Assembly: GCF_963664735.1 (NCBI RefSeq)
Contig: NZ_OY761553.1
Span: 697,303 to 761,302, forward strand
Direction: 5' to 3'
DNA from: an uncultured Cohaesibacter sp.
Lineage (GTDB): Bacteria; Pseudomonadota; Alphaproteobacteria; Rhizobiales; Cohaesibacteraceae
DNA length: 64,000 bases
Shown here: piece after piece, positions 1 through 64,000 of the stretch
Layout: each line of letters begins with the position of its first letter
Numbering within the stretch: position 1 is the stretch's first letter
Position numbers and translations under genes: made by a program
Notes under the pieces: generated by a model
Told to the model about the DNA's origin: nothing
The model's input: the letters and a program-made list of their open reading frames with translations, nothing else
Database searches by the model: none

Positions 1-756
1 GCTCTCGATATGTGCGAAGCGAGTGCGGAATTTCGCATTTGTGTAGGATAGGGCTTCATCCGGATCGACATCCAGATGTCGGGCGAGGTTTGCTACTGCA
101 AACAGAAGATCTCCGATCTCGTTGCGAATTGCCTTTTCGTCCAGTTCATGATCGATTAATTCAGCCCGAACTTCTTCTACTTCCTCAGCGATCTTGTCGA
201 GCACAAGAAGGGTATCGTTCCAGTCAAAACCAACCTTGCTGGCCTGCTTTTGCAGCTTAACGGCGGCCTTCATAGAAGGCATGCCGTGTGGAACGGCATC
301 CAGATAGGTTTTTTCCTTTTCGTGCATACCAAGTTTTTCGCGCGCTTTAGCGCGTTCGGCCTTTTCTTCGGCCTTAATTGCTTCCCATGCTTCGCGCACC
401 ATGCCTTTGGTTCTGGCTTCGCTATCTCCGAAAACATGAGGGTGACGCCTAAGCATTTTTCTGGTGCTCGCCAGGACAACGTCTCCAAAGTCGAACCGTG
501 CAGGATGGTCCGTCATTTCATTGGCCATTTGCGCATGAAAGACAACTTGCAGCAGGAGGTCGCCCAGTTCATCCCGCATGTCATAGAGGTCGTTGCGCTC
601 AATGGCGTCTTGCACTTCATATGCCTCTTCAATGGTGTAGGGAATAATAGATGCGAAATCCTGTTCAATGTCCCAAGGGCAGCCTGTCTCCTTGTCACGA
701 AGGCGGGTCATGATTTCGACAAGTGTTGCAATGTCACGAGAGGGTTGAATTGTCAT
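1..756 (-). CDS. mazG: Nucleoside triphosphate pyrophosphohydrolase MazG (3' end cut by window)
   Basis: House-cleaning enzyme that hydrolyses (d)NTPs to NMP and pyrophosphate in the cytosol. I translated the minus strand from the ATG at 756: it opens MTIQPSRDIATLVEIMTRLR and continues with CPWD, then the first MazG helical domain (EEAYEV, then DELGDLLLQVVFHAQMA at about residues 64-80). A second MazG domain follows near the end of the visible part (EEVEEVRAEL, then NEIGDLLFAVANLARHL). Both E-x-x-E and E-x-x-D metal-binding helices are present. 252 residues are visible; full-length MazG is about 270, so roughly 20 C-terminal residues lie left of the window. It is read on the same strand as the mnmD gene upstream but separated from it by 53 bp. 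Confidence 0.93.
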   Translation of the reverse strand, partial: MTIQPSRDIATLVEIMTRLRDKETGCPWDIEQDFASIIPYTIEEAYEVQDAIERNDLYDMRDELGDLLLQVVFHAQMANEMTDHPARFDFGDVVLASTRKMLRRHPHVFGDSEARTKGMVREAWEAIKAEEKAERAKAREKLGMHEKEKTYLDAVPHGMPSMKAAVKLQKQASKVGFDWNDTLLVLDKIAEEVEEVRAELIDHELDEKAIRNEIGDLLFAVANLARHLDVDPDEALSYTNAKFRTRFAHIES

Positions 757-809
757 TTTGAAACTCAAGACTTATTTAAGGAGGGACGCTTGATGGCGTA
801 TGAGATGAC

Positions 810-1532
810 TCACCTTGAACCGGTGATCATGTCCCGTTTATGCCCAAAGCCTTTGCGCTTTGCAATGGAGAAACCTGCTGACTGAAGGTTACGGCGTACC
901 CAACCCGCTGCTGTGTAACTGGCAAGAGTTGCGTTTGGAGCGGATGCTGCAAAGACGGCTTCCATCAAATCTTCAGACCATAGCTCGGGGTTGGTCTTGG
1001 GGTTGAAGCCATCAAGGAACCAGGCGTCGACGGGCGAGGGGATTGATGCGATCCCTTCAGCGGCATCTCCGATGAATAGTTTCAATGTCACGGGGCCGAA
1101 ATTTATTTCAAGCCAACCGTTCCCATTGGGCTTCCATTCTTCAACCAGTTTCTCAGCAAATGAAGAGAGGGCTTTCCAAGGGGTAAGGGCTCTGGCAAGG
1201 CTGTCTTGTTCGAGAGGGTATTTTTCGAATGAGATAAATGTGAACTGTTGAGATGGCCCGGTTGGATCGGCATGTTTTGGGGAGCTATTGCTTTCTGTGA
1301 AGGTTTCAAGCCAAGCTTGCCATGTGGCAAGAAAATTGAGGCCGGTTCCAAATCCGAGTTCTCCAATCACCGGTGATTGCCCGTCACGCCATCGTTCGGG
1401 CAATCTGTTTCCATCGATGAAGACGTAGCGCGTTTCCTCCAGTCCGTTTTCCCGCGTGTAATAAGTGTCGTCAAAGCGTGTGGATTTAGGGGTCAAATTG
1501 TCCAGCCAAACAAGTTCAGGAGGGTTCGCCAT
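810..1532 (-). CDS. mnmD: tRNA (5-methylaminomethyl-2-thiouridine)(34) methyltransferase MnmD
   Basis: SAM-dependent methyltransferase of the DUF752 family, 240 aa, acting on the wobble uridine of tRNA after MnmE/MnmG. The SAM-binding glycine loop is GELGFGTGLNF at residues 58-68, and the family motif DAWFLDGFNPKTNPELW follows in the second half. The N-terminus (LVWLDNLTPKSTRFDDTYY) is typical of MnmD. In enterobacteria this domain is fused to an FAD oxidase domain as MnmC; here it stands alone, and an FAD-dependent oxidase is encoded divergently just 105 bp away. Start is the ATG at 1532. Confidence 0.93.
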   Translation of the reverse strand: MANPPELVWLDNLTPKSTRFDDTYYTRENGLEETRYVFIDGNRLPERWRDGQSPVIGELGFGTGLNFLATWQAWLETFTESNSSPKHADPTGPSQQFTFISFEKYPLEQDSLARALTPWKALSSFAEKLVEEWKPNGNGWLEINFGPVTLKLFIGDAAEGIASIPSPVDAWFLDGFNPKTNPELWSEDLMEAVFAASAPNATLASYTAAGWVRRNLQSAGFSIAKRKGFGHKRDMITGSR

Positions 1533-1637
1533 ATCAATTTCTCATAGGATCGATTAGGGTGCGGCAACCGTAACATTGGAAGCCTGCATATGATGTCTTT
1601 CATCTATCGGCTTTCTTCTTAAAAAGAAAAACGAGCT

Positions 1638-2816
1638 ATGCCAAGTCCTCTCAATTCTTCGTCATCCACTCATTATGATTGCCTCATTGTCGGGGGCGGT
1701 GTTTTTGGTCTTTCTATTGCAAGAGCCTGCCTGGGCAAGGGTATGCGTGTTTTGCTGGTCGATAAACAGGAGATCGGGCAGGGCGCGAGTTATGGACTTT
1801 TGGGGGCTCTTTTGCCTCATATGTCTGAAAGATGGAATGAGAAAAAAGAGTTTCAATTCAATGCTTTAAAAAATCTTTCTGAAGTTCAAGTTTTACTTGA
1901 GGAAGAGACGGGCCTATCGATCGGCTATGATCGGTGTGGACGTGTCGTTCCTCTCGGCACAGCGAACCTAAAAGAGCGCCACGAAGTGCGGTCCCATGAG
2001 GCCGAAAAACTGTGGCATGGTTCGGAGACGGGATATTACCACAGGGTTTTCCCAAAGGACGATTTCGGCGGCTGGCTCAATGCCGACCTTTGCGAATACG
2101 GCTATGCGTTTGACAATTTTTCTGGGCGCGCAAACCCCAGAGCTTATTGTGAGGCTGCCAAGGCTTCGGTCATCAAACGCGGAGGCAAGGTCGTTGAGGA
2201 TGCCGAGGTCGTTGATACAAAGGATTTGGGCGACAGCGCAGAAGTTACGCTTGCCAATGGAGAGACGCTCTCTGCTGGCATTGTCGTCTTGGCCGCTGGC
2301 TATAAGAGCTTTCCAATGCTTGAGAAGCTAACCGGCGTTGATGACCTTGGTTCGGGCGTCAAGGGGCAGGCGCTGATTGCCAAGGTTGGGCAAAAAGCCG
2401 GATTGCCCGTGCTCTATGATCGGACCGTATATGTGGTTCCTCACGATGACGGTGTGTGTGCCATTGGCAGCACTACAGAGGAAGAATGGGAAGACGAGCA
2501 CAGCACGGATGATCGCTGTGATGAAATCTGGGCCAAAGCGTTGAATTTGTGTCCGATGCTTGAAGGAGCCGAAGTGTTGCAGCGCTGGGCAGGAATTCGT
2601 CCCAAGGCAACCAAGCGTGACCCAATGATCGGTTTCTTGCCGGGTTCAAAGAGCATTTATGCGGCTACTGGTGGTTTCAAGATTGGGTTCGGGCTGGCGC
2701 ATGCCATCGCAGAGGTGGCTGTCGAACAGATTGCGGGCACCCAAACAAACCTATGGCTGCCGGAAAGCTTCCAGATGAACTATCATCTTGACGGCAAAGA
2801 ATGGGGTAAGAAGTGA
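1638..2816 (+). CDS. FAD-dependent amine/amino-acid oxidase (DAO family, MnmC-oxidase- or ThiO-like)
   Basis: A 392-residue DAO-family flavoprotein. The Rossmann dinucleotide motif is IVGGGVFGLSIA at residues 17-28, followed by VLLVDKQEIGQGASYGLLG, the substrate-binding mixed fold, and the C-terminal FAD motif GGFKIGFGLAHAIAE. Such enzymes oxidise glycine, sarcosine or a carboxymethylaminomethyl group. Divergent pairing with the stand-alone mnmD makes a MnmC(o)-like role in deacetylating cmnm5U34 of tRNA attractive. That is inference: the fold equally fits glycine oxidase (ThiO) or a sarcosine-oxidase-like enzyme, and no thi genes are nearby. The upstream region has only a weak ribosome-binding site. 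It is followed by a GC-rich hairpin near 2832-2860. Confidence 0.8.
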   Translation: MPSPLNSSSSTHYDCLIVGGGVFGLSIARACLGKGMRVLLVDKQEIGQGASYGLLGALLPHMSERWNEKKEFQFNALKNLSEVQVLLEEETGLSIGYDRCGRVVPLGTANLKERHEVRSHEAEKLWHGSETGYYHRVFPKDDFGGWLNADLCEYGYAFDNFSGRANPRAYCEAAKASVIKRGGKVVEDAEVVDTKDLGDSAEVTLANGETLSAGIVVLAAGYKSFPMLEKLTGVDDLGSGVKGQALIAKVGQKAGLPVLYDRTVYVVPHDDGVCAIGSTTEEEWEDEHSTDDRCDEIWAKALNLCPMLEGAEVLQRWAGIRPKATKRDPMIGFLPGSKSIYAATGGFKIGFGLAHAIAEVAVEQIAGTQTNLWLPESFQMNYHLDGKEWGKK

Positions 2817-3461
2817 TCGTCTGAATGGACGGAGCCGCCGTAGAATTATCGGCGGCGGCTCATATCGTGGCGGTAATGTTGACGCGCAATGTCAGTGGGG
2901 CAGCGCCACGATGAGTGCGGGGAAAAGGATCTGTGCTAGGTTGGCGGGATCTATGTTGGCGGGGCTGCAATTGATCGGTTTCTATCATTCTATAAATCGC
3001 ATAATCTATATTATGGAACTAAAAAGTATTTATTGTTTAGGTGCGGTTTTGTGCTTCGTGTATGGAAAAGAAGTTTAATATCATAAAATCAATAAGATGG
3101 ATTGGTTTTTTCAGATTGCGTATAATGTGGTTTAATTGAGGAATTTTGTCATCTGGCATCTCCTGATGATTGTTTCGAGTTCCATGGATCTGCTTCATTT
3201 GCGCTTGCTGGAGTCTGTCTGAGGCAGTTTTCAGCGCGTAGAAGCGTCTTTTATTGCTCATAAGCGTCAGAGCTCCATGTGAGTTGTCCATGGAAGAGAT
3301 GCATTGGGCGCTGGTGCTATGTTGGAGTTCGTTGTTTGGCGACCCGTTTGATGGTCGCTTGAAACGGTTCGTCGATCCATCATGATGTGACAGATCGAGC
3401 GGTCGAGACGGTGTCGCTCGATGGCTGCAATTATGCTGCGTTTGGCTGTGCCGGAAAAATG
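2817..3461. other. Gene-poor intergenic stretch, 645 bp
   Basis: No convincing gene. A GC-rich inverted repeat follows the oxidase stop: AGCCGCCG at about 2833-2840 pairs with CGGCGGCT at about 2853-2860. It has no T-run on either strand, so it is at best a weak terminator. The rest is AT-rich. Short open frames on both strands (for example 3037-3291 on the minus strand, 84 codons) show no recognisable domain, no good ribosome-binding site and codon use unlike the neighbours. Confidence 0.5.
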
Positions 3462-4268
3462 CTAGAAGGAAATGGTCAAGCCGTCATGGGCCGGAATGAC
3501 GCCCTGCGGCAGTGTGCGCACAAGGGTTTCATAATCCATATCGATATGCATATGGGTCAGGATCGTCATTTTGGGTTTCAGGCGATCCACCCACTCCAGC
3601 ACTTCATCAAGGGAAAAATGGCTTGGGTGTGGCGCATATCGCAAGGCGTCGACAATCCAGACGTCTAGGTCCTGCATCATGGAAACCGTTTCCGGTTCGA
3701 GATCGTTGACATCGGAGGAATATGCGAGGTTACCAATGCGGTAGCCAAGAGAATGAATGTCACCATGAACCTGATCGAAAGGCAAAGCATTGATGCTGCC
3801 TGCCGGTCCGTCTATGGTCACGGTCTGGCCATGTTCGATGAGCGTGGAGTCCAAGATTGGCGGATAGTTGCTTCCTTTTGGTGTTTTGAAGCAGTAGCCA
3901 AATCCTTCGTGCAGTCGACTAAGCGTCAACTCGTTGGCGTATATTTTTACCCGCTCACGTCGGTTGAAGACGAAGGCGCGCAAGTCATCAATGCCATGGG
4001 TATGATCGGCATGGGGATGGGTGTAGAGAACGCCATCGACCCAGTCGATATTTTCCCGGAGCATCTGTTCGCGAAAATCCGGGCCGGTGTCTATCAGGGC
4101 GCGAGTGACTTTCTCGTCTTGCCATTTTTCGACAAGAGCAGAACAACGGGTGCGGCGGTTCTTGGGATTGGATGGATCACATTTGCCCCAGTCGTTGCCG
4201 ACTCTCGGCACGCCTGGTGAGGACCCACAGCCCAAAATACGCAGCTTAAATCCGTTGTCCTTTGTCAT
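3462..4268 (-). CDS. MBL-fold metallo-hydrolase, PhnP/RNase Z-like
   Basis: Metallo-beta-lactamase-fold hydrolase of 268 aa. The N-terminus LRILGCGSSPGVPRVG is the strand-loop typical of the PhnP/tRNase Z branch. The zinc motif HxHxDH is THPHADH at residues 83-89, and LTHMHIDMDYETL near residue 240 supplies late metal-site histidines. Members cleave cyclic phosphates or phosphodiesters; the substrate of this housekeeping paralogue is not established. It is the last gene of the conserved block dac - tmk - holB - metG - tatD - MBL on the minus strand, 27 bp behind tatD. No phn genes are near, so a phosphonate role is not supported by context. Confidence 0.88.
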   Translation of the reverse strand: MTKDNGFKLRILGCGSSPGVPRVGNDWGKCDPSNPKNRRTRCSALVEKWQDEKVTRALIDTGPDFREQMLRENIDWVDGVLYTHPHADHTHGIDDLRAFVFNRRERVKIYANELTLSRLHEGFGYCFKTPKGSNYPPILDSTLIEHGQTVTIDGPAGSINALPFDQVHGDIHSLGYRIGNLAYSSDVNDLEPETVSMMQDLDVWIVDALRYAPHPSHFSLDEVLEWVDRLKPKMTILTHMHIDMDYETLVRTLPQGVIPAHDGLTISF

Positions 4269-4295
4269 TCCTGCACGATCCTGCTTACCGCTGTT

Positions 4296-5072
4296 CTATC
4301 GCGTTGCCTTGCTGAACAGCCGAAAGAAATTGTCTGTCGTAATCTTGGAAATATCTTCCAATGATACGCCCTTCACTTCTGCAAGCACTTCAGCGGTTTT
4401 GACTACATAGGAAGGTTCGTTCCGTTTGCCTCGATATGGCATGGGGGCCAGATAAGGAGAATCCGTCTCGACCAGCAATCTATCAAGTGGTACGTCCTTG
4501 ATTGTGTCCCGGATCTCTTGACTGCGCTTGAATGTCAAAATGCCGGAGAGGGAGACATACAGTCCCATTTCCAGACTCCGCATGGCCAACTCACGGTTTG
4601 ACGAATAGCAATGCAAAAGAGCCGGGAAGGCCCCCTCCTCCATTCCTTCCTTCAGAATGGCGATGGTGTCGTCTTCGGCGTCGCGCGTATGAATGGATAA
4701 AGGCAGACCGGTCATCCGGGCTGCCTTGATGTGTGTTCTGAAGCCTTTGGCCTGTGCTTCTCTGGGGGCGCTGTCGTAGAAATAGTCGAGGCCGACTTCG
4801 CCGATCGCGATGCATTTGGGATGTTCGGCCAACTTGGCAATGTCTTCTGCGCTAAAGTCCAGCTCCTTATCCGCGCTATGGGGATGAGTGCCGACGGAGC
4901 AGAATACATTATCAAATCGCTCGGCAATTGCCTTGATCGCGTCGAACTTCTTTATCTCTGTACATATGGTGACCATATGTCCGACGCCGGCGAGCTTGGC
5001 GCGGCGAACGACATCGTCCAGTTCTTCCTGAAAATCAGGAAAATCCAGATGACAATGGCTATCAACCAACAT
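4296..5072 (-). CDS. tatD: TatD-family metal-dependent deoxyribonuclease
   Basis: TIM-barrel amidohydrolase-like nuclease of 258 aa, the usual family length. Metal ligands are visible in the family motifs: HxH in VDSHCHLDF (residues 6 and 8), GEVGLDYFYD, HTRDAEDD, LHCYSSN and the terminal VETDSPYLAP. TatD proteins act as 3'-5' exonucleases in DNA repair and quality control, and also on D-aminoacylated substrates in some reports. The gene lies 8 bp downstream of metG on the same strand, so the two are almost certainly co-transcribed. Confidence 0.93.
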   Translation of the reverse strand: MLVDSHCHLDFPDFQEELDDVVRRAKLAGVGHMVTICTEIKKFDAIKAIAERFDNVFCSVGTHPHSADKELDFSAEDIAKLAEHPKCIAIGEVGLDYFYDSAPREAQAKGFRTHIKAARMTGLPLSIHTRDAEDDTIAILKEGMEEGAFPALLHCYSSNRELAMRSLEMGLYVSLSGILTFKRSQEIRDTIKDVPLDRLLVETDSPYLAPMPYRGKRNEPSYVVKTAEVLAEVKGVSLEDISKITTDNFFRLFSKATR

Positions 5073-5080
5073 GTTCCAGT

Positions 5081-6643
5081 CTATGCCTCGTCTTCTTCGG
5101 TTTTTTCTACGTAGCGCGGGAATACCGGGCTCGGTTTGTCAATTGGCGTTCCTGCCGCAAGACGTCCAACCGGGCCAAGAGATGCAAAATCGCGCTTGTC
5201 TGCAGGAAGAGCAAAGAGATCGAGCAATTTCTCCGCAGACTGAGGAATATATGGCTGAGCAAGAATGCCGACCTGACGAATGATCTCAGCCGTGACATAG
5301 AGCACGGTATTCATCCGCTCAGGATCAGTCTTGCGCAGAGCCCATGGTTCCTGACTTGCGAAATAGCGGTTCGCTTCGCCCACTACATCCCATATGGTCT
5401 CAAGGGCTTTGTGAATCAACTGCTTGTCCATGAATTCACGGCATTTTTCGAGCATGGCGTCTGTTTGATCAAGCATAGCCTTGTCTTCAGCGCTGTAGTC
5501 GCCCGGAGCTGGCAAGGCGTTGTTGCAGTTCTTGGCGATCATCGAAAGAGACCGGCTGGCAAGGTTGCCAAGGTCATTGGCAAGGTCTGCATTGGTGCGG
5601 TTGACGATTGCTTCGTGGCTATAGTTGCCATCCTGACCAAACGGGACTTCACGCAGGAAGAAGAAACGGGTCTGATCAAGGCCGTATTCTTCAATGAGGC
5701 CAAACGGGTCGATCACGTTGCCCACGGACTTGGACATTTTCTCGCCGCGGTTGAACAGGAAGCCATGAGCGAAGACGCGGCCCGGAACATCGATGCCTGC
5801 AGACATCAGGAAGGCTGGCCAGTAGACGGCATGAAAACGAATGATGTCCTTGCCGATGATGTGGGTTGCATTGCCCCAGAAGGACTTGAATTTTTCAGCG
5901 TCGACATTCGGATACCCGAGCGCCGTGATATAGTTGGTCAAAGCATCAACCCAGACATACATGACGTGCTTGTCGTTGCCGGGAACCGGAATGCCCCAAT
6001 CAAATGTTGTACGAGAAATGGACAGGTCGCGCAGGCCGCTTTTCACGAAGCTGATGACTTCGTTACGGCGTTCCGATGGCCCCATGAAATCGGGATTGGC
6101 CTCATAGAGGGCAAGCAATTTGTCCTGATAGGCGGAAAGGCGGAAAAAGTAGCTTTCTTCTTCGGTCCATTCAACGGGAGAGCCTTGCGGTCCATAGCGA
6201 ACGCCGTCTTCGCGCACTTCGGTTTCATTTTCAGCGTAATAGGCTTCGTCGCGGACGGAGTACCAACCAGCGTAGCTATCCAGATAGATGTCGCCGTTTG
6301 CTTCCATTGCCTTCCAGATTGCTTTGGAGGCTTCATAGTGGCGCGGCTGAGTGGTGCGGATGAAATCATCGTTGGACAGGTTCAGCGCTTTTGCCATCTT
6401 TTCAAAGACTGGTGCGTTCTGATCTGCCAGTTGAGCTGCGGTCATACCGAATTTCTCGGCTGTCTGCTGCATTTTCTGGCCGTGTTCATCGGTGCCAGTG
6501 AGGAAGAAAACGGGATATCCGTCGAGGCGTTTGAAGCGTGCCATCGAGTCCGTTGCCATCATTTCATAGGCATGTCCGATGTGTGGAGCGCCATTAGGAT
6601 AGGAGATAGCTGTGGAGATGAAAAACGGAGATTTGTCAGTCAT
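5081..6643 (-). CDS. metG: Methionyl-tRNA synthetase
   Basis: Class I aminoacyl-tRNA synthetase charging tRNA-Met, 520 aa. The HIGH signature is HIGH at residues 21-24 within [14 protein letters not shown], and KMSKS is at 302-306. [15 protein letters not shown] and [17 protein letters not shown] are the methionine-pocket motifs. The zinc-knuckle cysteines are missing from the connecting peptide and there is no C-terminal tRNA-binding EMAP domain, as in the short alphaproteobacterial MetG type. Start is ATG at 6643. About 180 bp separate it from holB, so it may have its own promoter although the strand and order match the conserved housekeeping block. Confidence 0.96.
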
Positions 6644-6823
6644 GCCGATGGTCGTCTTCTGTGAATGGGTGGATTTTAGCTCATGGTGCCCCGAGTTGGC
6701 TGGTTTTCCAACGATGGTCGCAATCTGAGCATGGAATTTATGTTAGTTGGTTTGTGGGCGAAGGGGCGCTTATCGTCAAGGATTTTTGTGTAATGTCAGT
6801 GGACAGTACGCAATGATAGGCGA

Positions 6824-7909
6824 TTATTGTTCTCCGCGTGACGCTTTTGCCAACATTCGCATGACTTCGATCACTGTCTGTTTCTTGTCAAGGTTGAAAA
6901 TCCGGGTTTGCTGTATCAGCTCTTGTGCCTCATCCCAGACACGGGCAAGCGGATAAAGCTCGTCGCTCCTTGTGCCCTCCTGCCCGCTTCTTTGATGCAA
7001 TTGACGGGTCAAGTAGCGGTGAACCAAATCGGAAAAGCCATCGAAACGGTCTTCCTTGCCGCGCTGAGCAACTGTTTCGGAGAAGGCGTTGAGCGTTTCA
7101 TAATCCGGATTATAAGGTGGTGTCAGAAGGCGCTCGAAAGCATGAATGAGCACAAGTCCTTCGTCTGACTGGAGTTCGGCAGCCTTGCGGATGGAGCCAT
7201 CACAGCTTTCGCAGAGTTGTTTTATCGTGTCCTCATTGTCGGCAATGGCCAGTTGTTTGATCGCCTCTCCAAGTGACGGATTTTCAAGTGGTGAAAAGCC
7301 GAGCCGTCGACAACGCGATCTGATGGTTGGCAAAAGACGTCCGGGGGCATGTGAAATGAGGAAGAAAATGGTGCGAACCGGAGGTTCTTCCAGAATTTTC
7401 AAAAGCGCGTTGGCTGCGTTGTTGTTGAGATCGTCGGCGGGATCAACAATGCAAACACGCCAAGTTCTTTCGCCAGCCGTCGAGCCAAAAAAGCGAACGG
7501 TCCGTCTGACTTCATCAACCGTAATTTCGGTTTTGAATTTCTTCGACTTCTCGTCGTAAGGCCGGTCAATAACCAACAAATTCGGGTGTGCCAGATTGGT
7601 GACCAGGTGAACGGCCTGACTGTCGTCTGGGCTATCCATGCTTGTAGGCGCGGCCATGTCTTGCAGAAATCCGCTACCGCTTTGTGCCCCTTCGTTGAAA
7701 ATGAACCGTGCCGCCCGGTAGGCAAAGGTAGCCTTGCCGATGCCTTTGGGGCCAGTCAGCAGCCAGGCGTGATGCATTTTCCCGGATAGCCATGAGGAAA
7801 GAAATAGCTGTTCTTCTTGAGTATGTCCAAAGAACAGGCGCTGTCTGTGAGGCGGCTCAAGATCCGGCAATATATCGTAAATCGGGATTTCCTGATCTGC
7901 TTGTGCCAT
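6824..7909 (-). CDS. holB: DNA polymerase III subunit delta'
   Basis: Clamp-loader subunit of the replicative polymerase, 361 aa. Walker A is GPKGIGKA at residues 53-60, followed by the DPADDLNNNAANALLKILEEPP stretch and the SRC sensor in IRSRCRRLGF. The N-terminal PPHRQRLFFGHTQEEQLF opening is typical of alphaproteobacterial HolB. Its ATG abuts the tmk stop codon with no gap (TAAATG), a strong sign of translational coupling. Confidence 0.94.
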   Translation of the reverse strand: MAQADQEIPIYDILPDLEPPHRQRLFFGHTQEEQLFLSSWLSGKMHHAWLLTGPKGIGKATFAYRAARFIFNEGAQSGSGFLQDMAAPTSMDSPDDSQAVHLVTNLAHPNLLVIDRPYDEKSKKFKTEITVDEVRRTVRFFGSTAGERTWRVCIVDPADDLNNNAANALLKILEEPPVRTIFFLISHAPGRLLPTIRSRCRRLGFSPLENPSLGEAIKQLAIADNEDTIKQLCESCDGSIRKAAELQSDEGLVLIHAFERLLTPPYNPDYETLNAFSETVAQRGKEDRFDGFSDLVHRYLTRQLHQRSGQEGTRSDELYPLARVWDEAQELIQQTRIFNLDKKQTVIEVMRMLAKASRGEQ

Positions 7910-8620
7910 TTATGTTTTGTCCGATTGGCTATTGTCTTGTTCTTCAGAGGCCTGTACGGGAGCTTCAGTTTGTTCCTTCGGCAACAATTCCCGTTCGACG
8001 ATGTGCCAAATATCATCAGCAATTTCGTCTATTGATTGGGAGGCGTCAATCACTTTGCATCTTTGAGGATCTTTGTAGGCAAGCGCTAGAAATGCATTCC
8101 TGCGGTTCTCGTGGATTGCCAGTTCTTCTCGCTCAAATCTGTCGGCTGCTTCACCCTCAGCCCGTCGCGTGTTGGCCCGCGATATACCGATCTCTGCGCG
8201 AAGATCGAGAATGAAGGTAATGTCAGGCCTTATGCCGTCAATTGCGAGCCGTTCCAGCACATTTACAAGTTCTTCTGAAACCTCGGAGCTCTCGCCTTGA
8301 TATATACGGGTGGAATCCATGAACCGATCACAAAGCACCCACTGGCCTTGTTCCAGAGCGGGGCGGATCTTGGTGTCCACATGGTCAGCCCGAGCCGCGG
8401 CGAACAACACAGCTTCTCCGCTTGGAGGAATGCCCATGTTTGCGATCGTCCCCGAGAGGAGCAATTCTCGTACGGCTTCGGCCTTGCTTGATCCTCCAGG
8501 CTCCCGGGTCTGAATGCAATCGACGCCGCGCTGCTCCAGCCGTTCGGCAAGAAGGCGGATTTGCGTCGATTTTCCAACGCCCTCTCCGCCTTCAAAGGTT
8601 ATGAATTTTCCTCTTGGCAT
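7910..8620 (-). CDS. tmk: Thymidylate kinase
   Basis: Phosphorylates dTMP to dTDP. Opens MPRGKFITFEGGEGVGKSTQ with the P-loop GGEGVGKST, then the DR(F/Y) motif as CDRFMDSTRIYQGE and the lid region RAEGEAADRFERE. I use the ATG at 8620 (236 aa) because GGGAGAG lies 8-9 bases upstream; an in-frame ATG at 8644 would add eight residues that overlap this ribosome-binding site. The C-terminal tail (after about residue 215) is Gln/Glu-rich and looks disordered, longer than the usual 210-residue enzyme. Coupled to holB downstream. Confidence 0.95.
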   Translation of the reverse strand: MPRGKFITFEGGEGVGKSTQIRLLAERLEQRGVDCIQTREPGGSSKAEAVRELLLSGTIANMGIPPSGEAVLFAAARADHVDTKIRPALEQGQWVLCDRFMDSTRIYQGESSEVSEELVNVLERLAIDGIRPDITFILDLRAEIGISRANTRRAEGEAADRFEREELAIHENRRNAFLALAYKDPQRCKVIDASQSIDEIADDIWHIVERELLPKEQTEAPVQASEEQDNSQSDKT

Positions 8621-8736
8621 CTGCGGCTCTCTCCCGATAAGCAAAGCGCTGGCAATGGGTGGTTCTTACGATTGGAACAAAGGAGAATCGCTTCGCCTCA
8701 CCCAGCCTTGACTTTTGCTTGTATCAGCAAGTCGGA

Positions 8737-9909
8737 TCAGAACCAACCAAGAGCGAGCTCTTTTAAAGAGCTGATGGCTCGCTGCGATGTCGTGCCTTTC
8801 CCGACAGCTTCGCCAGTGATCAGAGGGGCTTCGTAGATGAGCTTGTCGTCGTTCCAGACTTTCAGGGTTGCAACTTCGACGCCTTCCTCCAATGGAGCCT
8901 TGAGCGGGCCATCATAAACTACGCGGGCTTTCAGTCTGCCTTCCTGCGCTCTGGGCATGAACAGGCTCACTGGGCGCTCACTAACCAGCATGACCTCTGA
9001 CTTTTCGCCGCCAAAGACGCTCGCATAGGCTATTTCCTCGTCCGCATTGTAGATGCGCTTCGAGGTAAAGGCGCGGAAACCCCAGTTCATGATTTTGCGC
9101 GCTTCTTCTCTACGTTCCTTTTTGGATTTCATTCCAGTGAGAACCGCGATGAGACGTTGATCTCCGCGCTTTGCTGATGCTACCAGACAATAACCTGCAG
9201 CCTCCGTATGTCCGGTTTTCAGGCCATCTGCGCCTTCCGTGAAGCCCAAAATCGGGTTGCGGTTGTGCTGGGTGATGCCGTTCCAAGTATATTCCGGAAT
9301 TGCAAAATAGTGATAATATTCAGGATATTCATCAATGATGTGCCGGGCCAGCTTGGCCAAGTCTCTCGCGGTGACGACCTGACCGTCAGCCGGCAGACCG
9401 GTTGAATTGACAAAATGGGAATGGGGCAAGCCAATCTCTTTGGCGCGCTTGTTCATGAGCTGGGCAAATGTCGCTTCGTTGCCGGCCATTCCTTCGGCCA
9501 CAGCGATACAAGCGTCATTGCCAGACTGAACGATGATACCGTGCAACAGAGCATCAAGGGGAACCATCGATCCCAACTTTGCGAACATGGTCGACCCGCC
9601 GGAATTGGCTCCGCCATCCCGCCAAGCATGCTCGGATATGTAGAATTCTTCATCAAGCTTGAGCTGGCCTGTTTTCAAGCCATGAAAGACAACTTCAAGC
9701 GTCATGAGTTTTGCCAAGGACGCGGGGGGAACAGTTTCGTCTTCTTCTTTTGAGAACAATACCGTGCCGGAATTCCAGTCTATCAAATAGGCGTGTTTTG
9801 CGGCTGTTTGATAAATCTGGGCGTTTGCGTTTTGGATTGGTGCAGCAAAAGCAAGCGTGAGCGCCAATAAAAATAACAAAGAAAACTTTTTAAGCATTTC
9901 GTTGAGCAT
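8737..9909 (-). CDS. dacC: D-alanyl-D-alanine carboxypeptidase (PBP5/6 family)
   Basis: Periplasmic serine carboxypeptidase that trims the terminal D-Ala of peptidoglycan stem peptides. Signal peptide LKKFSLLFLLALTLAFAAP ends near NANAQ. Catalytic motifs are all present: SxxK as PASLAKLM, SxN as IVQSGNDAC, and KTG as GLKTGHTEAAGYC. A C-terminal PBP5-C-like beta domain follows. GAGAGGGAAAGG precedes the ATG at 9909, which I chose (390 aa); ATGs at 9933 and 9897 are also in frame. First gene of the dac-tmk-holB block, with 116 bp before tmk. Confidence 0.93.
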   Translation of the reverse strand: MLNEMLKKFSLLFLLALTLAFAAPIQNANAQIYQTAAKHAYLIDWNSGTVLFSKEEDETVPPASLAKLMTLEVVFHGLKTGQLKLDEEFYISEHAWRDGGANSGGSTMFAKLGSMVPLDALLHGIIVQSGNDACIAVAEGMAGNEATFAQLMNKRAKEIGLPHSHFVNSTGLPADGQVVTARDLAKLARHIIDEYPEYYHYFAIPEYTWNGITQHNRNPILGFTEGADGLKTGHTEAAGYCLVASAKRGDQRLIAVLTGMKSKKERREEARKIMNWGFRAFTSKRIYNADEEIAYASVFGGEKSEVMLVSERPVSLFMPRAQEGRLKARVVYDGPLKAPLEEGVEVATLKVWNDDKLIYEAPLITGEAVGKGTTSQRAISSLKELALGWF

Positions 9910-10048
9910 CCTTTCCCTCTCAACGTTAGGCATGATGTCAATTAGATGCGACGGCGACGATCATGTTTTAGGAAAACACTGCAAGGGTAAATCACCATTG
10001 TGTGTATCGGCTGTTGGCCGAATAGTAACTGATGTCGCCACAAAGAAA

Positions 10049-10072
10049 AAGGAGAGCCTGTGCGCTCTCCTT
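10049..10072 (-). terminator. Rho-independent terminator of the rlpA gene
   Basis: Perfect inverted repeat: AAGGAGAGC (10049-10057) pairs with GCTCTCCTT (10064-10072) around a 6-base loop. Read on the minus strand it is followed by a T-rich run (complement of the AAAGAAA stretch at 10042-10048). It lies about 40 bp past the rlpA stop codon, in the right orientation. Confidence 0.85.
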
Positions 10073-10110
10073 GAAAAATCGATATTATTTTCAATCTTGT
10101 GAGCTACAAC

Positions 10111-11457
10111 TCAACTCAGGCCCAACCTTTGGCGAAGAGATGCTATATCTTGCCAAGAGACCCCGTCCTTGAGCTTGCTGATTGAAAGCGAAATCGAGCC
10201 GTCTGGCTGATCTGTGATATCGACTGCGGCAAGCATTGCGAATTCTTTGGCCAAGCGTAACCCATATTCCGAATCAAACTGACCAATGTTTGAGAGCTCT
10301 GCGCTGTGCGAAGCCAGATATTCGTTCTTTGCACGGTTCGCACTTTCCATGGCCTGCGCTTTTCGTTTCAGGGCTTTGGAAAGGCCTGTCTGGTCGTCGC
10401 CTTTCAGCAGATCATTGATTGCCTCATAGCCAGCTTCAACACGTTTCGATGTTTCAGGTGCGTAGTTGAGCTGAACCGGGGCAAAACTGGCCAACTCAAC
10501 CGGCGCTGCTATATTGCCCATGCCTTCAGGTGGAAAATATCCGTCTCCCACGAGATCAACGGGTGCCCAGCCTGCCGCTGTCGAGGCTGTCAGGTCAATC
10601 TGCGCTGGTGCGTATGCTGTGGCATCTGGTGCCCCCAATTGAGGCAAATTTGCCAGCAGAAAATCGGTTTGCTGTGTTTCTGGTTTCGATTTCGGACCGG
10701 AAGCTGATGCTATCATGACCGGAGGAGCGCCTGCCCCGCCATTGCCGTTTGATGGCAAACCAATTTTGTCATTACCGATTGGCTGACCTTTTTCACGATA
10801 GGATGCCTCAAGAAATGCGGTATCATGACCGTCAAGTCGCGCTTTTCCCACATATTGCACCCGAACATTCGCAATGCCGTCGTTGATAAAGCCGAGCTTT
10901 TGAGCAACGCGCTTGGACAAGTCAATGATGCGATTGTGCGCATATGGTCCTCGGTCGTTTACGCGAACCAGCGTTGACCGGCCATTTTTCATGTTCGTTA
11001 CGCGCACGTAAGATGGCAAGGGAAGCGTTGGGTGGGCAGCCGTCAGCGAATGCATGTCAAAGATTTCGCCATTGGCCGTGAGCCGCCCGTGGAAGTCATC
11101 GCCGTACCAGGACGCTTTGCCAACCTTGTTATAAGACGGCTGATCCTTGGGCACATATGTGCGGCCGGCGACCTTGTATGGCTTGCCGATCTTGTAGGTT
11201 CCGCCGCCCTTTTTGAATTGACTGGATTTGGTCGCGACACGAGCGCTTGCAGAAACCCCGTATTTGGGATCATAGCTACTTTTCTTGGATGAACTGGAAC
11301 ATCCTGCAAGCGTAATCGCAGCAATGCTGACGAGGGCGAAAACAACCCCTACCCGACTCATTCCCATATTGGAAAATGGCATCTGCTGTTCCATCGTCTG
11401 ATTCTTTGATTGAGGAATATGCTTGTTCATCTCTAGCATGCCGACAAAACTCACCAC
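10111..11457 (-). CDS. rlpA: RlpA-family septal ring lytic transglycosylase, lipoprotein
   Basis: Cell-envelope protein with a lipobox (ITLAGC) behind a hydrophobic stretch, so probably lipidated and outer-membrane anchored. The double-psi beta-barrel core is complete: GKASWYGDDFHGRLTANGE, then RVNDRGPYAHNRIIDLS, which carries the catalytic Asp of RlpA lytic transglycosylases that cut glycan strands lacking stem peptides. A long low-complexity region follows. The extreme C-terminus (DGSISLSISKLKDGVSWQDI) is not a clear SPOR domain, unlike in E. coli RlpA. The longest frame (GTG at 11457) gives an unusually long stretch before the signal peptide; internal ATGs at 11394 to 11367 are more plausible starts. 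Confidence 0.87.
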   Translation of the reverse strand: MVSFVGMLEMNKHIPQSKNQTMEQQMPFSNMGMSRVGVVFALVSIAAITLAGCSSSSKKSSYDPKYGVSASARVATKSSQFKKGGGTYKIGKPYKVAGRTYVPKDQPSYNKVGKASWYGDDFHGRLTANGEIFDMHSLTAAHPTLPLPSYVRVTNMKNGRSTLVRVNDRGPYAHNRIIDLSKRVAQKLGFINDGIANVRVQYVGKARLDGHDTAFLEASYREKGQPIGNDKIGLPSNGNGGAGAPPVMIASASGPKSKPETQQTDFLLANLPQLGAPDATAYAPAQIDLTASTAAGWAPVDLVGDGYFPPEGMGNIAAPVELASFAPVQLNYAPETSKRVEAGYEAINDLLKGDDQTGLSKALKRKAQAMESANRAKNEYLASHSAELSNIGQFDSEYGLRLAKEFAMLAAVDITDQPDGSISLSISKLKDGVSWQDIASLRQRLGLS

Positions 11458-11828
11458 TCTGTAGCCGACTAATCGTATCTGGGTCGTAACCTAAATGCTC
11501 AAGGTTAATGGCACAAGGTGTCTTTTCGCGCTGACTATAGCCATCAAACGTTCAATATTTACGAAAATGAGAACTTTTGCCAGTGAAATAAGCGCCTTCC
11601 GCTTAACTTGGTAAAGGGAGTATGAATCGATCTTGGTGAAATTGTGATGCGGGCTTAACATTTTTGCTGTTGGGAGCGTTATTTCTCAAGCCCTCGGCTC
11701 AGATTGCGCATTAGAGCACAGGTGTTTACTTGCGTAAGAGGTTTTTCAACAGCATGTTTGCTAGAATCGTATGAAGGCTTGCATTTGCTATAAAATAGCG
11801 GCAAAAGAGCTCCCAACCACATGACGCC
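11458..11828. other. Intergenic region between rlpA and tRNA-Ser, 371 bp
   Basis: Nothing protein-coding is supported. The stretch must hold the rlpA promoter (minus strand) and the tRNA-Ser promoter (plus strand). A 67-codon minus-strand frame at 11679-11882 runs into the tRNA and is rejected. Confidence 0.4.
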
Positions 11829-11916
11829 GGAGGGGTGGCAGAGTGGTCGATTGCGGCGGTCTTGAAAACCGTTGGGCTTCACGGTCCCGGGGGTTCGAAT
11901 CCCTCCCCCTCCGCCA
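11829..11916 (+). tRNA. tRNA-Ser (anticodon TGA)
   Basis: 88 bases including an encoded CCA. The acceptor stem GGAGGGG pairs with CCCCTCC before the discriminator G and CCA. The D-arm region is TGGCAGAGTGG, the anticodon loop CTTGAAA gives TGA (Ser, UCN codons), there is a long variable arm as required for class II tRNA-Ser, and the T-loop is GGTTCGAATCC. It sits immediately upstream of the CRISPR-Cas locus. I looked for a duplicated tRNA 3' end beyond the array and did not find one. Confidence 0.97.
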
Positions 11917-12311
11917 TTTCTTCCTGTAAATTCTTGATAATTTTTTGGTTTTGCAGGAACTTTGGCTTGCCTTCTTTAGAAAGTTCAGTCTGAACGGTTA
12001 GGCATCCGATGCTTGGGGGCGTTGATGCGTTCCTCTCTGCCACCAATATAACTCAGTACAGCATTTTCTGTGACGGCGTGCCTACTCCGCAGGCCTGTGA
12101 GAAATGCGCTCTAGCGCCGAAATTTTAATGGCTACTGAATGTGTGTCTCGCACGATGGGCTGATTTCGGACCTTTGTCGCTGGTGCAAGTTTTTTGAGAC
12201 CATCTTTCACAAAACAGACATGCCGGTGATGTTGAGCCGCAGTCGTGGTACGTTAGGCTAGGAAAAATGTGTTTGGTTGTGCGATACTTCGTGTAAAACA
12301 CTTCAAAAAAG
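11917..12311. other. Intergenic region between tRNA-Ser and tracrRNA, 395 bp
   Basis: No open reading frame of note. Small inverted repeats are present (GCATCCGATGC at about 12002-12012; GCGCTCTAGCGC near 12106-12120) but without T-runs. No repeat-like or transposase-like sequence was recognised. It may be the left flank of the CRISPR-Cas insertion. Confidence 0.4.
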
Positions 12312-12389
12312 AAAAACCGCCCCCGGAGGAGCGGCCTTATCTGGTGCTGTCTTAGCTTGTTAACGGCCAGACGCGTATTTTCTGATCTA
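12312..12389 (-). ncRNA. tracrRNA of the type II-C system (minus strand)
   Basis: Read on the minus strand, AGATCAGAAAATACG (12388-12374) is identical to 15 bases of the CRISPR repeat complement. It continues as CGTCTGGCCGTTAAC, which pairs with the 5' part of the crRNA repeat (GTTGCGGCTGGAC) using G-U wobbles and two single-base bulges. This anti-repeat is followed by a short GCT/AGC nexus-like hairpin and a strong terminal hairpin (CCGCTCC / GGGGCGG with a TCC loop), then TTTTTC as a Rho-independent terminator at 12316-12311. It is divergent from cas9. The 5' end is not defined; a CTTGAC box on the minus strand at about 12429-12424 could be its -35. Confidence 0.88.
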
Positions 12390-12455
12390 AATCACTTCTA
12401 GGTTGCATTTATTTTTTCATCCAGTCAAGAATTAAAATGATTGGAGGAAATGATT

Positions 12456-15400
12456 ATGCAGCCCATTCTGTTTTCATTTGATATTGGCACCAATTCCATT
12501 GGCTGGTGCGTCCTTGGCCTTGATGGTAACAATGAGCCTGAACGTATTGTTGATATGGGCGCGCGCATCTATTCCGATGGCCGCGATCCACAATCAAAAG
12601 CATCGCTCGCTGAGGCTCGGCGCGAGGCGCGCGCAGCCTCTCGCATGAGGGATCGCTATAAGCGCAGGCGCAAGGCAATTTTGCGAACGCTCGTCGAATA
12701 TGGCCTGATGCCCGCGGACAAAGACGCGCAAGCAGCGCTGTTGCGCGAAACAGGCGACCGCAAAGAAGAGACGGGAGAGAAAAGCGCCAATCCTTACGCT
12801 CTGCGCGCTATGGCGCTTGATGAAAAACTGCCACCGGCTTATATCGGCCGCGCACTGTTCCATCTGGGGCAACGACGGGGTTTCAAATCCAATCGCAAAA
12901 CGGATCGCCGCGACAATGATCAGGGCAAGATCGCCACGGGTATCGCCGATCTCAAGGGAAAGATGTTCGATAGCAACGCTCGCACCTATGGCGAATGGCT
13001 GGCGAAACGCCGTGAGGCTGGCGATGTTGTCCGCCTGAGGGCTGATTCAGATGCTTTTGGCGAAGATGGCTATGCCTACTATCCGGAACGGGACTTGCTG
13101 GAAAAGGAATTTCACGCCATCTGGGATGCGCAGGCCGCACATTATCCGGACATTCTGACGGATGAGAGGCGTGCCTATCTCTTCCGTGTCATGTTTTACC
13201 AGCGCCCCCTGAAAAAGCCACGGATAGGGAAATGCAGCTTCAATCCTCTTGAGGAACGACTCGCCAAGGCACATCCGCTGTTTCAGGAATTCCGCCTTTA
13301 CAAAGAAGTCAACGAGCTTGAGCTGGTGCAGCCCGATTTGAGCCAGAAAAAACTCACGGTGGATCAGCGCGACAAACTCATTCACCATTTGCGCAGCAAA
13401 CGTGAAGTCACGTTCAAGGCACTCCACAAAACCTTAAAGCTGACACCAGACATCACCTTCAACAAGGAAACTGATAGCCGTACAAAGCTGAAGGGGGACG
13501 AGGTCTATGCCCTTCTGTCAGATAATAAGCGCTTTGGCCCCAAGTGGGCATCTTTCAGCCGGGAGGAACAATGGAAGATCATCGTCACTCTGAAAGAAGA
13601 GGAAGACCCTGCCATTCTGTTTCAATGGTTGCGGGAGACTTATGGCATGGAAGGCGAGCAAGCAGAAGCCATCGCGAATTGTCCTTTGCCTGAGGGCTAT
13701 GGACGACTGGGGGGAACCGCGCTGTCCTCCATGCTTGATGAATTGAAAAATACCATTGTTGATGGCTTTGTTATTACCGAAGCGACTGCAGCACTAAATT
13801 GTGGCTATGACCATTCCAATCTCGGCCATGATTCCGAGAATGGAGAGCCTCTTCTGCCGCCTTATCAGGAAATTCTGGAACGCCACATCCCCCCAGGATC
13901 TGGCGATCCTGACGACATATACGACATCTACAAGGGCCGCATTACCAATCCCACGGTTCATATCGGGCTCAATCAGTTGCGACGTCTAGTCAATGCCCTG
14001 ATCAAGCAACACGGCAAGCCACGCTATATGGCGGTTGAATTGGCACGAGACCTCCAGATGTCGGATAAGCAAAAGCAGGATGCAAACCGAACCATCGCCA
14101 AAAACACGCGTGCAGCAGAGGAGCGTGGCAAAAAGCTGGAACAGATGGGGCAGCAAAATAATGGCTACAATCGCCTGTTGCTCAAGCTCTGGGAAGAATT
14201 GAACCATGATCATCCGGAGGATCGGGTCTGCATCTATTCTGGCAAGCCCATCTGCGTCGAAATGCTCTTCTCGGCTGAGGTGGATATCGATCATATCCTG
14301 CCATGGTCGCGAACCCTTGACGACAGTCAAGCCAACAAGATCCTGTGCCTCAAATCCGCGAATCGGCAAAAGCGGAACCGTGCGCCCTCTGAAGTTACCG
14401 AATGGAATTTTGATGAAGTGTTGGCCCGCGCGTCGCGCCTGCCCCAGAACAAGCGTTGGCGTTTCGCTGCCGATGCCATGGACAAATTCGAAAAAGATGG
14501 CGGCTTTCTCGCGCGCCAATTAACCGACACGCAATATCTCTCGCGCATGGCGCGGGAATATCTCGAATGCCTCTATCCTTCTGAAGAAGCAGATCAATAT
14601 GGCGAGCTTAAACAACGCAAGCATGTGCTGGTATCTCCCGGTCGGCTCACCGAAATGTTCCGGCGCAACTGGGGGCTCAATGCGCTGCTACCGGATAGCA
14701 ATCTGGGCGAAATGGCGCAGGCAAAGAACCGTATGGATCATCGCCACCACGCCATCGATGCTGCAGTGGTGGGCGTAACGACCCGCAGCTTGCTGCAACG
14801 AATTTCTAGTGCCGCCGGGCGCATGGATGGTCAGGCTCTTGAGGTCTATGTCAACAAGCTGGTGGGCGAAAATCTCCCATGGCCCGAGTTTCGGGAAGAT
14901 CTGCAAAGGGCAGTCAATGCCATCACTGTCAGCCATAAGCCCGACCATGGTACGGTATCCCGCTCGGCTTATGCAAAGGGCAAAGGCCAGACGGCTGGCA
15001 AGCTTCACAATGATACGGCTTATGGCCTTGGGAAGGACAAGGAGGGAAAGCCGGTCGCGGTTCATCGCAAACCTTTTATGGCCTTGCAAGCAAAGGATCT
15101 AGTTTCTATTCGAGATGAAAAACTGCAAGCGGAACTGACCCGTGCTCTCCAAGCTGTCAGTGACAAAGACAAGAAAGCTTGGGCGGAAGCCTTGAAAAAA
15201 TTCAGGGACAACCACGCCACATTTCGCGGCATTCGGCGTGTTCGCATAGCCGAAACGCTAAAAACCATTCCAATTAGTGACAAGAACGGTCGGGTTTATA
15301 AAGGTTACAAGGGAGATGCCAACTATCGCTATGATGTTTGGGAAACGCTGGACGGAAAGTGGCATTCGGAGGTGGTCTCCATGTATGACGCCCACCAGCC

Positions 15401-15725
15401 GGAGCGGCAATCAGCCTTTCACAAGGACCACCCGACCGCGCGGCGCGTGCTGCGCCTGCAACAGAATGACATGGTAGCCTATGAACATCCTTCCGACGGC
15501 TACACCATTGGCCGCGTCGTTAAATTCGTTGGCGATGGCAGAATTTATTTTGCGGGTCATAAAGAAGCTGGAAGCTTGAAAGCACGAGACACCAACAAAG
15601 AGGATCCATTTAAGTATTTCGTCAAGTCGGCATCAGCACTAAAAATTGCACAATGCCGCCAAATCCGTATTGATGAAGCAGGAAAAGTCAGAGACCCCGG
15701 ACCACAGGATCGCGAAAGCAAATAA
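12456..15725 (+). CDS. cas9: Type II-C CRISPR-associated endonuclease Cas9
   Basis: RNA-guided double-strand DNA nuclease, 1089 aa, the compact II-C size. RuvC-I is FSFDIGTNSIGWCVLGLDG with catalytic D9. An Arg-rich bridge helix follows (RREARAASRMRDRYKRRRK, about residues 50-70). RuvC-II is MAVELARDLQ with E528. The HNH domain is DIDHILPWSRTLDDSQANK with D612 and H613 and the downstream Asn. RuvC-III is HRHHAIDAAVVG with H765 and D768. All catalytic residues are therefore intact. GGAGGA at 12443-12448 places the start at ATG 12456, 7 bases downstream; TTG 12441 and ATG 12450 would overlap or crowd it. cas1 follows after 66 bp, and no csn2 or cas4 is present, which defines subtype II-C. Confidence 0.97.
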   Translation: MQPILFSFDIGTNSIGWCVLGLDGNNEPERIVDMGARIYSDGRDPQSKASLAEARREARAASRMRDRYKRRRKAILRTLVEYGLMPADKDAQAALLRETGDRKEETGEKSANPYALRAMALDEKLPPAYIGRALFHLGQRRGFKSNRKTDRRDNDQGKIATGIADLKGKMFDSNARTYGEWLAKRREAGDVVRLRADSDAFGEDGYAYYPERDLLEKEFHAIWDAQAAHYPDILTDERRAYLFRVMFYQRPLKKPRIGKCSFNPLEERLAKAHPLFQEFRLYKEVNELELVQPDLSQKKLTVDQRDKLIHHLRSKREVTFKALHKTLKLTPDITFNKETDSRTKLKGDEVYALLSDNKRFGPKWASFSREEQWKIIVTLKEEEDPAILFQWLRETYGMEGEQAEAIANCPLPEGYGRLGGTALSSMLDELKNTIVDGFVITEATAALNCGYDHSNLGHDSENGEPLLPPYQEILERHIPPGSGDPDDIYDIYKGRITNPTVHIGLNQLRRLVNALIKQHGKPRYMAVELARDLQMSDKQKQDANRTIAKNTRAAEERGKKLEQMGQQNNGYNRLLLKLWEELNHDHPEDRVCIYSGKPICVEMLFSAEVDIDHILPWSRTLDDSQANKILCLKSANRQKRNRAPSEVTEWNFDEVLARASRLPQNKRWRFAADAMDKFEKDGGFLARQLTDTQYLSRMAREYLECLYPSEEADQYGELKQRKHVLVSPGRLTEMFRRNWGLNALLPDSNLGEMAQAKNRMDHRHHAIDAAVVGVTTRSLLQRISSAAGRMDGQALEVYVNKLVGENLPWPEFREDLQRAVNAITVSHKPDHGTVSRSAYAKGKGQTAGKLHNDTAYGLGKDKEGKPVAVHRKPFMALQAKDLVSIRDEKLQAELTRALQAVSDKDKKAWAEALKKFRDNHATFRGIRRVRIAETLKTIPISDKNGRVYKGYKGDANYRYDVWETLDGKWHSEVVSMYDAHQPERQSAFHKDHPTARRVLRLQQNDMVAYEHPSDGYTIGRVVKFVGDGRIYFAGHKEAGSLKARDTNKEDPFKYFVKSASALKIAQCRQIRIDEAGKVRDPGPQDRESK

Positions 15726-15791
15726 AGGTGCATTAATCAATAAATCTAATAAAAGTTGCATATATTGCGGTCACCGTGGCACATTATTGCG

Positions 15792-16727
15792 ATGGAACGC
15801 ATTGTCGACATATCGTCTGACGGGTTATATCTGTCTGTGCATCGCGGGTTTCTCATCGTGTCCAGATCGAGTGAGGAGCAGGGCAGAATTGCGCTTGATG
15901 ATATCGGCGGATTGATTGTGCATGCTCATGGCGCGAGCTGGTCAAATCAGGTGTTTATACGGCTTTCAGAGCGGAATGTGCCGGTGGTCTTGTGTGGCAC
16001 CAATCATGCGCCGGTCTCTGTCGTGTGGCCTTTGGAAGGGCACCATGCGCAGGGTGCTCGATTGCGGGCTCAGATCAGTGCGCCAAAACCGTTGCAAAAG
16101 CAGCTTTGGCAGAAGATCGTAGCCGCGAAAATTCGCATGCAGGGACAAGTTCTTCTGGCAAACGGCAAAGAAGGCAGTGCATTCGAGATGCTGGCTCGCA
16201 AAGTGCGTTCCGGTGATCCTGAAAATATCGAAGCACAAGCAGCACGACGCTATTGGAAGCAACTCTTTGGCCCTGATTTCTCTCGCGACCAGAATGGAGA
16301 AGACGCCAATGCCCAACTTAATTATGGCTACACCGTGTTGCGTGCCATTATTTCTCGGGCGATTTGTGCGTCGGGTTTACATCCGACAATGGGTATTTTC
16401 CATTCCAATCGTGCCAACACATTTGCTCTTGCAGACGATATCATGGAAGTTTACCGCCCTTTAGTCGACCAGATCGTAATCAATCTTCAGGCTGCAGATG
16501 AGCTGGGCGTCTCGCCTTCTGCCAAGCAAACGCTGACGAGCATTTCGACCTTCGATCTTGAAAGCGGTCCTGGGCGTTCACCTCTTTCTGTACAGGTATC
16601 GCGCCTGACGCATTCTGTTGCAACAAGCTTCGAGACTGGAAAGGCCTCGCTCGAGTTACCCGTGCTTCCCTCGTCTTTGGAACTTGCCAGTCTTGGGCGT
16701 GCGGAATATTGGGAAGAGAAATCATGA
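15792..16727 (+). CDS. cas1: CRISPR-associated integrase Cas1 (type II)
   Basis: Metal-dependent spacer integrase, 311 aa. Opens MERIVDISSDGLYLSVHRGF. The catalytic Glu lies in ENIEAQAARRYWKQLFG, and the conserved NYGYTVLRAIISRAI helix, GLHPTMGIFH (catalytic His) and FALADDIMEVYRPLVD (acidic metal ligands) follow in order. I chose ATG 15792 because the family starts here; an in-frame TTG at 15756 would add twelve residues and neither site has a strong Shine-Dalgarno. Its stop overlaps the cas2 start as ATGA, so the two adaptation genes are translationally coupled. Confidence 0.95.
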   Translation: MERIVDISSDGLYLSVHRGFLIVSRSSEEQGRIALDDIGGLIVHAHGASWSNQVFIRLSERNVPVVLCGTNHAPVSVVWPLEGHHAQGARLRAQISAPKPLQKQLWQKIVAAKIRMQGQVLLANGKEGSAFEMLARKVRSGDPENIEAQAARRYWKQLFGPDFSRDQNGEDANAQLNYGYTVLRAIISRAICASGLHPTMGIFHSNRANTFALADDIMEVYRPLVDQIVINLQAADELGVSPSAKQTLTSISTFDLESGPGRSPLSVQVSRLTHSVATSFETGKASLELPVLPSSLELASLGRAEYWEEKS

Positions 16728-17089
16728 CGGCGTTCGAGCAGAAAGCAACGAGTGGAGCAACGCATCTGAGTGGATATCAGATCATGTGGATATTGGTAAC
16801 GTTTGACTTGCCAGTCGAAACGAAAAAACAACGCAAAGCAGCGACAAAATTTCGCGAGTTTCTGCTGGACTTGGGCTTTGAAATGAGCCAACTTTCTAAT
16901 TATCTGAGATTTTGTAATGGCAAAGAACAGTTTGAAAGCTATGTACGGCAGATTGAACGCGCCCTGCCCGAATGGGGAGACATCTACATCTTTCAATTCA
17001 CGGATCGGCAATATGAAAATATTGTCCGATTCTCTGATCAGGCGCGCAAAAAGCGCAAGAAAAATCCTGAGCAGTTGGCTCTTTTTTGA
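16724..17089 (+). CDS. cas2: CRISPR-associated protein Cas2
   Basis: Small ferredoxin-fold partner of Cas1 in the spacer-integration complex, 121 aa. The signature MWILVTFDLPVETKKQRK carries the conserved Asp after the first beta strand, followed by FREFLLDLGFEMSQLSNYLRFC and the basic tail ARKKRKKNPEQLALF. The ATG at 16724 overlaps the cas1 stop. About 20 residues precede the core, longer than the minimal Cas2. Only 72 bp separate it from the first repeat of the array. Confidence 0.95.
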   Translation: MTAFEQKATSGATHLSGYQIMWILVTFDLPVETKKQRKAATKFREFLLDLGFEMSQLSNYLRFCNGKEQFESYVRQIERALPEWGDIYIFQFTDRQYENIVRFSDQARKKRKKNPEQLALF

Positions 17090-17119
17090 AGAATCCAGCC
17101 GTATTGATGCAGGCAAATC

Positions 17120-17154
17120 CGGTCAATTCCTTAAAAATTTCAAGGAATTGACCG
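17120..17154. terminator. Strong hairpin between cas2 and the CRISPR array
   Basis: Perfect 13-bp inverted repeat: CGGTCAATTCCTT (17120-17132) and AAGGAATTGACCG (17142-17154) around a 9-base loop. It ends 7 bp before the first repeat. Neither strand has a following T-run, so it is not a classical intrinsic terminator. It lies where the plus-strand cas transcript meets the minus-strand crRNA transcripts and could stop or process both, or mark the integration end of the array. Confidence 0.6.
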
Positions 17155-17161
17155 AAGAGAG

Positions 17162-19433
17162 ATTGTAGCAGATCAGAAAATACGGTCCAGCCGCAACAAT
17201 CGAGACGCTCGCCCATGTAGCCTTTCGATTGTAGCAGATCAGAAAATACGGTCCAGCCGCAACTCGCACAGCCGTCTCTAGGCGGTTGTAGACATTGTAG
17301 CAGATCAGAAAATACGGTCCAGCCGCAACGACATTTGCCCCGCGATCAAATTCAAATTTATTGTAGCAGATCAGAAAATACGGTCCAGCCGCAACTATTC
17401 ACGCTTGCTGGCGTCAAAACACGATATTGTAGCAGATCAGAAAATACGGTCCAGCCGCAACAAAGCACAAGGGCGATTCACTCTGCCATGAATTGTAGCA
17501 GATCAGAAAATACGGTCCAGCCGCAACAGAAATTTAGCAAAGTCCTCTCCACCGTTTATTGTAGCAGATCAGAAAATACGGTCCAGCCGCAACGATGAAG
17601 CCTTTGAGGCGGCAATTGAAGGGATTGTAGCAGATCAGAAAATACGGTCCAGCCGCAACCTTCTGCCAGTGTCAAAATGCTGTTGACCGATTGTAGCAGA
17701 TCAGAAAATACGGTCCAGCCGCAACGCGTCGAGATGACGATTGAAAGCGGATTATATTGTAGCAGATCAGAAAATACGGTCCAGCCGCAACTGAGCCATT
17801 GAGCGGCAAATGGATCTATTTATTGTAGCAGATCAGAAAATACGGTCCAGCCGCAACGACAGAACCATTGGGGGAACAGAGCAATGGATTGTAGCAGATC
17901 AGAAAATACGGTCCAGCCGCAACCGCAGGCCTTGCCGACCCGTTTGCGGTGCCATTGTAGCAGATCAGAAAATACGGTCCAGCCGCAACGACTTTTCGCT
18001 GTTTTTTGTTCGTTTTTTTATTGTAGCAGATCAGAAAATACGGTCCAGCCGCAACAGCGGCAAGGTGCGCAGCATCAAGCGCAAAATTGTAGCAGATCAG
18101 AAAATACGGTCCAGCCGCAACAAGAGCGCCCGCGTCCGATTGGCCTCTATGATTGTAGCAGATCAGAAAATACGGTCCAGCCGCAACGGAACTAATTGTT
18201 GATCGGTGGCAAAGGGAATTGTAGCAGATCAGAAAATACGGTCCAGCCGCAACAGACAAAGACAGTTCTTGCAGATAAGACGCATTGTAGCAGATCAGAA
18301 AATACGGTCCAGCCGCAACTGCAGGGATGAGTTGCGGTATAAGCGCAAGATTGTAGCAGATCAGAAAATACGGTCCAGCCGCAACGCAACACCCCTTGCA
18401 CGGCTCCTGTAATACATTGTAGCAGATCAGAAAATACGGTCCAGCCGCAACTAGGCGGCATTGATAGCGAAAGAACAGCGGATTGTAGCAGATCAGAAAA
18501 TACGGTCCAGCCGCAACACAGAGCAGAATGCTACTGTTGAGGAGATCATTGTAGCAGATCAGAAAATACGGTCCAGCCGCAACATCAGGAGACCGCTTTT
18601 GTGTCTGCTGGTGATTGTAGCAGATCAGAAAATACGGTCCAGCCGCAACTTGACAGCTCTTGCATATGTCTGCTGATCAATTGTAGCAGATCAGAAAATA
18701 CGGTCCAGCCGCAACGGTCTTGGGCCTGCCGTCTGCTGTTGCGGTATTGTAGCAGATCAGAAAATACGGTCCAGCCGCAACAGCGCATTGGCGAGGGCGG
18801 GCTCTCTTACTATTGTAGCAGATCAGAAAATACGGTCCAGCCGCAACATGGATTTCTTGTCGCTGTTCTTCTGCGTGATTGTAGCAGATCAGAAAATACG
18901 GTCCAGCCGCAACTTGCGGTGGGCTAATCCCTTCCGTCTATAAATTGTAGCAGATCAGAAAATACGGTCCAGCCGCAACCCAAGCCAACGGATTTCAAAC
19001 TCGACGTATATTGTAGCAGATCAGAAAATACGGTCCAGCCGCAACACTGTCACAGGCATTGATGATTTCCCAAATATTGTAGCAGATCAGAAAATACGGT
19101 CCAGCCGCAACTAAAGAAATTGACCTTTGCCTATGTTTTCTATTGTAGCAGATCAGAAAATACGGTCCAGCCGCAACTGCCTAGTTCATATATCCTCCAA
19201 ACTGATCATTGTAGCAGATCAGAAAATACGGTCCAGCCGCAACGCGTCATCGACTAAATCGACAGCAACGGGAATTGTAGCAGATCAGAAAATACGGTCC
19301 AGCCGCAACTTTAGCGCCAGAATGTAGAAGCTGGCAGGGATTGTAGCAGATCAGAAAATACGGTCCAGCCGCAACGGCGCATGATTGGCTCTGGATATGT
19401 AAAAAATTGTAGCAGATCAGAAAATACGGTCCA
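17162..19433 (-). CRISPR. Type II-C CRISPR array: 34 full repeats, 34 spacers, 1 truncated repeat
   Basis: Repeats start every 66 bp from 17162: 36-base repeat plus 30-base spacer, with no length variation that I could find. In crRNA sense (minus strand) the repeat begins GTTGCGGCTGGACCGTATTT and ends TCTGATCTGCTACAAT. The orientation is set by the tracrRNA anti-repeat pairing with the GTTGCGGCTGG end and by resemblance to other II-C repeats (GTTG start, ACAAT end). The 34 full copies look identical. Every repeat 3' end contains TGCTACAAT, an extended -10 element, preceded 16 bases upstream by TGGACC as a possible -35. This is the layout known from Neisseria and Campylobacter II-C arrays, where each crRNA has its own promoter in the repeat. 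Confidence 0.97.
19406..19433 (-). promoter_or_regulatory. Truncated terminal repeat retaining the promoter elements
   Basis: The last repeat on the plus strand (first in crRNA sense) matches the consensus for 28 bases and then diverges at 19434. The retained part in crRNA sense runs from TGGACC to TGCTACAAT, that is from the putative -35 through the extended -10. The lost 8 bases (GTTGCGGC) are tracrRNA-pairing sequence, which is not needed at this end because no spacer precedes this repeat. It could therefore drive transcription of the spacer at 19376-19405. Confidence 0.7.
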
Positions 19434-19839
19434 AACGGGAGCCGTGTTGTGCTGCATGATCACTCCGGGGAGTGCATTGTATCAAAAATTGCTGTACATC
19501 GTTTGAATTGATGCAATTGGGAAATTGCTTTTCAGAAGATGTTGGCTGGCGCGTGGCAGCTCTATGTCGCGATTTCCTGTCTGCCGTTGTTGCATCCGCG
19601 AACCAGCCACCATTTAAAAAGTCGAGAAGGGCTTGGAGCTGCCTTGTGCGGTGCAGAATTGAAGATCTTCTTGCATCATAAATTTTTAGAATGCCTATTG
19701 GGCTGACAGCCTTCGTTGAGGCTTGGTGCTATTTCGTTGCTTGGAGGCAATCTGTTGTGCGGATCGGGGACTGTTTGTTGTTCTGAATTACGAGCAGGCA
19801 CCACGCCGGGGGAAACGTGGCACCTGCCCTACGCTTAGA
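19434..19839. other. Intergenic region between the array and the aldehyde dehydrogenase, 406 bp
   Basis: No supported gene. It holds a near-palindrome CACTCCGGGGAGTG at 19461-19474, about 28 bp outside the truncated repeat. Close to the aldehyde dehydrogenase stop there is a 12-bp inverted repeat with two G-U pairs (19794-19805 with 19816-19827), which may act as a terminator for that gene although no T-run follows. A 69-codon plus-strand frame (19472-19681) has no recognisable domain. Confidence 0.5.
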
Positions 19840-21384
19840 TTAGAAGAAACCTAGAGCGTCGGTTGAGTAGCTCACCAGCATATTCTTGGTTTGGCGATAA
19901 TGCTCGAGCATCATTTTATGTGTTTCACGGCCGATGCCTGATTGCTTGTAGCCGCCAAAGGCCGCATGGGCCGGATAGGCATGGTAGCAGTTGGTCCAGA
20001 CGCGACCGGCCTGAATTTCGCGGCCAAAGCGGAAGGCGCGATTGCCGTTACGGGTCCAGACGCCTGCCCCGAGGCCGAATTCGGTGTCATTGGCAATGGC
20101 AAGCGCTTCGTCATCATCCTTGAAGGTGCAGACCGAGAGAACCGGTCCGAAAATTTCCTCCTGGAAGATGCGCATCTTGTTGTTGCCCTTGAAGACGGTC
20201 GGATTGATATAGTTGCCACCCTCAAGGCCGGGCAGATTGGCCACCGTGCCACCCATCAGGCAGGTTGCGCCTTCCTGTTCGCCGATCTTCAGATAGGACG
20301 AGATCTTTTCCTTCTGCTCACCGGATGCCTGAGCGCCGATCATGGTTGCCATGTCGAGAGGGTTGCCCTGTTTGACCTTTTTGACCCGTTCCAGAGCGCG
20401 GGCCATGAAATCGTCATAGATCGATTCCTGCACCAGCGCGCGGGACGGACAGGTGCAGACTTCGCCGGAATTGAGGGCGAACATCGAGAAGCCTTCAAGG
20501 CATTTGTCAAAGAAGGCGTCGTCGGCATCCATAATGTCCTCAAAGAAGATATTCGGAGACTTGCCGCCCAGTTCCAAGGTTACCGGAATAAGGTTCTGTG
20601 CAGCATATTGCATGATCAGACGACCTGTCGTGGTCTCGCCGGTGAAGGCGATCTTGGCGATCCGCTTGGAAGACGCCAGTGGCTTGCCCGCTTCCAGTCC
20701 AAAACCATTGACCACATTGACCACGCCCGGCGGCAGAAGATGGCCAACCAGTTCCATGAAGACCATGATCGAGGCCGGGGTCTGTTCCGCAGGTTTGAGC
20801 ACCACGCAGTTGCCTGCCGCCAGTGCCGGCGCCAGTTTCCAGACGGCCATCAGAAGCGGAAAGTTCCAGGGAATGATCTGGCCGACCACGCCCAGTGGCT
20901 CGGGAATGTGATAGGCATAGGTGTTGTTGTCGATTTCCGAAATATGGCCTTCTTCGGCGCGGATACAGCCTGCGAAATAACGGAAATGGTCGACGGCGAG
21001 CGCCACGTCAGCAGCAATCGACTCGCGGATAGGCTTGCCGTTGTCGAGTGTTTCTGCCACCGCAAGAAGATTGGTGTTTGCTTCCATCAGATCTGCGATT
21101 TTCAGCAAGGCGTTGGAGCGCTCGGTGAGAGACGTCTTGCCCCATGCGGGGAAAGCTGCATGTGCTGCATCGAGTGCTGCATCGATGTCGTCAGCATTGG
21201 AGCGTGCGCATTCGCACAGGATTTCGCCGGTAATCGGTGTTGGGTTCTGGAAATATTGCCCTGATTTTGGCTCTACAAATTCCCCATTGATAAAGTTGCC
21301 ATAACGGGACTTGAAGGGGAATTCCACTCCCAGATGAGATGTGTCGAGCGCTGCGGAGCGCGTTTTGGTATCGATGACGTTCAT
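19840..21384 (-). CDS. NAD-dependent aldehyde dehydrogenase (acetaldehyde/AldB-ExaC type)
   Basis: Oxidises an aldehyde, probably acetaldehyde or another short aliphatic one, to the acid. 514 aa. The family features are in order: [22 protein letters not shown] (cofactor site), catalytic Glu271 in ELGGKSPN, the nucleophile Cys310 in [15 protein letters not shown], and the C-terminal [25 protein letters not shown] typical of the AldB/ExaC group. The ATG at 21384 follows GGGAGG by about 7 bases. Upstream are a sigma-54-type promoter and two dyads, and the divergent neighbour is a sigma-54 activator, so induction by that regulator is likely. Confidence 0.93.
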
Positions 21385-21435
21385 AATTTTCCTCCCAGAA
21401 ATGTCGCGTCATGTGCATTGTTATGTCAATTACAA

Positions 21436-21451
21436 TGAAAGATACGTGCCA
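21436..21451 (-). promoter_or_regulatory. Sigma-54 (-24/-12) promoter of the aldehyde dehydrogenase gene
   Basis: Minus-strand TGGCACG at 21451-21445 is a perfect -24 box; after TATC it continues TTTCA, one base off the consensus TTGCA of the -12 box. Transcription would start near 21426, giving a leader of about 40 bases before the ATG at 21384. The adjacent divergent gene encodes a sigma-54 activator. Confidence 0.7.
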
Positions 21452-21493
21452 ACTCGCTAAGCCTCTGATTTTCCATGAGGGGTGTTCTTTGGA

Positions 21494-21535
21494 CTGTCCC
21501 ACCGGAGTGACAGTCTGTGTCATTGAGTGTGACAG
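21494..21535. promoter_or_regulatory. Two tandem dyads, candidate activator binding sites
   Basis: Two inverted repeats of the same shape lie side by side: CTGTCCC, 6 bases, GTGACAG (21494-21513) and CTGTGTC, 7 bases, TGTGACAG (21515-21535). They are centred about 77 and 99 bp upstream of the start inferred from the sigma-54 promoter, the usual distance for enhancer sites of AcoR/NtrC-type activators. Binding by the neighbouring regulator is inferred. Confidence 0.6.
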
Positions 21536-21674
21536 ACTGTTCGCTTGATGGGGCAATGAGTCTTTGCTCTCATTTGTTATAAGTATTTTTGCGTGTTATT
21601 GTTTGCTTGGCTCGCAAAATAACAATAGGCACCTCAAGAAACGCCATGGAGGAGGATGAGCCGGGGAGGAAAAT

Positions 21675-23675
21675 TTGGCCAAACTTGATCTCAAACTTGC
21701 CCGGTTGGACGGGCAGGAACACAGCGCCATTGCTGCGTCATGGAACCGGTGTCTGCATGTGCACGGTCTTGAGCAACACACTCGTCGCCACGAAACGGTT
21801 ATTCGAAGAGAGCGCGTGCGGGATTCCATTGAGCATCTGGGCCCCCTATTCTCGGCCTGTCGTTCTCAGGTTCAGCATATCTTCCAAAATATCGTTGGGT
21901 CCGGCCATGCGGTCATTCTGACCGACAAAAGCGGAACCATCATAGAATTTGCAGTGCAATCTGCGTTGGAGCCGCTTTTTCGTCAGGCGGGTTTGCGTCG
22001 CGGGGCTGACTGGAGTGAAGCCCGAGAAGGCACCAACGGCATCGGGACGGCCATTGCTGAAAAGCGCTCACTGACCATTTATCGTGAGCAGCATTTTTAT
22101 AGCGATCATGCGCCCTTGACCTGCACGGGGGCGCCGGTCTTTGACATTGATGGTGAGGTGCTCGCCCTGTTTGATGTTTCTTCCATCGGGCGCAAAGACA
22201 ATCCAGACATTCTTGCCCATACACGCGCACTTTTGGAAATGTCAGCCCGGCTCGTCTCGAAGAGGAACTTTCAGGATCACTTTGCCGATCATTGGGTCAT
22301 GCGTTTTCACCCTGAAGCCGAGCGTGTTGGTCTTCTGGAAGAAGGGCTCATCGCGCTTGATCAAAACGGGCATATCGTTGGATTGGATCAACAGGCCATG
22401 AGCCATCTTTTTGTTCGTGATCGTGGCGATTTGCTCGGTAAGAAAATCGACCACCTCATCGACATGGATAGAGACAAGCTCTCAGACCATCTCTGTGATG
22501 CTGGGCGCGTTCCGGCCAGCCTTGCGATCAACGCCGAGCATGCACGGGATAGCCATAACATGCATGCCCGCATGATCGAACCGGATCTATCACGCTCTGA
22601 TCGTGTTGCTCGCTCACGCGTTGCCATTCAACGTCCGCTTCGCCCAGCAAAACCTGCCAAGGCAGAAGACGACCATAAGTTCGATGCTGTCCTTGGCCGG
22701 ATCGGTCATGATCCCGCATTAAGGGCTTTGGCACGCAAAGCTGTTAAGCTATTCGAGCATGATGTCCCTTTGCTTCTCACTGGAGAAACCGGTGTTGGCA
22801 AGGATAGCTTTGCGCGCGCTTTGCATAGTGCATCCAGTCGAAGTGAGGCTCCATTCATCGCCGTCAACTGCGGTGCATTGCCCGAAAATCTGCTAGAAGG
22901 CGAGTTGTTTGGCTATAAGGCCGGTGCTTTTACCGGCGCTCAGGCCAATGGTTTCAAGGGTCAGATTTTGGCAGCCAACGGAGGAACCCTGTTGCTGGAC
23001 GAAATTGGTGACATGCCGCTTTCTGCGCAGACACGTTTGCTGCAAGTGCTCGAACAACGCCGTGTCACGCCGCTGGGAAGCTCTGAAGGCATAGACCTTG
23101 ATATCCGCTTGCTTGCCGCCACGCATCAGCCGTTGGAAGCGCTTTGCAAAGAGGGCAAGTTCAGAGAAGATCTCTATTACAGGATATGTGGCTTCACCCT
23201 GCCCCTGCCTTCTTTGCGCGAACGCACGGATCTTGATCATTTGGTGAGCAGTCTGCTGCCAGCTTATCAGCTTGAAAATAGCGAGCATTTCTCGTCCAGA
23301 GCGCGCGATGTGATCGCTAGCTATCATTGGCCTGGCAATATTCGCCAGCTTAAGCATGCCTTGAAAACGGCGTCCATTCTAGCCGATGGTGGGCCGATAA
23401 GTCTTGAGCATCTCGCGATGCTGAATGTGGCAAGTCATGCAGCGACATGCAGTTCTTGTGAAGCTCAGCAGCTTGAACCAGATGGTTCGCTCACTCAGCA
23501 GGAAAACGGCACGTTGGCGGCTAGTCTCGATATCTCGGAGCGGGAAAAGAAACTGATCCAATCTGCTCTGATGCATAATCGTTGGAATGTCTCTCGCTCT
23601 GCGGAACAGTTGGGTGTTTCACGCAACACGCTCTATAGAAAAATGAACGCCTACGGTTTGCGTCGCTCAAACTGA
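21675..23675 (+). CDS. AcoR-like sigma-54-dependent transcriptional activator
   Basis: 666 aa, three parts. The N-terminal half (about residues 60-210) is a GAF-type sensor with the AcoR-like stretch EGTNGIGTAIAEKRSLTIY. The AAA+ ATPase follows: Walker A GETGVGKD at 370-377, the sigma-54 contact loop GAFTGA at 417-422, and Walker B GGTLLLDEIGDM. The C-terminus is a Fis-type helix-turn-helix ending NRWNVSRSAEQLGVSRNTLYRK. The start is a TTG at 21675, 6 bases after GGGAGGAAAA; no ATG fits as well. It is divergent from the aldehyde dehydrogenase, whose sigma-54 promoter it probably activates. The 3' end overlaps the convergent LysR gene by 9 bp. Confidence 0.93.
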   Translation: MAKLDLKLARLDGQEHSAIAASWNRCLHVHGLEQHTRRHETVIRRERVRDSIEHLGPLFSACRSQVQHIFQNIVGSGHAVILTDKSGTIIEFAVQSALEPLFRQAGLRRGADWSEAREGTNGIGTAIAEKRSLTIYREQHFYSDHAPLTCTGAPVFDIDGEVLALFDVSSIGRKDNPDILAHTRALLEMSARLVSKRNFQDHFADHWVMRFHPEAERVGLLEEGLIALDQNGHIVGLDQQAMSHLFVRDRGDLLGKKIDHLIDMDRDKLSDHLCDAGRVPASLAINAEHARDSHNMHARMIEPDLSRSDRVARSRVAIQRPLRPAKPAKAEDDHKFDAVLGRIGHDPALRALARKAVKLFEHDVPLLLTGETGVGKDSFARALHSASSRSEAPFIAVNCGALPENLLEGELFGYKAGAFTGAQANGFKGQILAANGGTLLLDEIGDMPLSAQTRLLQVLEQRRVTPLGSSEGIDLDIRLLAATHQPLEALCKEGKFREDLYYRICGFTLPLPSLRERTDLDHLVSSLLPAYQLENSEHFSSRARDVIASYHWPGNIRQLKHALKTASILADGGPISLEHLAMLNVASHAATCSSCEAQQLEPDGSLTQQENGTLAASLDISEREKKLIQSALMHNRWNVSRSAEQLGVSRNTLYRKMNAYGLRRSN

Positions 23676-24575
23676 CTGTTTGCTGCTTTCATCAAAATAC
23701 TGTTCGGCGAAGGAGATGAAGTTCTTCACAACCGGGCGTGGGTTCACTCTCGTTGAGCGGGCCAGCGCGATTTGGTGGCGCGGTAATTCGCCTCGTATTT
23801 TCAGTCTGCGAATATAATTTCCGTCGTAAGACATCGTGTTGGGAATATCTGTGGCGAGCAGTCCAATGCCGTGGCCGTTTGCGACCATGGAGCGCAACAT
23901 CTCAATGGACGATGTTTCATAAGCGATATGGACGGATTTTCCTTCCTTATGGAGCAGCGAGAGAAAAAAGCCTCTGCTGTAGGGCAGATTGATCAGGATG
24001 ATCGGCTCATCGATAATGTCATCAAGGCTGACGGTATCATGTTTTGCCAGCCTATGGTTTTGTTCGCAAAGCACATAGGGGTCAACGCGTCGGAGTGGCG
24101 TGATATCGCATTCATCGGGTGTGCCGAAGTCATAAAGCAAAGCTAGATCGATCCGCCCCTCATTCAGCCATTGGTGCAGAACGCCCAAATCCCCTTCCCA
24201 AAGCCGAATTTCAGTGCCCGGATACTCGTCTTTGAAGAGTTTGATGAGATTGGGGCCATATTGGGGCCCAAGAGTGGAGAATAGTCCAAGATCGAGATAT
24301 TCGAGGCCTTCTGCGCCCAGCAAGACAGAATGAGCCTGTTTTTGCAAATCTCGAATTTCTGCGATTTTGTGCCTACCAAAGCTCGTCAGTTCCATACCAT
24401 GGCCAACGATGCGTACAAAAAGTGGCTGCCCCCAAATTTCCTCACAACGTGTTATTGCAAGCGAAACAGAGGGTTGCGACACATTGAGCAAACGGCTTGC
24501 GGCAGCTGTGCCGCCGGTGTCCGCGACCGCAAGCAAAAATTCGATCTGTCTGAAGCTGATAGGTATAGGTTGCAT
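23667..24575 (-). CDS. LysR-family transcriptional regulator
   Basis: 302 aa. N-terminal winged helix-turn-helix IEFLLAVADTGGTAAASRLLNVSQPSVSLAI at residues 11-41, then a LysR substrate-binding domain. The ATG at 24575 lies 104 bp from the divergent CoA-transferase gene at 24679, a typical LysR-target arrangement, so it likely controls that gene and the acyl-CoA dehydrogenase and symporter behind it. The inducer is unknown. Confidence 0.92.
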   Translation of the reverse strand: MQPIPISFRQIEFLLAVADTGGTAAASRLLNVSQPSVSLAITRCEEIWGQPLFVRIVGHGMELTSFGRHKIAEIRDLQKQAHSVLLGAEGLEYLDLGLFSTLGPQYGPNLIKLFKDEYPGTEIRLWEGDLGVLHQWLNEGRIDLALLYDFGTPDECDITPLRRVDPYVLCEQNHRLAKHDTVSLDDIIDEPIILINLPYSRGFFLSLLHKEGKSVHIAYETSSIEMLRSMVANGHGIGLLATDIPNTMSYDGNYIRRLKIRGELPRHQIALARSTRVNPRPVVKNFISFAEQYFDESSKQSV

Positions 24576-24678
24576 TTATACCTTATATATCAAATCTATA
24601 TTTGATGGAATACCAAAATTCTCTTAGCCTCGTTTGCAATATGTATCTCATTTTTTGGTTTAAGGACTTTTGAGTAAC

Positions 24679-25830
24679 ATGTCGTCAGAAAATACTCGCC
24701 CTCTGGATGGGGTTCGCATTCTTGATTTTACCCGGGTTTTGGCTGGTCCCTATTGCACTGCGATGCTGGCGGATCTGGGCGCGGAGGTCATCAAGGTTGA
24801 GGCCGCGAGCGGTGACGACTATCGCCATGTAGGACCCTTCCGGGGAGATGAAAGTCTTTTGTTCCAGACGGTGAACCGGGGCAAGAAGTCCATCATTTTG
24901 AACCTGAAGGATGAACAGGACAAGAAGGCTGCGATTAAGCTGGCCGGACAATGCGATGTCGTGATTGAAAATTTTCGACCTGGCGTGATGGACCGCTTGG
25001 GTTTGGGGGCCGAATTTTTGCAAGCTGCCTACCCTTCCCTCGTTTTCGTTTCAGTTTCCGGTTTTGGCCAAACCGGTCCGAACAGCCATCTGCCAGCCTA
25101 TGACATGATTATTCAAGCCATGAGTGGCCTTATGGACATCACTGGCGAAGCGGAGCGCCAGCCAATGATGGTTGGCGATGCTATCGCCGATGTCGCTGCG
25201 GGAATGTTCGCTGCATTTGGCATAATGGTTGCGCTTTACGAAAGGGAGAAAACCGGCAAGGGAAGACAGGTGGATTTGGCCCTATATGATTCACTCCTGT
25301 CCATGTTGCCGCTCTCTTCCTGTCGGGCCCTCACGGCAGGGCAACGGCCGACACGCACTGGCAATCGCCATGCGCTGTCGGCCCCTTTCGGGACTTATCC
25401 GGCCATGGATGGCTATTTCGCTGTTGCTGTGCTCAATGATCGATTGTTCAAGAGCTTCGCCGAAGTCATCGGCGCGCCGCAACTTGCCCAGGATCCTCGC
25501 TTCACATCAGATGAAAAGCGCTGTGAGAATGAGGCGGCGCTGGCGGAGTTCATCGAAGCATGGTCTTCAGACAAAGCTATTGATGAAGTGATTGAGACGC
25601 TTTCCGGCGCAGGTATTCCCGGTGCGAAACTCAACACAATCAATGAGGCGCTGGCCTCTGAACAGGTTGCCGCGCGTGAGCTTGTTACTGCGGTTGAACA
25701 TGAAAGTCTCGGGATTCTCGCGATCCCCGAACAACCTGTTCATTTTGGCGGCGTTCCAAGAGGTAATAGAAAATCAGCCCCCTCACTCGGCGCAGACACT
25801 GACGCCATATTGAGCCAACTGAAACAATAA
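24679..25830 (+). CDS. CaiB/BaiF-family (class III) CoA-transferase
   Basis: Transfers CoA between carboxylic acids through an enzyme-bound mixed anhydride. Class III signatures are clear: LDGVRILDFTRVLAGPYCTAMLADLGAEVIKVE at the N-terminus, the nucleophilic Asp in LPAYDMIIQAMSGLMDITGE, and GKGRQVDLALYDSLL. 383 aa from the ATG at 24679; an in-frame TTG at 24670 is the alternative. Followed after 22 bp by an acyl-CoA dehydrogenase, so the pair probably activates and then desaturates an imported organic acid. Substrate not deducible. Confidence 0.92.
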   Translation: MSSENTRPLDGVRILDFTRVLAGPYCTAMLADLGAEVIKVEAASGDDYRHVGPFRGDESLLFQTVNRGKKSIILNLKDEQDKKAAIKLAGQCDVVIENFRPGVMDRLGLGAEFLQAAYPSLVFVSVSGFGQTGPNSHLPAYDMIIQAMSGLMDITGEAERQPMMVGDAIADVAAGMFAAFGIMVALYEREKTGKGRQVDLALYDSLLSMLPLSSCRALTAGQRPTRTGNRHALSAPFGTYPAMDGYFAVAVLNDRLFKSFAEVIGAPQLAQDPRFTSDEKRCENEAALAEFIEAWSSDKAIDEVIETLSGAGIPGAKLNTINEALASEQVAARELVTAVEHESLGILAIPEQPVHFGGVPRGNRKSAPSLGADTDAILSQLKQ

Positions 25831-25852
25831 TAATCCAGATGGGAGTAACCTG

Positions 25853-27010
25853 ATGATTGACGCGATATATGACTCGCTCGATGAGGACGAACGCGCAGTC
25901 GTGGACCAGATCCGGCGCTTTTCCAGTGAAGTTCTGGCACCAAAAGCTGCCGAGATTGATGCTACCGGTGTGTCCGCTACGTTGCATTTGCCGCAAATGG
26001 CAGAAATGGGCCTGATGGGGCTTAACCTGCCTGAGAAATGGGGTGGTCTTGGACTTACAGGCCCTGCCATTTACAGTGCTGTTGAAGCGATTGCTGCGGC
26101 ATGTGGCTCTACTGCCTCCATGCTCACTGCGCATTTCTTGGCAACAGACGCTTTGCTTGCCGGGGCGGATGACGACATGAAAGCGCGCGTTTTACCTTCG
26201 GCAGCTGAGGGTACGATGCTTGGTGCCTTTGGCCTCACAGAACCAATGGCCGGTTCCAACCCTGCTGATATGCGTACGGTCGCGACGCGGCAGGATGACG
26301 GCTATCACATCCGGGGCTCCAAATGCTTCATCTCAAATGGTGGCGAAGCAGACTTTATGGTCACCTTTGCCAAGACTGACAAGGAAGCGGGCGCTCACGG
26401 TGTCAGTGCCTTTCTTGTCGAGCCTAAAAGATGTGAAGGCGTGTCCTTCGATCGACACGAAGAGACCATGGGGCTCAAGGGGGCTCATGTCTTTCCTGTT
26501 TCACTTGATTGCGTCGTGCCTCATTCTGCGTTGATGGGAAAAGAAGGTTCCGGCTTCAAGACCGCCATGATTGCACTGGACAACGGACGCATTGAGGTCG
26601 CAGCTCAAGCCACCGGCATTGCCAATGCTGCGCTGGAAGCTGCAATTCAATATGCCAAAGAGCGTGAAGTCGGAGGGTTTCCAATCGCCGAGTTCCAAGG
26701 CTTGCAATGGATGCTGGCCGATAGCGCAACCGAGCTTGCGGCGGCTCGGGCCCTCGGTCTACAGGCAGCGGCAAAACGGTTTACCGGTCAGCGTTTTTCT
26801 GCCGAAGTGGCCTTCGCCAAACTCTATGGCGCAGAGGTTTCATGGAAAATCGCCGACCGCGCTTTGCAAATCCATGGAGGGTATGGTTATACGCGCGATT
26901 TCCCCGTGGAGCGCTACTTGCGTGATTTGCGTGTTTTACGCATCTATGAAGGCTCTTCAGAAATCCAGCGCACCATTATTGCTCGGGATCTGGTGCGCCA
27001 AAGTCGCTGA
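25853..27010 (+). CDS. Acyl-CoA dehydrogenase
   Basis: FAD enzyme introducing the alpha-beta double bond into an acyl-CoA, 385 aa. Family motifs: FGLTEPMAGSNPADMRT (FAD/substrate contact), GGEADFMVTFAKT, and the C-terminal QIHGGYGYTRDFPVERYLRD plus RIYEGSSEIQR, which holds the catalytic Glu in the short-chain position. It probably works on the thioester made by the CoA-transferase encoded immediately upstream. Start ATG 25853 follows GGGAGTAA. Confidence 0.94.
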   Translation: MIDAIYDSLDEDERAVVDQIRRFSSEVLAPKAAEIDATGVSATLHLPQMAEMGLMGLNLPEKWGGLGLTGPAIYSAVEAIAAACGSTASMLTAHFLATDALLAGADDDMKARVLPSAAEGTMLGAFGLTEPMAGSNPADMRTVATRQDDGYHIRGSKCFISNGGEADFMVTFAKTDKEAGAHGVSAFLVEPKRCEGVSFDRHEETMGLKGAHVFPVSLDCVVPHSALMGKEGSGFKTAMIALDNGRIEVAAQATGIANAALEAAIQYAKEREVGGFPIAEFQGLQWMLADSATELAAARALGLQAAAKRFTGQRFSAEVAFAKLYGAEVSWKIADRALQIHGGYGYTRDFPVERYLRDLRVLRIYEGSSEIQRTIIARDLVRQSR

Positions 27011-27299
27011 ACTCGTCTGCTTTGTAAGATGTTTGAGGGGGGCATGGAGGTGGTCCCCTTTAGGCCATTGACATCATTTAATAATTCGAGAGATTATATG
27101 CGATCTGCCGAAGCGGATTCTTGATCGCATTTCACATTCGTATTTTTAGTAATGAAAATGATATTTATCCAGTTTGGCTGAAGGCATTTTGTTTCAAAAT
27201 GTCTGTTCTTGTGTTTTTACATCTTCAATAGCATATTCTTGCGCTGCTGTTTCATCAGCAAAGACCGATAGATGTTCGCTCGATACTGGAGTTTCGTTT

Positions 27300-27485
27300 G
27301 TGTCCCGTAAAACCTCGCTCATGTTAATTGGCCTCGTCATCATAGCTTTGTACGCTGTGCCCTATCTTGTAATCGGCCATGTTTCGGCGTGGTACGGCAG
27401 CTTCCTGTTCTGGATTGGCTCGGCCGTAGTCATCATCATACTCAACGCTTTCGCCACTGCTGGCTTTAAGGGAGGCGAACAATGA
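27300..27485 (+). CDS. Small membrane protein, partner of a sodium/solute symporter
   Basis: 61 aa with two predicted membrane helices (LMLIGLVIIALYAVPYLVIG and FLFWIGSAVVIIILNAFATA). GTG 27300 is preferred because GGAG lies 8 bases upstream; longer versions from 27174 have no support. Its TGA overlaps the next ATG (ATGA). Small two-helix proteins precede several SSS-family symporter genes (the YhdT-PanF pair is the classic case); this looks like one of them but I cannot place it in a named family. Confidence 0.75.
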   Translation: MSRKTSLMLIGLVIIALYAVPYLVIGHVSAWYGSFLFWIGSAVVIIILNAFATAGFKGGEQ

Positions 27486-28954
27486 GTACGACTCTTATCT
27501 GGACTGGTGTTGCAATTTACATCGTCATAGCTTGTGCCGTTGCCTATTTGTCTCGCAGAAGCAACGCATCGGATATGTCGGGCTACTTCATCGGGGGGCG
27601 TAATTTCGGTGGCGTTATTTCGGCGCTTAGCTATTCGGCGACTACATATTCAGCCTTCATGATGGTTGGGCTGGCTGGCCTTACATACAAGGGCGGTGTT
27701 GGTGCTCTTGGGTTCGAGATCGTCTATTTCGCAGGTGTCTCGCTCGTTGCAATTTTTGGTCCCCGTTTTTGGCTTGTTGGCAAAAAATATGGCTATGTAA
27801 CGCCTTCCGAAATGCTGGGCGCGCGTTATGGCTCTCGCTGGGTTGCGATCATCGTCGCCCTTGCCAGCTGTCTGTTTCTTGTCCCCTACTCTGCGGTGCA
27901 GCTTGCCGGTATCGGATATCTGCTTTCGGGGATGAGCGATGGGGCCATTTCCTTTCCTGTCGGGCTGGTCATTGCAACGCTGTTGGCGATCGTCCTCTCC
28001 TACATCGCCGGTATCCGCTCGGTCATGTGGACCGATAGTCTTCAGGCCCTTTTGATGATTGCGGCCTCCGTTCTTGTTACCGTGGTTGTCATCGATCGGC
28101 TCGGTGGCTTCTTTGTCATGTTCGACAAGATTGCCGAAGCCAAACCTGAGATGCTTCAGGTGCCCGGGCCGGGGCTGTTCAGCTTCAAGACCATGCTGGG
28201 CCTGACCATTCCCTGGTTCTTCTTTTCCATATCCAACCCTCAGGTGAGCCAGCGTCTGTTCATGCCCAAGTCTCTAGGTGCTCTGCGCAGAATGCTGCTC
28301 CTGTTCCTTTGCTTTGGTCTGATCTATACGATTGTGGCGGTGCTCTGGGGCTTTGCTGCTTTCCAGACCTATCCAGACTTGCCAAACCCTGATCTTGCTA
28401 CGGCAGCGCTGTTGGGCGCGGATTTCTTGCCGCCGGTTCTCGCCATCGTGGTCATGATCGGTATTCTGGCCGCAGCCATATCTACCATCGACTCGATTTT
28501 GCTGACGCTTTCTTCAATGCTGGCGCGCGATGTTTATGGCGGGTTCAGCAAAGAGGCGTCTGATGCGGCTCAGCTCAAGATCGGCCGATTTGTAATTCCT
28601 GTCATTTCTCTTGTTGCGCTGGCGTTTGCATCCCTCAAGCTTAGCCTGATCTCCATTCTTTCGGTGGCGGCCTCGTCCGGGCTGGTCGTCATGGTGCCTG
28701 CAATTATCGGAGCGTTTTTCTGGAAACGAGGAACTGCGGCGGGCGCTCTAGCAAGCGTTTTGCTCGGAGGCCTGTTTGTTATCGTCATGTATATGACGGG
28801 CAATAAGCTATTCGGGCTCAATGCCGGTATTTTGGGCCTGCCAGTTGCCAGCGTCATCTTCGTGCTGGTCAGTCTGGTTACACGGCAGAAAAATCAGATG
28901 GCATCTGCCTTTGTTGATGATATCAGCGATGAGCTTCACAAACTCACCAGATAA
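27482..28954 (+). CDS. Sodium:solute symporter (SSS family)
   Basis: 490 aa, about 13 membrane helices over the whole length. The signature starts with the N-terminal helix and MSGYFIGGRNFGGVISALSYSATTYSAFMMVGLAG, characteristic of SSS carriers of the PanF/organic-acid branch, and continues with FFFSISNPQVSQRLFMPKSL and AAAISTIDSILLTLSSMLARDVY (sodium site helix). The neighbouring CoA-transferase and acyl-CoA dehydrogenase suggest a carboxylate substrate. The gap of about 290 bp before the small partner gene suggests a separate promoter. Confidence 0.92.
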   Translation: MSTTLIWTGVAIYIVIACAVAYLSRRSNASDMSGYFIGGRNFGGVISALSYSATTYSAFMMVGLAGLTYKGGVGALGFEIVYFAGVSLVAIFGPRFWLVGKKYGYVTPSEMLGARYGSRWVAIIVALASCLFLVPYSAVQLAGIGYLLSGMSDGAISFPVGLVIATLLAIVLSYIAGIRSVMWTDSLQALLMIAASVLVTVVVIDRLGGFFVMFDKIAEAKPEMLQVPGPGLFSFKTMLGLTIPWFFFSISNPQVSQRLFMPKSLGALRRMLLLFLCFGLIYTIVAVLWGFAAFQTYPDLPNPDLATAALLGADFLPPVLAIVVMIGILAAAISTIDSILLTLSSMLARDVYGGFSKEASDAAQLKIGRFVIPVISLVALAFASLKLSLISILSVAASSGLVVMVPAIIGAFFWKRGTAAGALASVLLGGLFVIVMYMTGNKLFGLNAGILGLPVASVIFVLVSLVTRQKNQMASAFVDDISDELHKLTR

Positions 28955-28989
28955 AACGGCACGGCAAAGCTAAATCAAACAGAAAAAAT

Positions 28990-29007
28990 GGCGGGGTTTC
29001 TCCCGCC
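28990..29007. terminator. Bidirectional Rho-independent terminator
   Basis: GGCGGG (28990-28995) and CCCGCC (29002-29007) form a 6-bp GC stem with a 6-base loop, flanked by AAAAAAT on the left and GTTTTATTTT on the right. It serves both convergent genes, the symporter (plus) and the SLC13 permease (minus). Confidence 0.9.
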
Positions 29008-29035
29008 GTTTTATTTTGGTGTCCATTAAACGACG

Positions 29036-30778
29036 CTAGCCCCAGATGTAGAGGCATGTTCCTGTTCCTACGAGAATTGTGGTCAATGTTATGGGCCAGC
29101 CAACGAGGAAGAATTCTCTGAAGCGATAAGGACCGAGAGCATAGGCAAGCGTATTGTTATGGTGGCCGAAAGGCGTCAGAAAATCGCAGGACGCGCCTAT
29201 CGCAACAGTCATCAGAAGCATTGATGGTGGCAATTGCGCTGTCCTGGCAAGCTCCAGAGCAATCGGAGCCAGAATAACGGCAGTTGTGGCATTGTTGACA
29301 AAGGGGGTAATGCTTACAGCCAGCACAAGCATCATGAGTGTAAGCAGCCAGCCTGAGGCTTCTGGAAGCGTCGCGAGCAATCCATTGGCGATGGTTGTCG
29401 CCGCCCCCGTATTCGCTACGGCTTGGCCTAACGGCAGCATTGCAACAAGCAGAATGATGATTGGCCAGTTCATTCGGGAGAGTGTTTCGCGCAAATCCAG
29501 CATGCCCCCGACAAGATAGCAAATCAGCACAAAGCCATAAGCGATCTCTGGGGGAATATTTGCAAAGGCGGCAGCAATAAGCCCCGCCAAAAATATGACA
29601 AAGGCCCATATGGTGTGTTTCTTTGCTGCAAATAATCCTTTGCTGGCGATGACTGTGACCAGTCCGGTGTTGGCCATGGCACCTTGTATGGCTTCGATCT
29701 TCCCTTCGATATGAAGAATATCTCCGACAGATAGCCTGAATTCATCAAGGGAGCCTTCAAGCCTTGGGTTTTGGGTGGCAACGCCGATTACATTGATGCC
29801 ATTCTCTGAAAATTCCCCAATATTGGAAACGACCGATCCTTGCAGGATGCTGAAAGGCAAGATTGCTGCCTGCACTTGAACCGGATCAGCAAGCGTGGAA
29901 CAGGAGCGAGCTGGTTTCAAAGAGCCGTCTGAAAATGCCTCTCTGAGTAAAGCCTCATCGGCTTCAATCAGCAGACAATCTATCGGTTCGAGCTTCGTTT
30001 CCTCTTTTTGCGGAAAGACCCGGCGGTTGGCGCGCAATATGCTGCATATCCGACCATCGATCATGGTTTCGACCGCGCCTGCGGTTATCTCCATTTTACC
30101 TGCCATGGGACAGAAAACCTCTGTCACCATTCGATGTCCGACGTCTTCGGCCTCAGGTTCCGCGCCGTTGTCAGGCGCCAGAATGCGAGGGGCCCAAGAG
30201 GCAAGCAGGATCAGACCGATGACGGCAATGGCAAGGCCTGTGGGTAGAAAATCCAGAAATAAAAACCCCCGCCCGGTTGCTTCTTGCAACGCCTCGCTTA
30301 CGACCAGATTAGGCGGGGTGCCGACAACTGTGCACATGCCGCCAACAAGGGTGGCGAACGAAAGAGGCATGATCATGATACGTTGGGGAATGTGATAGCG
30401 GCGGCTTATGGAAAATACCGCGGGCAACATCAAGGAGAAGGCACCGATATTGTTCATCACGGTAGAGAGCAATGCGCCAATCACACAGAGAACAAGGGTT
30501 ATGCTGTGGGGCTGTTTAAACTGACGGCTCAGATAGTTACCGACGCCATCAAGAAGTCGGCTGCTTTTGAGAACCTCAACAATGAGCAGTATTTCGAGAA
30601 CCGTGATGACAGCAGGATTGGCCAAACCGGAAAAGGCCTGATCAAAGGAAATCAGACCCAACAAGAGCGCAGTAGCCAGACCGACAAGAGCGACGATTTC
30701 GATCCTGAACCAGTCCATGGCAAAAACCATGAGCATGCAAAAGAGCAGCCCAAGGATAAGTAATTGATCTATGGTCAC
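29036..30778 (-). CDS. SLC13/DASS-type anion permease with TrkA-C domains, likely sulfate
   Basis: Integral membrane permease of about 580 aa. Two blocks of membrane helices (for example LMVFAMDWFRIEIVALVGLATALLLG and the C-terminal ITPFVNNATTAVILAPIALEL, a DASS substrate-site hairpin) flank a cytosolic region with TrkA-C/RCK-C-like repeats, as in the SAC1/SLT sulfate permeases. It is the last gene of the cys operon, so sulfate or thiosulfate is the probable substrate. I use GTG 30778 (GAGGG 10 bases upstream); the longer TTG start at 30817 lies in the loop of a hairpin. Confidence 0.82.
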   Translation of the reverse strand: MTIDQLLILGLLFCMLMVFAMDWFRIEIVALVGLATALLLGLISFDQAFSGLANPAVITVLEILLIVEVLKSSRLLDGVGNYLSRQFKQPHSITLVLCVIGALLSTVMNNIGAFSLMLPAVFSISRRYHIPQRIMIMPLSFATLVGGMCTVVGTPPNLVVSEALQEATGRGFLFLDFLPTGLAIAVIGLILLASWAPRILAPDNGAEPEAEDVGHRMVTEVFCPMAGKMEITAGAVETMIDGRICSILRANRRVFPQKEETKLEPIDCLLIEADEALLREAFSDGSLKPARSCSTLADPVQVQAAILPFSILQGSVVSNIGEFSENGINVIGVATQNPRLEGSLDEFRLSVGDILHIEGKIEAIQGAMANTGLVTVIASKGLFAAKKHTIWAFVIFLAGLIAAAFANIPPEIAYGFVLICYLVGGMLDLRETLSRMNWPIIILLVAMLPLGQAVANTGAATTIANGLLATLPEASGWLLTLMMLVLAVSITPFVNNATTAVILAPIALELARTAQLPPSMLLMTVAIGASCDFLTPFGHHNNTLAYALGPYRFREFFLVGWPITLTTILVGTGTCLYIWG

Positions 30779-30807
30779 CTTCTCGCAACCCTCAAAATCT
30801 GCTTGCC

Positions 30808-30826
30808 TGATGGGCAACGCCCATCA
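30808..30826. repeat. Hairpin between cysA and the SLC13 permease gene
   Basis: TGATGGGC and GCCCATCA form an 8-bp stem with a 3-base loop (30808-30826). No T-run follows on the minus strand, so it is more likely an mRNA-processing or stability element lowering or decoupling expression of the last gene than a full terminator. Confidence 0.55.
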
Positions 30827-30858
30827 AGCATAGCGGATCAAAGAGCTCGTTGCGAGCA

Positions 30859-31992
30859 TTAGGAACAGGACGGTTCATAGTGTCGCAGGGCATTCCTTTT
30901 CGGGCTGCGGGGAAGCATCATTCTGGCAGCAAGAGGCTTCGTGCCTGAAGGATTTAGTTCCTCTTGGTCAAACAGGGTCCAGGCCTTCGGGCGGAATGTA
31001 ACCGTTTCCTGTTGTCCGGACGGATGTTCGATGGGGACATCCAACTCCACATGATAGCCACCGGCGGTCACTTCGACATCCAGTCTGCGTGTTCCTGCCA
31101 AGCGGCGGCGGCCAACTACCTTGCCCTTTATGCCTTTTGAGCCTTCGGCAACAATCTCAATCTGATGCGGACGGAAGAACATGAGCGCCTTGCCGACACG
31201 TTTGCAAGCAAGGCCCGTTGGCTGATCTGCCAGCCAGATCTGACCATTCACCAAGTTGACCGGTAACTCCGAAGCCTCGCCGATAAACCGGTGAACAAAT
31301 GGCGCTGCCGGGTGATCGTAAACCTCATCGGGGGAACCAATCTGCTCGATCCTTCCCTCGTTCATCACCACGACCCGATCTGCAAGCTCAAGAGCTTCTT
31401 CCTGATCGTGGGTTACAAATACCGTCGTGTGACCCGTCCGTTCATGGATCTCGCGGAGCCAGTGGCGAAGATCCTTGCGCACTTGGGCGTCAAGCGCGCC
31501 GAATGGTTCGTCAAGCAGCAACACCTTGGGCTCGATTGCCATGGCTCGAGCAAGGGCAACACGTTGACGTTGCCCGCCGGAGAGCTGCGCGGGATAACGG
31601 CGCTCAAGACCGGTAAGCTGCACGAGCTCGATCAATTGCATGGCCCTTGATAGGATTTCCTGTTTTGGGGGGCGGGTTTGCCGCGGGCGAACGGACAAGC
31701 CGAAGCCAACATTTTCCAGCACTGTCATATGTTTGAAAAGCGCATAATGCTGAAAGACAAAGCCGACCTGACGTTGCTGGATCGGTTTTTGGGAAGCCTC
31801 TTCATTTCCGAAGAAAACCTTGCCTGCCGACGGTGAATCAAGACCAGCAATCATGCGCAGAAGCGTCGTCTTGCCCGAGCCAGAAGGCCCTAACAGAGCA
31901 ATCAACTCGCCTGACTTAATGGCAAGAGACACATCGTTGAGTGCTGGGGTAGCGCCAAACACCTTACTTACATTTAGAATTCCAAGATCCAT
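30859..31992 (-). CDS. cysA: Sulfate/thiosulfate ABC transporter ATP-binding protein CysA
   Basis: 377 aa. Walker [19 protein letters not shown], signature [16 protein letters not shown], Walker [13 protein letters not shown], switch His in [18 protein letters not shown], then the TOBE-like regulatory C-terminal domain with FFRPHQIEI, typical of CysA. It energises the CysT/CysW channel encoded directly upstream (39 bp from the cysW stop). Confidence 0.95.
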
Positions 31993-32031
31993 GACAGACC
32001 TCCTAACTCAATGCCTTGAGGCACTTGGTGA

Positions 32032-32868
32032 TCAATCGGCATAGCGACGCTCGATTGTGGTTTTCAGAACAAGGGTGACGAGAGCGAGACCCACCAACAG
32101 TGAGGCAACTGCAAAGGCGGCTGCGAAATTATACTCGTTGTAGAGGATCTCTATGTGTAGAGGCATGGTTTCAGTCAGGCCGCGAATGTGGCCTGAGACA
32201 ACAGATACCGCGCCGAACTCGCCCATCGCTCTTGCGTTGCAGAGAAGAACTCCATAGAGCAGCCCCCAACGGATGTTTGGCAAGGTAACATGCAAAAAGG
32301 TTTGCCAACCGCTGGCGCCAAGGCTTAGGGCGGCTTCTTCGTCAGCAGAGCCTTGATCCTGCATCAGGGGAATGAGCTCACGTGCCACAAAGGGAAAGGT
32401 TACAAAGATTGTGGCCAACGTGATGCCCGGTACGGCAAACAGGATCTGAATTCCCATGCTCTTGAGCCATGGTCCGAGAATACTGCCTGAGCCGAAGAGC
32501 AGCACATAGACCAGCCCGGAAATTACCGGCGAGACTGAGAATGGGAGGTCTATGAGCGTGATGAGGAAGGCTTTGCCTTTGAATTCGAACTTGGCAATGG
32601 CCCAAGCTGCCGTGACGCCAAACACCATATTGAGTGGTACCGAGATGAAAGCGACCAATAGCGTTAGTCGAATGGCAGATAGCGCATCGGGATCCATGAT
32701 CGCTTCCAGCCATGCTCCGACTCCGTTTCGAAACGCTTCGGAGAAAACTGCAAGCAATGGCAAAAACAGAAAGAATGCCAGGAAAACAAGCGCGATTGCC
32801 ATCAATAGACGCTGAGCCAGCGGTGTTTCCGTTGTGGTAGACTGGATTGAGAGCGTCTGATCAGTCAT
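32032..32868 (-). CDS. cysW: Sulfate ABC transporter permease CysW
   Basis: 278 aa inner-membrane permease with six helices. The EAA loop contacting CysA is [28 protein letters not shown], and [26 protein letters not shown] is CysW-specific. The ATG overlaps the cysT stop by 8 bp, so it is translationally coupled. Confidence 0.95.
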
Positions 32869-33718
32869 GACCGAACCTCCTCCGGCTCCAAGCCTGTATC
32901 AGGTTGATCAGCAGCAACATCATGAAGGAGATTGACAGCATCACCACACCAACAGCTGTCGCCGCAGCGTAGTTGAACTCTTCAAGCCGGATGACAATGA
33001 GTAGCGGCGCGATTTCCGAAACATACGGAATATTTCCCGCAATGAAGATAACCGAGCCATATTCCCCGATACCCCGCGCCATCGCCATGGCAAAGCCGGT
33101 CAGGATGGCGGGTAACAAGCCGGGCAATAACACCCTTGCAATGGTCTTAAGCCGCGAAGCTCCAAGCGTCGCGGCCGCTTCCTCGACTTCCCGATCCACC
33201 TCTTCGAGCACAGGCTGAACGGTGCGAACTATGAATGGCAGCCCGATGAAGACGAGAGCGACCACGATTCCTGCGGGGGTAAATGCGACTTTGAAGCCCA
33301 GTTTTGCCAGCAAGCTTCCAATCATGCCGTTGGGCGCATATAGCGTCGCCAGGGCGATGCCTGCCACTGCTGTAGGCAGGGCAAAGGGCAGATCAACCAC
33401 GGCATCCACGATTTTTCGTCCCGGGAAGCGGTATCGCACCAACACCCAAGCGACCACGAGGCCGAAAACCGTATTGATGAGAGCGGCCAAAACGGCGCTG
33501 CCAAAACTTGTTTGGAGTGCCGCAATGGTGCGCTGATCGCTGGCCAGTTGCCAGAAGGATTGCCAGCCCAAATCGGATGAGCGCCAAACCAGTCCCGAAA
33601 GCGGGATCAGAATGACAAGCGAGAGATAGCAAACCGCAAAGCCCAATGTCAGGCCAAAGCCCGGAATGACGCTGGGCTCACGAAAGTGCCATCTGCCGGG
33701 AGCAACTGCGATGGACAT
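32861..33718 (-). CDS. cysT: Sulfate ABC transporter permease CysT (CysU)
   Basis: 285 aa permease. EAA loop [26 protein letters not shown], followed by [41 protein letters not shown], diagnostic of CysT. The true start is ATG 33718, one base after the stop codon of the binding-protein gene; a longer frame to 33805 would overlap that gene. Confidence 0.95.
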
Positions 33719-33719
33719 G

Positions 33720-34736
33720 TTAGCGCCCCGGTTTGTAAATCTGGTCAAAGATGCCACCATCCCCGAAAAATTCGGGTTGCGCCTTCTTCCAGCCTCCAAA
33801 GTCATCTACCGTTACCAGAGTAAGGTCTGGAAAGCGCTTCATGTCTTCGGCATCAGCCAATTCAGGTTTGTAAGGTCGGTAATAGTTTTTTGCGGCTATG
33901 CGCTGGCCTTCGGGGCTGTAGAGCCCTTCAAGATAGGCCTTGGCAACTTCGGTTGTTCCTTTTGCCTCGGTATTTCCCTCAAGCATGGTTACGGGCGGTT
34001 CTGCCTTGATCGAGATAGAGGGAACAACAATCTCGAATTTGTCAGGCCCCAGCTCTTCCAGAGCAAGAAATGCCTCATTCTCCCATGCAAGTAAAACGTC
34101 GCCTATGCCGCGCTGAACGAAGGTTGTTGTTGAGCCTCGTGCGCCGGTGTCAAGCACAGGAACATGCTTGAATAGATCGCCGATATAGTCGCGTATTTTG
34201 GTTTCGTCCCCACTGTAGACCTTTTGTGCCCACGCCCAGGCGGCCAGAAAGTTCCATCGCGCGCCGCCAGATGTTTTTGGATTTGGTGTAATGACTTCAA
34301 CACCGTCTGCAATAAGATCACCCCAGTCGCTTATTGCTTTCGGATTGCCCTTTCGCACCAGAAAGATGATGGTTGATGTGTAAGGAGCGCTGTTGTTGGG
34401 AAGTTTGTCGCGCCAATTGGCTGGAATTTTACCCGTCTTTTCGGCGATGGCATTGATGTCTGCTTCAAGGGCAAGTGTTACGACATCTGCCTCAAGTCCA
34501 TCAATAACGGAACGAGCCTGCTTTCCAGACCCTCCATGAGACATTCTGATGGTTAAATGATCTCCGGTTTGTGCTGTCCATTCTGCTGTAAATTGCTGAT
34601 TGAACTCCTTGTACAATTCTCTGGTCGGATCGTAACTCACGTTGAGAAGCGTGATATCCGCTGCGGCTACCGGTGCAGCAAAGCCGATGGAAAACCCCAA
34701 AACGGCAGCCGCGGTGATACTTCGATATCGAGTCAT
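33720..34736 (-). CDS. sbp: Periplasmic sulfate-binding protein
   Basis: 338 aa with signal peptide ([19 protein letters not shown]). The mature N-terminus [22 protein letters not shown] and the [29 protein letters not shown] sulfate-site loop are characteristic of Sbp/CysP. GGGAGG lies 5 bases before ATG 34736. It delivers sulfate or thiosulfate to CysTWA; the whole set is one minus-strand operon behind an Rrf2 regulator. Confidence 0.94.
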
Positions 34737-34765
34737 GACAGCCTCCCTGATCACAATCAATCAAC

Positions 34766-34793
34766 CTAATCTCTATCAATTTAGTAGAGTTAG
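34766..34793. promoter_or_regulatory. Candidate operator dyad upstream of the sulfate-binding protein gene
   Basis: Imperfect inverted repeat: CTAATCTCTA at 34766-34775 and TAGAGTTAG at 34785-34793. It sits 30 bp upstream of the sbp start, between rrf2 and the transporter genes. Binding by the Rrf2 regulator is inference. Confidence 0.4.
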
Positions 34794-34825
34794 TCAAGGC
34801 AATATTTTGAGAGGTGCTAAAAGCC

Positions 34826-35269
34826 TTAAGCTATCAATGGGATATCGCTTTGTTCCGGGGACGCTATTGCGTCTGCAATCGTCGTTTTATCGAGAATATT
34901 TCGTGTTGCCTCTGCAACTTTGGCAAAGACACTACGAATTTCGCAAGCTGCCTCGTCTTCACAACCATCACATTTGCGGTAAGCCATTTTGCTGAGACAC
35001 GGTAGCGGTGCGAGTGGTCCATCGACAATGCGCAGAACTTCGCCAAAGGTTATTTCATCGGCATTTTTGAGGAGCAGATAACCGCCCATTTTGCCGCGAC
35101 GGCTTTGGACGATGCCGTGACGTTTCAAATCCAGAAGGATCTGTTCCAGAAATTTTTTGGGAATGCTTTGAGATGTTGCGATATCAGATATCATGCACAC
35201 TTCGTCCTGCTCAGTGCGCGCCAGCGCGATCAACGCTCTGAATGCATATTGTGCCTTTTGCGATATCAT
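34826..35269 (-). CDS. Rrf2-family regulator with a four-cysteine cluster, probably of sulfur uptake
   Basis: 147 aa. The N-terminal winged helix is QKAQYAFRALIALAR, followed by the recognition region IPKKFLEQILLDLKRHGIVQSRRGKMGGYLL, typical of Rrf2 (CymR, IscR, NsrR). Cysteines at 91, 100, 103 and 109 (C-x8-C-x2-C-x5-C) could bind an iron-sulfur cluster or sense thiols; the spacing differs from the C-x5-C-x5-C of IscR. First gene of the minus-strand cys operon, so control of sulfate uptake is likely. A CTATCGGGATAG dyad lies upstream at 35316-35327. Confidence 0.88.
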   Translation of the reverse strand: MISQKAQYAFRALIALARTEQDEVCMISDIATSQSIPKKFLEQILLDLKRHGIVQSRRGKMGGYLLLKNADEITFGEVLRIVDGPLAPLPCLSKMAYRKCDGCEDEAACEIRSVFAKVAEATRNILDKTTIADAIASPEQSDIPLIA

Positions 35270-35405
35270 GATGTGTCACGCCCTTTTGCCGACTTCTCCG
35301 CTAATCTAACAAATCCTATCGGGATAGTCGTCAAAAAAATAGTGACCTTATGAAGAGGCAGGATTTGGTAGCCCGATAGAACGACGGGCCACCTTTTGCT
35401 GCATG

Positions 35406-36128
35406 TCAGGCATTTTCGAGCCAGTAGCTATGGCGAGCCCTGTCAAAGCCGAGGATCTTGCCTCCAGAAGCAAAACATGTTTGCAAGGCTTCTCGGATGC
35501 GCAAGCGTTCCGCCATGGCTTTTGGAGGATCTTGTGCCAAAAGAGCATCAATGTTCTGAGGGATTTCAAGCCACTGCCCGTTTGCATCATTGTAATCGGG
35601 TGTGAAGATCCCCTCAGCTCTTTGCGCAACGCTGTCTGCGGCAAGATCCCATACCGCCATAATCCTGTCAGATGGCAATCCGGCGTTCATGCCCGGCATT
35701 GCTCCGTAATAGTCGATAAAATACTGGTTCGATACTGCGCCGAGAACACCGATATTAAGCCCGGCATTGACTGCGCGCAGAGGATCATAAGTCCAGCGAA
35801 TTTTGGTAAGGCCACGCGCAAGGCACCAATCGCGCTGGAACCATTTGAGTTTTGCTCCGAGCCCCAGACCTCTGGCGGTTGGGTGAACTGCCAAGCGGTG
35901 TGAGTGCTGTAGTCCCGGCGTTACGGTAGGAAATCCTAAAAGGAAGCCAAGCATTTCTTCACCGCGAAACGCTCCGCCGATTAGTGCTCCTTCTGATTGA
36001 AGAGCCATCAGGATGTCGGAGTTATCAGGCTTTTCGCCCTCGCCCCATGCTTCGATCTGAAAGCCTTCAGAGCGTTGCAATTCAGCAAGGCCAGAGAGTT
36101 CTCGCAATATTACTGCTTCACTTGTCAT
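35406..36128 (-). CDS. GNAT-family N-acyltransferase (candidate D-amino-acid N-succinyltransferase)
   Basis: 240 aa. The acyl-CoA-binding signature is HRLAVHPTARGLGLGAKLKWFQRDWCLARG, with the R/Q-x-x-G-x-G/A phosphate loop as ARGLGLG. The rest (IRWTYDPLRAVNAGLNIGVLGAVSNQYFIDYYG) matches a group found next to o-succinylbenzoate-synthase-like racemases. Its ATG overlaps the racemase stop (ATGA), so both are made together. Known relatives in Geobacillus succinylate D-amino acids for irreversible conversion to the L-form; that this protein uses succinyl-CoA is inferred from context. Confidence 0.75.
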   Translation of the reverse strand: MTSEAVILRELSGLAELQRSEGFQIEAWGEGEKPDNSDILMALQSEGALIGGAFRGEEMLGFLLGFPTVTPGLQHSHRLAVHPTARGLGLGAKLKWFQRDWCLARGLTKIRWTYDPLRAVNAGLNIGVLGAVSNQYFIDYYGAMPGMNAGLPSDRIMAVWDLAADSVAQRAEGIFTPDYNDANGQWLEIPQNIDALLAQDPPKAMAERLRIREALQTCFASGGKILGFDRARHSYWLENA

Positions 36129-37252
36129 GCACGAAAAGTCTCCGTTGCGCTTGTTACGGTTTCAAGGAAATCACGATCAAGGGTGACCCCTATGCCGGGC
36201 CCGTTTTGTGGAACAGGCATCATGCCATCAGTTGATTCGAGCGCCTCGTTGATAATGTCGCGCTTGAAATATCGGCTTGAGGATGAGGTGTCGCCGGGTT
36301 TGGTGAAGTTGGGAAGGGTCGCGAGGTGGATGTTGTGGGCACGTCCAATGCCGCTTTCAAGCATGCCGCCACACCAGACCGGAGCGCCAAAGGATTCCGA
36401 TATGTCGTGGATGGCGCGGGAGGCTTCATAGCCTGCGACGCGTCCGACCTTGATGTTGATGACACGTCCGGCCTCATTGGCCAATGCTTTGCGGCAATCG
36501 GCGGCGCTGCGGATGGATTCATCAAGGCAAATCGCGGTTTTTATTTCGCGCTGAACGATGGCATGGTCATGGATGTCATCAACGGCCAATGGCTGTTCGA
36601 TATAGTCGAGATGAAAATTATCCATTGCTCTGAGAATTGGCAGATCAACAAGTCCATAAGCGGTGTTTGCATCTACTGTCAGCTTTATCTCAGGGAATTC
36701 TTTGCGCACGGCTTCCAAAAGCTTGAGGTCGTGGCCCTGTTTGACCTTGAGTTTGGTGCGTTTGTAACCGGCGTCATTGGCTACGCGAATGCGCTCCAGC
36801 GTGGTTTCGATGGAAGCAATGCCGATGGACACACCGACTGGCACCTCATCGCGCACGCCGCCAAGGGCAGCCTTGAGCGGAATGTTAAGCGCTTTGCACC
36901 ACATGTCATAATAGGCCATCTCGACAACAGCCTTGCTCATGCGATGGCCGCGCCATGGTGCCATGAGCTTGTTCAGCTCGGCTGGCGCGGAAAAGCGCTT
37001 TCCAACGATGTCGGGCAAGATCAGCTCTTTGAGGAAGGCCAAAGCACCGGGGATCGTTTCCTCGAGGTAGTCTGGATACGGGTCCATGACAGACTCGGCA
37101 TAGGCTTCAATGCCTTCCCCGCGCAACGTCAGGAGCAAGAAAACCTTGTCCGTCATCGTCTGGTTGGAAACAACAAAAGGAGTGAGCAACGGTAGGCTGA
37201 CTACGCGCAGCTCGGCCTCGTCTATGCGTGGCCCTTGGAAAACTGGTGTCAT
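36125..37252 (-). CDS. Enolase-superfamily N-succinylamino acid racemase (MenC-like)
   Basis: 375 aa, muconate-lactonizing-enzyme subgroup. All active-site residues are visible: K167-x-K169 (acid/base), metal ligands D194 (VDAN), E219 (YIEQP) and D244 (CLDES), and K268 (INIKVG) as second acid/base. The end GGMLESGIGRAHNIHLATLPNFTKPGD is typical of the OSBS/NSAR family. No menaquinone genes are near; instead it lies between an amino-acid ABC transporter and a GNAT acyltransferase, the context of N-succinylamino acid racemases. A dipeptide-epimerase or muconate-cycloisomerase role is the alternative. Confidence 0.82.
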   Translation of the reverse strand: MTPVFQGPRIDEAELRVVSLPLLTPFVVSNQTMTDKVFLLLTLRGEGIEAYAESVMDPYPDYLEETIPGALAFLKELILPDIVGKRFSAPAELNKLMAPWRGHRMSKAVVEMAYYDMWCKALNIPLKAALGGVRDEVPVGVSIGIASIETTLERIRVANDAGYKRTKLKVKQGHDLKLLEAVRKEFPEIKLTVDANTAYGLVDLPILRAMDNFHLDYIEQPLAVDDIHDHAIVQREIKTAICLDESIRSAADCRKALANEAGRVINIKVGRVAGYEASRAIHDISESFGAPVWCGGMLESGIGRAHNIHLATLPNFTKPGDTSSSSRYFKRDIINEALESTDGMMPVPQNGPGIGVTLDRDFLETVTSATETFRA

Positions 37253-37267
37253 ATCAGTGTCTTGAAT

Positions 37268-38035
37268 TTAGCGAATTTTCGAAATGAAGCGTGCAAATGC
37301 TTCACTGTCGGGATTGTTGAACAGCTTCTCGGTTGGCCCCTGTTCTGCCACATGTCCTTCATGAAGGAACATGACCTCGGTTGAAACTTCGCGGGCAAAG
37401 TCCATTTCGTGGGTTACGACGATCATGGTGCGGCCTTCGGCGGCAAGGTCCTGCATTACCTTGAGCACTTCGCCGACAAGCTCCGGATCAAGGGCCGAGG
37501 TCGGTTCGTCAAACAGAATGACGTCTGGCTCCATGGCCAATGCCCGTGCGATGGCCACACGCTGCTGCTGTCCGCCTGAGAGCTGGGATGGATACATGTC
37601 CATACGGTCTTGCAGCCCTACCCGAGCAAGTAAAGCTTCAGCCTGATCTTTTGCTTCTGCCTTGGAATGGCGCTTTACGATGACCGGGCCTTCCATGACA
37701 TTTTCAAGCACCGTTCGGTGGCTCCACAAATTGAATTGCTGGAAGACCATGCCAAGCCGTTGGCGGATTTGCTCGATCTGACGCTGGTCTGCGGGGCGAT
37801 CCTTGCGGACCTCAATGACCTCGCCGTGCACACTGACCGTGCCGGAGGTGGGGACTTCAAGAAAATTCAGGCAGCGCAAGAAGGTCGATTTCCCCGAACC
37901 GGACGCACCCAGAATGGAGATAACGTCGTGGTTGCGTGCCTCAAGGGAGATGCCTTTGAGCACTTCATTGGGGCCAAAGCTCTTATGAATATCTTGTGCC
38001 TTGAGCACGACTTCCTGAGAAGATTGCTGTTGCAT
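37268..38035 (-). CDS. Polar amino-acid ABC transporter ATP-binding protein (HisP type)
   Basis: 255 aa. Walker [20 protein letters not shown]-loop [18 protein letters not shown], signature [17 protein letters not shown], Walker [21 protein letters not shown], switch [12 protein letters not shown]. These are the hallmarks of the polar amino-acid (PAAT) branch. The start overlaps the upstream permease stop by one base, and the racemase gene follows 15 bp downstream. Confidence 0.95.
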
Positions 38036-38748
38036 CAGAATGTTCCCTTCAGGGATTGCCTGGGTATATGTCGCGATAGGCGGCGCTCAATCGTGCGCCA
38101 GATCATGACAAAGCAAGCCGTTATCGTGAGATAGAGCACGGCTGCCCAGAAATAGGAGGAAAAGTCGAATGTGCGCGAAAAGATAAGGCGTGTTTCCCCC
38201 ATCAAGTCGAACACGGTAACGACCGAAGCCAGCGCAGAGGCTTTCATCAGCAAAATGATCTCGTTGCCGATGGCTGGCCATGCATTGAGATAGGCATGGG
38301 GAAAGACCACTCTTCGCAGGATCTTGAGGCGCGACATGCCGATGGCGCGTGCGGCCTCGATCTCGCCTGCTGGCACAGACTGGATACCGCCGCGCATGAT
38401 CTCGGTTTGGTAGGCGCATGAATTGATAGCAAATACCAGAACTGCGCAGTTGAATGGATCGCGGAAGAAGTGCCAGAGCCCCATGGCTTGCAATTCAGGC
38501 CTGAACTGCCCTGAGCCATAGAAGACAAGGAACAATTGCGCCAAAATCGGGGTGCCTCGGATGAAGGAGATATAAAGACGTACCGGGGCTTGCGCGAGCG
38601 CCGAGCCGCGGGCACGCAAAAGTCCCAGAGCCGGAGCAAACAAGGCCGCGATGAATGCCCCCAATCCTGTCAACTCAAGGGTTGTCAGCGCTCCATCCAG
38701 TAGTTTGGGCCAATATTGGGACAAGATATCGAGTAAAGCCATGCTCAC
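38035..38748 (-). CDS. Amino-acid ABC transporter permease (HisM type)
   Basis: 237 aa inner-membrane permease. EAA loop EIEAARAIGMSRLKILRRVVFPHAYLNAWPAIGNEIILLMKASAL, and RGTPILAQLFLVFYG typical of PAAT permeases. ATGA overlap with the second permease gene upstream. Works with the HisQ-type partner as a heterodimer. Confidence 0.95.
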   Translation of the reverse strand: MSMALLDILSQYWPKLLDGALTTLELTGLGAFIAALFAPALGLLRARGSALAQAPVRLYISFIRGTPILAQLFLVFYGSGQFRPELQAMGLWHFFRDPFNCAVLVFAINSCAYQTEIMRGGIQSVPAGEIEAARAIGMSRLKILRRVVFPHAYLNAWPAIGNEIILLMKASALASVVTVFDLMGETRLIFSRTFDFSSYFWAAVLYLTITACFVMIWRTIERRLSRHIPRQSLKGTF

Positions 38749-39452
38749 GCGCTCCTTACGCCGCGATTAGCGCGTTTTTCCAGCTTTTCAAGCACGACTT
38801 CGGAGAGAAGGCAGAAAACCCAATAAATCAGGCAAGCAACAAGATAGAAGGTAAATGGCTGCTTGGTGACGCCGACGGCAACCTTGCTGGCGCGCATCAG
38901 ATCGTTGAGTGCGATGACCGATACAAGCGCGGTATCCTTGAGCAAATTGAGCCAGAGATTGCCCAGTCCGGGAAGCGCAAAGCGCCAAAGCAAAGGAAGC
39001 TTGATGCGGAAGAAAATCTGTCGCGGCGTCATGCCTATGGCCTGTCCGGCCATGACTTCGCCCTTGGGGATTGCCAGAAAAGCACCACGCAACACTTCGG
39101 CGGCAAAAGCGGCAAAAACCATCGAAAGGGCAACAACGCCAGCAGCAAAGGGGGAAAGTTCCACTCTGCCGAAATCGGGGAAAATATACGCTACAGCGCG
39201 GTTCAGTATAAGGCCGAAGCCGTTGTAAACAATGAACAAAGTTAGAATTTCGGGTAACCCGCGCATCAGTGTGGTATAGCCCACACCCAGCGCACGGCCG
39301 GCGCGGTTTTGCGATAGCGACAATCCTGCCACCGCAAAACCAAGGAGCAACCCCACTGGCAGGGTCGTTATTGCAAGCAGCAATGTAACGCGCAAGCCAG
39401 CGAGGATCTCGTCGCCCCAGCCAAGGGGCCCGTAGGAGAACAAGTCAAACAT
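38745..39452 (-). CDS. Amino-acid ABC transporter permease (HisQ type)
   Basis: 235 aa. RGLPEILTLFIVYNGF and the EAA loop GEVMAGQAIGMTPRQIFFRIKLPLLWRFALPGLGNLWLNLLKDTALVSVI identify a PAAT permease of the HisQ type. 30 bp downstream of the binding-protein gene. Confidence 0.95.
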   Translation of the reverse strand: MFDLFSYGPLGWGDEILAGLRVTLLLAITTLPVGLLLGFAVAGLSLSQNRAGRALGVGYTTLMRGLPEILTLFIVYNGFGLILNRAVAYIFPDFGRVELSPFAAGVVALSMVFAAFAAEVLRGAFLAIPKGEVMAGQAIGMTPRQIFFRIKLPLLWRFALPGLGNLWLNLLKDTALVSVIALNDLMRASKVAVGVTKQPFTFYLVACLIYWVFCLLSEVVLEKLEKRANRGVRSA

Positions 39453-39482
39453 GAAAATGTTACCTTTGACCGGGGCAAACGG

Positions 39483-40259
39483 TTATTTCATCGTGTAAAT
39501 GTCGATCGTGAAATATTTATCGTTGATCTTTTTATAGGTGCCATCTGCACGGATTTCAGCCAAAGCCTTGTTCAAACGAGCCAGTAGATCTGTGTCTTCC
39601 TTGCGCAGCGCAATGCCAACACCATCGCCGACAAATTTCGGATCGGTGATTGGCTCACCGGCGATCTTGCAGCATTTGCCATCTTCGGTTTTTTGGACAA
39701 AGTCCAAGAGAGGCAGCATGTCGCCGACCATTACGTCAATACGGCCAGAGGCGATGTCGAGGTTGGCTTCATCCTGAGTAGGATAAAGACGGATATCTGC
39801 ATCTGGATACATGGCCATGGCATAGTCAGCCTGAGTGGTGCCGGACTGGGCGCCGATTGCCATGCCTTTCAGGGCTTCGTTGGTGAATTCGGTGACCGGA
39901 GAATCCTTAGGGATTACGTGGGTCATTGCAGCCTTGTAATAAGGGTCGGTAAAGTTGACCTGTTTCTTGCGTTCATTGGTGATGAACATGGAGGCAATGA
40001 TGAAGTCATATTTGTCAGCCAGCAGGCCAGGAATAATACCGTCCCAATCCTGAGCAACGACTTCACACTCTGCGCCAATGCGTTTGCACAGTTCCAGACC
40101 GATATCAATGTCAAACCCTTCGATTTTACCTTCAGAGGTAACATAGTTGAACGGAGGGTAAGCCCCTTCTGTGCCGAGACGCAGTTTTTCGGCATAAGCG
40201 CTTGTTGCAAGCCCTGCTGCGAGCAGAGCTGCACCGACGAATTTTACCAAGTTTTTCAT
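39483..40259 (-). CDS. Periplasmic amino-acid-binding protein (HisJ/ArgT type)
   Basis: 258 aa with signal peptide (GAALLAAGLATSAYAEK). The mature start LRLGTEGAYPPFNYVTSEGKIEGFDIDIG is the classic SBP_bac_3 entry; residues of the basic-amino-acid branch follow (DWDGIIPGLLADKYDFIIASM, GTTQADYA). Two cysteines (DGKCCK) lie next to each other. First gene of the operon whose last two genes encode the racemase and acyltransferase. Substrate is probably a (D-)amino acid or opine-like compound. Confidence 0.93.
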   Translation of the reverse strand: MKNLVKFVGAALLAAGLATSAYAEKLRLGTEGAYPPFNYVTSEGKIEGFDIDIGLELCKRIGAECEVVAQDWDGIIPGLLADKYDFIIASMFITNERKKQVNFTDPYYKAAMTHVIPKDSPVTEFTNEALKGMAIGAQSGTTQADYAMAMYPDADIRLYPTQDEANLDIASGRIDVMVGDMLPLLDFVQKTEDGKCCKIAGEPITDPKFVGDGVGIALRKEDTDLLARLNKALAEIRADGTYKKINDKYFTIDIYTMK

Positions 40260-40331
40260 TTCGTTCCCTTTTGGTCGAGGTTGGTTGTTGAATTCAATAA
40301 TCAGAATGTGACTGTTATGTTATTTTGCTTG

Positions 40332-41216
40332 CTATTCAGAAATTGGAGTGAGTGGGTTGCCTACATGGCCGGTAAAGGCCCCGTAGAGACTTGCTACTTC
40401 ATTCAAGCGTGCTTCTGCCCCCTCACCCAGAGAGAGAAACACATCATTGATCATCAGGTTGCTTAGGACTGCCAGATGAGCCGTTGAATCCCAGAATTGA
40501 CTGAACTGCGTTCCGACCATGAAGCGCTCGGAGAAAAACTCGTTTCCCCAATCGCAGAAATGGTCTGTGAACATAGTAACTGGAATGCCGACCTTATGCG
40601 CCTCGCGGGCCAGCACAAGCGCCTGACGAGAATAGCGCCGCGCTTCAAAGATGGCGAGACATCGCTCGCCCTCTTCCATGAGGATTTCAGAGAAATTGCC
40701 AGCAGACAAATCGATCAGGTGTACGCCGGACCGTACATATTGCATTTGACTGGCAAAATAGGCCGCCAGTCCCCTCTCTGTCTGAAACCCTGCCACATAT
40801 ATGTTCGGACATGTGGCCAAACGGTTGACTGCGGCATGCCATTCTTCTGTTCGCGCTATTTCATAGACTTCTACCAAGCTGGCAATTTCGGCCTCAAGTC
40901 CTTGTGACAGACGCTCTTCGCGATGGCCCGGAGCACTGCGGATCGCATCAAGGCGATCCTTGATGAGCCAGGGCTGATCGCCGATGTCATCCTTGAGATG
41001 CTCTTTGAGATCTTTGAGGTTGGCATAGCCGATAGCCCGACAGAAGCGACCAATGCTTGCTTCACTCACCTGCACCTTCTCTGCCAGAGACGCGGATGTC
41101 TCAAACGGCAGATCCTTGAACCGGGCGAGCATATATCTGGCTATCGCACAATGAGAGCGGGAACCGGTTTCTGCTGCCTCGGTAAGGCGGGAATGCAATG
41201 AGAGTGGGTTGGTCAT
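40332..41216 (-). CDS. RpiR/MurR-family transcriptional regulator
   Basis: 294 aa. N-terminal RpiR helix-turn-helix (SLAEKVQVSEASIGRFCRAIGYANLKDLKEHL, about residues 43-74) and a C-terminal SIS-like sugar-phosphate-isomerase domain (about 125-270). It lies 72 bp upstream of the amino-acid transporter operon on the same strand, so it probably regulates it. RpiR proteins usually sense phosphosugars; several paralogues in alphaproteobacteria are attached to amino-acid ABC operons. Confidence 0.88.
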   Translation of the reverse strand: MTNPLSLHSRLTEAAETGSRSHCAIARYMLARFKDLPFETSASLAEKVQVSEASIGRFCRAIGYANLKDLKEHLKDDIGDQPWLIKDRLDAIRSAPGHREERLSQGLEAEIASLVEVYEIARTEEWHAAVNRLATCPNIYVAGFQTERGLAAYFASQMQYVRSGVHLIDLSAGNFSEILMEEGERCLAIFEARRYSRQALVLAREAHKVGIPVTMFTDHFCDWGNEFFSERFMVGTQFSQFWDSTAHLAVLSNLMINDVFLSLGEGAEARLNEVASLYGAFTGHVGNPLTPISE

Positions 41217-41508
41217 ATAAGGCCCTTTTTGAAATATTTTGATAGTTTTTCATCAAATGAATAATTCTGTCAATAATCTTGCAAATCCTTCCGGGGGCAT
41301 TTCTGTCATGCGTCTAGCGCAAGGCTATTTAAAAAGGTAATTAAATTATTCAATCTATTATAAAAAATGAACTCAGGCGGTGGCCAATTTACTGGGGAGA
41401 AATGGCTGTAATAAAGCAATAGCGCGGGCCAAGAGGCCCACGCTTCGGGTGCATGATGAATCAAATCAAGCAATAGGATGTTTGGTTTGAAGCGCTCAAG
41501 TCGAAATA

Positions 41509-42765
41509 TTACGCTTGATCGGCTCCGGTGCGCGCGACTACCGGGACATAGTCCTCCAACTCATTTGAGGGGAAGGAGACGGTCTTGCCGACTTCAGCCG
41601 AGTAATAGAGGCCCATCAGCATTTCCACCACAGCCAAGCCATCTTCGAATGTCTCTGTCGGTGTTTCTCCTTTACGGAAGCATTCGACCATATGGCGGTT
41701 TTCATCGGTATAGCCATATATTCCGGCTTCATCCTCCAGAACAGGCATAAGCCCCTGTTCTGCGTTCTGCTTCTCAACCAGATCTTCGCCTTCTTCGCCA
41801 GAGACTTCCCGTGACATGAAGATCTTGAGCCCTGTTGCCAGGGAGTTGAATTCCATGGAATATTCAGGCCCAAGCAATTCCAGCTGGATACGCAGACCGG
41901 CCCCGACATAAGCCCAAGAGGTCGTCGCTTCGATCATCAGATCGTGGCCTTCTTCATCCTGCAAGGTGATTGTAGCGCGCGCAAAATCTTCAGACGGTCT
42001 GTTGCGATAGTCGACGTCCGGTCCATAGCGATCTGTCAGTTGCTGGGCGTATTTGGCTTGTGTCCATTTCAGGTTTGCAATGGTGCCGTTAACAGATTTG
42101 ATCTTGAGCGAGCTGCGCGGCTTGCCAGGGTCCGTCAGCAAATGGCGAGCGACCTCGACGCTGTGGCACATCATGTCATTGAGCACACCGCCACCCTGTT
42201 TGTCGCCTTGCCAGAACCATGCAGCATGGGGGCCGGAATGTTCCTCAGCAGCACGGGCGAGATAGGGTCTGCCAGCGCTGGCCGCTGCGCGACGCCAGAT
42301 GATTTCCTTGCCGCGCAAAACAGGGGTGCAATAGACCTGGTTTTCCAGATAGCCGTGATTGAGCTTCGCCTCTTGCGCCAGACGCAGCATTTCTCTTGCC
42401 TCGCCTATGGTTCGGGCCAATGGCTTTTCGCAGGCGACCGCAAACACCTTGCTGCGGTTTTCTGTAACGGCGGCATGGATTTGGCGCATCACGTCAAGAC
42501 GGGTGTGGTTGGGTGACAGAATCCAGATCGCATCGATAGCTTCATCTTCAAGCATGGCATCGAGCGAGGCGTAAGACTGGCACGGCCCCAAGCCAAGCGA
42601 TGACGCCAGATTTACTATTTTCTGCCTGTGCGCCTGCGTTCTGCTATAGACACCAGCTACCTTGACATTGCGTACGCCAATCATGGATTTGAGGTGAAAC
42701 TCGGCAATGAATCCGGTTCCCACGAGGCCAATGTTCAATATTTCTCTTTTTGCTTCAGTTGCCAC
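41509..42765 (-). CDS. Gfo/Idh/MocA-family NAD(P)-dependent oxidoreductase
   Basis: 418 aa. Rossmann motif GLVGTGFIAEFHLKSMIG (residues 14-31), then ACEKPLARTIGEAREM with the catalytic Lys of the EKP motif, and a Gfo-type C-terminal sheet (GGGVLNDMMCHSVEVARHLL, with catalytic His). Start is GTG 42765 with GGGGGAG upstream. Last gene of a cluster with a LacI regulator and a ribose-type ABC importer, so it probably oxidises the imported sugar or polyol. Confidence 0.92.
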   Translation of the reverse strand: MATEAKREILNIGLVGTGFIAEFHLKSMIGVRNVKVAGVYSRTQAHRQKIVNLASSLGLGPCQSYASLDAMLEDEAIDAIWILSPNHTRLDVMRQIHAAVTENRSKVFAVACEKPLARTIGEAREMLRLAQEAKLNHGYLENQVYCTPVLRGKEIIWRRAAASAGRPYLARAAEEHSGPHAAWFWQGDKQGGGVLNDMMCHSVEVARHLLTDPGKPRSSLKIKSVNGTIANLKWTQAKYAQQLTDRYGPDVDYRNRPSEDFARATITLQDEEGHDLMIEATTSWAYVGAGLRIQLELLGPEYSMEFNSLATGLKIFMSREVSGEEGEDLVEKQNAEQGLMPVLEDEAGIYGYTDENRHMVECFRKGETPTETFEDGLAVVEMLMGLYYSAEVGKTVSFPSNELEDYVPVVARTGADQA

Positions 42766-42821
42766 GACGTCTCCCCCTGTTGTTACAAAATGAAAACAGA
42801 TTTAAATATTTGTTCGATGGT

Positions 42822-43832
42822 TTAGATTTTCGGTGGCGCAGTTGTTTCGCGAATGACGATCTCTGTGGGCACCAGAATTGAATCGGTTTCCGGGTTGTCA
42901 CCGGAAAGATGGGCCAGCAATCGGGTCATTGCGCGCCTGCCGATTTCAAGGCAAGGCTGGCGCACCGTTGTCAGTGCGGGCACAAAGGCTTCTGCAAGAT
43001 AGGTGTCGTCAAAGCCGAATACTGAAAGATCTTCTGGTACGCAAAGCCCTTTCCTTTTGGCCGCCCTAATGACGCCGAATGCCATTTCATCGTTAGCTGT
43101 ATAGATCGCCGTCGGTGGCTCCGGTAGAGCCAACAGTTGCTCGGTAGCCCTCTCCCCGCTTTGATAGGAAAAATTGCCGTGCTGGATATATTGGTCGAGA
43201 ATTGGCAATTTGGCGCTAAACATGGCGCCTCTGAAGCCCGCGAGACGTCGGGTGCTCATTCCTTCAGGAATGGGACCGGTGATATAGGCGATCCTCTTGT
43301 GTCCCATGTTGATGAGCTGCTCGACTGCCTTGCTCGTTGCCTTTTCATTGTCGATCACGACGTGGGTCAGATTGCTATTTTCGATCATTTCAAGTGCCAC
43401 CACCACCCTTTGCGAGATATCGTGCGGCAGGTCACAATCAAGCGGCATTTTGCCCGTCATCAAGATCATGCCGTCAGCGTGGCCATGGCTCAACATGTCA
43501 AAGTAATCGGCTTCCCGCTTCGGGTCGTCTTCGGTGTTGGCCATGAGCAGGGAATATCCTGCATCATGAGCGACGCTTTCGGCTCCTTTAAAGATGTCGA
43601 GATAGAACGGGTTGCCGATATCGCGCACGACCACAAGAATTGACATGGTCTTCTGGGTTCTGAGGTTGCGGGCGCTGATGTTGGGTCGATAGTGCAAGCT
43701 TTCGGCTATTTTTTGAATATGGCTGAGGGTCGACTCTGCAACAAGTCCCGTGCCGTTGAGCGCGCGGGAGACGGTTGTTGGCGATACACCAGCTTGAATG
43801 GCAATATCCTTTATTTTCGCCCTCTTGATCAC
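42822..43832 (-). CDS. LacI-family transcriptional repressor
   Basis: 336 aa. HTH and hinge: AKIKDIAIQAGVSPTTVSRALNG, then LHYRPNISARNLRTQKT; the periplasmic-binding-protein-like effector domain follows, ending in DSILVPTEIVIRETT. I chose GTG 43832 because GAGG lies 6-7 bases upstream; a TTG at 43859 would add nine residues. It lies within the sugar ABC cluster and likely represses it in the absence of the sugar. Confidence 0.93.
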   Translation of the reverse strand: MIKRAKIKDIAIQAGVSPTTVSRALNGTGLVAESTLSHIQKIAESLHYRPNISARNLRTQKTMSILVVVRDIGNPFYLDIFKGAESVAHDAGYSLLMANTEDDPKREADYFDMLSHGHADGMILMTGKMPLDCDLPHDISQRVVVALEMIENSNLTHVVIDNEKATSKAVEQLINMGHKRIAYITGPIPEGMSTRRLAGFRGAMFSAKLPILDQYIQHGNFSYQSGERATEQLLALPEPPTAIYTANDEMAFGVIRAAKRKGLCVPEDLSVFGFDDTYLAEAFVPALTTVRQPCLEIGRRAMTRLLAHLSGDNPETDSILVPTEIVIRETTAPPKI

Positions 43833-43908
43833 GATTGACCTCACTTGACTTTCTTTCAATGTTCTTTTTTCGTTCTAATCCGGTTATCTCTTGTTTGCAG
43901 TGTTGTCT

Positions 43909-44901
43909 CTAGCCTCTCAAGGCCTTGCTCCGGCCGTAGAACAATAGAAGAACAAGAAGCGTTATGCCGAAAACAATCTGGCGTCCTGACTCCCCTATGC
44001 TCAAGGTCGTAAGAATGCTTTGCATCAGGATCAGCAGAAATGCGCCAGCCATTGTTCCCGTATAGCCGCCCTTTCCTCCCGAAAGTGGTGTTCCGCCTAA
44101 GACGACGGCTATGATCGAAGAAAGCATGTAGCTATCGCCTACATTGGCAAAGGAAGTGCCGGCATAGCCAAGAATACAAATGCCAGCCAAAGCTGCGAAC
44201 ATGCTCGACAATGCAAACAGCATGATGCGGATCACCCTTACTGGCACGCCCGCCATATAGGCTGCGTTCTCATTGGACCCGATCGCGTAAATCTTGTGGC
44301 CGAGAGAGGTGCGCGTCAGCAGGAAGGCCATGAGCACTCCAACGCCAGCCCAAAGCCAAATGATCCCCGGCAGCCCAAGCAGAAACGGTTTTGATACGAA
44401 ATTGGCCAGAGCTGGGGCTGCGAGGCCAGATGGAATACCTTGTCGGATGACGACCAGCAGGCCCTGCAAGACACCAAGCATGCCGAGCGTCATGACCAGA
44501 GGCGGAATAGCGAAGATGGTTACGCCCACGCCATTGATCAGCCCTACGAGGCCTCCTGCGGCCAGACAAACGACAATTGCTGAAAGGATGCTCGCGTTGT
44601 TTCCATCCATCACATTGCCTGCAAGGACCGCGCTCAGGGATACGACCCCACCCACGGAAAGGTCGATCCCCTCGCGTCCCCCCAATATAACGAGATTTTG
44701 CCCTGCTGCGACGATGCCGAGCAATGCCGCAACGATAAGCAGCCGCAATATCTGTTCCCCGGAGGCAAAGCCGGGCGATAAGGATTCTCCGGCCACCAGC
44801 AGCAGTATGATCAGAATGAAAGCGACAAGAAGCGGGTTCTTGAAATAGTCGAAGTAGGAGCCTCTGGTGCTCTGCGGTTTTGGTTGCTGCATCATGGTCA
44901 T
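43909..44901 (-). CDS. Ribose-type sugar ABC transporter permease 2
   Basis: 330 aa, eight or more membrane helices. Family marks: NLVILGGREGIDLSVGGVVSLSAVLAG and AVVLGGTPLSGGKGGYTGTMAGAF (RbsC/BPD_transp_2). The ATG at 44901 overlaps the first permease stop (ATGA), and AGAGGATC precedes it. Together with the paralogous upstream permease it forms a heterodimeric channel, unlike the homodimeric RbsC. Confidence 0.93.
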   Translation of the reverse strand: MTMMQQPKPQSTRGSYFDYFKNPLLVAFILIILLLVAGESLSPGFASGEQILRLLIVAALLGIVAAGQNLVILGGREGIDLSVGGVVSLSAVLAGNVMDGNNASILSAIVVCLAAGGLVGLINGVGVTIFAIPPLVMTLGMLGVLQGLLVVIRQGIPSGLAAPALANFVSKPFLLGLPGIIWLWAGVGVLMAFLLTRTSLGHKIYAIGSNENAAYMAGVPVRVIRIMLFALSSMFAALAGICILGYAGTSFANVGDSYMLSSIIAVVLGGTPLSGGKGGYTGTMAGAFLLILMQSILTTLSIGESGRQIVFGITLLVLLLFYGRSKALRG

Positions 44902-45875
44902 TGATTGATCCTCTTTGAAGCAAGAACACCGAGCATCAGCACGATAAGGATTGTTGCTCCTTGAGCCAGATTTTGCCATTCAGATGGAATACCGGCATAG
45001 AAGACCAGAGAACTGATAAGGCCAATGATGATGGCCCCGATGGCTGAGCCAAAGGCTGACCCGATGCCGCCGGAAAGCGCTGTGCCGCCTAGAACTACTG
45101 CAGCGACGCTGGAAAGGGTCATGGCTCCGCCGACTAGAGGGTCTCCACTGGCTGTGTCTCCGGTTATGCAAAAAGCGGCAAGGGCAGCGAATATGCCGCA
45201 AATGACGTAGCCGTAGATCCTGATGCGGGTAACCGATAGACCGGATTGATAAGCCGACAGCTGACCATTGCCTACCGCCAGCAGTTTTGTGACCAACCCA
45301 AGTTTGGAAATGACGGCCAGCAATGCGATAAGGACGGCAATGAAGAAGAACACGTTGGGGATGCCGTAGCTTCGCCCACCATAGACTTTCCAGAACAGGC
45401 TTGGCGCGGGCAGTCCGGCCACAGGCAATACCCACAATGCGATCCCTGAAATGAGAATGCTGGTGGCAAAGGTGGCTACGATTGCTTGCATGCGCAAGCC
45501 TGAGACGACAATACCATTGACCAGACCGCACGCGGCGCCAATGAGGATACCCGCCAACAATGCCAGCAAAACCACATAGGGCTCGCCACCAAACTGGCTC
45601 ATGATAACAACGATGGAGACATTGACCAGTGACAGGATGGCCCCGACCGAAAGATCAATATCTGCGGTATAAACCACGAAGGTTTGGCCGACGGACAGGA
45701 ATACGAGCGCGAGATAGGTGCTGGCGACGCCCTTAAGGGCTCTTACAGTCATGCTATTGGGTTCGGCAATGCCATTGAGCACAAACAGAAGTATCAGCAT
45801 TCCCAAGGCCGGGATGAACGGGAACCGACGCAATAAGGTGGCCATTGAGGATTTGAAGGAACCGGTCTTGGTCAT
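44898..45875 (-). CDS. Ribose-type sugar ABC transporter permease 1
   Basis: 325 aa membrane protein with GQTFVVYTADIDLSVGAILSLVNV and AVVLGGTALSGGIGSAFGSAIGA, the RbsC signature loops. Start ATG 45875 overlaps the ATPase stop (ATGA). Confidence 0.93.
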   Translation of the reverse strand: MTKTGSFKSSMATLLRRFPFIPALGMLILLFVLNGIAEPNSMTVRALKGVASTYLALVFLSVGQTFVVYTADIDLSVGAILSLVNVSIVVIMSQFGGEPYVVLLALLAGILIGAACGLVNGIVVSGLRMQAIVATFATSILISGIALWVLPVAGLPAPSLFWKVYGGRSYGIPNVFFFIAVLIALLAVISKLGLVTKLLAVGNGQLSAYQSGLSVTRIRIYGYVICGIFAALAAFCITGDTASGDPLVGGAMTLSSVAAVVLGGTALSGGIGSAFGSAIGAIIIGLISSLVFYAGIPSEWQNLAQGATILIVLMLGVLASKRINQ

Positions 45876-47380
45876 TGTGCCCCCGAATATGCTGCTTCAT
45901 AGAGATTGAAGCGTGTCTTTTCGTTCCCCACCAGTTCGCGGGAAACTGAGCCATTGTTAAAGACCAGAATACGATCTGAATGGGTGAGAAGCTCACCATC
46001 TTCAGATGAGTAGAGAATGATGGCCATGCCTTCGTCGGCCAATTTGCGAACCAGCGCGAACAATTCGCTCTTGGCGCTGAGGTCAATGCCCTTGGTGGGG
46101 TCATCGAGCAGCAAAATGTCTGGCGGATTTGTCAGCCAGCGGGCGATGACCACCTTTTGCTGGTTGCCACCCGAAAGTGAACTGACAGAAGCGCCAAGAC
46201 TGGCATATTTGGTATTGAGCACTCTCAAGGCAGGTTCAACGATACGCGAAAGCTTGCCAGGAAAAGCGAGGAACTTGCGGTCCTTGAGAAAGTGGATGGG
46301 CGACACATTCTCCATGATTGAGCGATCCGTTATCACCCCGTCGCGAACCCGGTCGCCGGAAACATAGGAAAAGCCGTTTTTGATTGCCCCGCGAGGAGTT
46401 TTAAGATGAACGGCCTTGCCGTTAAGCACGAGGCTGCCGGAGTTGAGTTTCTCTGCTCCGAACAGAGTGCGCAACAAGGTTGACTGGCCCTGCCCGTGCA
46501 GCCCACCCAGTCCGAGGATTTCGCCCTTGGCGAGCGTAAAGCTGATGCCCTTGATATGATTGCCCGTGAGCCCTTCGGCAGCCAGACATGCTTCAGGATA
46601 ACTGCTTGTGTCGGTGGCGTGGCTTTCCGCGACTTTTGCGGCTTCTGGCTGTTCTCCGATCATATCGCGAATGACTGTCGCGTGATCTGTTTCGCTAATC
46701 AGGCGCGATGAAACGGTGCTGCCATCGCGGATAACCGTAATGCGATCGGCAATATCGAAAATCTCATCCATGCGATGGGAGATGAAAATGATCGAGCGCC
46801 CCTCCTCCTTCAATTCACGTAGAATGGAAAAGAAACATTCCACTTGTGCGCGGTCGAGCGCTGAAGTCGGCTCGTCGAAAATGAGAATATCTGCTTCACT
46901 GGCGAGGGTTTTCATGATCTCGACCAGCTGTTTCTGATCGGGCCTTAACTTTGCGACCGGCGTTTCTGGCGAAAAGCCCTCTCCTACGACGGATTGGAAC
47001 TTACTGATGTAACGCTCGGCATTGTTGGTCAGTTCGGTTTCATCGATAAGACCGCCTGCATGTGTTGGCAAATGGTAGAGATTGATATTCTGGGCGATGG
47101 ACAGGCTGTTGGCGAGGCTCAGTTCTTGATAGAAAAGGCAGATGCTCATTTTTCTGGCGGCTTGCGGACCGAAAAGCGTTACCGGTTCTCCATTCAGCTC
47201 GAATAGCCCCCCGTCGGGTCGCACGCTACCGGCGACCACTTTGCATAATGTGCTTTTGCCCGATCCATTGGCGCCGATTAGCACATGGATTTCACCTTGC
47301 TCCAGCACGAGATCCCCAGAGGCCAAAGCAGTTGTTGCGCCATAATATTTGCAAATCTGCTGTAGCTTCAATCGACTCAT
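45872..47380 (-). CDS. Sugar ABC transporter ATP-binding protein (RbsA/MglA type, tandem ATPase)
   Basis: 502 aa with two nucleotide-binding domains. First: GANGSGKSTLCKVVAGS, then the degenerate signature (FSPETPVAKLRPDQKQLVEIMKTLA) and [12 protein letters not shown]. Second: degenerate P-loop GLHGQGQSTLLRTLFG, LSGGNQQKVVIARWLTN, ILLLDDPTKGIDLSAKSEL. This double-ATPase layout is diagnostic of the CUT2 sugar importers. Confidence 0.95.
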   Translation of the reverse strand: MSRLKLQQICKYYGATTALASGDLVLEQGEIHVLIGANGSGKSTLCKVVAGSVRPDGGLFELNGEPVTLFGPQAARKMSICLFYQELSLANSLSIAQNINLYHLPTHAGGLIDETELTNNAERYISKFQSVVGEGFSPETPVAKLRPDQKQLVEIMKTLASEADILIFDEPTSALDRAQVECFFSILRELKEEGRSIIFISHRMDEIFDIADRITVIRDGSTVSSRLISETDHATVIRDMIGEQPEAAKVAESHATDTSSYPEACLAAEGLTGNHIKGISFTLAKGEILGLGGLHGQGQSTLLRTLFGAEKLNSGSLVLNGKAVHLKTPRGAIKNGFSYVSGDRVRDGVITDRSIMENVSPIHFLKDRKFLAFPGKLSRIVEPALRVLNTKYASLGASVSSLSGGNQQKVVIARWLTNPPDILLLDDPTKGIDLSAKSELFALVRKLADEGMAIILYSSEDGELLTHSDRILVFNNGSVSRELVGNEKTRFNLYEAAYSGAQ

Positions 47381-47453
47381 TGTGATGCACCTTCGTTATG
47401 TCGGTTGATGGATGCCGCTGGCCGGAAGGCCTGCGGCACCACATTCGTCTTGA

Positions 47454-48473
47454 TTATTTGAAGTATGCTTCAGCTTCGTCGATGCTTAGAGAGCTGGTGT
47501 AGGAATAGAAGCCCGGTTTGCCTTCCAGTTCCTTGGCAACGGTTCCGACATTGTCCCCGTCGATGAATGGAATTGGCAGATATAGGGCATTCTTATACTG
47601 GCCTGCAGCGGCGGGTTCTTTCAATTCGCGTCCCTGCAGCATGAAGACGGCAACATTCAGTGCGCTGGCCATAACCCCGGGAGGGTTCACCGATGCACCT
47701 GAGTTGAAATCGTTCTTGACCCAAAGATCGATAAAGTCCTTACGGATTTCGCCTGTTGCTGCGACTTCACCGGCTTTGCCTGCGTCCATCAAAGAACGCC
47801 ATGCACCCGCGGCCATGCCATCTTGTACCCAAACGCCGTCGATATCAGGATATGTGGCAAGAAGGTTCTGCATGGCCTGTTGGCCCTGTGCCTGATCCCA
47901 GTTGCCGTTTACTTCGTTGACAACCTTGATGTCCGGATATTGATCAAACACGCTCGTGTAGCCTGCAATGCGCATTTCGTTGGCTGGATGACCGGCGACA
48001 CCGTTGATTGCTACAACCTGTCCTTTGCCGCCTAGTGTTTCAGCAAGCCATTTGGCGCTGAGGGCTGCCCAGTTGGTCTGGTCTATGCCGACGTAAATGG
48101 CATCTTGCGATGAAACTTCTGCATCTGTCGAGATAACCAGAATGCCGTCTTCCTTGGCCTGCGAGAAGACCGGGTCAAACGCGGTTGGGCTGTTCGGATT
48201 GATGATGATGGCGTTCACACCCTGGTTGATGAAATTGCGGACATGGGCAATTTGACCAGGAACATCTACGTTGGCGCTTTGAACGACGACCTTGACGTCA
48301 ACGCCCTTTTCTTTCCATTTTTCCGCTGCGGCCTGCGCTTCCTCGATCATCTGGGTGCGCCATTCAGAGCCAACCCAGCCGTTCGACAGGCCAATGGTAA
48401 AGTCTGCAGCTTGTGCGACAGGAACAGCCAGAGCCACAACGGCCATTCCCAGCAATGCGGTTTTCAACTTCAT
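47454..48473 (-). CDS. Periplasmic sugar-binding protein (CUT2, RbsB type)
   Basis: 339 aa with signal peptide (GMAVVALAVPVAQAAD). Mature part begins FTIGLSNGWVGSEWRTQMIEEAQ; AIIINPNSPTAFDPVFSQAKEDGILVISTDAEV is the peripla_BP_4 first hinge. First gene of the minus-strand sugar operon (binding protein, ATPase, permeases, LacI, oxidoreductase). Substrate unknown, probably a sugar or polyol. Confidence 0.92.
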   Translation of the reverse strand: MKLKTALLGMAVVALAVPVAQAADFTIGLSNGWVGSEWRTQMIEEAQAAAEKWKEKGVDVKVVVQSANVDVPGQIAHVRNFINQGVNAIIINPNSPTAFDPVFSQAKEDGILVISTDAEVSSQDAIYVGIDQTNWAALSAKWLAETLGGKGQVVAINGVAGHPANEMRIAGYTSVFDQYPDIKVVNEVNGNWDQAQGQQAMQNLLATYPDIDGVWVQDGMAAGAWRSLMDAGKAGEVAATGEIRKDFIDLWVKNDFNSGASVNPPGVMASALNVAVFMLQGRELKEPAAAGQYKNALYLPIPFIDGDNVGTVAKELEGKPGFYSYTSSLSIDEAEAYFK

Positions 48474-48769
48474 CTGCTTCCTCCCTTGTCACAAATGATG
48501 GATGCAGTCTGAGCAGAAATGAAATCGATTTCAAACGAAATCAAATAGCGTGCTTTTGCTGCGAGAATTCGCCGATTTTCGGTCTTTATGAGAATTCTTA
48601 AATGTGTGATTGGTAAGGCTTTGAATCTGCAAGCAGTCTGAATGAAAGCGCATTTACATGGGCTTCAGAGCCCCTGTATCTGGAAATTGTCAATGCTACT
48701 AAGTTCTCGAATTTCGGTTGATTTATTGACAGGCTTTGAGCCATCAAGTGGTGCTTGTAGATGGTTTGC

Positions 48770-50284
48770 CTAGTTGGTGAAAATATCGCGTGGCAGAGTT
48801 ATTTCTACGCGCAAACCCTCGCTACTGTTGCTCAGAGCCATTTCTCCGCGATGATTGCGAATGATTTCGTTGGCGATGCTCAGGCCAAGACCAACACCTT
48901 TGGTCTTGTGGCCTTCGTTGCCGCGCTCGAAGGGAAGCAGAACCTTTTCGATTTGATCACTGGGTATTCCCGGTCCGCCATCAACAATGGTAATCACGGT
49001 CTGTTCACTGCCGTCATAGCCAAGAAAGACTTTGGCATATTGGCCATATTTCAGGGCATTGTCGATAATGTTGGATAAGGCGCGGCGCAGTTGCTTTGGC
49101 CTGCCAATCATGAAGCCTCGGGTTTGAGTGGAAAGCTCAATAGATGGAGCAACGCTGAAGACCGATGCGATCCCTTCGATCTCGATAGGTAACGTTGCGT
49201 CGAAGCGCACGTTCAGATCCATGTCCTGATAGTCATCACAGAGACTTGTAATGAGGGAGCTGAGGGAAAAACGGTGGCGTTCTTCGTTGTTTTTATGCAG
49301 CGACAGAAAATCCAAAGCACCTTCGACGAGATCATGGATGGTTTCCAGATCATTGGCAAAGCGGTCCCTGATCTCTTCTTCCTTGATCATTTCCGTGCGC
49401 AGCAACATGCGCGTGACGGGAGTGCGCAAGTCATGGGATATGGCTGCAAGGCCGAGCAACTGTCGTTCTCGGTCTCTGTCAAACCGCTTCACGAGTTCCC
49501 GCATATTGTCCTGAATGGCCAAGGCTTCGGTTGGTGCGAGGCGACCCAATGATTTGCGCGTATACTTGGTGCCCTGACTCAGTTTTCTGAAAGGTGCCAT
49601 CAGGGTTGATGAAAAGGGGAAACTGACAGAGAGGATCAAGCTGGCAATGAACAATGTAAGGAATGCACCCTTGGTTTCTGAAAATCGGGCGCGCCAGAGG
49701 AGTGGTGACGAGATTTCCATGACCTGATCATCCTGCAAGAATATATAGAGGCTTGCTTCAATGTCCTGTCGGGCGATTGCAAGGGATAGGGATGCCAGCC
49801 TGACCGAAGCAGGGATTGGCTGATTGAACGTTCGGGAGCCATTGGTTGCATCAAGCGTCGGGTTATAAACACTGTCTCCGAGTAGATCTGCACTATGGTC
49901 GCGAGAGCTGAGCAGGCCCGGCAACGGAGGCGAATCCGTGAACCGGACTGCGGCTCTCACCCGTTTCTCATTGAGGCTGAGAATGAGCGGAGAAACAATG
50001 GTGTTCTCTTTTTGGGGAAAGCTGCCGAGATATTTGAAGTAATACGGTTTTTCTTGGCCGCTACAGTTCTTTTCTGCCGGGTCTGCACTTTCCAGACATT
50101 TCTCAATGATCTGGGAGAGACGCCCGCCTGTCATTTCCGCGATGCTGATTTCGGTTCTGCGCTCTAGATAGGTTTTGACAACGACCCAGTTTGCGGCAAT
50201 TCCCGTCAAAAATGCCACAGAGAGCATCGTGGCAATGCGAGCGGCATGTGATTGTGGGAGGAATGACAGGATTGAATGCCACAT
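48770..50284 (-). CDS. Membrane sensor histidine kinase, GtrS-like
   Basis: 504 aa. Two membrane helices (about 18-38 and 207-227) enclose a periplasmic sensor domain of about 165 residues with two cysteines (EKCLESADPAEKNC). Then HAMP, the HisKA box LAAISHDLRTPVTRML with His284, and the ATPase domain (NIIDNALKYG, DGGPGIP, KGVGLGLSIANEI). Its partner response regulator lies 15 bp upstream, and the pair is divergent from a glucose-type ABC operon, as for GtrS/GltR of Pseudomonas. The GtrS assignment is from context. Confidence 0.92.
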   Translation of the reverse strand: MWHSILSFLPQSHAARIATMLSVAFLTGIAANWVVVKTYLERRTEISIAEMTGGRLSQIIEKCLESADPAEKNCSGQEKPYYFKYLGSFPQKENTIVSPLILSLNEKRVRAAVRFTDSPPLPGLLSSRDHSADLLGDSVYNPTLDATNGSRTFNQPIPASVRLASLSLAIARQDIEASLYIFLQDDQVMEISSPLLWRARFSETKGAFLTLFIASLILSVSFPFSSTLMAPFRKLSQGTKYTRKSLGRLAPTEALAIQDNMRELVKRFDRDRERQLLGLAAISHDLRTPVTRMLLRTEMIKEEEIRDRFANDLETIHDLVEGALDFLSLHKNNEERHRFSLSSLITSLCDDYQDMDLNVRFDATLPIEIEGIASVFSVAPSIELSTQTRGFMIGRPKQLRRALSNIIDNALKYGQYAKVFLGYDGSEQTVITIVDGGPGIPSDQIEKVLLPFERGNEGHKTKGVGLGLSIANEIIRNHRGEMALSNSSEGLRVEITLPRDIFTN

Positions 50285-50299
50285 AACCTTGTGCTCTTG

Positions 50300-51031
50300 C
50301 TAAATATTGGGGTGAACCATTTTGGTGGTGCCGTCGCTGGTTTTTATTTCCGAGCAGAACTTGTATCCCTGATTGCGCACTGTTCTGATATATTGCGCCT
50401 TGTCGTCTACGTCAGTCAGCTTTTTGCGCAGTCGGCTTACAAGAATATCGATCCGACGATCTCCCGGTTCTATGTCATGACCAATCAACTGTTGTGCCAA
50501 CTCGTCTCTTGAGACGGGATTGGGGGAAGCATGCACGAGAATCGACAGCACCTCATATTCTCGGGTGCTGAGGGGAATAAGCAAATTATTGGGTGCATGG
50601 AGCTGCTCATTTGTAAGATCGAGCACCCATCCATCGAAAAATAGCTTTCCAGATGCCGTAGAACGCTCGCCGGTGGTGACACGCCGCAGCAAGGCATTGA
50701 TCCGTGCCAGAAGCTCTCGCGGGTTGAACGGCTTCTCCATATAATCATCGGCACCCAACTCAAGCCCGATTATGCGCTCGGTGTCGCCCTTGATGGCTGA
50801 CAGGATGATAATGGGAATGCTTGAGGTTGCTCGCACCTTTCGGCAGAATTCAAGCCCGCTTTCGCCGGGCAACATGATATCTACGATCAACAGATCAAAC
50901 AGCACATTGCCGCGCCTATAGGCGACTTCAGCAGACTCAGAAACCACACACTGAAAATTTCGGGCTTGCAAATAAGATGACAAAAGCGACGAAATTTCAG
51001 GATCATCTTCAATAATGTGGATACGCTGCAT
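50300..51031 (-). CDS. OmpR-family response regulator, GltR-like
   Basis: 243 aa. Receiver domain with acidic pocket EDD (residues 8-10), phosphoacceptor Asp51 in LLIVDIMLPGESG, and switch Lys in LSAIKGDTE; the C-terminal winged helix contains PLSTREYEVLSILVHASPNPVSRDELAQ and the recognition region RRIDILVSRLRKKL. Starts at ATG 51031, 197 bp from the divergent gts operon, which it probably controls. Confidence 0.94.
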   Translation of the reverse strand: MQRIHIIEDDPEISSLLSSYLQARNFQCVVSESAEVAYRRGNVLFDLLIVDIMLPGESGLEFCRKVRATSSIPIIILSAIKGDTERIIGLELGADDYMEKPFNPRELLARINALLRRVTTGERSTASGKLFFDGWVLDLTNEQLHAPNNLLIPLSTREYEVLSILVHASPNPVSRDELAQQLIGHDIEPGDRRIDILVSRLRKKLTDVDDKAQYIRTVRNQGYKFCSEIKTSDGTTKMVHPNI

Positions 51032-51228
51032 CCGGTCTCCTCCCCGCTCATACTCTTGACTAATCCATTTTAGACAACAAGAGTGACAATGTTACAATTT
51101 GTAACATATGTCAGTGTTAATCAGAAATCATGATACAAAAACTTACAAAATCTTGCTGCTGGTTCTAAAGAATCCATTCTACAATCATAGGTGCATATTT
51201 TGTTTTCATTTTATCTTGGGAGGAAAAA

Positions 51229-52479
51229 ATGAAATCTTTGAAACTCGCTCTTATGGGAGCGATTGCGTTAGCGGCTATGCCACTTGCGGCCCAAGCTGAA
51301 CCTGTTGCTGAAGTCCTTCACTATTGGACATCAGGCGGCGAAGCAAAAGCGATCAAGGAATTACAACAAGCTTTCGAAAAGCGTGGCGGTAAGTGGATTG
51401 ACGCTCCTGTCGCAGGCGGCGGCGGCGATGCTCAGGCTGCAGTTTTGCGCTCTCGCGTTCTTGCCGGTGATCCTCCGGCTGCAGTTCAGATCAAAGGACC
51501 GAATATCGCAGAATGGGCGGAAGCTGGTGCATTGGGCGACCTTTCTGATGTGGCGGCAGCTCAAAAATGGGATGATATCCTGCCTCAGGCAATCAAAGAC
51601 GTTGTCAAATATGATGGCCATTATGTTGCTGTGCCGGTAAACGTGCACCGTGTTGACTGGATTTGGGCAAACCCTGAAGTCTTGGCCAAAGTCGGTGCGG
51701 ACGTGCCAAAGACATGGGACGAGTTCAACGCAACGGCTGATAAGTTGAAAGCTGCTGGAATCGTGCCTTTGGCCTATGGTGGCCAGCCTTGGCAGGACGC
51801 AACCGTCTTTGAGACTGTCGTTCTTGGTATTGGCGGCGTTGATTTCTACAAGAAAGCCATGGTCGATCTGGATGAAGAAGCTCTTGGCTCTGATACCATG
51901 ATCAAGGTTTTTGACCAGATGCGCAAAATCCGCGATTATGTCGACCCTGATTATCCCGGCCGTGACTGGAACCTTGCTACCGCTATGGTCATGCGTGGTG
52001 AAGCTGCCATGCAGATCATGGGTGACTGGGCAAAAGGCGAATTTGCTGCCGCTGGCAAGAAGCCCGGCGTCGACTATATTTGTGCCCCTACCCCGTCAGA
52101 TGGTGGCTATATCCTGAACTCTGACAGCTTTGCCATGTTCAATGTGAAGGGCAAAGACAAAAAAGAAGGTCAGGACCTTTTGGCTGAATTGATCCTTGGT
52201 AAAGAATTCCAGGAAACTTTCAACCTTTACAAAGGATCTATCCCTGCTCGTATGGACGTTCCAATGGATAAATTTGATTCATGCGCAATCAAATCCATGG
52301 ACGATATGACATCCGCTGCCAAGAATAACTCGTTGGTTGGCTCTGTTGCCCATGAAATCGCTCAGGCTGGTGCTGTACGTGGTGCATTCCTTGACGTGGT
52401 AACGGCTCACTTCAATTCTGACATGTCTTCAGAAGAAGCAACCAAGAAGTTGATCGAAGCAATCGAACTTGCCAAGTAA
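51229..52479 (+). CDS. gtsA: Glucose/mannose-type ABC transporter substrate-binding protein
   Basis: 416 aa with signal peptide (LALMGAIALAAMPLAAQAE; cleavage near residue 22). The mature start VAEVLHYWTSGGEAKAIKELQ and the motif APVAGGGGDAQAAVLRSRVLAGDPPAAVQIKGP closely follow GtsA of Pseudomonas, the periplasmic glucose-binding protein. GGGAGG precedes the ATG by 6 bases. A 129-bp gap to gtsB allows transcript processing so that the binding protein is made in excess. Confidence 0.85.
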   Translation: MKSLKLALMGAIALAAMPLAAQAEPVAEVLHYWTSGGEAKAIKELQQAFEKRGGKWIDAPVAGGGGDAQAAVLRSRVLAGDPPAAVQIKGPNIAEWAEAGALGDLSDVAAAQKWDDILPQAIKDVVKYDGHYVAVPVNVHRVDWIWANPEVLAKVGADVPKTWDEFNATADKLKAAGIVPLAYGGQPWQDATVFETVVLGIGGVDFYKKAMVDLDEEALGSDTMIKVFDQMRKIRDYVDPDYPGRDWNLATAMVMRGEAAMQIMGDWAKGEFAAAGKKPGVDYICAPTPSDGGYILNSDSFAMFNVKGKDKKEGQDLLAELILGKEFQETFNLYKGSIPARMDVPMDKFDSCAIKSMDDMTSAAKNNSLVGSVAHEIAQAGAVRGAFLDVVTAHFNSDMSSEEATKKLIEAIELAK

Positions 52480-52608
52480 CAGCTATATGGTTTGGGGCCG
52501 GTCATTGCATGGTCGGCCCATTCTCTTCCATGGAGGCTGTCCACTCCTTTCAACAGGCTTGAAAGTCGAGTATTTAATTGCCTCTAAACCCAACAAAGGA
52601 GAGACCCG

Positions 52609-53505
52609 ATGGCTCGTGTCGCAGGGAGAATAGCGGACAGGTTGGAGAGGCTTATTCCAAAGCTTGTTATCGCTCCCGGTTTTTTGGCGATATTGCTGTT
52701 CGTCTACGGTTTCATCATCTGGACAGCTTATATTTCCTTTTCCAAATCGAAGATGCTGCCCAACTACGATCTAGTCGGTTTTCGTCAATATTGGCGTCTT
52801 TTCCAGATGGATCGATGGAATGTCGCTTTTTCAAACCTGATTATCTTTGGTGCCTCATTCATCTTTATAGCCATTGTAATCGGCGTGATTTTGGCAATTC
52901 TTCTGGACCAGCGCATACGCATAGAAGGCGCTATCCGGACGATTTATCTCTATCCGATGGCAATTTCATTCGTGATCACCGGTACTGCGTGGAAATGGAT
53001 CATGAACCCGTCGCTGGGCCTTGAAAAGGTCGTGCAGTCGTGGGGCTGGGAATCCTTCTCGTTTGGCTGGATCGTCGATCAGAATATGGCCGTCTATGCG
53101 CTTGTGATGGCTGCGGTGTGGCAGTCGTCGGGCTTTGTCATGGCGCTGTTCCTGTCTGCTCTCAGGAGCGTTGATCAGGACATTATCAAGGCTGCGAGCC
53201 TAGATGGAGCTTCAACAACAAAAATCTATCTCAGGATCATATTGCCATCCATGCGCCCTGTTTTCATGAGCGCGGTGGTCATTCTTGCGCATCTTGCCAT
53301 CAAGAGTTTTGATCTTGTCGTGGCCCTCACCAACGGTGGGCCGGGCTATTCATCAACTCTGCCGGCAAACTTCATGTATGAGATGACTTTCCGCCGCAAT
53401 GAAATCGGTGTGGGTGCTGCGTCTGCCATCATCATGTTGGCTACGGTCATGGCGATCATGGTGCCTTATCTCTACTCGGAATTGAGAGGGTCGAAAAATG
53501 TCTAA
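52609..53505 (+). CDS. gtsB: Glucose-type ABC transporter permease 1
   Basis: 298 aa, six membrane helices. EAA loop ASLDGASTTKIYLRIILPSMRPVFMSAVVILAHLAIKSFDLVVALTNGGPGYSS is typical of the MalF-like partner in GtsABC systems. GGAGAG precedes ATG 52609. Ends overlapping gtsC by 8 bp. Confidence 0.88.
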   Translation: MARVAGRIADRLERLIPKLVIAPGFLAILLFVYGFIIWTAYISFSKSKMLPNYDLVGFRQYWRLFQMDRWNVAFSNLIIFGASFIFIAIVIGVILAILLDQRIRIEGAIRTIYLYPMAISFVITGTAWKWIMNPSLGLEKVVQSWGWESFSFGWIVDQNMAVYALVMAAVWQSSGFVMALFLSALRSVDQDIIKAASLDGASTTKIYLRIILPSMRPVFMSAVVILAHLAIKSFDLVVALTNGGPGYSSTLPANFMYEMTFRRNEIGVGAASAIIMLATVMAIMVPYLYSELRGSKNV

Positions 53506-54385
53506 TCTTGATATCGTCAGACCCGAAACATCGTCTTATCAATGGGTGGGACGGCTGCTGATCTGGGTGATCTTATTGCTCTTTTGCGTCTGGTTCCTGA
53601 TGCCGGCTTATGTGGTTATCAGTACATCGCTAAAGAATCTGGAAGAAATCCGGGGCGGCTCTCTGTTGGCATTGCCGCATGAGCTTAACTTCACGGCATG
53701 GCAGCATGCGTGGAATCAGGCCTGTATTGGTGTGCAATGCTCCGGGCTCAAGCCATATTTCGGCAACTCGGTCATGATGGTGATCCCGTCCGTGATGATC
53801 TCTACCACACTAGGGGCATTGACTGGCTATACGCTGACAAAATGGCGCTTCAAGGGTAGTAACATCATCTTCGCGCTTATTCTGTTTGGTTGCTTTGTGC
53901 CGTTTCAGGTTGTCATCCTGCCGATGGCTCAGACGCTTGGCATACTGAGACTGACCAACACCGTCTACGGTCTGATTTTGGTTCACTCGGTTTACGGTCT
54001 GGCCTTCACGACACTGTTTTTCCGAAACTACTATGTCACCATCCCTGATGAGCTCATTCGGGCGGCAACCATTGATGGCGCAGGGTTTTTTACGATCTTC
54101 TTCCGCATTCTGCTGCCCATTTCGCCGCCGATCATCGTCGTTGCGGTTATCTGGCAGTTCACGCAGATCTGGAACGACTTCCTGTTTGGCGTCAGTTTCA
54201 CCACGGGAGGGTCGCAGCCTTTGATGGTTGCTCTGAACAATCTTGTAAACACGACCACCGGGGTCAAGCAGTATAACGTTGACATGGCTGCTGCCCTGAT
54301 CACCGCAGCCCCTACGCTGTTGGTTTACATCGTTGCCGGCCGATATTTTGTCCGCGGGCTAACCGCTGGCTCGGTAAAAGGATAA
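53498..54385 (+). CDS. gtsC: Glucose-type ABC transporter permease 2
   Basis: 295 aa, MalG-like. The periplasmic segment WNQACIGVQCSGLKPYFGNSV, with its two cysteines, and the EAA loop AATIDGAGFFTIFFRILLPISPPIIV match GtsC of Pseudomonas. Translationally coupled to gtsB. Confidence 0.88.
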   Translation: MSNLDIVRPETSSYQWVGRLLIWVILLLFCVWFLMPAYVVISTSLKNLEEIRGGSLLALPHELNFTAWQHAWNQACIGVQCSGLKPYFGNSVMMVIPSVMISTTLGALTGYTLTKWRFKGSNIIFALILFGCFVPFQVVILPMAQTLGILRLTNTVYGLILVHSVYGLAFTTLFFRNYYVTIPDELIRAATIDGAGFFTIFFRILLPISPPIIVVAVIWQFTQIWNDFLFGVSFTTGGSQPLMVALNNLVNTTTGVKQYNVDMAAALITAAPTLLVYIVAGRYFVRGLTAGSVKG

Positions 54386-54396
54386 GGAGAAGAAAT

Positions 54397-55512
54397 ATGG
54401 CATCCCTGGCAATAAGAAACGCTGTCAAGCGCTTTGGGACAGTCGAGGTGATCAAGAATGTGTCTCTGGAACTAAATGACGGAGAATTCCTTGTTCTTTT
54501 AGGCGCTTCTGGCTGTGGCAAGTCTACTCTGCTCAATATGATCGCGGGGCTTGAGAATATCACAGAAGGGGAAATTCTCATCGGTGACCGCGTGGTCAAT
54601 GATGTTCATCCCAAAGATCGTGACATCGCGATGGTGTTCCAGTCCTACGCGCTTTATCCGAATATGACGGTCGAGAAGAATATAGCATTCGGTTTGGAAA
54701 TGCGTGGCATCCCAAAGGACGAGCGTAACAAGCTGGTCACTGAAGTGGCAACCATGTTGCAGATCGATCATCTGCTTGATCGCAAACCGGCGCAGCTTTC
54801 CGGTGGTCAGCGGCAACGCGTGGCCATGGGGCGAGCCCTGGTTCGTCGTCCGGAAATCTTTCTGTTTGACGAGCCGCTTTCAAACCTTGATGCCAAGCTG
54901 CGCCTTGAAATGCGCACCGAGATCAAGCGTTTGCACAAGGAGCTTAACGCAACCATCGTTTATGTGACCCATGATCAGATCGAAGCGATGACCTTGGCTG
55001 ACCGGATTGCCATTCTAAAGGACGGGGTTGTTCAGCAATATGCAACACCGGCAGAGATTTACAACAAGCCAACCAATGTCTTTATTGCAAGTCTTGTCGG
55101 CTCTCCTCCGATGAACTTCCTCAATGCTCGATTGGAAGAACAGGATGGTGACGTAATTGCCCATGTGTCGCTCACAACCGACCAGAAGGGCAAGACACTG
55201 GACTTGTCTTTAAAGGGATATGACTCGGATCTGTCAGGCTACATCGGCAAGGAAGTCATCATTGGTATCCGTCCTGAAAATATCAGCTATACCGAAGAAC
55301 CGGTTATGGATGGACATGAAGTGATACAGGGGGAAGTCGATGTGGTCGAACCGACGGGAGCCGATACGCTCTGCCACATCAAATGGGGCATAAATTCCGT
55401 GCTGGCGCGCATCAACAATAGAATTGAGGTTCAAATTGGCGACATTTTCAATTGTGCGATTGATATGAAGCGGACCAACGTCTTTGACAAAGAAACCGAA
55501 ACGCGCATTTAG
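54397..55512 (+). CDS. ugpC: Sugar ABC transporter ATP-binding protein (UgpC/MalK type)
   Basis: 371 aa. Walker A GASGCGKSTLLNMIAGLE, signature [16 protein letters not shown], Walker B EIFLFDEPLSNLDAKLRLEMR, switch YVTHDQIEAMTLADR; C-terminal TOBE domain with GIRPENISY. Energises GtsBC. AAGGAGAAG precedes ATG 54397 by 4-5 bases. Confidence 0.94.
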   Translation: MASLAIRNAVKRFGTVEVIKNVSLELNDGEFLVLLGASGCGKSTLLNMIAGLENITEGEILIGDRVVNDVHPKDRDIAMVFQSYALYPNMTVEKNIAFGLEMRGIPKDERNKLVTEVATMLQIDHLLDRKPAQLSGGQRQRVAMGRALVRRPEIFLFDEPLSNLDAKLRLEMRTEIKRLHKELNATIVYVTHDQIEAMTLADRIAILKDGVVQQYATPAEIYNKPTNVFIASLVGSPPMNFLNARLEEQDGDVIAHVSLTTDQKGKTLDLSLKGYDSDLSGYIGKEVIIGIRPENISYTEEPVMDGHEVIQGEVDVVEPTGADTLCHIKWGINSVLARINNRIEVQIGDIFNCAIDMKRTNVFDKETETRI

Positions 55513-55542
55513 CAAGGCCAATTAGCAAAGGTGGGCAATCTG

Positions 55543-55579
55543 AAAGCCGATCGAGAGAATTCTCTTGGTCGGCTTTTTC
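55543..55579 (+). terminator. Rho-independent terminator of the gts operon
   Basis: AGCCGATCGAGAGA (55545-55558) pairs with TCTCTTGGTCGGCT (55561-55574) with two G-U wobbles, followed by TTTTT on the plus strand, 30 bp after the ugpC stop. Confidence 0.9.
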
Positions 55580-55644
55580 ATGGGGGCGCTTCTCTATGAT
55601 TATTGAGGAACAGAGAGAGTGCAGCATTGCCGCATGCACGGCAC

Positions 55645-55680
55645 AAAAAAATGAGGCCTGGCCGCAAGGCTAGACCTCAT
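55645..55680 (-). terminator. Orphan minus-strand terminator
   Basis: ATGAGGCCTGGCC (55651-55663) and GGCTAGACCTCAT (55668-55680) form a 13-bp stem with one mismatch and a GCAA loop; on the minus strand it is followed by TTTTTT. The gene to its right already has its own terminator at 56051, so this one may end a short separate minus-strand transcript. Confidence 0.7.
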
Positions 55681-56050
55681 TGACAGCAATCTTTAGATCG
55701 GGTCCCCCAAAAATTCGGCTCCTGGATTGCTGCCCTGGAAACTTCTGGTGATAAAATATCAACGTAAAGAATAATGCTACAAGCTGCATGAAAAATCAAG
55801 ACTTGAAATGTATCAGTTCATTTTCGTTTCTGCGAAGTTTTATACTTTCGAATTAATTTTTCTTAGATTAAGCCAAATCTTTAAACAGATGTTTCACACG
55901 GATTCCTTGTATTTATAAATAGATATGCCGGTCATTAATCTTAATTTGGAAATTGCTTGTAATTTTCAGAAATATAAAAAGAGTCGAATTCTTTCTTGAC
56001 AGGAATTTTTGCAGTAATTGGTTTGACTTAAGGGAAGCTACTAATAAAAA
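55681..56050. other. AT-rich intergenic region between two minus-strand terminators, 370 bp
   Basis: No open reading frame with coding character. Strongly AT-rich. It ends on its left in an intrinsic terminator facing the minus strand and could carry a small RNA; I cannot define its promoter. Confidence 0.35.
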
Positions 56051-56077
56051 TCCCTCGAGACCTGACATCTCGAGGGA
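56045..56077 (-). terminator. Rho-independent terminator of the BMP-family transporter operon
   Basis: TCCCTCGAGA (56051-56060) and TCTCGAGGGA (56068-56077) form a perfect 10-bp stem with a 7-base loop. The minus strand continues TTTTTATT. It lies 40 bp past the stop of the binding-protein gene. Confidence 0.92.
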
Positions 56078-56116
56078 CATAGAAGCATTGATATGCTGGG
56101 CGTCAAAATCGGCTAA

Positions 56117-57187
56117 TCATTGCGGAACGGTGCCGTCGATGCCTTTAACGTACCAGTTCATGCCAAGAAGAGTGCCGTCGTCAATGGTTTCGCCTTTGTC
56201 GACAACAAGGGTACCGTCCTGCTTGTAGATCGGGCCGTCAAACGGATGCAGCTCACCGGATTTGATTTTTGCTTCGGTGTCAGCAGCCATCTTGGCAACG
56301 TCTTCCGGCATGTTGGTGAACTCAGCCATATGAACCATTTCCTTGTCGAAACCACCCCAGGTGTCTTCGGACTTCCAGGTGCCATCCATGACTGCCTGTA
56401 CGCGGGAAATGTAATATGCGTCCCAGTGGTCAACGATAGCGGTCAGCTGGTTTTTCGGTGCGAACTTGATCATGTCGGAAGCCTGACCGAAGCCCAGTAC
56501 GCCGCGTTCTGCAGCAACCTGCAGAGGAGCTGCGGAGTCGGTGTGCTGAACGAGGATGTCAGCGCCCTGATCGATCAGAGCCTTGGCAGCGTCAGCTTCC
56601 TTGCCTGGGTCGAACCAGCTGTTGATCCAGATGATCTTGACCTTGAGGTCTGGATCGATGGACTGAGCGCCGAGCATGAAGGAGTTGATACCACGCACAA
56701 CTTCAGGGATCGGGGTCGCGCCGATATAACCAATGGTCTTGGTCTTGGTCATCTTGGCTGCGATCTGGCCGAGAATATAGCGACCTTCATAGAAGCGAGC
56801 GCCGTAGGTGGATACGTTATCGGCGCGTTTGTAGCCGGTAGCGTGCTCGAATTTCACGTTCGGATATTTCTTGGCTACTTTGATAGTAGGGTTCATGTAA
56901 CCAAAGGACGTGGTGAAGATGATGTCGTTGCCAGCGCGAGCCAGTTTTTCAATCACGCGTTCAGCGTCTGGACCTTCGGAAACGCTTTCTACATAGGTGG
57001 TTTCAACCTTGTCGCCGAATTTCTTTACCAGAGCTTGACGAGCCTGATCGTGCTGATAGGACCAGCCCATGTCACCAACCGGTCCGACATAAACGAAACC
57101 GACTTTGGTTTTGTCTGCAGCCTGTGCCCCCATAGAAGCTGTCAGGCCCAGAGCGACAGCAGCTGCCGCTGCGAATAGTTTACGCAT
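56117..57187 (-). CDS. BMP-family ABC transporter substrate-binding protein (nucleoside type)
   Basis: 356 aa from ATG 57187 (GAGGG 9-10 bases upstream). Signal peptide LFAAAAAVALGLTASMGAQAAD; no lipobox Cys. Mature start KTKVGFVYVGPVGDMGWSYQHDQARQAL and FTTSFGYMNPTIKVAKKYPNVKFEHATGYK identify the Bmp/PnrA family (purine nucleosides in characterised members). It is the last gene of its operon, after the ATPase and two permeases, with a 150-bp gap that may contain its own promoter to give higher expression. Actual substrate unknown. Confidence 0.9.
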   Translation of the reverse strand: MRKLFAAAAAVALGLTASMGAQAADKTKVGFVYVGPVGDMGWSYQHDQARQALVKKFGDKVETTYVESVSEGPDAERVIEKLARAGNDIIFTTSFGYMNPTIKVAKKYPNVKFEHATGYKRADNVSTYGARFYEGRYILGQIAAKMTKTKTIGYIGATPIPEVVRGINSFMLGAQSIDPDLKVKIIWINSWFDPGKEADAAKALIDQGADILVQHTDSAAPLQVAAERGVLGFGQASDMIKFAPKNQLTAIVDHWDAYYISRVQAVMDGTWKSEDTWGGFDKEMVHMAEFTNMPEDVAKMAADTEAKIKSGELHPFDGPIYKQDGTLVVDKGETIDDGTLLGMNWYVKGIDGTVPQ

Positions 57188-57337
57188 ATGTTGCATCCCT
57201 CTTTCATTGCCTGATCCGATTTTGCGGATCATATATTGAGACTTGTCTCTTTATTTCGTGTCCAGATTGTCTACCCAGTCAGGACACGGCTTGTTGCTGC
57301 CAGCCATTTGGCAGAAAGCGACCAAAAATGTTGGTCA

Positions 57338-58258
57338 TCAACGGTCTGGCACAAAGGATTGTCCCAGACAGGAAGGCGTATTGACCCGCGCCACTGTGCG
57401 GTTGCGGGAAATGAAAACCAATGCAACAATCGTTGCAAGATAAGGCAAGGCGGATAGCAGCTGAGAAGGAACCTTCCAACCTGCGCCCTGAGCGTGGAAT
57501 TGCAAAATGAGAACTGCGCCAAAGAGATATGCTCCGGCTATGGTTCGCCATGGCAACCAGGACGCAAAAACCACGAGAGCCAGAGCAATCCAGCCCCTGC
57601 CCGCTGTCATATTCTCAATCCAGAGATTTGTGTAAACCAGCGAGAGATAGGCTCCCGATAGCCCCGAACACACACCACCAAACAAAACCGCATAAAGGCG
57701 GACGCGGTTGACGTTGTAGCCCAGCGCATGAGCGGAATTGTGGTTTTCACCCACCGCACGCAAGATCAAACCGGCGCGGCTCTTGAACAGAAACCAACTT
57801 ACCCCGACGACGAGAACGATTGTCAGATAGAACAGAATGTCCTGATTGAAAATGGCATCTCCGATGACCGGAATATCGGAGAGCAGCGGAATATCGAGCG
57901 TTGGCAGCTTGATCCCCGGCGTGCCGACAAAATTCTCGCCAATCATGCCAGAAAAGCCCAGCCCCAAAAGGCTGAGAGCCAGACCCGTGGCATATTGGTT
58001 GGCAACCAGCCCAAGCGTCAAAAAGGCAAATAGCAGCGACATGGCGGCTCCCCCCAGAATACCGGCAAGAATACCGATATAGGGATTGCCCGTTGTAAGG
58101 GAGGCTGCAAAGGCGCATACCGCTCCCATAATCATCATGCCTTCTACACCAAGGTTCAAAACGCCCGAGCGTTCCACAACCAGCTCACCGATAGCGGCCA
58201 GTAGCAGTGGTGTTGAGGCCGTCACAATCGAGACAAGCAAAGCATCTGCAAAATCCAT
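57338..58258 (-). CDS. BMP-type ABC transporter permease 2
   Basis: 306 aa, BPD_transp_2 fold. Begins MDFADALLVSIVTASTPLLLAAIGELVVERSGVLNLGVEG, which is characteristic of the YufQ/NupQ-like permease. ATG 58258 shares one base with the upstream stop (TGATG) and follows GAGGTC by 7 bases; a longer start at 58294 would overlap the partner gene. Confidence 0.93.
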   Translation of the reverse strand: MDFADALLVSIVTASTPLLLAAIGELVVERSGVLNLGVEGMMIMGAVCAFAASLTTGNPYIGILAGILGGAAMSLLFAFLTLGLVANQYATGLALSLLGLGFSGMIGENFVGTPGIKLPTLDIPLLSDIPVIGDAIFNQDILFYLTIVLVVGVSWFLFKSRAGLILRAVGENHNSAHALGYNVNRVRLYAVLFGGVCSGLSGAYLSLVYTNLWIENMTAGRGWIALALVVFASWLPWRTIAGAYLFGAVLILQFHAQGAGWKVPSQLLSALPYLATIVALVFISRNRTVARVNTPSCLGQSFVPDR

Positions 58259-59346
58259 CAGGCGACCTCTTTCGTGCGCATCTTGTTGTTCCATACGATG
58301 CGAATACGGTAGTGAATGAGTGTGTCACAAGCCAAAACATAGAAGAGTAGAATGCCTTGGAATGCCTTGGCTGTTTTCTCCGATACCCCGAGATCTACCT
58401 GAGCGGCTTCCCCTCCCAAATAGGAGAGAGCAAGCAAGAGACCTGCGAAAATCGCGCCAATGGGATTGAGTCGGCCAAGAAAGGCTACGATAATGGCCGT
58501 AAAGCCGTAACCGGGGGAAATGGTCGGACGCAACTGCCCGATTGGGCCTGCGACTTCCAGAATGCCTGCAAGGCCGGTCAAAGCTCCGGAAATGACAAAG
58601 GCAAAGACGGTCATCTTCTCTTTTGAAAAGCCTGCAAAATTGCCAGCTCGCGGGGTTTCACCGATGACCTTGATTTCAAAGCCTTTGAGCGTGCGAATGA
58701 AGAGGATGTAGACCAGAATGGCGGCAACGACCGCAAAGACTGCGCCGATATGCATGCGGCTGCCCTCGAACAGGTTCGGGGTCAGGGCATAATCATGGAA
58801 CAGTCGGCTTTCGGGGAAGTTATAGCCTTCAGGGTCTTTCCATGGTCCACGGACAAGGAAATCAAGGAACAGCAAGCCTACATAGGTCAGCATAAGGCTG
58901 GTCAGAATTTCGTTGGTCGCAAAGCGGTTTTTCAGCACGGCTGGAATATAGGCAAACAGCGCCCCACCGGCCGCCCCCATGGCCAGCATGATCGGGAAAA
59001 CGGCGTAATTCTGGAAATCGGGGAACATAATCGGCAAAACCGAGCCGCAAATGGCGCCGATTGTGAATTGGCCCTCTGCACCAATGTTCCAGTTGTTCGA
59101 ACGGTAGCAGATGGTCAGTCCGACTGCGATCAGAATAAGTGGCGAGGCCTTGACCACCAGCTCCTGCAGGCTCCATGGATCAAACAGCGGCTCAACAAAA
59201 TAGACATAGAGAGCCTTGGCTGGATTGAACCCGAGCAAGCCGAACATGATCGCGCCAGTGATTAATGTCAGAATGATCGCCAGAACTGGCGACAAAAGGG
59301 ACATGAGCTGAGAGGGCGTGCCGCGCTTTTGCATTTCAAGCCGCAT
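58258..59346 (-). CDS. BMP-type ABC transporter permease 1
   Basis: 362 aa, YufP/NupP-like permease: ASPLILIAVGLTICYRSNNWNIGAEGQFTIGAICGS and FGFTAI-type loop GYGFTAIIVAFLGRLNPIGAIFAGL. ATG 59346 lies 5 bases after GGAGG and overlaps the ATPase stop by 11 bp, so I prefer it to the longer frame from 59409. Confidence 0.93.
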   Translation of the reverse strand: MRLEMQKRGTPSQLMSLLSPVLAIILTLITGAIMFGLLGFNPAKALYVYFVEPLFDPWSLQELVVKASPLILIAVGLTICYRSNNWNIGAEGQFTIGAICGSVLPIMFPDFQNYAVFPIMLAMGAAGGALFAYIPAVLKNRFATNEILTSLMLTYVGLLFLDFLVRGPWKDPEGYNFPESRLFHDYALTPNLFEGSRMHIGAVFAVVAAILVYILFIRTLKGFEIKVIGETPRAGNFAGFSKEKMTVFAFVISGALTGLAGILEVAGPIGQLRPTISPGYGFTAIIVAFLGRLNPIGAIFAGLLLALSYLGGEAAQVDLGVSEKTAKAFQGILLFYVLACDTLIHYRIRIVWNNKMRTKEVA

Positions 59347-60958
59347 TGGAGCCTCCATCTTCTGACGCATTTGCGGCATTTGCCGCGAGGTCATTGTCAT
59401 GAACAACATGGCCGTGGATACCGCCCATCAGCAGGCCAACGCGTTCATAGGTCATTTCTTCAACCGGTTTGGCGTCAGAGAGCCAGCCTTTGTTGATGAC
59501 TGCGATACGGTCGGCAATCTCGAAAATCTCGTCGAGATCCTGCGAAATAACGAGGACTGCGGTGCCCTTGCGAGCCAAGTCGATGAGTGCCTGCCGGATC
59601 AAGGCTGCCGCGCCAGCATCAACGCCCCATGTCGGCTGCGATACGATGAGGATGGTGGGGGAGCGGTCGATTTCGCGCCCAACCACGAACTTTTGCAGGT
59701 TGCCACCGGAGAGGCTGCCTGCGTTTGGATCTGCCTCACCCTTGCGGATGTCGAAATTTTCTGCGATGCGCTGGCCGATTTTGCCGGTCTTGGTGCGTTT
59801 GATGAAAACACCATTGCGCATCATTGAGGGCGTATCGGAGCCATGACGGGTGAGCAGCACATTTTCGGAAAGGCGCAAGGATGGCACTACTGCATGGCTC
59901 AACCGTTCTTCGGGAACGAACGCCGCCCCCAATTTACGGCGAATGGTGATCGACTTGTTGCCGACTTTCTGATCGTCGATGACGACAGCGTCAGGCAGTG
60001 TCGCCCGTTCGCCAGAAATGGCGTCAAACAGTTCCGATTGGCCATTGCCTGCGACCCCTGCGATGGCGACCACTTCGCCACCTTTAAGATCAAGACATAT
60101 GTCATCGAGTGCTACGGAGAACGGGCCTGTAGCGGGCAAGTCAAGATGACTGAGGCGCAATCTGACCGGAGCATTCGTCAGATCGAGTTTCTCTCGTTCG
60201 ACAGATTTAACGCTCGATCCAACCATCAGGCTGGCCAGGGAAGAGGCTGTCTCCTCAGATGGTGTACATTGAGCGACCAGCTTGCCATGGCGCAGGATTG
60301 TTGCCGTATCGCAAATGCGCTGCACCTCTTCGAGGCGGTGGCTGATATAAAGAATGGAACGCCCCTCACCTGCCAGACGCAGCAATGTCTTGAACAGCAG
60401 TTCGGATTCTTGCGGGGTCAAGACGGAAGTCGGTTCATCCATGATGATGAGTTGAGGGTCTTGCAACAGGCACCGAACGATTTCGATGCGCTGACGTTCA
60501 CCAACGGACAGGTCGGCTATCAGATTGTCGGCTTTGAGCGGCAGGCCATATTCGTGGCTGACCTGTTCAATCCTTTTAGAAAGTTCCGCCATCTTCTGGC
60601 CTTTCGGCAAGGCCAGAGCAATATTTTCAACGACGGTCATGCTGTCGAACAGGGAAAAATGCTGGAAGACCATACCAATACCGAGCCTGCGGGCTTCGGC
60701 AGGGTCTTTCAGGCGCACTTTATTGCCCTTCCAGATGATCTCACCTTCGGTTGGTTCCAAAGAACCGTAAAGAATTTTTACGAGGGTTGATTTGCCTGCT
60801 CCGTTCTCTCCCAGGAGCGCATGGATTTCACCTGGTTGCACGACCAGATCTACGGAATCGTTGGCAAGCAAAGTACCGAAGCGCTTGGTAATGCCTTTGG
60901 CTTCAAGAAGGGGAACTGATGTCATCACGACCTGTTTTTCAGCACTTGGATTGTTCAT
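59336..60958 (-). CDS. BMP-type ABC transporter ATP-binding protein (tandem ATPase)
   Basis: 540 aa with two ATPase domains. First: GENGAGKSTLVKILYGSLEP, LSVGERQRIEIVRCLLQ, LIIMDEPTSVLTPQE. Second: GVAGNGQSELFDAISGE, LSGGNLQKFVVGREIDRSP, VSQPTWGVDAGAAALIRQAL, where the second Walker B has the altered form ILIVSQPTWG of the YufO/NupO group. ATG 60958 is 5 bases after GGTGG. First gene of the operon. Confidence 0.94.
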   Translation of the reverse strand: MNNPSAEKQVVMTSVPLLEAKGITKRFGTLLANDSVDLVVQPGEIHALLGENGAGKSTLVKILYGSLEPTEGEIIWKGNKVRLKDPAEARRLGIGMVFQHFSLFDSMTVVENIALALPKGQKMAELSKRIEQVSHEYGLPLKADNLIADLSVGERQRIEIVRCLLQDPQLIIMDEPTSVLTPQESELLFKTLLRLAGEGRSILYISHRLEEVQRICDTATILRHGKLVAQCTPSEETASSLASLMVGSSVKSVEREKLDLTNAPVRLRLSHLDLPATGPFSVALDDICLDLKGGEVVAIAGVAGNGQSELFDAISGERATLPDAVVIDDQKVGNKSITIRRKLGAAFVPEERLSHAVVPSLRLSENVLLTRHGSDTPSMMRNGVFIKRTKTGKIGQRIAENFDIRKGEADPNAGSLSGGNLQKFVVGREIDRSPTILIVSQPTWGVDAGAAALIRQALIDLARKGTAVLVISQDLDEIFEIADRIAVINKGWLSDAKPVEEMTYERVGLLMGGIHGHVVHDNDLAANAANASEDGGSNAA

Positions 60959-61235
60959 TTTTCCACCGTTCCAAGAAACGCAAAACACTGATTGCTGTCG
61001 CAGCAGTCAGTGTAGCGGCAAAAAATCGCCAATCATATTTCAGCTTGGGTTCCACCCTTGTTTAAGTGACAATTAATTGACAATCCATACGCAAAATTCT
61101 TTTCGGCGCTAAAATTTTGGCCTTTTAACTCTTTTTTTGTATGGAATTTAAGCAGACTTAACTACTGTGCACAATTTGTGATCACTTGCCTTTTGACTGT
61201 TCCCGAAATGCGAATGAACACCGTGTGACTGATGC

Positions 61236-62153
61236 TCAAGAAAAGCGGTTCATGAAGAACTGTTGCGCATGGGTCAGGAACATTGCTGGTGCCAATTTCA
61301 GTTTTCTTTGGTGATGCGTCAAAATTGATAGGGTGTTGTAATGAAGTTGCTCGTCGGTCAGCGGAACAAAACATAATTCTGCGTTGTCCAGCGAGTCGTT
61401 CAGGCCAATCCTTGTTTGGAAACAGACGCCCAAATCACGCGCTGCCAACCTACGCATCATCTGCAAAGTGCTGACTTCGGCAAAAATTGATGGTTCTTTT
61501 TCGGTTTTGGCGAGCAGCCTATCAAGAGCTGTCCGCAGGGAAAGGCCACGCGACGGCAGAATGATCGGAAAATCGAGGCAATCTTCAAAGCAGCAGGTCG
61601 CTTTGCTTGCCAAAGGATGGTCTTTGTTGACCACAGCGCCGATTTCAAAAGCGTGGGAATAGTTCACCGTTAGAAGGTCTTCTTCGGGCGGGTCAAAGCA
61701 AAAGCCGATATCGGCATCTGAATCGATGATTTGCCGAGCAATATTGTCAGAATGAGTGACAGTAATACGCAGCTGGATATCGGGGTAACTCTTGCCAAAT
61801 GAGGCTGCCAGATCGGACAATAGCTCTGTTGCTACGCTTTCTACGCTGGCAATGCGAACGATGCCGCGTTTCAGGCCTCGCAACGCATCAAGCTCCGAAG
61901 TGGTTTGCTCAAAATCGCGCAGAACATGGGTGACATGGCGCAGAAGGATCTCACCTGCCGGGGAGAGCTGAAGTCTGCGGCCTACGCGCTCAAACAGAGG
62001 CACTCCCAAGCTGTCCTCAAGCCATAGGATCTGCCTGTTGACGGCTGAAGATGCCACGTTGAGCTCCCGACTTGCCGCGCGGATTGCACCATGCTCGGCA
62101 ACCGCCGCAAAATAACGCAAAGCCGGAGAATATAGAAGACGAGCGCGGTCCAG
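61236..62153 (-). CDS. LysR-family transcriptional regulator with probable CTG start
   Basis: About 305 aa. HTH: LRYFAAVAEHGAIRAASRELNVASSAVNRQILWLEDSLG, then a LysR effector domain (IVRIASVESVATELLSDLAASFG ...). No ATG or GTG fits. The frame is open back to a TAG near 62190; CTG at 62153 lies 7 bases after GGGAG and gives eleven residues (MDRARLLYSPA) before the conserved LRYF, a normal LysR length. A TTG at 62120 would leave no residues before the first helix. The gene lies between the BMP operon and pcs; its target is unknown, possibly the BMP operon. Confidence 0.82.
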   Translation of the reverse strand: MDRARLLYSPALRYFAAVAEHGAIRAASRELNVASSAVNRQILWLEDSLGVPLFERVGRRLQLSPAGEILLRHVTHVLRDFEQTTSELDALRGLKRGIVRIASVESVATELLSDLAASFGKSYPDIQLRITVTHSDNIARQIIDSDADIGFCFDPPEEDLLTVNYSHAFEIGAVVNKDHPLASKATCCFEDCLDFPIILPSRGLSLRTALDRLLAKTEKEPSIFAEVSTLQMMRRLAARDLGVCFQTRIGLNDSLDNAELCFVPLTDEQLHYNTLSILTHHQRKLKLAPAMFLTHAQQFFMNRFS

Positions 62154-62323
62154 GATGCTGCTCCCTGATTTGGTGATTTTCTGCTAGGACATTGACATAT
62201 AAAGGAGGATGAAACAAGCATGACGGGAAGCCGGGGTGCTCAGCTTGTTCATATAGTGCGTTATGGAACAAAGATTGCCAATGCTAAAAAGCGGAATGGC
62301 ATTGTTGCATTTGCGGGAATAGG

Positions 62324-63019
62324 TCAGCTTTTGGGGCGTATCCGGCGGAAATGAAGCAATGGGCCAATTGCAAACAGGTACAAGCCACTAACAGCCAAAA
62401 CAATTTTGTCGATTGATGTGGGGACCATGTTGTTGAAGACCACATGGCAGGCAAAAACGGACCATATTGCCACGAACACCAGTGTGAGCGGACGAAGCGC
62501 TTTCACCCTTACCGGATGCACAAACTCGACAGGCACAAACTGACCTGCGGCGAGCAGCACGATAATAACAAATCCTATCAAGGGTGATGGTGTGAAGAGG
62601 AAATAATAGAAGAGCACCCCATTCCAGACTGCAGGGAAACCTCGGAAAGCGTTAGAGGGGCATTTCATCTGCTCATTGGCAAAATACAAGCCGCCGGTCA
62701 CGACGATGATAGCACCAGCTACGAGCGAATAAGGCATCGGCATCAATTCCGCTTTCATGAAGGCAAAAGCAGGAATGAACACATAGGTCGCATAGTCGAT
62801 GACAAAATCAAGGCTGTTCCCGCTCCAATTGGGCAGAACCTGAATGACTTTCATCTTGCGCGCGATCGGTCCATCGATGCCATCAACGAACTGTGCAGCA
62901 AGGAGCCAGAAGAACAAGGCTGTCCAATCGCTGTTAGAAGCGGCCAATGTTGCCAGCAGGGCAAATGCTGCTCCAGAGGCAGTCAGCAGATGAACAAGAA
63001 AAGCGGTTTGTTTTTGCAT
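62324..63019 (-). CDS. pcs: Phosphatidylcholine synthase
   Basis: 231 aa inner-membrane CDP-alcohol phosphotransferase that condenses CDP-diacylglycerol with choline. The family motif D-G-x2-A-R-x(n)-G-x3-D-x3-D reads DGIDGPIARKMK ... SGNSLDFVIDY at about residues 47-78; the spacing between the two halves is the one seen in Pcs. GLYFANEQMKCPSNAFRGFPAVWNGVLFYYF is strongly Pcs-like. About eight membrane helices. Phosphatidylcholine made this way is typical of rhizobia, Brucella and relatives. Confidence 0.92.
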   Translation of the reverse strand: MQKQTAFLVHLLTASGAAFALLATLAASNSDWTALFFWLLAAQFVDGIDGPIARKMKVIQVLPNWSGNSLDFVIDYATYVFIPAFAFMKAELMPMPYSLVAGAIIVVTGGLYFANEQMKCPSNAFRGFPAVWNGVLFYYFLFTPSPLIGFVIIVLLAAGQFVPVEFVHPVRVKALRPLTLVFVAIWSVFACHVVFNNMVPTSIDKIVLAVSGLYLFAIGPLLHFRRIRPKS

Positions 63020-63083
63020 GCGATGTCCCTAGCCCAAACTGCTTAGGGAAGCAATCGGAAACATCAGGCATCCGCTACAAAAA

Positions 63084-63992
63084 TCAAATGCCGAGAATAG
63101 TGCGTCCTGCTGGGGAGATAGAGAGGACCAATAGTCCCCAGATTATCAAGAAAATGCCGATGCCACGCGTAATCCAAGGGTTGGGTACAACTTTCTCAAT
63201 TGCCATCAAAAGACCGAGGATTGCCATCCAGATTACATTCATAACGCCGACCGCGAACATGACGACCATTAAGGCCCACGTGCAGCCGGTACAAAAAAGC
63301 CCCTGCTCCAACCCCATGAAATAGGACCCGGCGAAGGATCTGAAGAAGCCCTTTTCTGTGCGCCTTGTGAAATAGGGAAAAGGCAGCTGGCAGCGCAAAA
63401 GGCAAGCTTGTTTGGCGGCGGTAAACTGATAGATTCCCGCAAGAAGAAGTGTTGAGGCAGAAAAAACCATGGATGCGGGGGCCATTACCGGCGACATGGT
63501 TTGAATTTCAGTAAGGCCCCACTGAAGCAAGGTGGCAATGAGGGCAAAGCCGACCCAAATGCTCAAATATCCAAGGGCCAGCAGAAGAACCGAGAACGGG
63601 CCTGCCTTCTGGCCTTTGGCTTCCTGCACTGAGGCGTAGCTTTTTAGGATCGGCGCGGCTGTTGGCAGCATCATTGCAATGGCCATCATGACCCACATGG
63701 CGAAAACGATCATCAGATCCGGAAGTCCCCAGGCATCCTGACTAGGCATGCCGAAATGACCGATGGCGGCGGAAGGAGCACAGACGGCTGCGATGAAGGC
63801 TCGGGTCGTGGGATCAAGGCTTTCAAAGCCATTGAAAACATTGAACGCCGACATGCCCGGCCCTAGTGCCCGCATGTCCATGTCGGGAGCCATGTCGACA
63901 ACCATAGCGAACAGGTAGAACCATGCAAACAGGGATGCCGCTGCAATGGCAAGGAAAAGCGCAATACGCGGTTTGGCTTCAGCCGCGGCCAA
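63084..63992 (-). CDS. DUF2182 membrane protein (5' end at or beyond the window edge)
   Basis: 302 aa visible, with about seven membrane helices and many Met residues. The core motif MGLEQGLFCTGCTWALMVVMFAVGVMNVIWMAILGLLMAIEKV is diagnostic of DUF2182, a predicted metal-binding integral membrane family of unknown function. CxxC (FCTGC) and the Met-rich MVVDMAPDMDM segment are possible metal sites. The frame begins at TTG 63992 but stays open to base 64000, so the true start may lie outside the window. An N-terminal HAAVC-like loop is not recognisable. Confidence 0.85.
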   Translation of the reverse strand: MAAAEAKPRIALFLAIAAASLFAWFYLFAMVVDMAPDMDMRALGPGMSAFNVFNGFESLDPTTRAFIAAVCAPSAAIGHFGMPSQDAWGLPDLMIVFAMWVMMAIAMMLPTAAPILKSYASVQEAKGQKAGPFSVLLLALGYLSIWVGFALIATLLQWGLTEIQTMSPVMAPASMVFSASTLLLAGIYQFTAAKQACLLRCQLPFPYFTRRTEKGFFRSFAGSYFMGLEQGLFCTGCTWALMVVMFAVGVMNVIWMAILGLLMAIEKVVPNPWITRGIGIFLIIWGLLVLSISPAGRTILGI

Positions 63993-64000
63993 ATCTGGAT

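What the first reader, a model, noticed from the sequence alone, without database searches (positions are those of the whole stretch)
17162..19433. Every CRISPR repeat appears to carry its own crRNA promoter
In crRNA sense (minus strand) the repeat ends TGCTACAAT, an extended -10 element, with TGGACC 16 bases upstream as a -35-like box. Transcription would start 6-7 bases into the spacer, leaving about 24 spacer bases as guide. This is the processing-light architecture described for Neisseria meningitidis and Campylobacter II-C arrays; I know of no report of it for this alphaproteobacterial group. If real, all 34 spacers would be expressed independently of a leader or RNase III.
Basis: partly seen in the sequence, partly recalled or inferred. 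Interest (0 to 1): 0.75.

Follow-up and report, generated by a model that had tools for sequence, protein, structure and literature searches.

The report
CRISPR repeats carrying crRNA promoters
This bacterium's CRISPR memory bank very probably starts each guide RNA from a small promoter built into every repeat, a design already known from other type II-C systems, and its far end carries a conserved hairpin that I did not find described.

Summary
The array has 35 repeats (34 identical, one degenerate) and 34 spacers of 30 nt; all 35 copies end TGCTACAAT, with TGGACC 16 nt upstream, on the minus strand. It is a type II-C locus (cas9-cas1-cas2) with a tracrRNA on the same strand.

Among 71 distinct repeats from related Cas9 loci, TA at positions 31-32 is invariant and G29 is kept in 69. 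In the transcription-upstream repeat the 5' part decays freely, but the last nine bases are unchanged in 44 of 47 mutated cases. Four further decayed copies keep that tail (7-9 of 9) on bodies matching 4-12 of 27. The -35-like box gets weaker support, and independence from RNase III is not shown.

Repeat-borne promoters are established for type II-C, so this is a new member of a known kind.

Unexpectedly, 62 of 75 arrays end in a strong hairpin next to the last repeat (dinucleotide z < -3; 0 of 75 in the next 50 nt). Its G-T over A-C bias suggests selection on RNA of the crRNA strand.

The parts
17162..19441 (-). CRISPR array in crRNA sense: 35 repeats of 36 nt, 34 spacers of 30 nt, period 66
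19406..19441 (-). first (by inference oldest, leader-distal, transcription-upstream) repeat; five of its first eight bases differ (CTCCCGTT for GTTGCGGC), positions 9-36 intact, so TGGACC and TGCTACAAT are kept
19406..19433 (-). predicted promoter for spacer 1: TGGACC (19433-19428), 16 nt, TACAAT (19411-19406), TG extension; the same element recurs every 66 nt in all 35 repeats, down to 17189-17162
17162..17197 (-). last (by inference newest, leader-proximal) repeat; its promoter would point into the leader and the 3' end of cas2
19476..19511 (-). possible fossil repeat: only TGATACAAT (19484-19476) resembles the repeat end (8 of 9), rest 4 of 27; 34 nt, not 30, before the first repeat. Alternatively an ordinary upstream promoter or chance
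17118..17156 (-). leader hairpin directly downstream of the last repeat (folded stretch 17161-17112), -24.4 kcal/mol, z -7.2 to dinucleotide shuffles; no U-run after it in this species
12358..12396 (-). tracrRNA anti-repeat; predicted to pair with repeat positions 1-29 and 31-33, -43.8 kcal/mol
12305..12337 (-). predicted tracrRNA terminator: G+C-rich hairpin followed by a T-run
   Evidence: sequence; fold
12441..15725 (+). cas9 (TIGR01865, 635 bits), 1094 aa from the first TTG; the true start may be a later ATG
15756..16727 (+). cas1 of the type II family (TIGR03639, 255 bits)
16709..17089 (+). cas2 (TIGR01573, 64 bits)

Best explanation
[quoted passage not shown] RNA polymerase starts about 6-8 nt inside each spacer on the minus strand, so each crRNA begins with about 23-24 nt of guide (inferred from the -10 position and the C. 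jejuni precedent). It runs into the next repeat, pairs there with the tracrRNA, and RNase III with Cas9 most likely makes the 3' end (inferred). The TGGACC box may help as a weak -35 element but is mainly part of the tracrRNA-pairing handle. Spacers are added at the cas2 side, the downstream end (inferred from the degenerate repeat at the other end and from published II-C work), and transcripts reaching that end meet a conserved hairpin that probably terminates or insulates array transcription (inferred). Shown here: anatomy, strand, and conservation in decayed repeats. Not shown: any RNA in this organism.
For: Anatomy. Related repeats, 71 distinct 36-mers oriented by their 5' end only: T31 A32 71/71, G29 69/71, C30 65/71, T36 59/71, position 33 near random; the TATAAT match peaks at this offset, mean 4.07 of 6, next best 2.90 on the same and 2.89 on the other strand. 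tracrRNA pairing does not explain it: over 70 distinct repeats the paired count is 64-69 at positions 16-24 but 55 at 31, 44 at 32 and 16 at 36 (an approximate scan). Leader-distal repeats: 77 distinct, 47 mutated; without the indel copy L111 changes fall on 146/368 sites in positions 1-8, 34/276 in 9-14, 35/598 in 15-27, 2/414 in 28-36; with L111 the last is 10/423; rotating the mutation sets never gave so few (0 of 20,000). Fossils: a tail match of 7/9 or better at exactly 30 nt upstream in 5 of 74 arrays (one, L138, next to masked bases, not used further), against 9 in all at the 99 other distances from 10 to 109; the four clear ones match 10, 12, 4 and 6 of 27 in the body. Best promoter matches upstream of 30 of the 47 host tRNA genes include TTGACA-17-TATAAG and TTGACT-16-TACAAA (no shuffle control). 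Precedent: C. jejuni, C. cellulolyticum; Feussner et al. write that the extra repeat must keep its promoter.
Against: No transcript data. Mutation in first repeats falls off gradually from the 5' end; positions 20-27 are also little mutated, so the kept block is wider than the -10. C30 is conserved although a TGN element does not demand it. 3 of 47 mutated first repeats have a damaged tail (L050, L094, L111). Many relatives end in weak -10s such as TAGGCT or TAGGCC: 23 of 71 match TATAAT in only 2-3 of 6, and TG at positions 28-29 is present in only 36 of 71. Most alphaproteobacterial promoters analysed lack T at -7 (abstract), whereas 59 of 71 repeats have it. R. anatipestifer, also II-C, is reported to have no promoter in its repeats, and F. 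columnare repeats lack the -10-like sequence. Sequence relatedness was only partly removed before counting.
Confidence: 0.83

Rival explanations
1. The repeat's 3' end is conserved because Cas1-Cas2 recognises it at the leader-repeat junction, not because it is a promoter; transcription comes from elsewhere.
For: The conserved GCTANNNT end abuts the leader, the side where R. anatipestifer inserts spacers; the leader beside it has frequent fixed bases (G2 60/78, T4 62/78, A13 73/78, T20 63/78, G21 65/78); C30 conservation is not predicted by a promoter.
Against: The repeat farthest from the leader loses its 5' part but keeps this end (44 of 47 mutated cases), and near-fossil repeats keep little else. 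An integration site has no evident role there. Both constraints may act on the leader-proximal repeat.
Confidence: 0.1
2. One long pre-crRNA starts at an external promoter, such as TGATACAAT at 19484-19476, and RNase III with tracrRNA makes all crRNAs, as in type II-A.
For: A tracrRNA with long anti-repeat is present and one of the two TGNTACAAT sites outside the array lies just upstream of it.
Against: A single external promoter would not require the first repeat to keep its tail. The upstream site sits 34 nt away and resembles a decayed repeat end. A mixed mode, external plus internal starts, is not excluded.
Confidence: 0.07
3. The match is chance in one A+T-rich repeat end.
For: The 35 copies are one independent event; about one in 10,000 positions of the window scores as well.
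Against: Invariance of TA across 71 distinct repeats and survival in decayed copies.
Confidence: 0.02

Closest known systems
Campylobacter jejuni type II-C array (Dugar et al. 2013, PMC3656092; passages read)
   Same: Extended -10 as the repeat's last bases, start inside each spacer, tracrRNA, three Cas proteins
   Different: Repeat ends GGTAAAAT; starts shown by dRNA-seq; RNase III still makes the 3' end. Here no RNA data; host is alphaproteobacterial
Neisseria meningitidis type II-C array (Zhang et al. 2013; not held; known from citing papers)
   Same: Repeat-embedded promoters; RNase III reported dispensable. That its repeat also ends TGCTACAAT is recalled, not from a call
   Different: Shown experimentally there, predicted here
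Clostridium cellulolyticum H10 II-C (PMC7038990; passages read)
   Same: Terminal nine repeat bases resemble an extended -10; array transcribed opposite to the cas genes
   Different: Mature crRNAs were detected after cloning the locus into E. coli; whether they come from internal promoters was left open there
Extra-repeat decay in II-C arrays (Feussner et al. 2025, PMC12080349; parts 1 and 3 of 6 and passages read)
   Same: Most mutations of the first repeat lie in its first 15 nt; the paper says its promoter must be retained
   Different: The parts I read do not test the -10 tail or fossil repeats, nor the region downstream of the last repeat
Riemerella anatipestifer II-C leader palindrome (PMC5006608; passages read)
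   Same: Palindrome between cas2 and the adjacent repeat
   Different: Repeats reported to lack promoters; in the passages read the palindrome is not analysed as RNA or across genera

Membership tests
Type II-C CRISPR-Cas | cas9, cas1, cas2 only, with no csn2 or cas4 | tested here: met
   three genes in a row up to the array. The nearest large ORFs outside are an RlpA-family protein, an ExaC-type aldehyde dehydrogenase and a sigma-54 regulator, not cas genes; the rest of the genome was not searched for csn2 or cas4
Type II-C CRISPR-Cas | array and tracrRNA on the strand opposite to the cas operon | tested here: met
Type II-C CRISPR-Cas | Cas9 falls in the II-C clade | not tested
   no tree built; Cas9 matches the general family TIGR01865
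[quoted passage not shown]
   35 of 35 copies
Arrays with repeat-embedded crRNA promoters | that element is kept by selection where only a promoter role is left | tested here: met
   kept in 44 of 47 mutated leader-distal repeats and, at 7-9 of 9, in four near-fossils; indirect, and the kept block is wider than the element
Arrays with repeat-embedded crRNA promoters | 5'-triphosphate crRNA starts inside spacers | not testable with these tools
   needs dRNA-seq
Arrays with repeat-embedded crRNA promoters | RNase III not needed for interference (N. meningitidis form) | not testable with these tools
   tracrRNA with long anti-repeat present

The most novel reading that the evidence does not exclude
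Proteobacterial II-C arrays end in a conserved, structure-selected hairpin flush with the leader-proximal repeat (leader nt about 2-46). It belongs to the array itself, is made as RNA on the crRNA strand, and acts as a terminator or insulator for the many promoters firing towards it, while its DNA also forms the spacer-integration leader. The strongest form: the hairpin couples array transcription to spacer acquisition at the junction.
Probability: 0.4. Interest if true: 0.65.

Novelty: new member of a known kind. Interest (0 to 1): 0.45.

Why it matters
It extends repeat-driven crRNA expression, proven in a few species, to relatives across the Alphaproteobacteria by an evolutionary test that needs no RNA: the oldest repeat decays except for its promoter end. 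That test can be run on any II-C array. If all spacers fire independently, old spacers are not disadvantaged by distance from a leader promoter. The leader hairpin, if confirmed, is a second regulatory element of II-C arrays and a ready experimental target.

Tried and rejected
The -35 box as an essential part: set aside, since 16 of 46 mutated first repeats carry changes there. tracrRNA pairing as the cause of the conserved tail: set aside, because pairing fades over it; several best matches in that scan are other arrays or wrong-strand sites (for example L077, L102, L133, L139), so the profile is approximate; 61 of 70 lay on the crRNA strand. RNAalifold on a MAFFT alignment of 75 leaders found no consensus structure; I then counted pairs by distance from the loop, without correcting for relatedness. 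The lax hairpin score is reached by 73 of 75 leaders but also by 33 of 75 shuffles, so I rely on the folding z-scores. Those are low on the opposite strand too (62 of 75 below -3), so only the wobble bias and the T-runs speak for a strand. The first fossil scan returned nothing through a slicing error (end) and was repeated. In one search the excluded zone hid the TGNTACAAT at 19484; corrected. Rfam over 9000-22000: only a tRNA reached its gathering score; no match up to E 5 at the leader hairpin; a sub-threshold rimP match fell inside the array. Plasmids: no near match to cas9-cas2. Protospacers were not searched, so no PAM.

Rows dropped before counts: of 41 class genomes other than the own with a Cas9 match, one (G331, a short fragment) was not fetched; 9 of 99 arrays whose called repeat is not 36 nt; 9 of 90 with under 4 copies or under 60 nt upstream; 4 of 81 as duplicates, L111 shown apart; leaders sharing 43 or more of 50 bases with an earlier one, and 3 of 78 with a damaged last repeat. 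Two of the 36-nt repeats (L066, L073) had ambiguous orientation. At least two genomes came in twice (L036 with L126, L037 with L107); identical repeat and first copy were counted once. The 20 later stretches were read separately and are in none of the class counts.

Full report
What is there. The window lies in a 4.94-Mb single-contig genome. Genes cas9, cas1 and cas2 run on the plus strand; the nearest large ORFs outside are not cas genes. The array follows cas2 on the minus strand: 35 repeats and 34 spacers of exactly 30 nt. The tracrRNA is on the minus strand beside the start of cas9; its anti-repeat pairs with most of the repeat (-43.8 kcal/mol) and a terminator-like hairpin with a T-run follows. 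Array and tracrRNA on one strand indicate minus as the crRNA strand.

The promoter-like element. Each copy has TGGACC-16-TACAAT with a TG extension. About one in 10,000 other positions of the window scores as well (12 of 123,138), and the opposite strand of the repeat reaches 5 of 12. One repeat is one event, so this alone is only suggestive.

Comparison with relatives. Of 385 sampled genomes of the class, 42 (own included) have a Cas9 match; I took stretches from 40 of the 41 others. In these 120 stretches and the window, 99 arrays were found in 89 sources. Of these, 90 arrays have a 36-nt repeat, giving 71 distinct repeats, oriented by the 5' end only. Positions 31-32 are TA in 71 of 71, G29 in 69, T36 in 59, while position 33 is nearly random. 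That is the pattern expected of an extended -10 element (T-12, A-11, T-7 and G-14; promoter positions recalled). The TATAAT match peaks at this offset (mean 4.07 of 6; next best 2.90). Strength varies: 25 repeats match TATAAT in 5-6 of 6, 23 in 4, and 23 in 2-3.

A natural experiment. In II-C the oldest repeat is the transcription-upstream one and spacers enter at the other end (stated for II-C; shown for R. anatipestifer). An integration signal has no evident job in the oldest repeat; a promoter for spacer 1 does. Of 77 distinct first repeats 47 are mutated. Leaving out L111, which has an indel, changes fall on 146 of 368 sites in positions 1-8, 34 of 276 in 9-14, 35 of 598 in 15-27 and 2 of 414 in 28-36. 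Counting L111, 44 of 47 keep the tail letter for letter. Comparing 28-36 (9 positions) only with the neighbouring 16-27 (12 positions) still gives 2 against 30 changes. The decline is graded, so the kept block is wider than nine bases. The window's own first repeat follows the rule: five changes in positions 1-8, none after.

Fossils. Upstream of the first detected repeat, tail matches of at least 7 of 9 occur at exactly one spacer length (30 nt) in 5 of 74 arrays, against 9 in total at the 99 other distances tested. One of the five, L138, abuts masked bases. In L076, L090, L093 and L144 the body matches in 10, 12, 4 and 6 of 27, while the tail matches in 8, 7, 9 and 7 of 9. In the window a similar tail, TGATACAAT, ends 34 nt upstream; because the distance is not 30 it may be a fossil, a separate promoter or chance.

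What this does not show. No RNA was measured. The -35-like box overlaps the tracrRNA-pairing handle and decays more often than the -10. RNase III independence is not shown: in C. jejuni the 3' end still needs RNase III and tracrRNA. Most alphaproteobacterial promoters analysed lack T at -7 (Myers et al. 2021, abstract read); the best -10 matches upstream of the 30 tRNA genes examined include TATAAG, TATAAC and TACAAA (no control), so the repeat's T at -7 would make it a rather consensus-like promoter for this host (inference).

Known or new. Dugar et al. 2013 showed the design in C. jejuni. C. cellulolyticum repeats end in a similar element. Flavobacterium arrays are said to be read from the repeats too, though through a different motif, and two later papers state repeat promoters for II-C in general. 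R. anatipestifer is reported as an exception. Feussner et al. found that most extra-repeat mutations lie in the first 15 nt and say the promoter must be kept. Ten paper searches listed no paper that I recognised as a transcript-level report for an alphaproteobacterial II-C array; most listed papers were seen as listings only, and subscription papers are mostly not held, so this is weak evidence of absence. One paper considered repeat promoters for a metagenomic system with alphaproteobacterial-like Cas9. Hence: new member of a known kind.

The leader hairpin. Just downstream of the last repeat the window has a hairpin of -24.4 kcal/mol, z -7.2. Among relatives, 62 of 75 nonredundant leaders with an intact last repeat have z below -3 with dinucleotide shuffles in nt 1-50 (5 of 75 are at -2 or above), 0 of 75 in nt 51-100, and 6 of 75 in the 50 nt upstream of the first repeat; the opposite strand also gives 62 of 75. 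The stem typically spans leader nt 2 to 46 (medians). At each of 18 pair positions counted from the loop all four Watson-Crick pair types occur (64 leaders). Interior imperfect pairs are G-T 57 against A-C 9, with 56% G-T expected from shuffles (p about 3e-7, pairs treated as independent; 40 leaders have more G-T, 4 more A-C). That favours selection on RNA read in the crRNA direction. A run of four or more T lies in nt 33-55 in 32 of 75, against 10 of 75 for A; 11 of 74 have at least 5 T in the 8 nt after the stem, against 1 of 74 at a control place. So a minority look like classical terminators, and the window's own does not. Secondary arrays carry the hairpin too (L083, L102, L137, and L077 at 17682), and it is missing where the last repeat is damaged (second arrays of L062, L077, L147; also L146). 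Of the 20 later stretches, 13 have an array and 11 of the 13 have z below -3 by mononucleotide shuffle; 6 of the 13 lie outside the class, and all 6 are below -3, though some of those hairpins start further from the repeat. Frequent fixed bases at leader positions 13, 20 and 21 suggest an overlapping DNA signal. I take an array terminator or insulator as most likely, and an acquisition role as possible. Three paper searches used leader, hairpin, palindrome, terminator or inverted-repeat terms; in their listings, and in the passages read of the Feussner and Riemerella papers, I saw no description of this element beyond the Riemerella palindrome.

Noticed in passing
window 17161-17112 (-) and the leaders: Conserved hairpin flush with the leader-proximal repeat in 62 of 75 related II-C arrays examined, with a G-T over A-C bias that points to RNA on the crRNA strand; no Rfam match at this place in the window.
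   Followed up: yes
window 19484-19476 (-): TGATACAAT 34 nt upstream of the first repeat, one of two TGNTACAAT sites outside the array in the window; fossil repeat end, external promoter or chance.
   Followed up: partly
each repeat, e.g. 19373-19359 (-) and following TTTTCT: The terminator scan flags TGCGGCTGGACCGTA-TTTTCT in 33 of the 34 intact repeats, and a longer variant in the remaining one (17927-17907); a weak stem that might help end crRNAs within the repeat.
   Followed up: no
L083 8761-9719 and 14696-15125: Two arrays on opposite strands on either side of one cas9, each with its own leader hairpin of different sequence.
   Followed up: partly
L133 and L138, leaders: Some leader stretches read as N, so their hairpins could not be assessed.
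   Followed up: no
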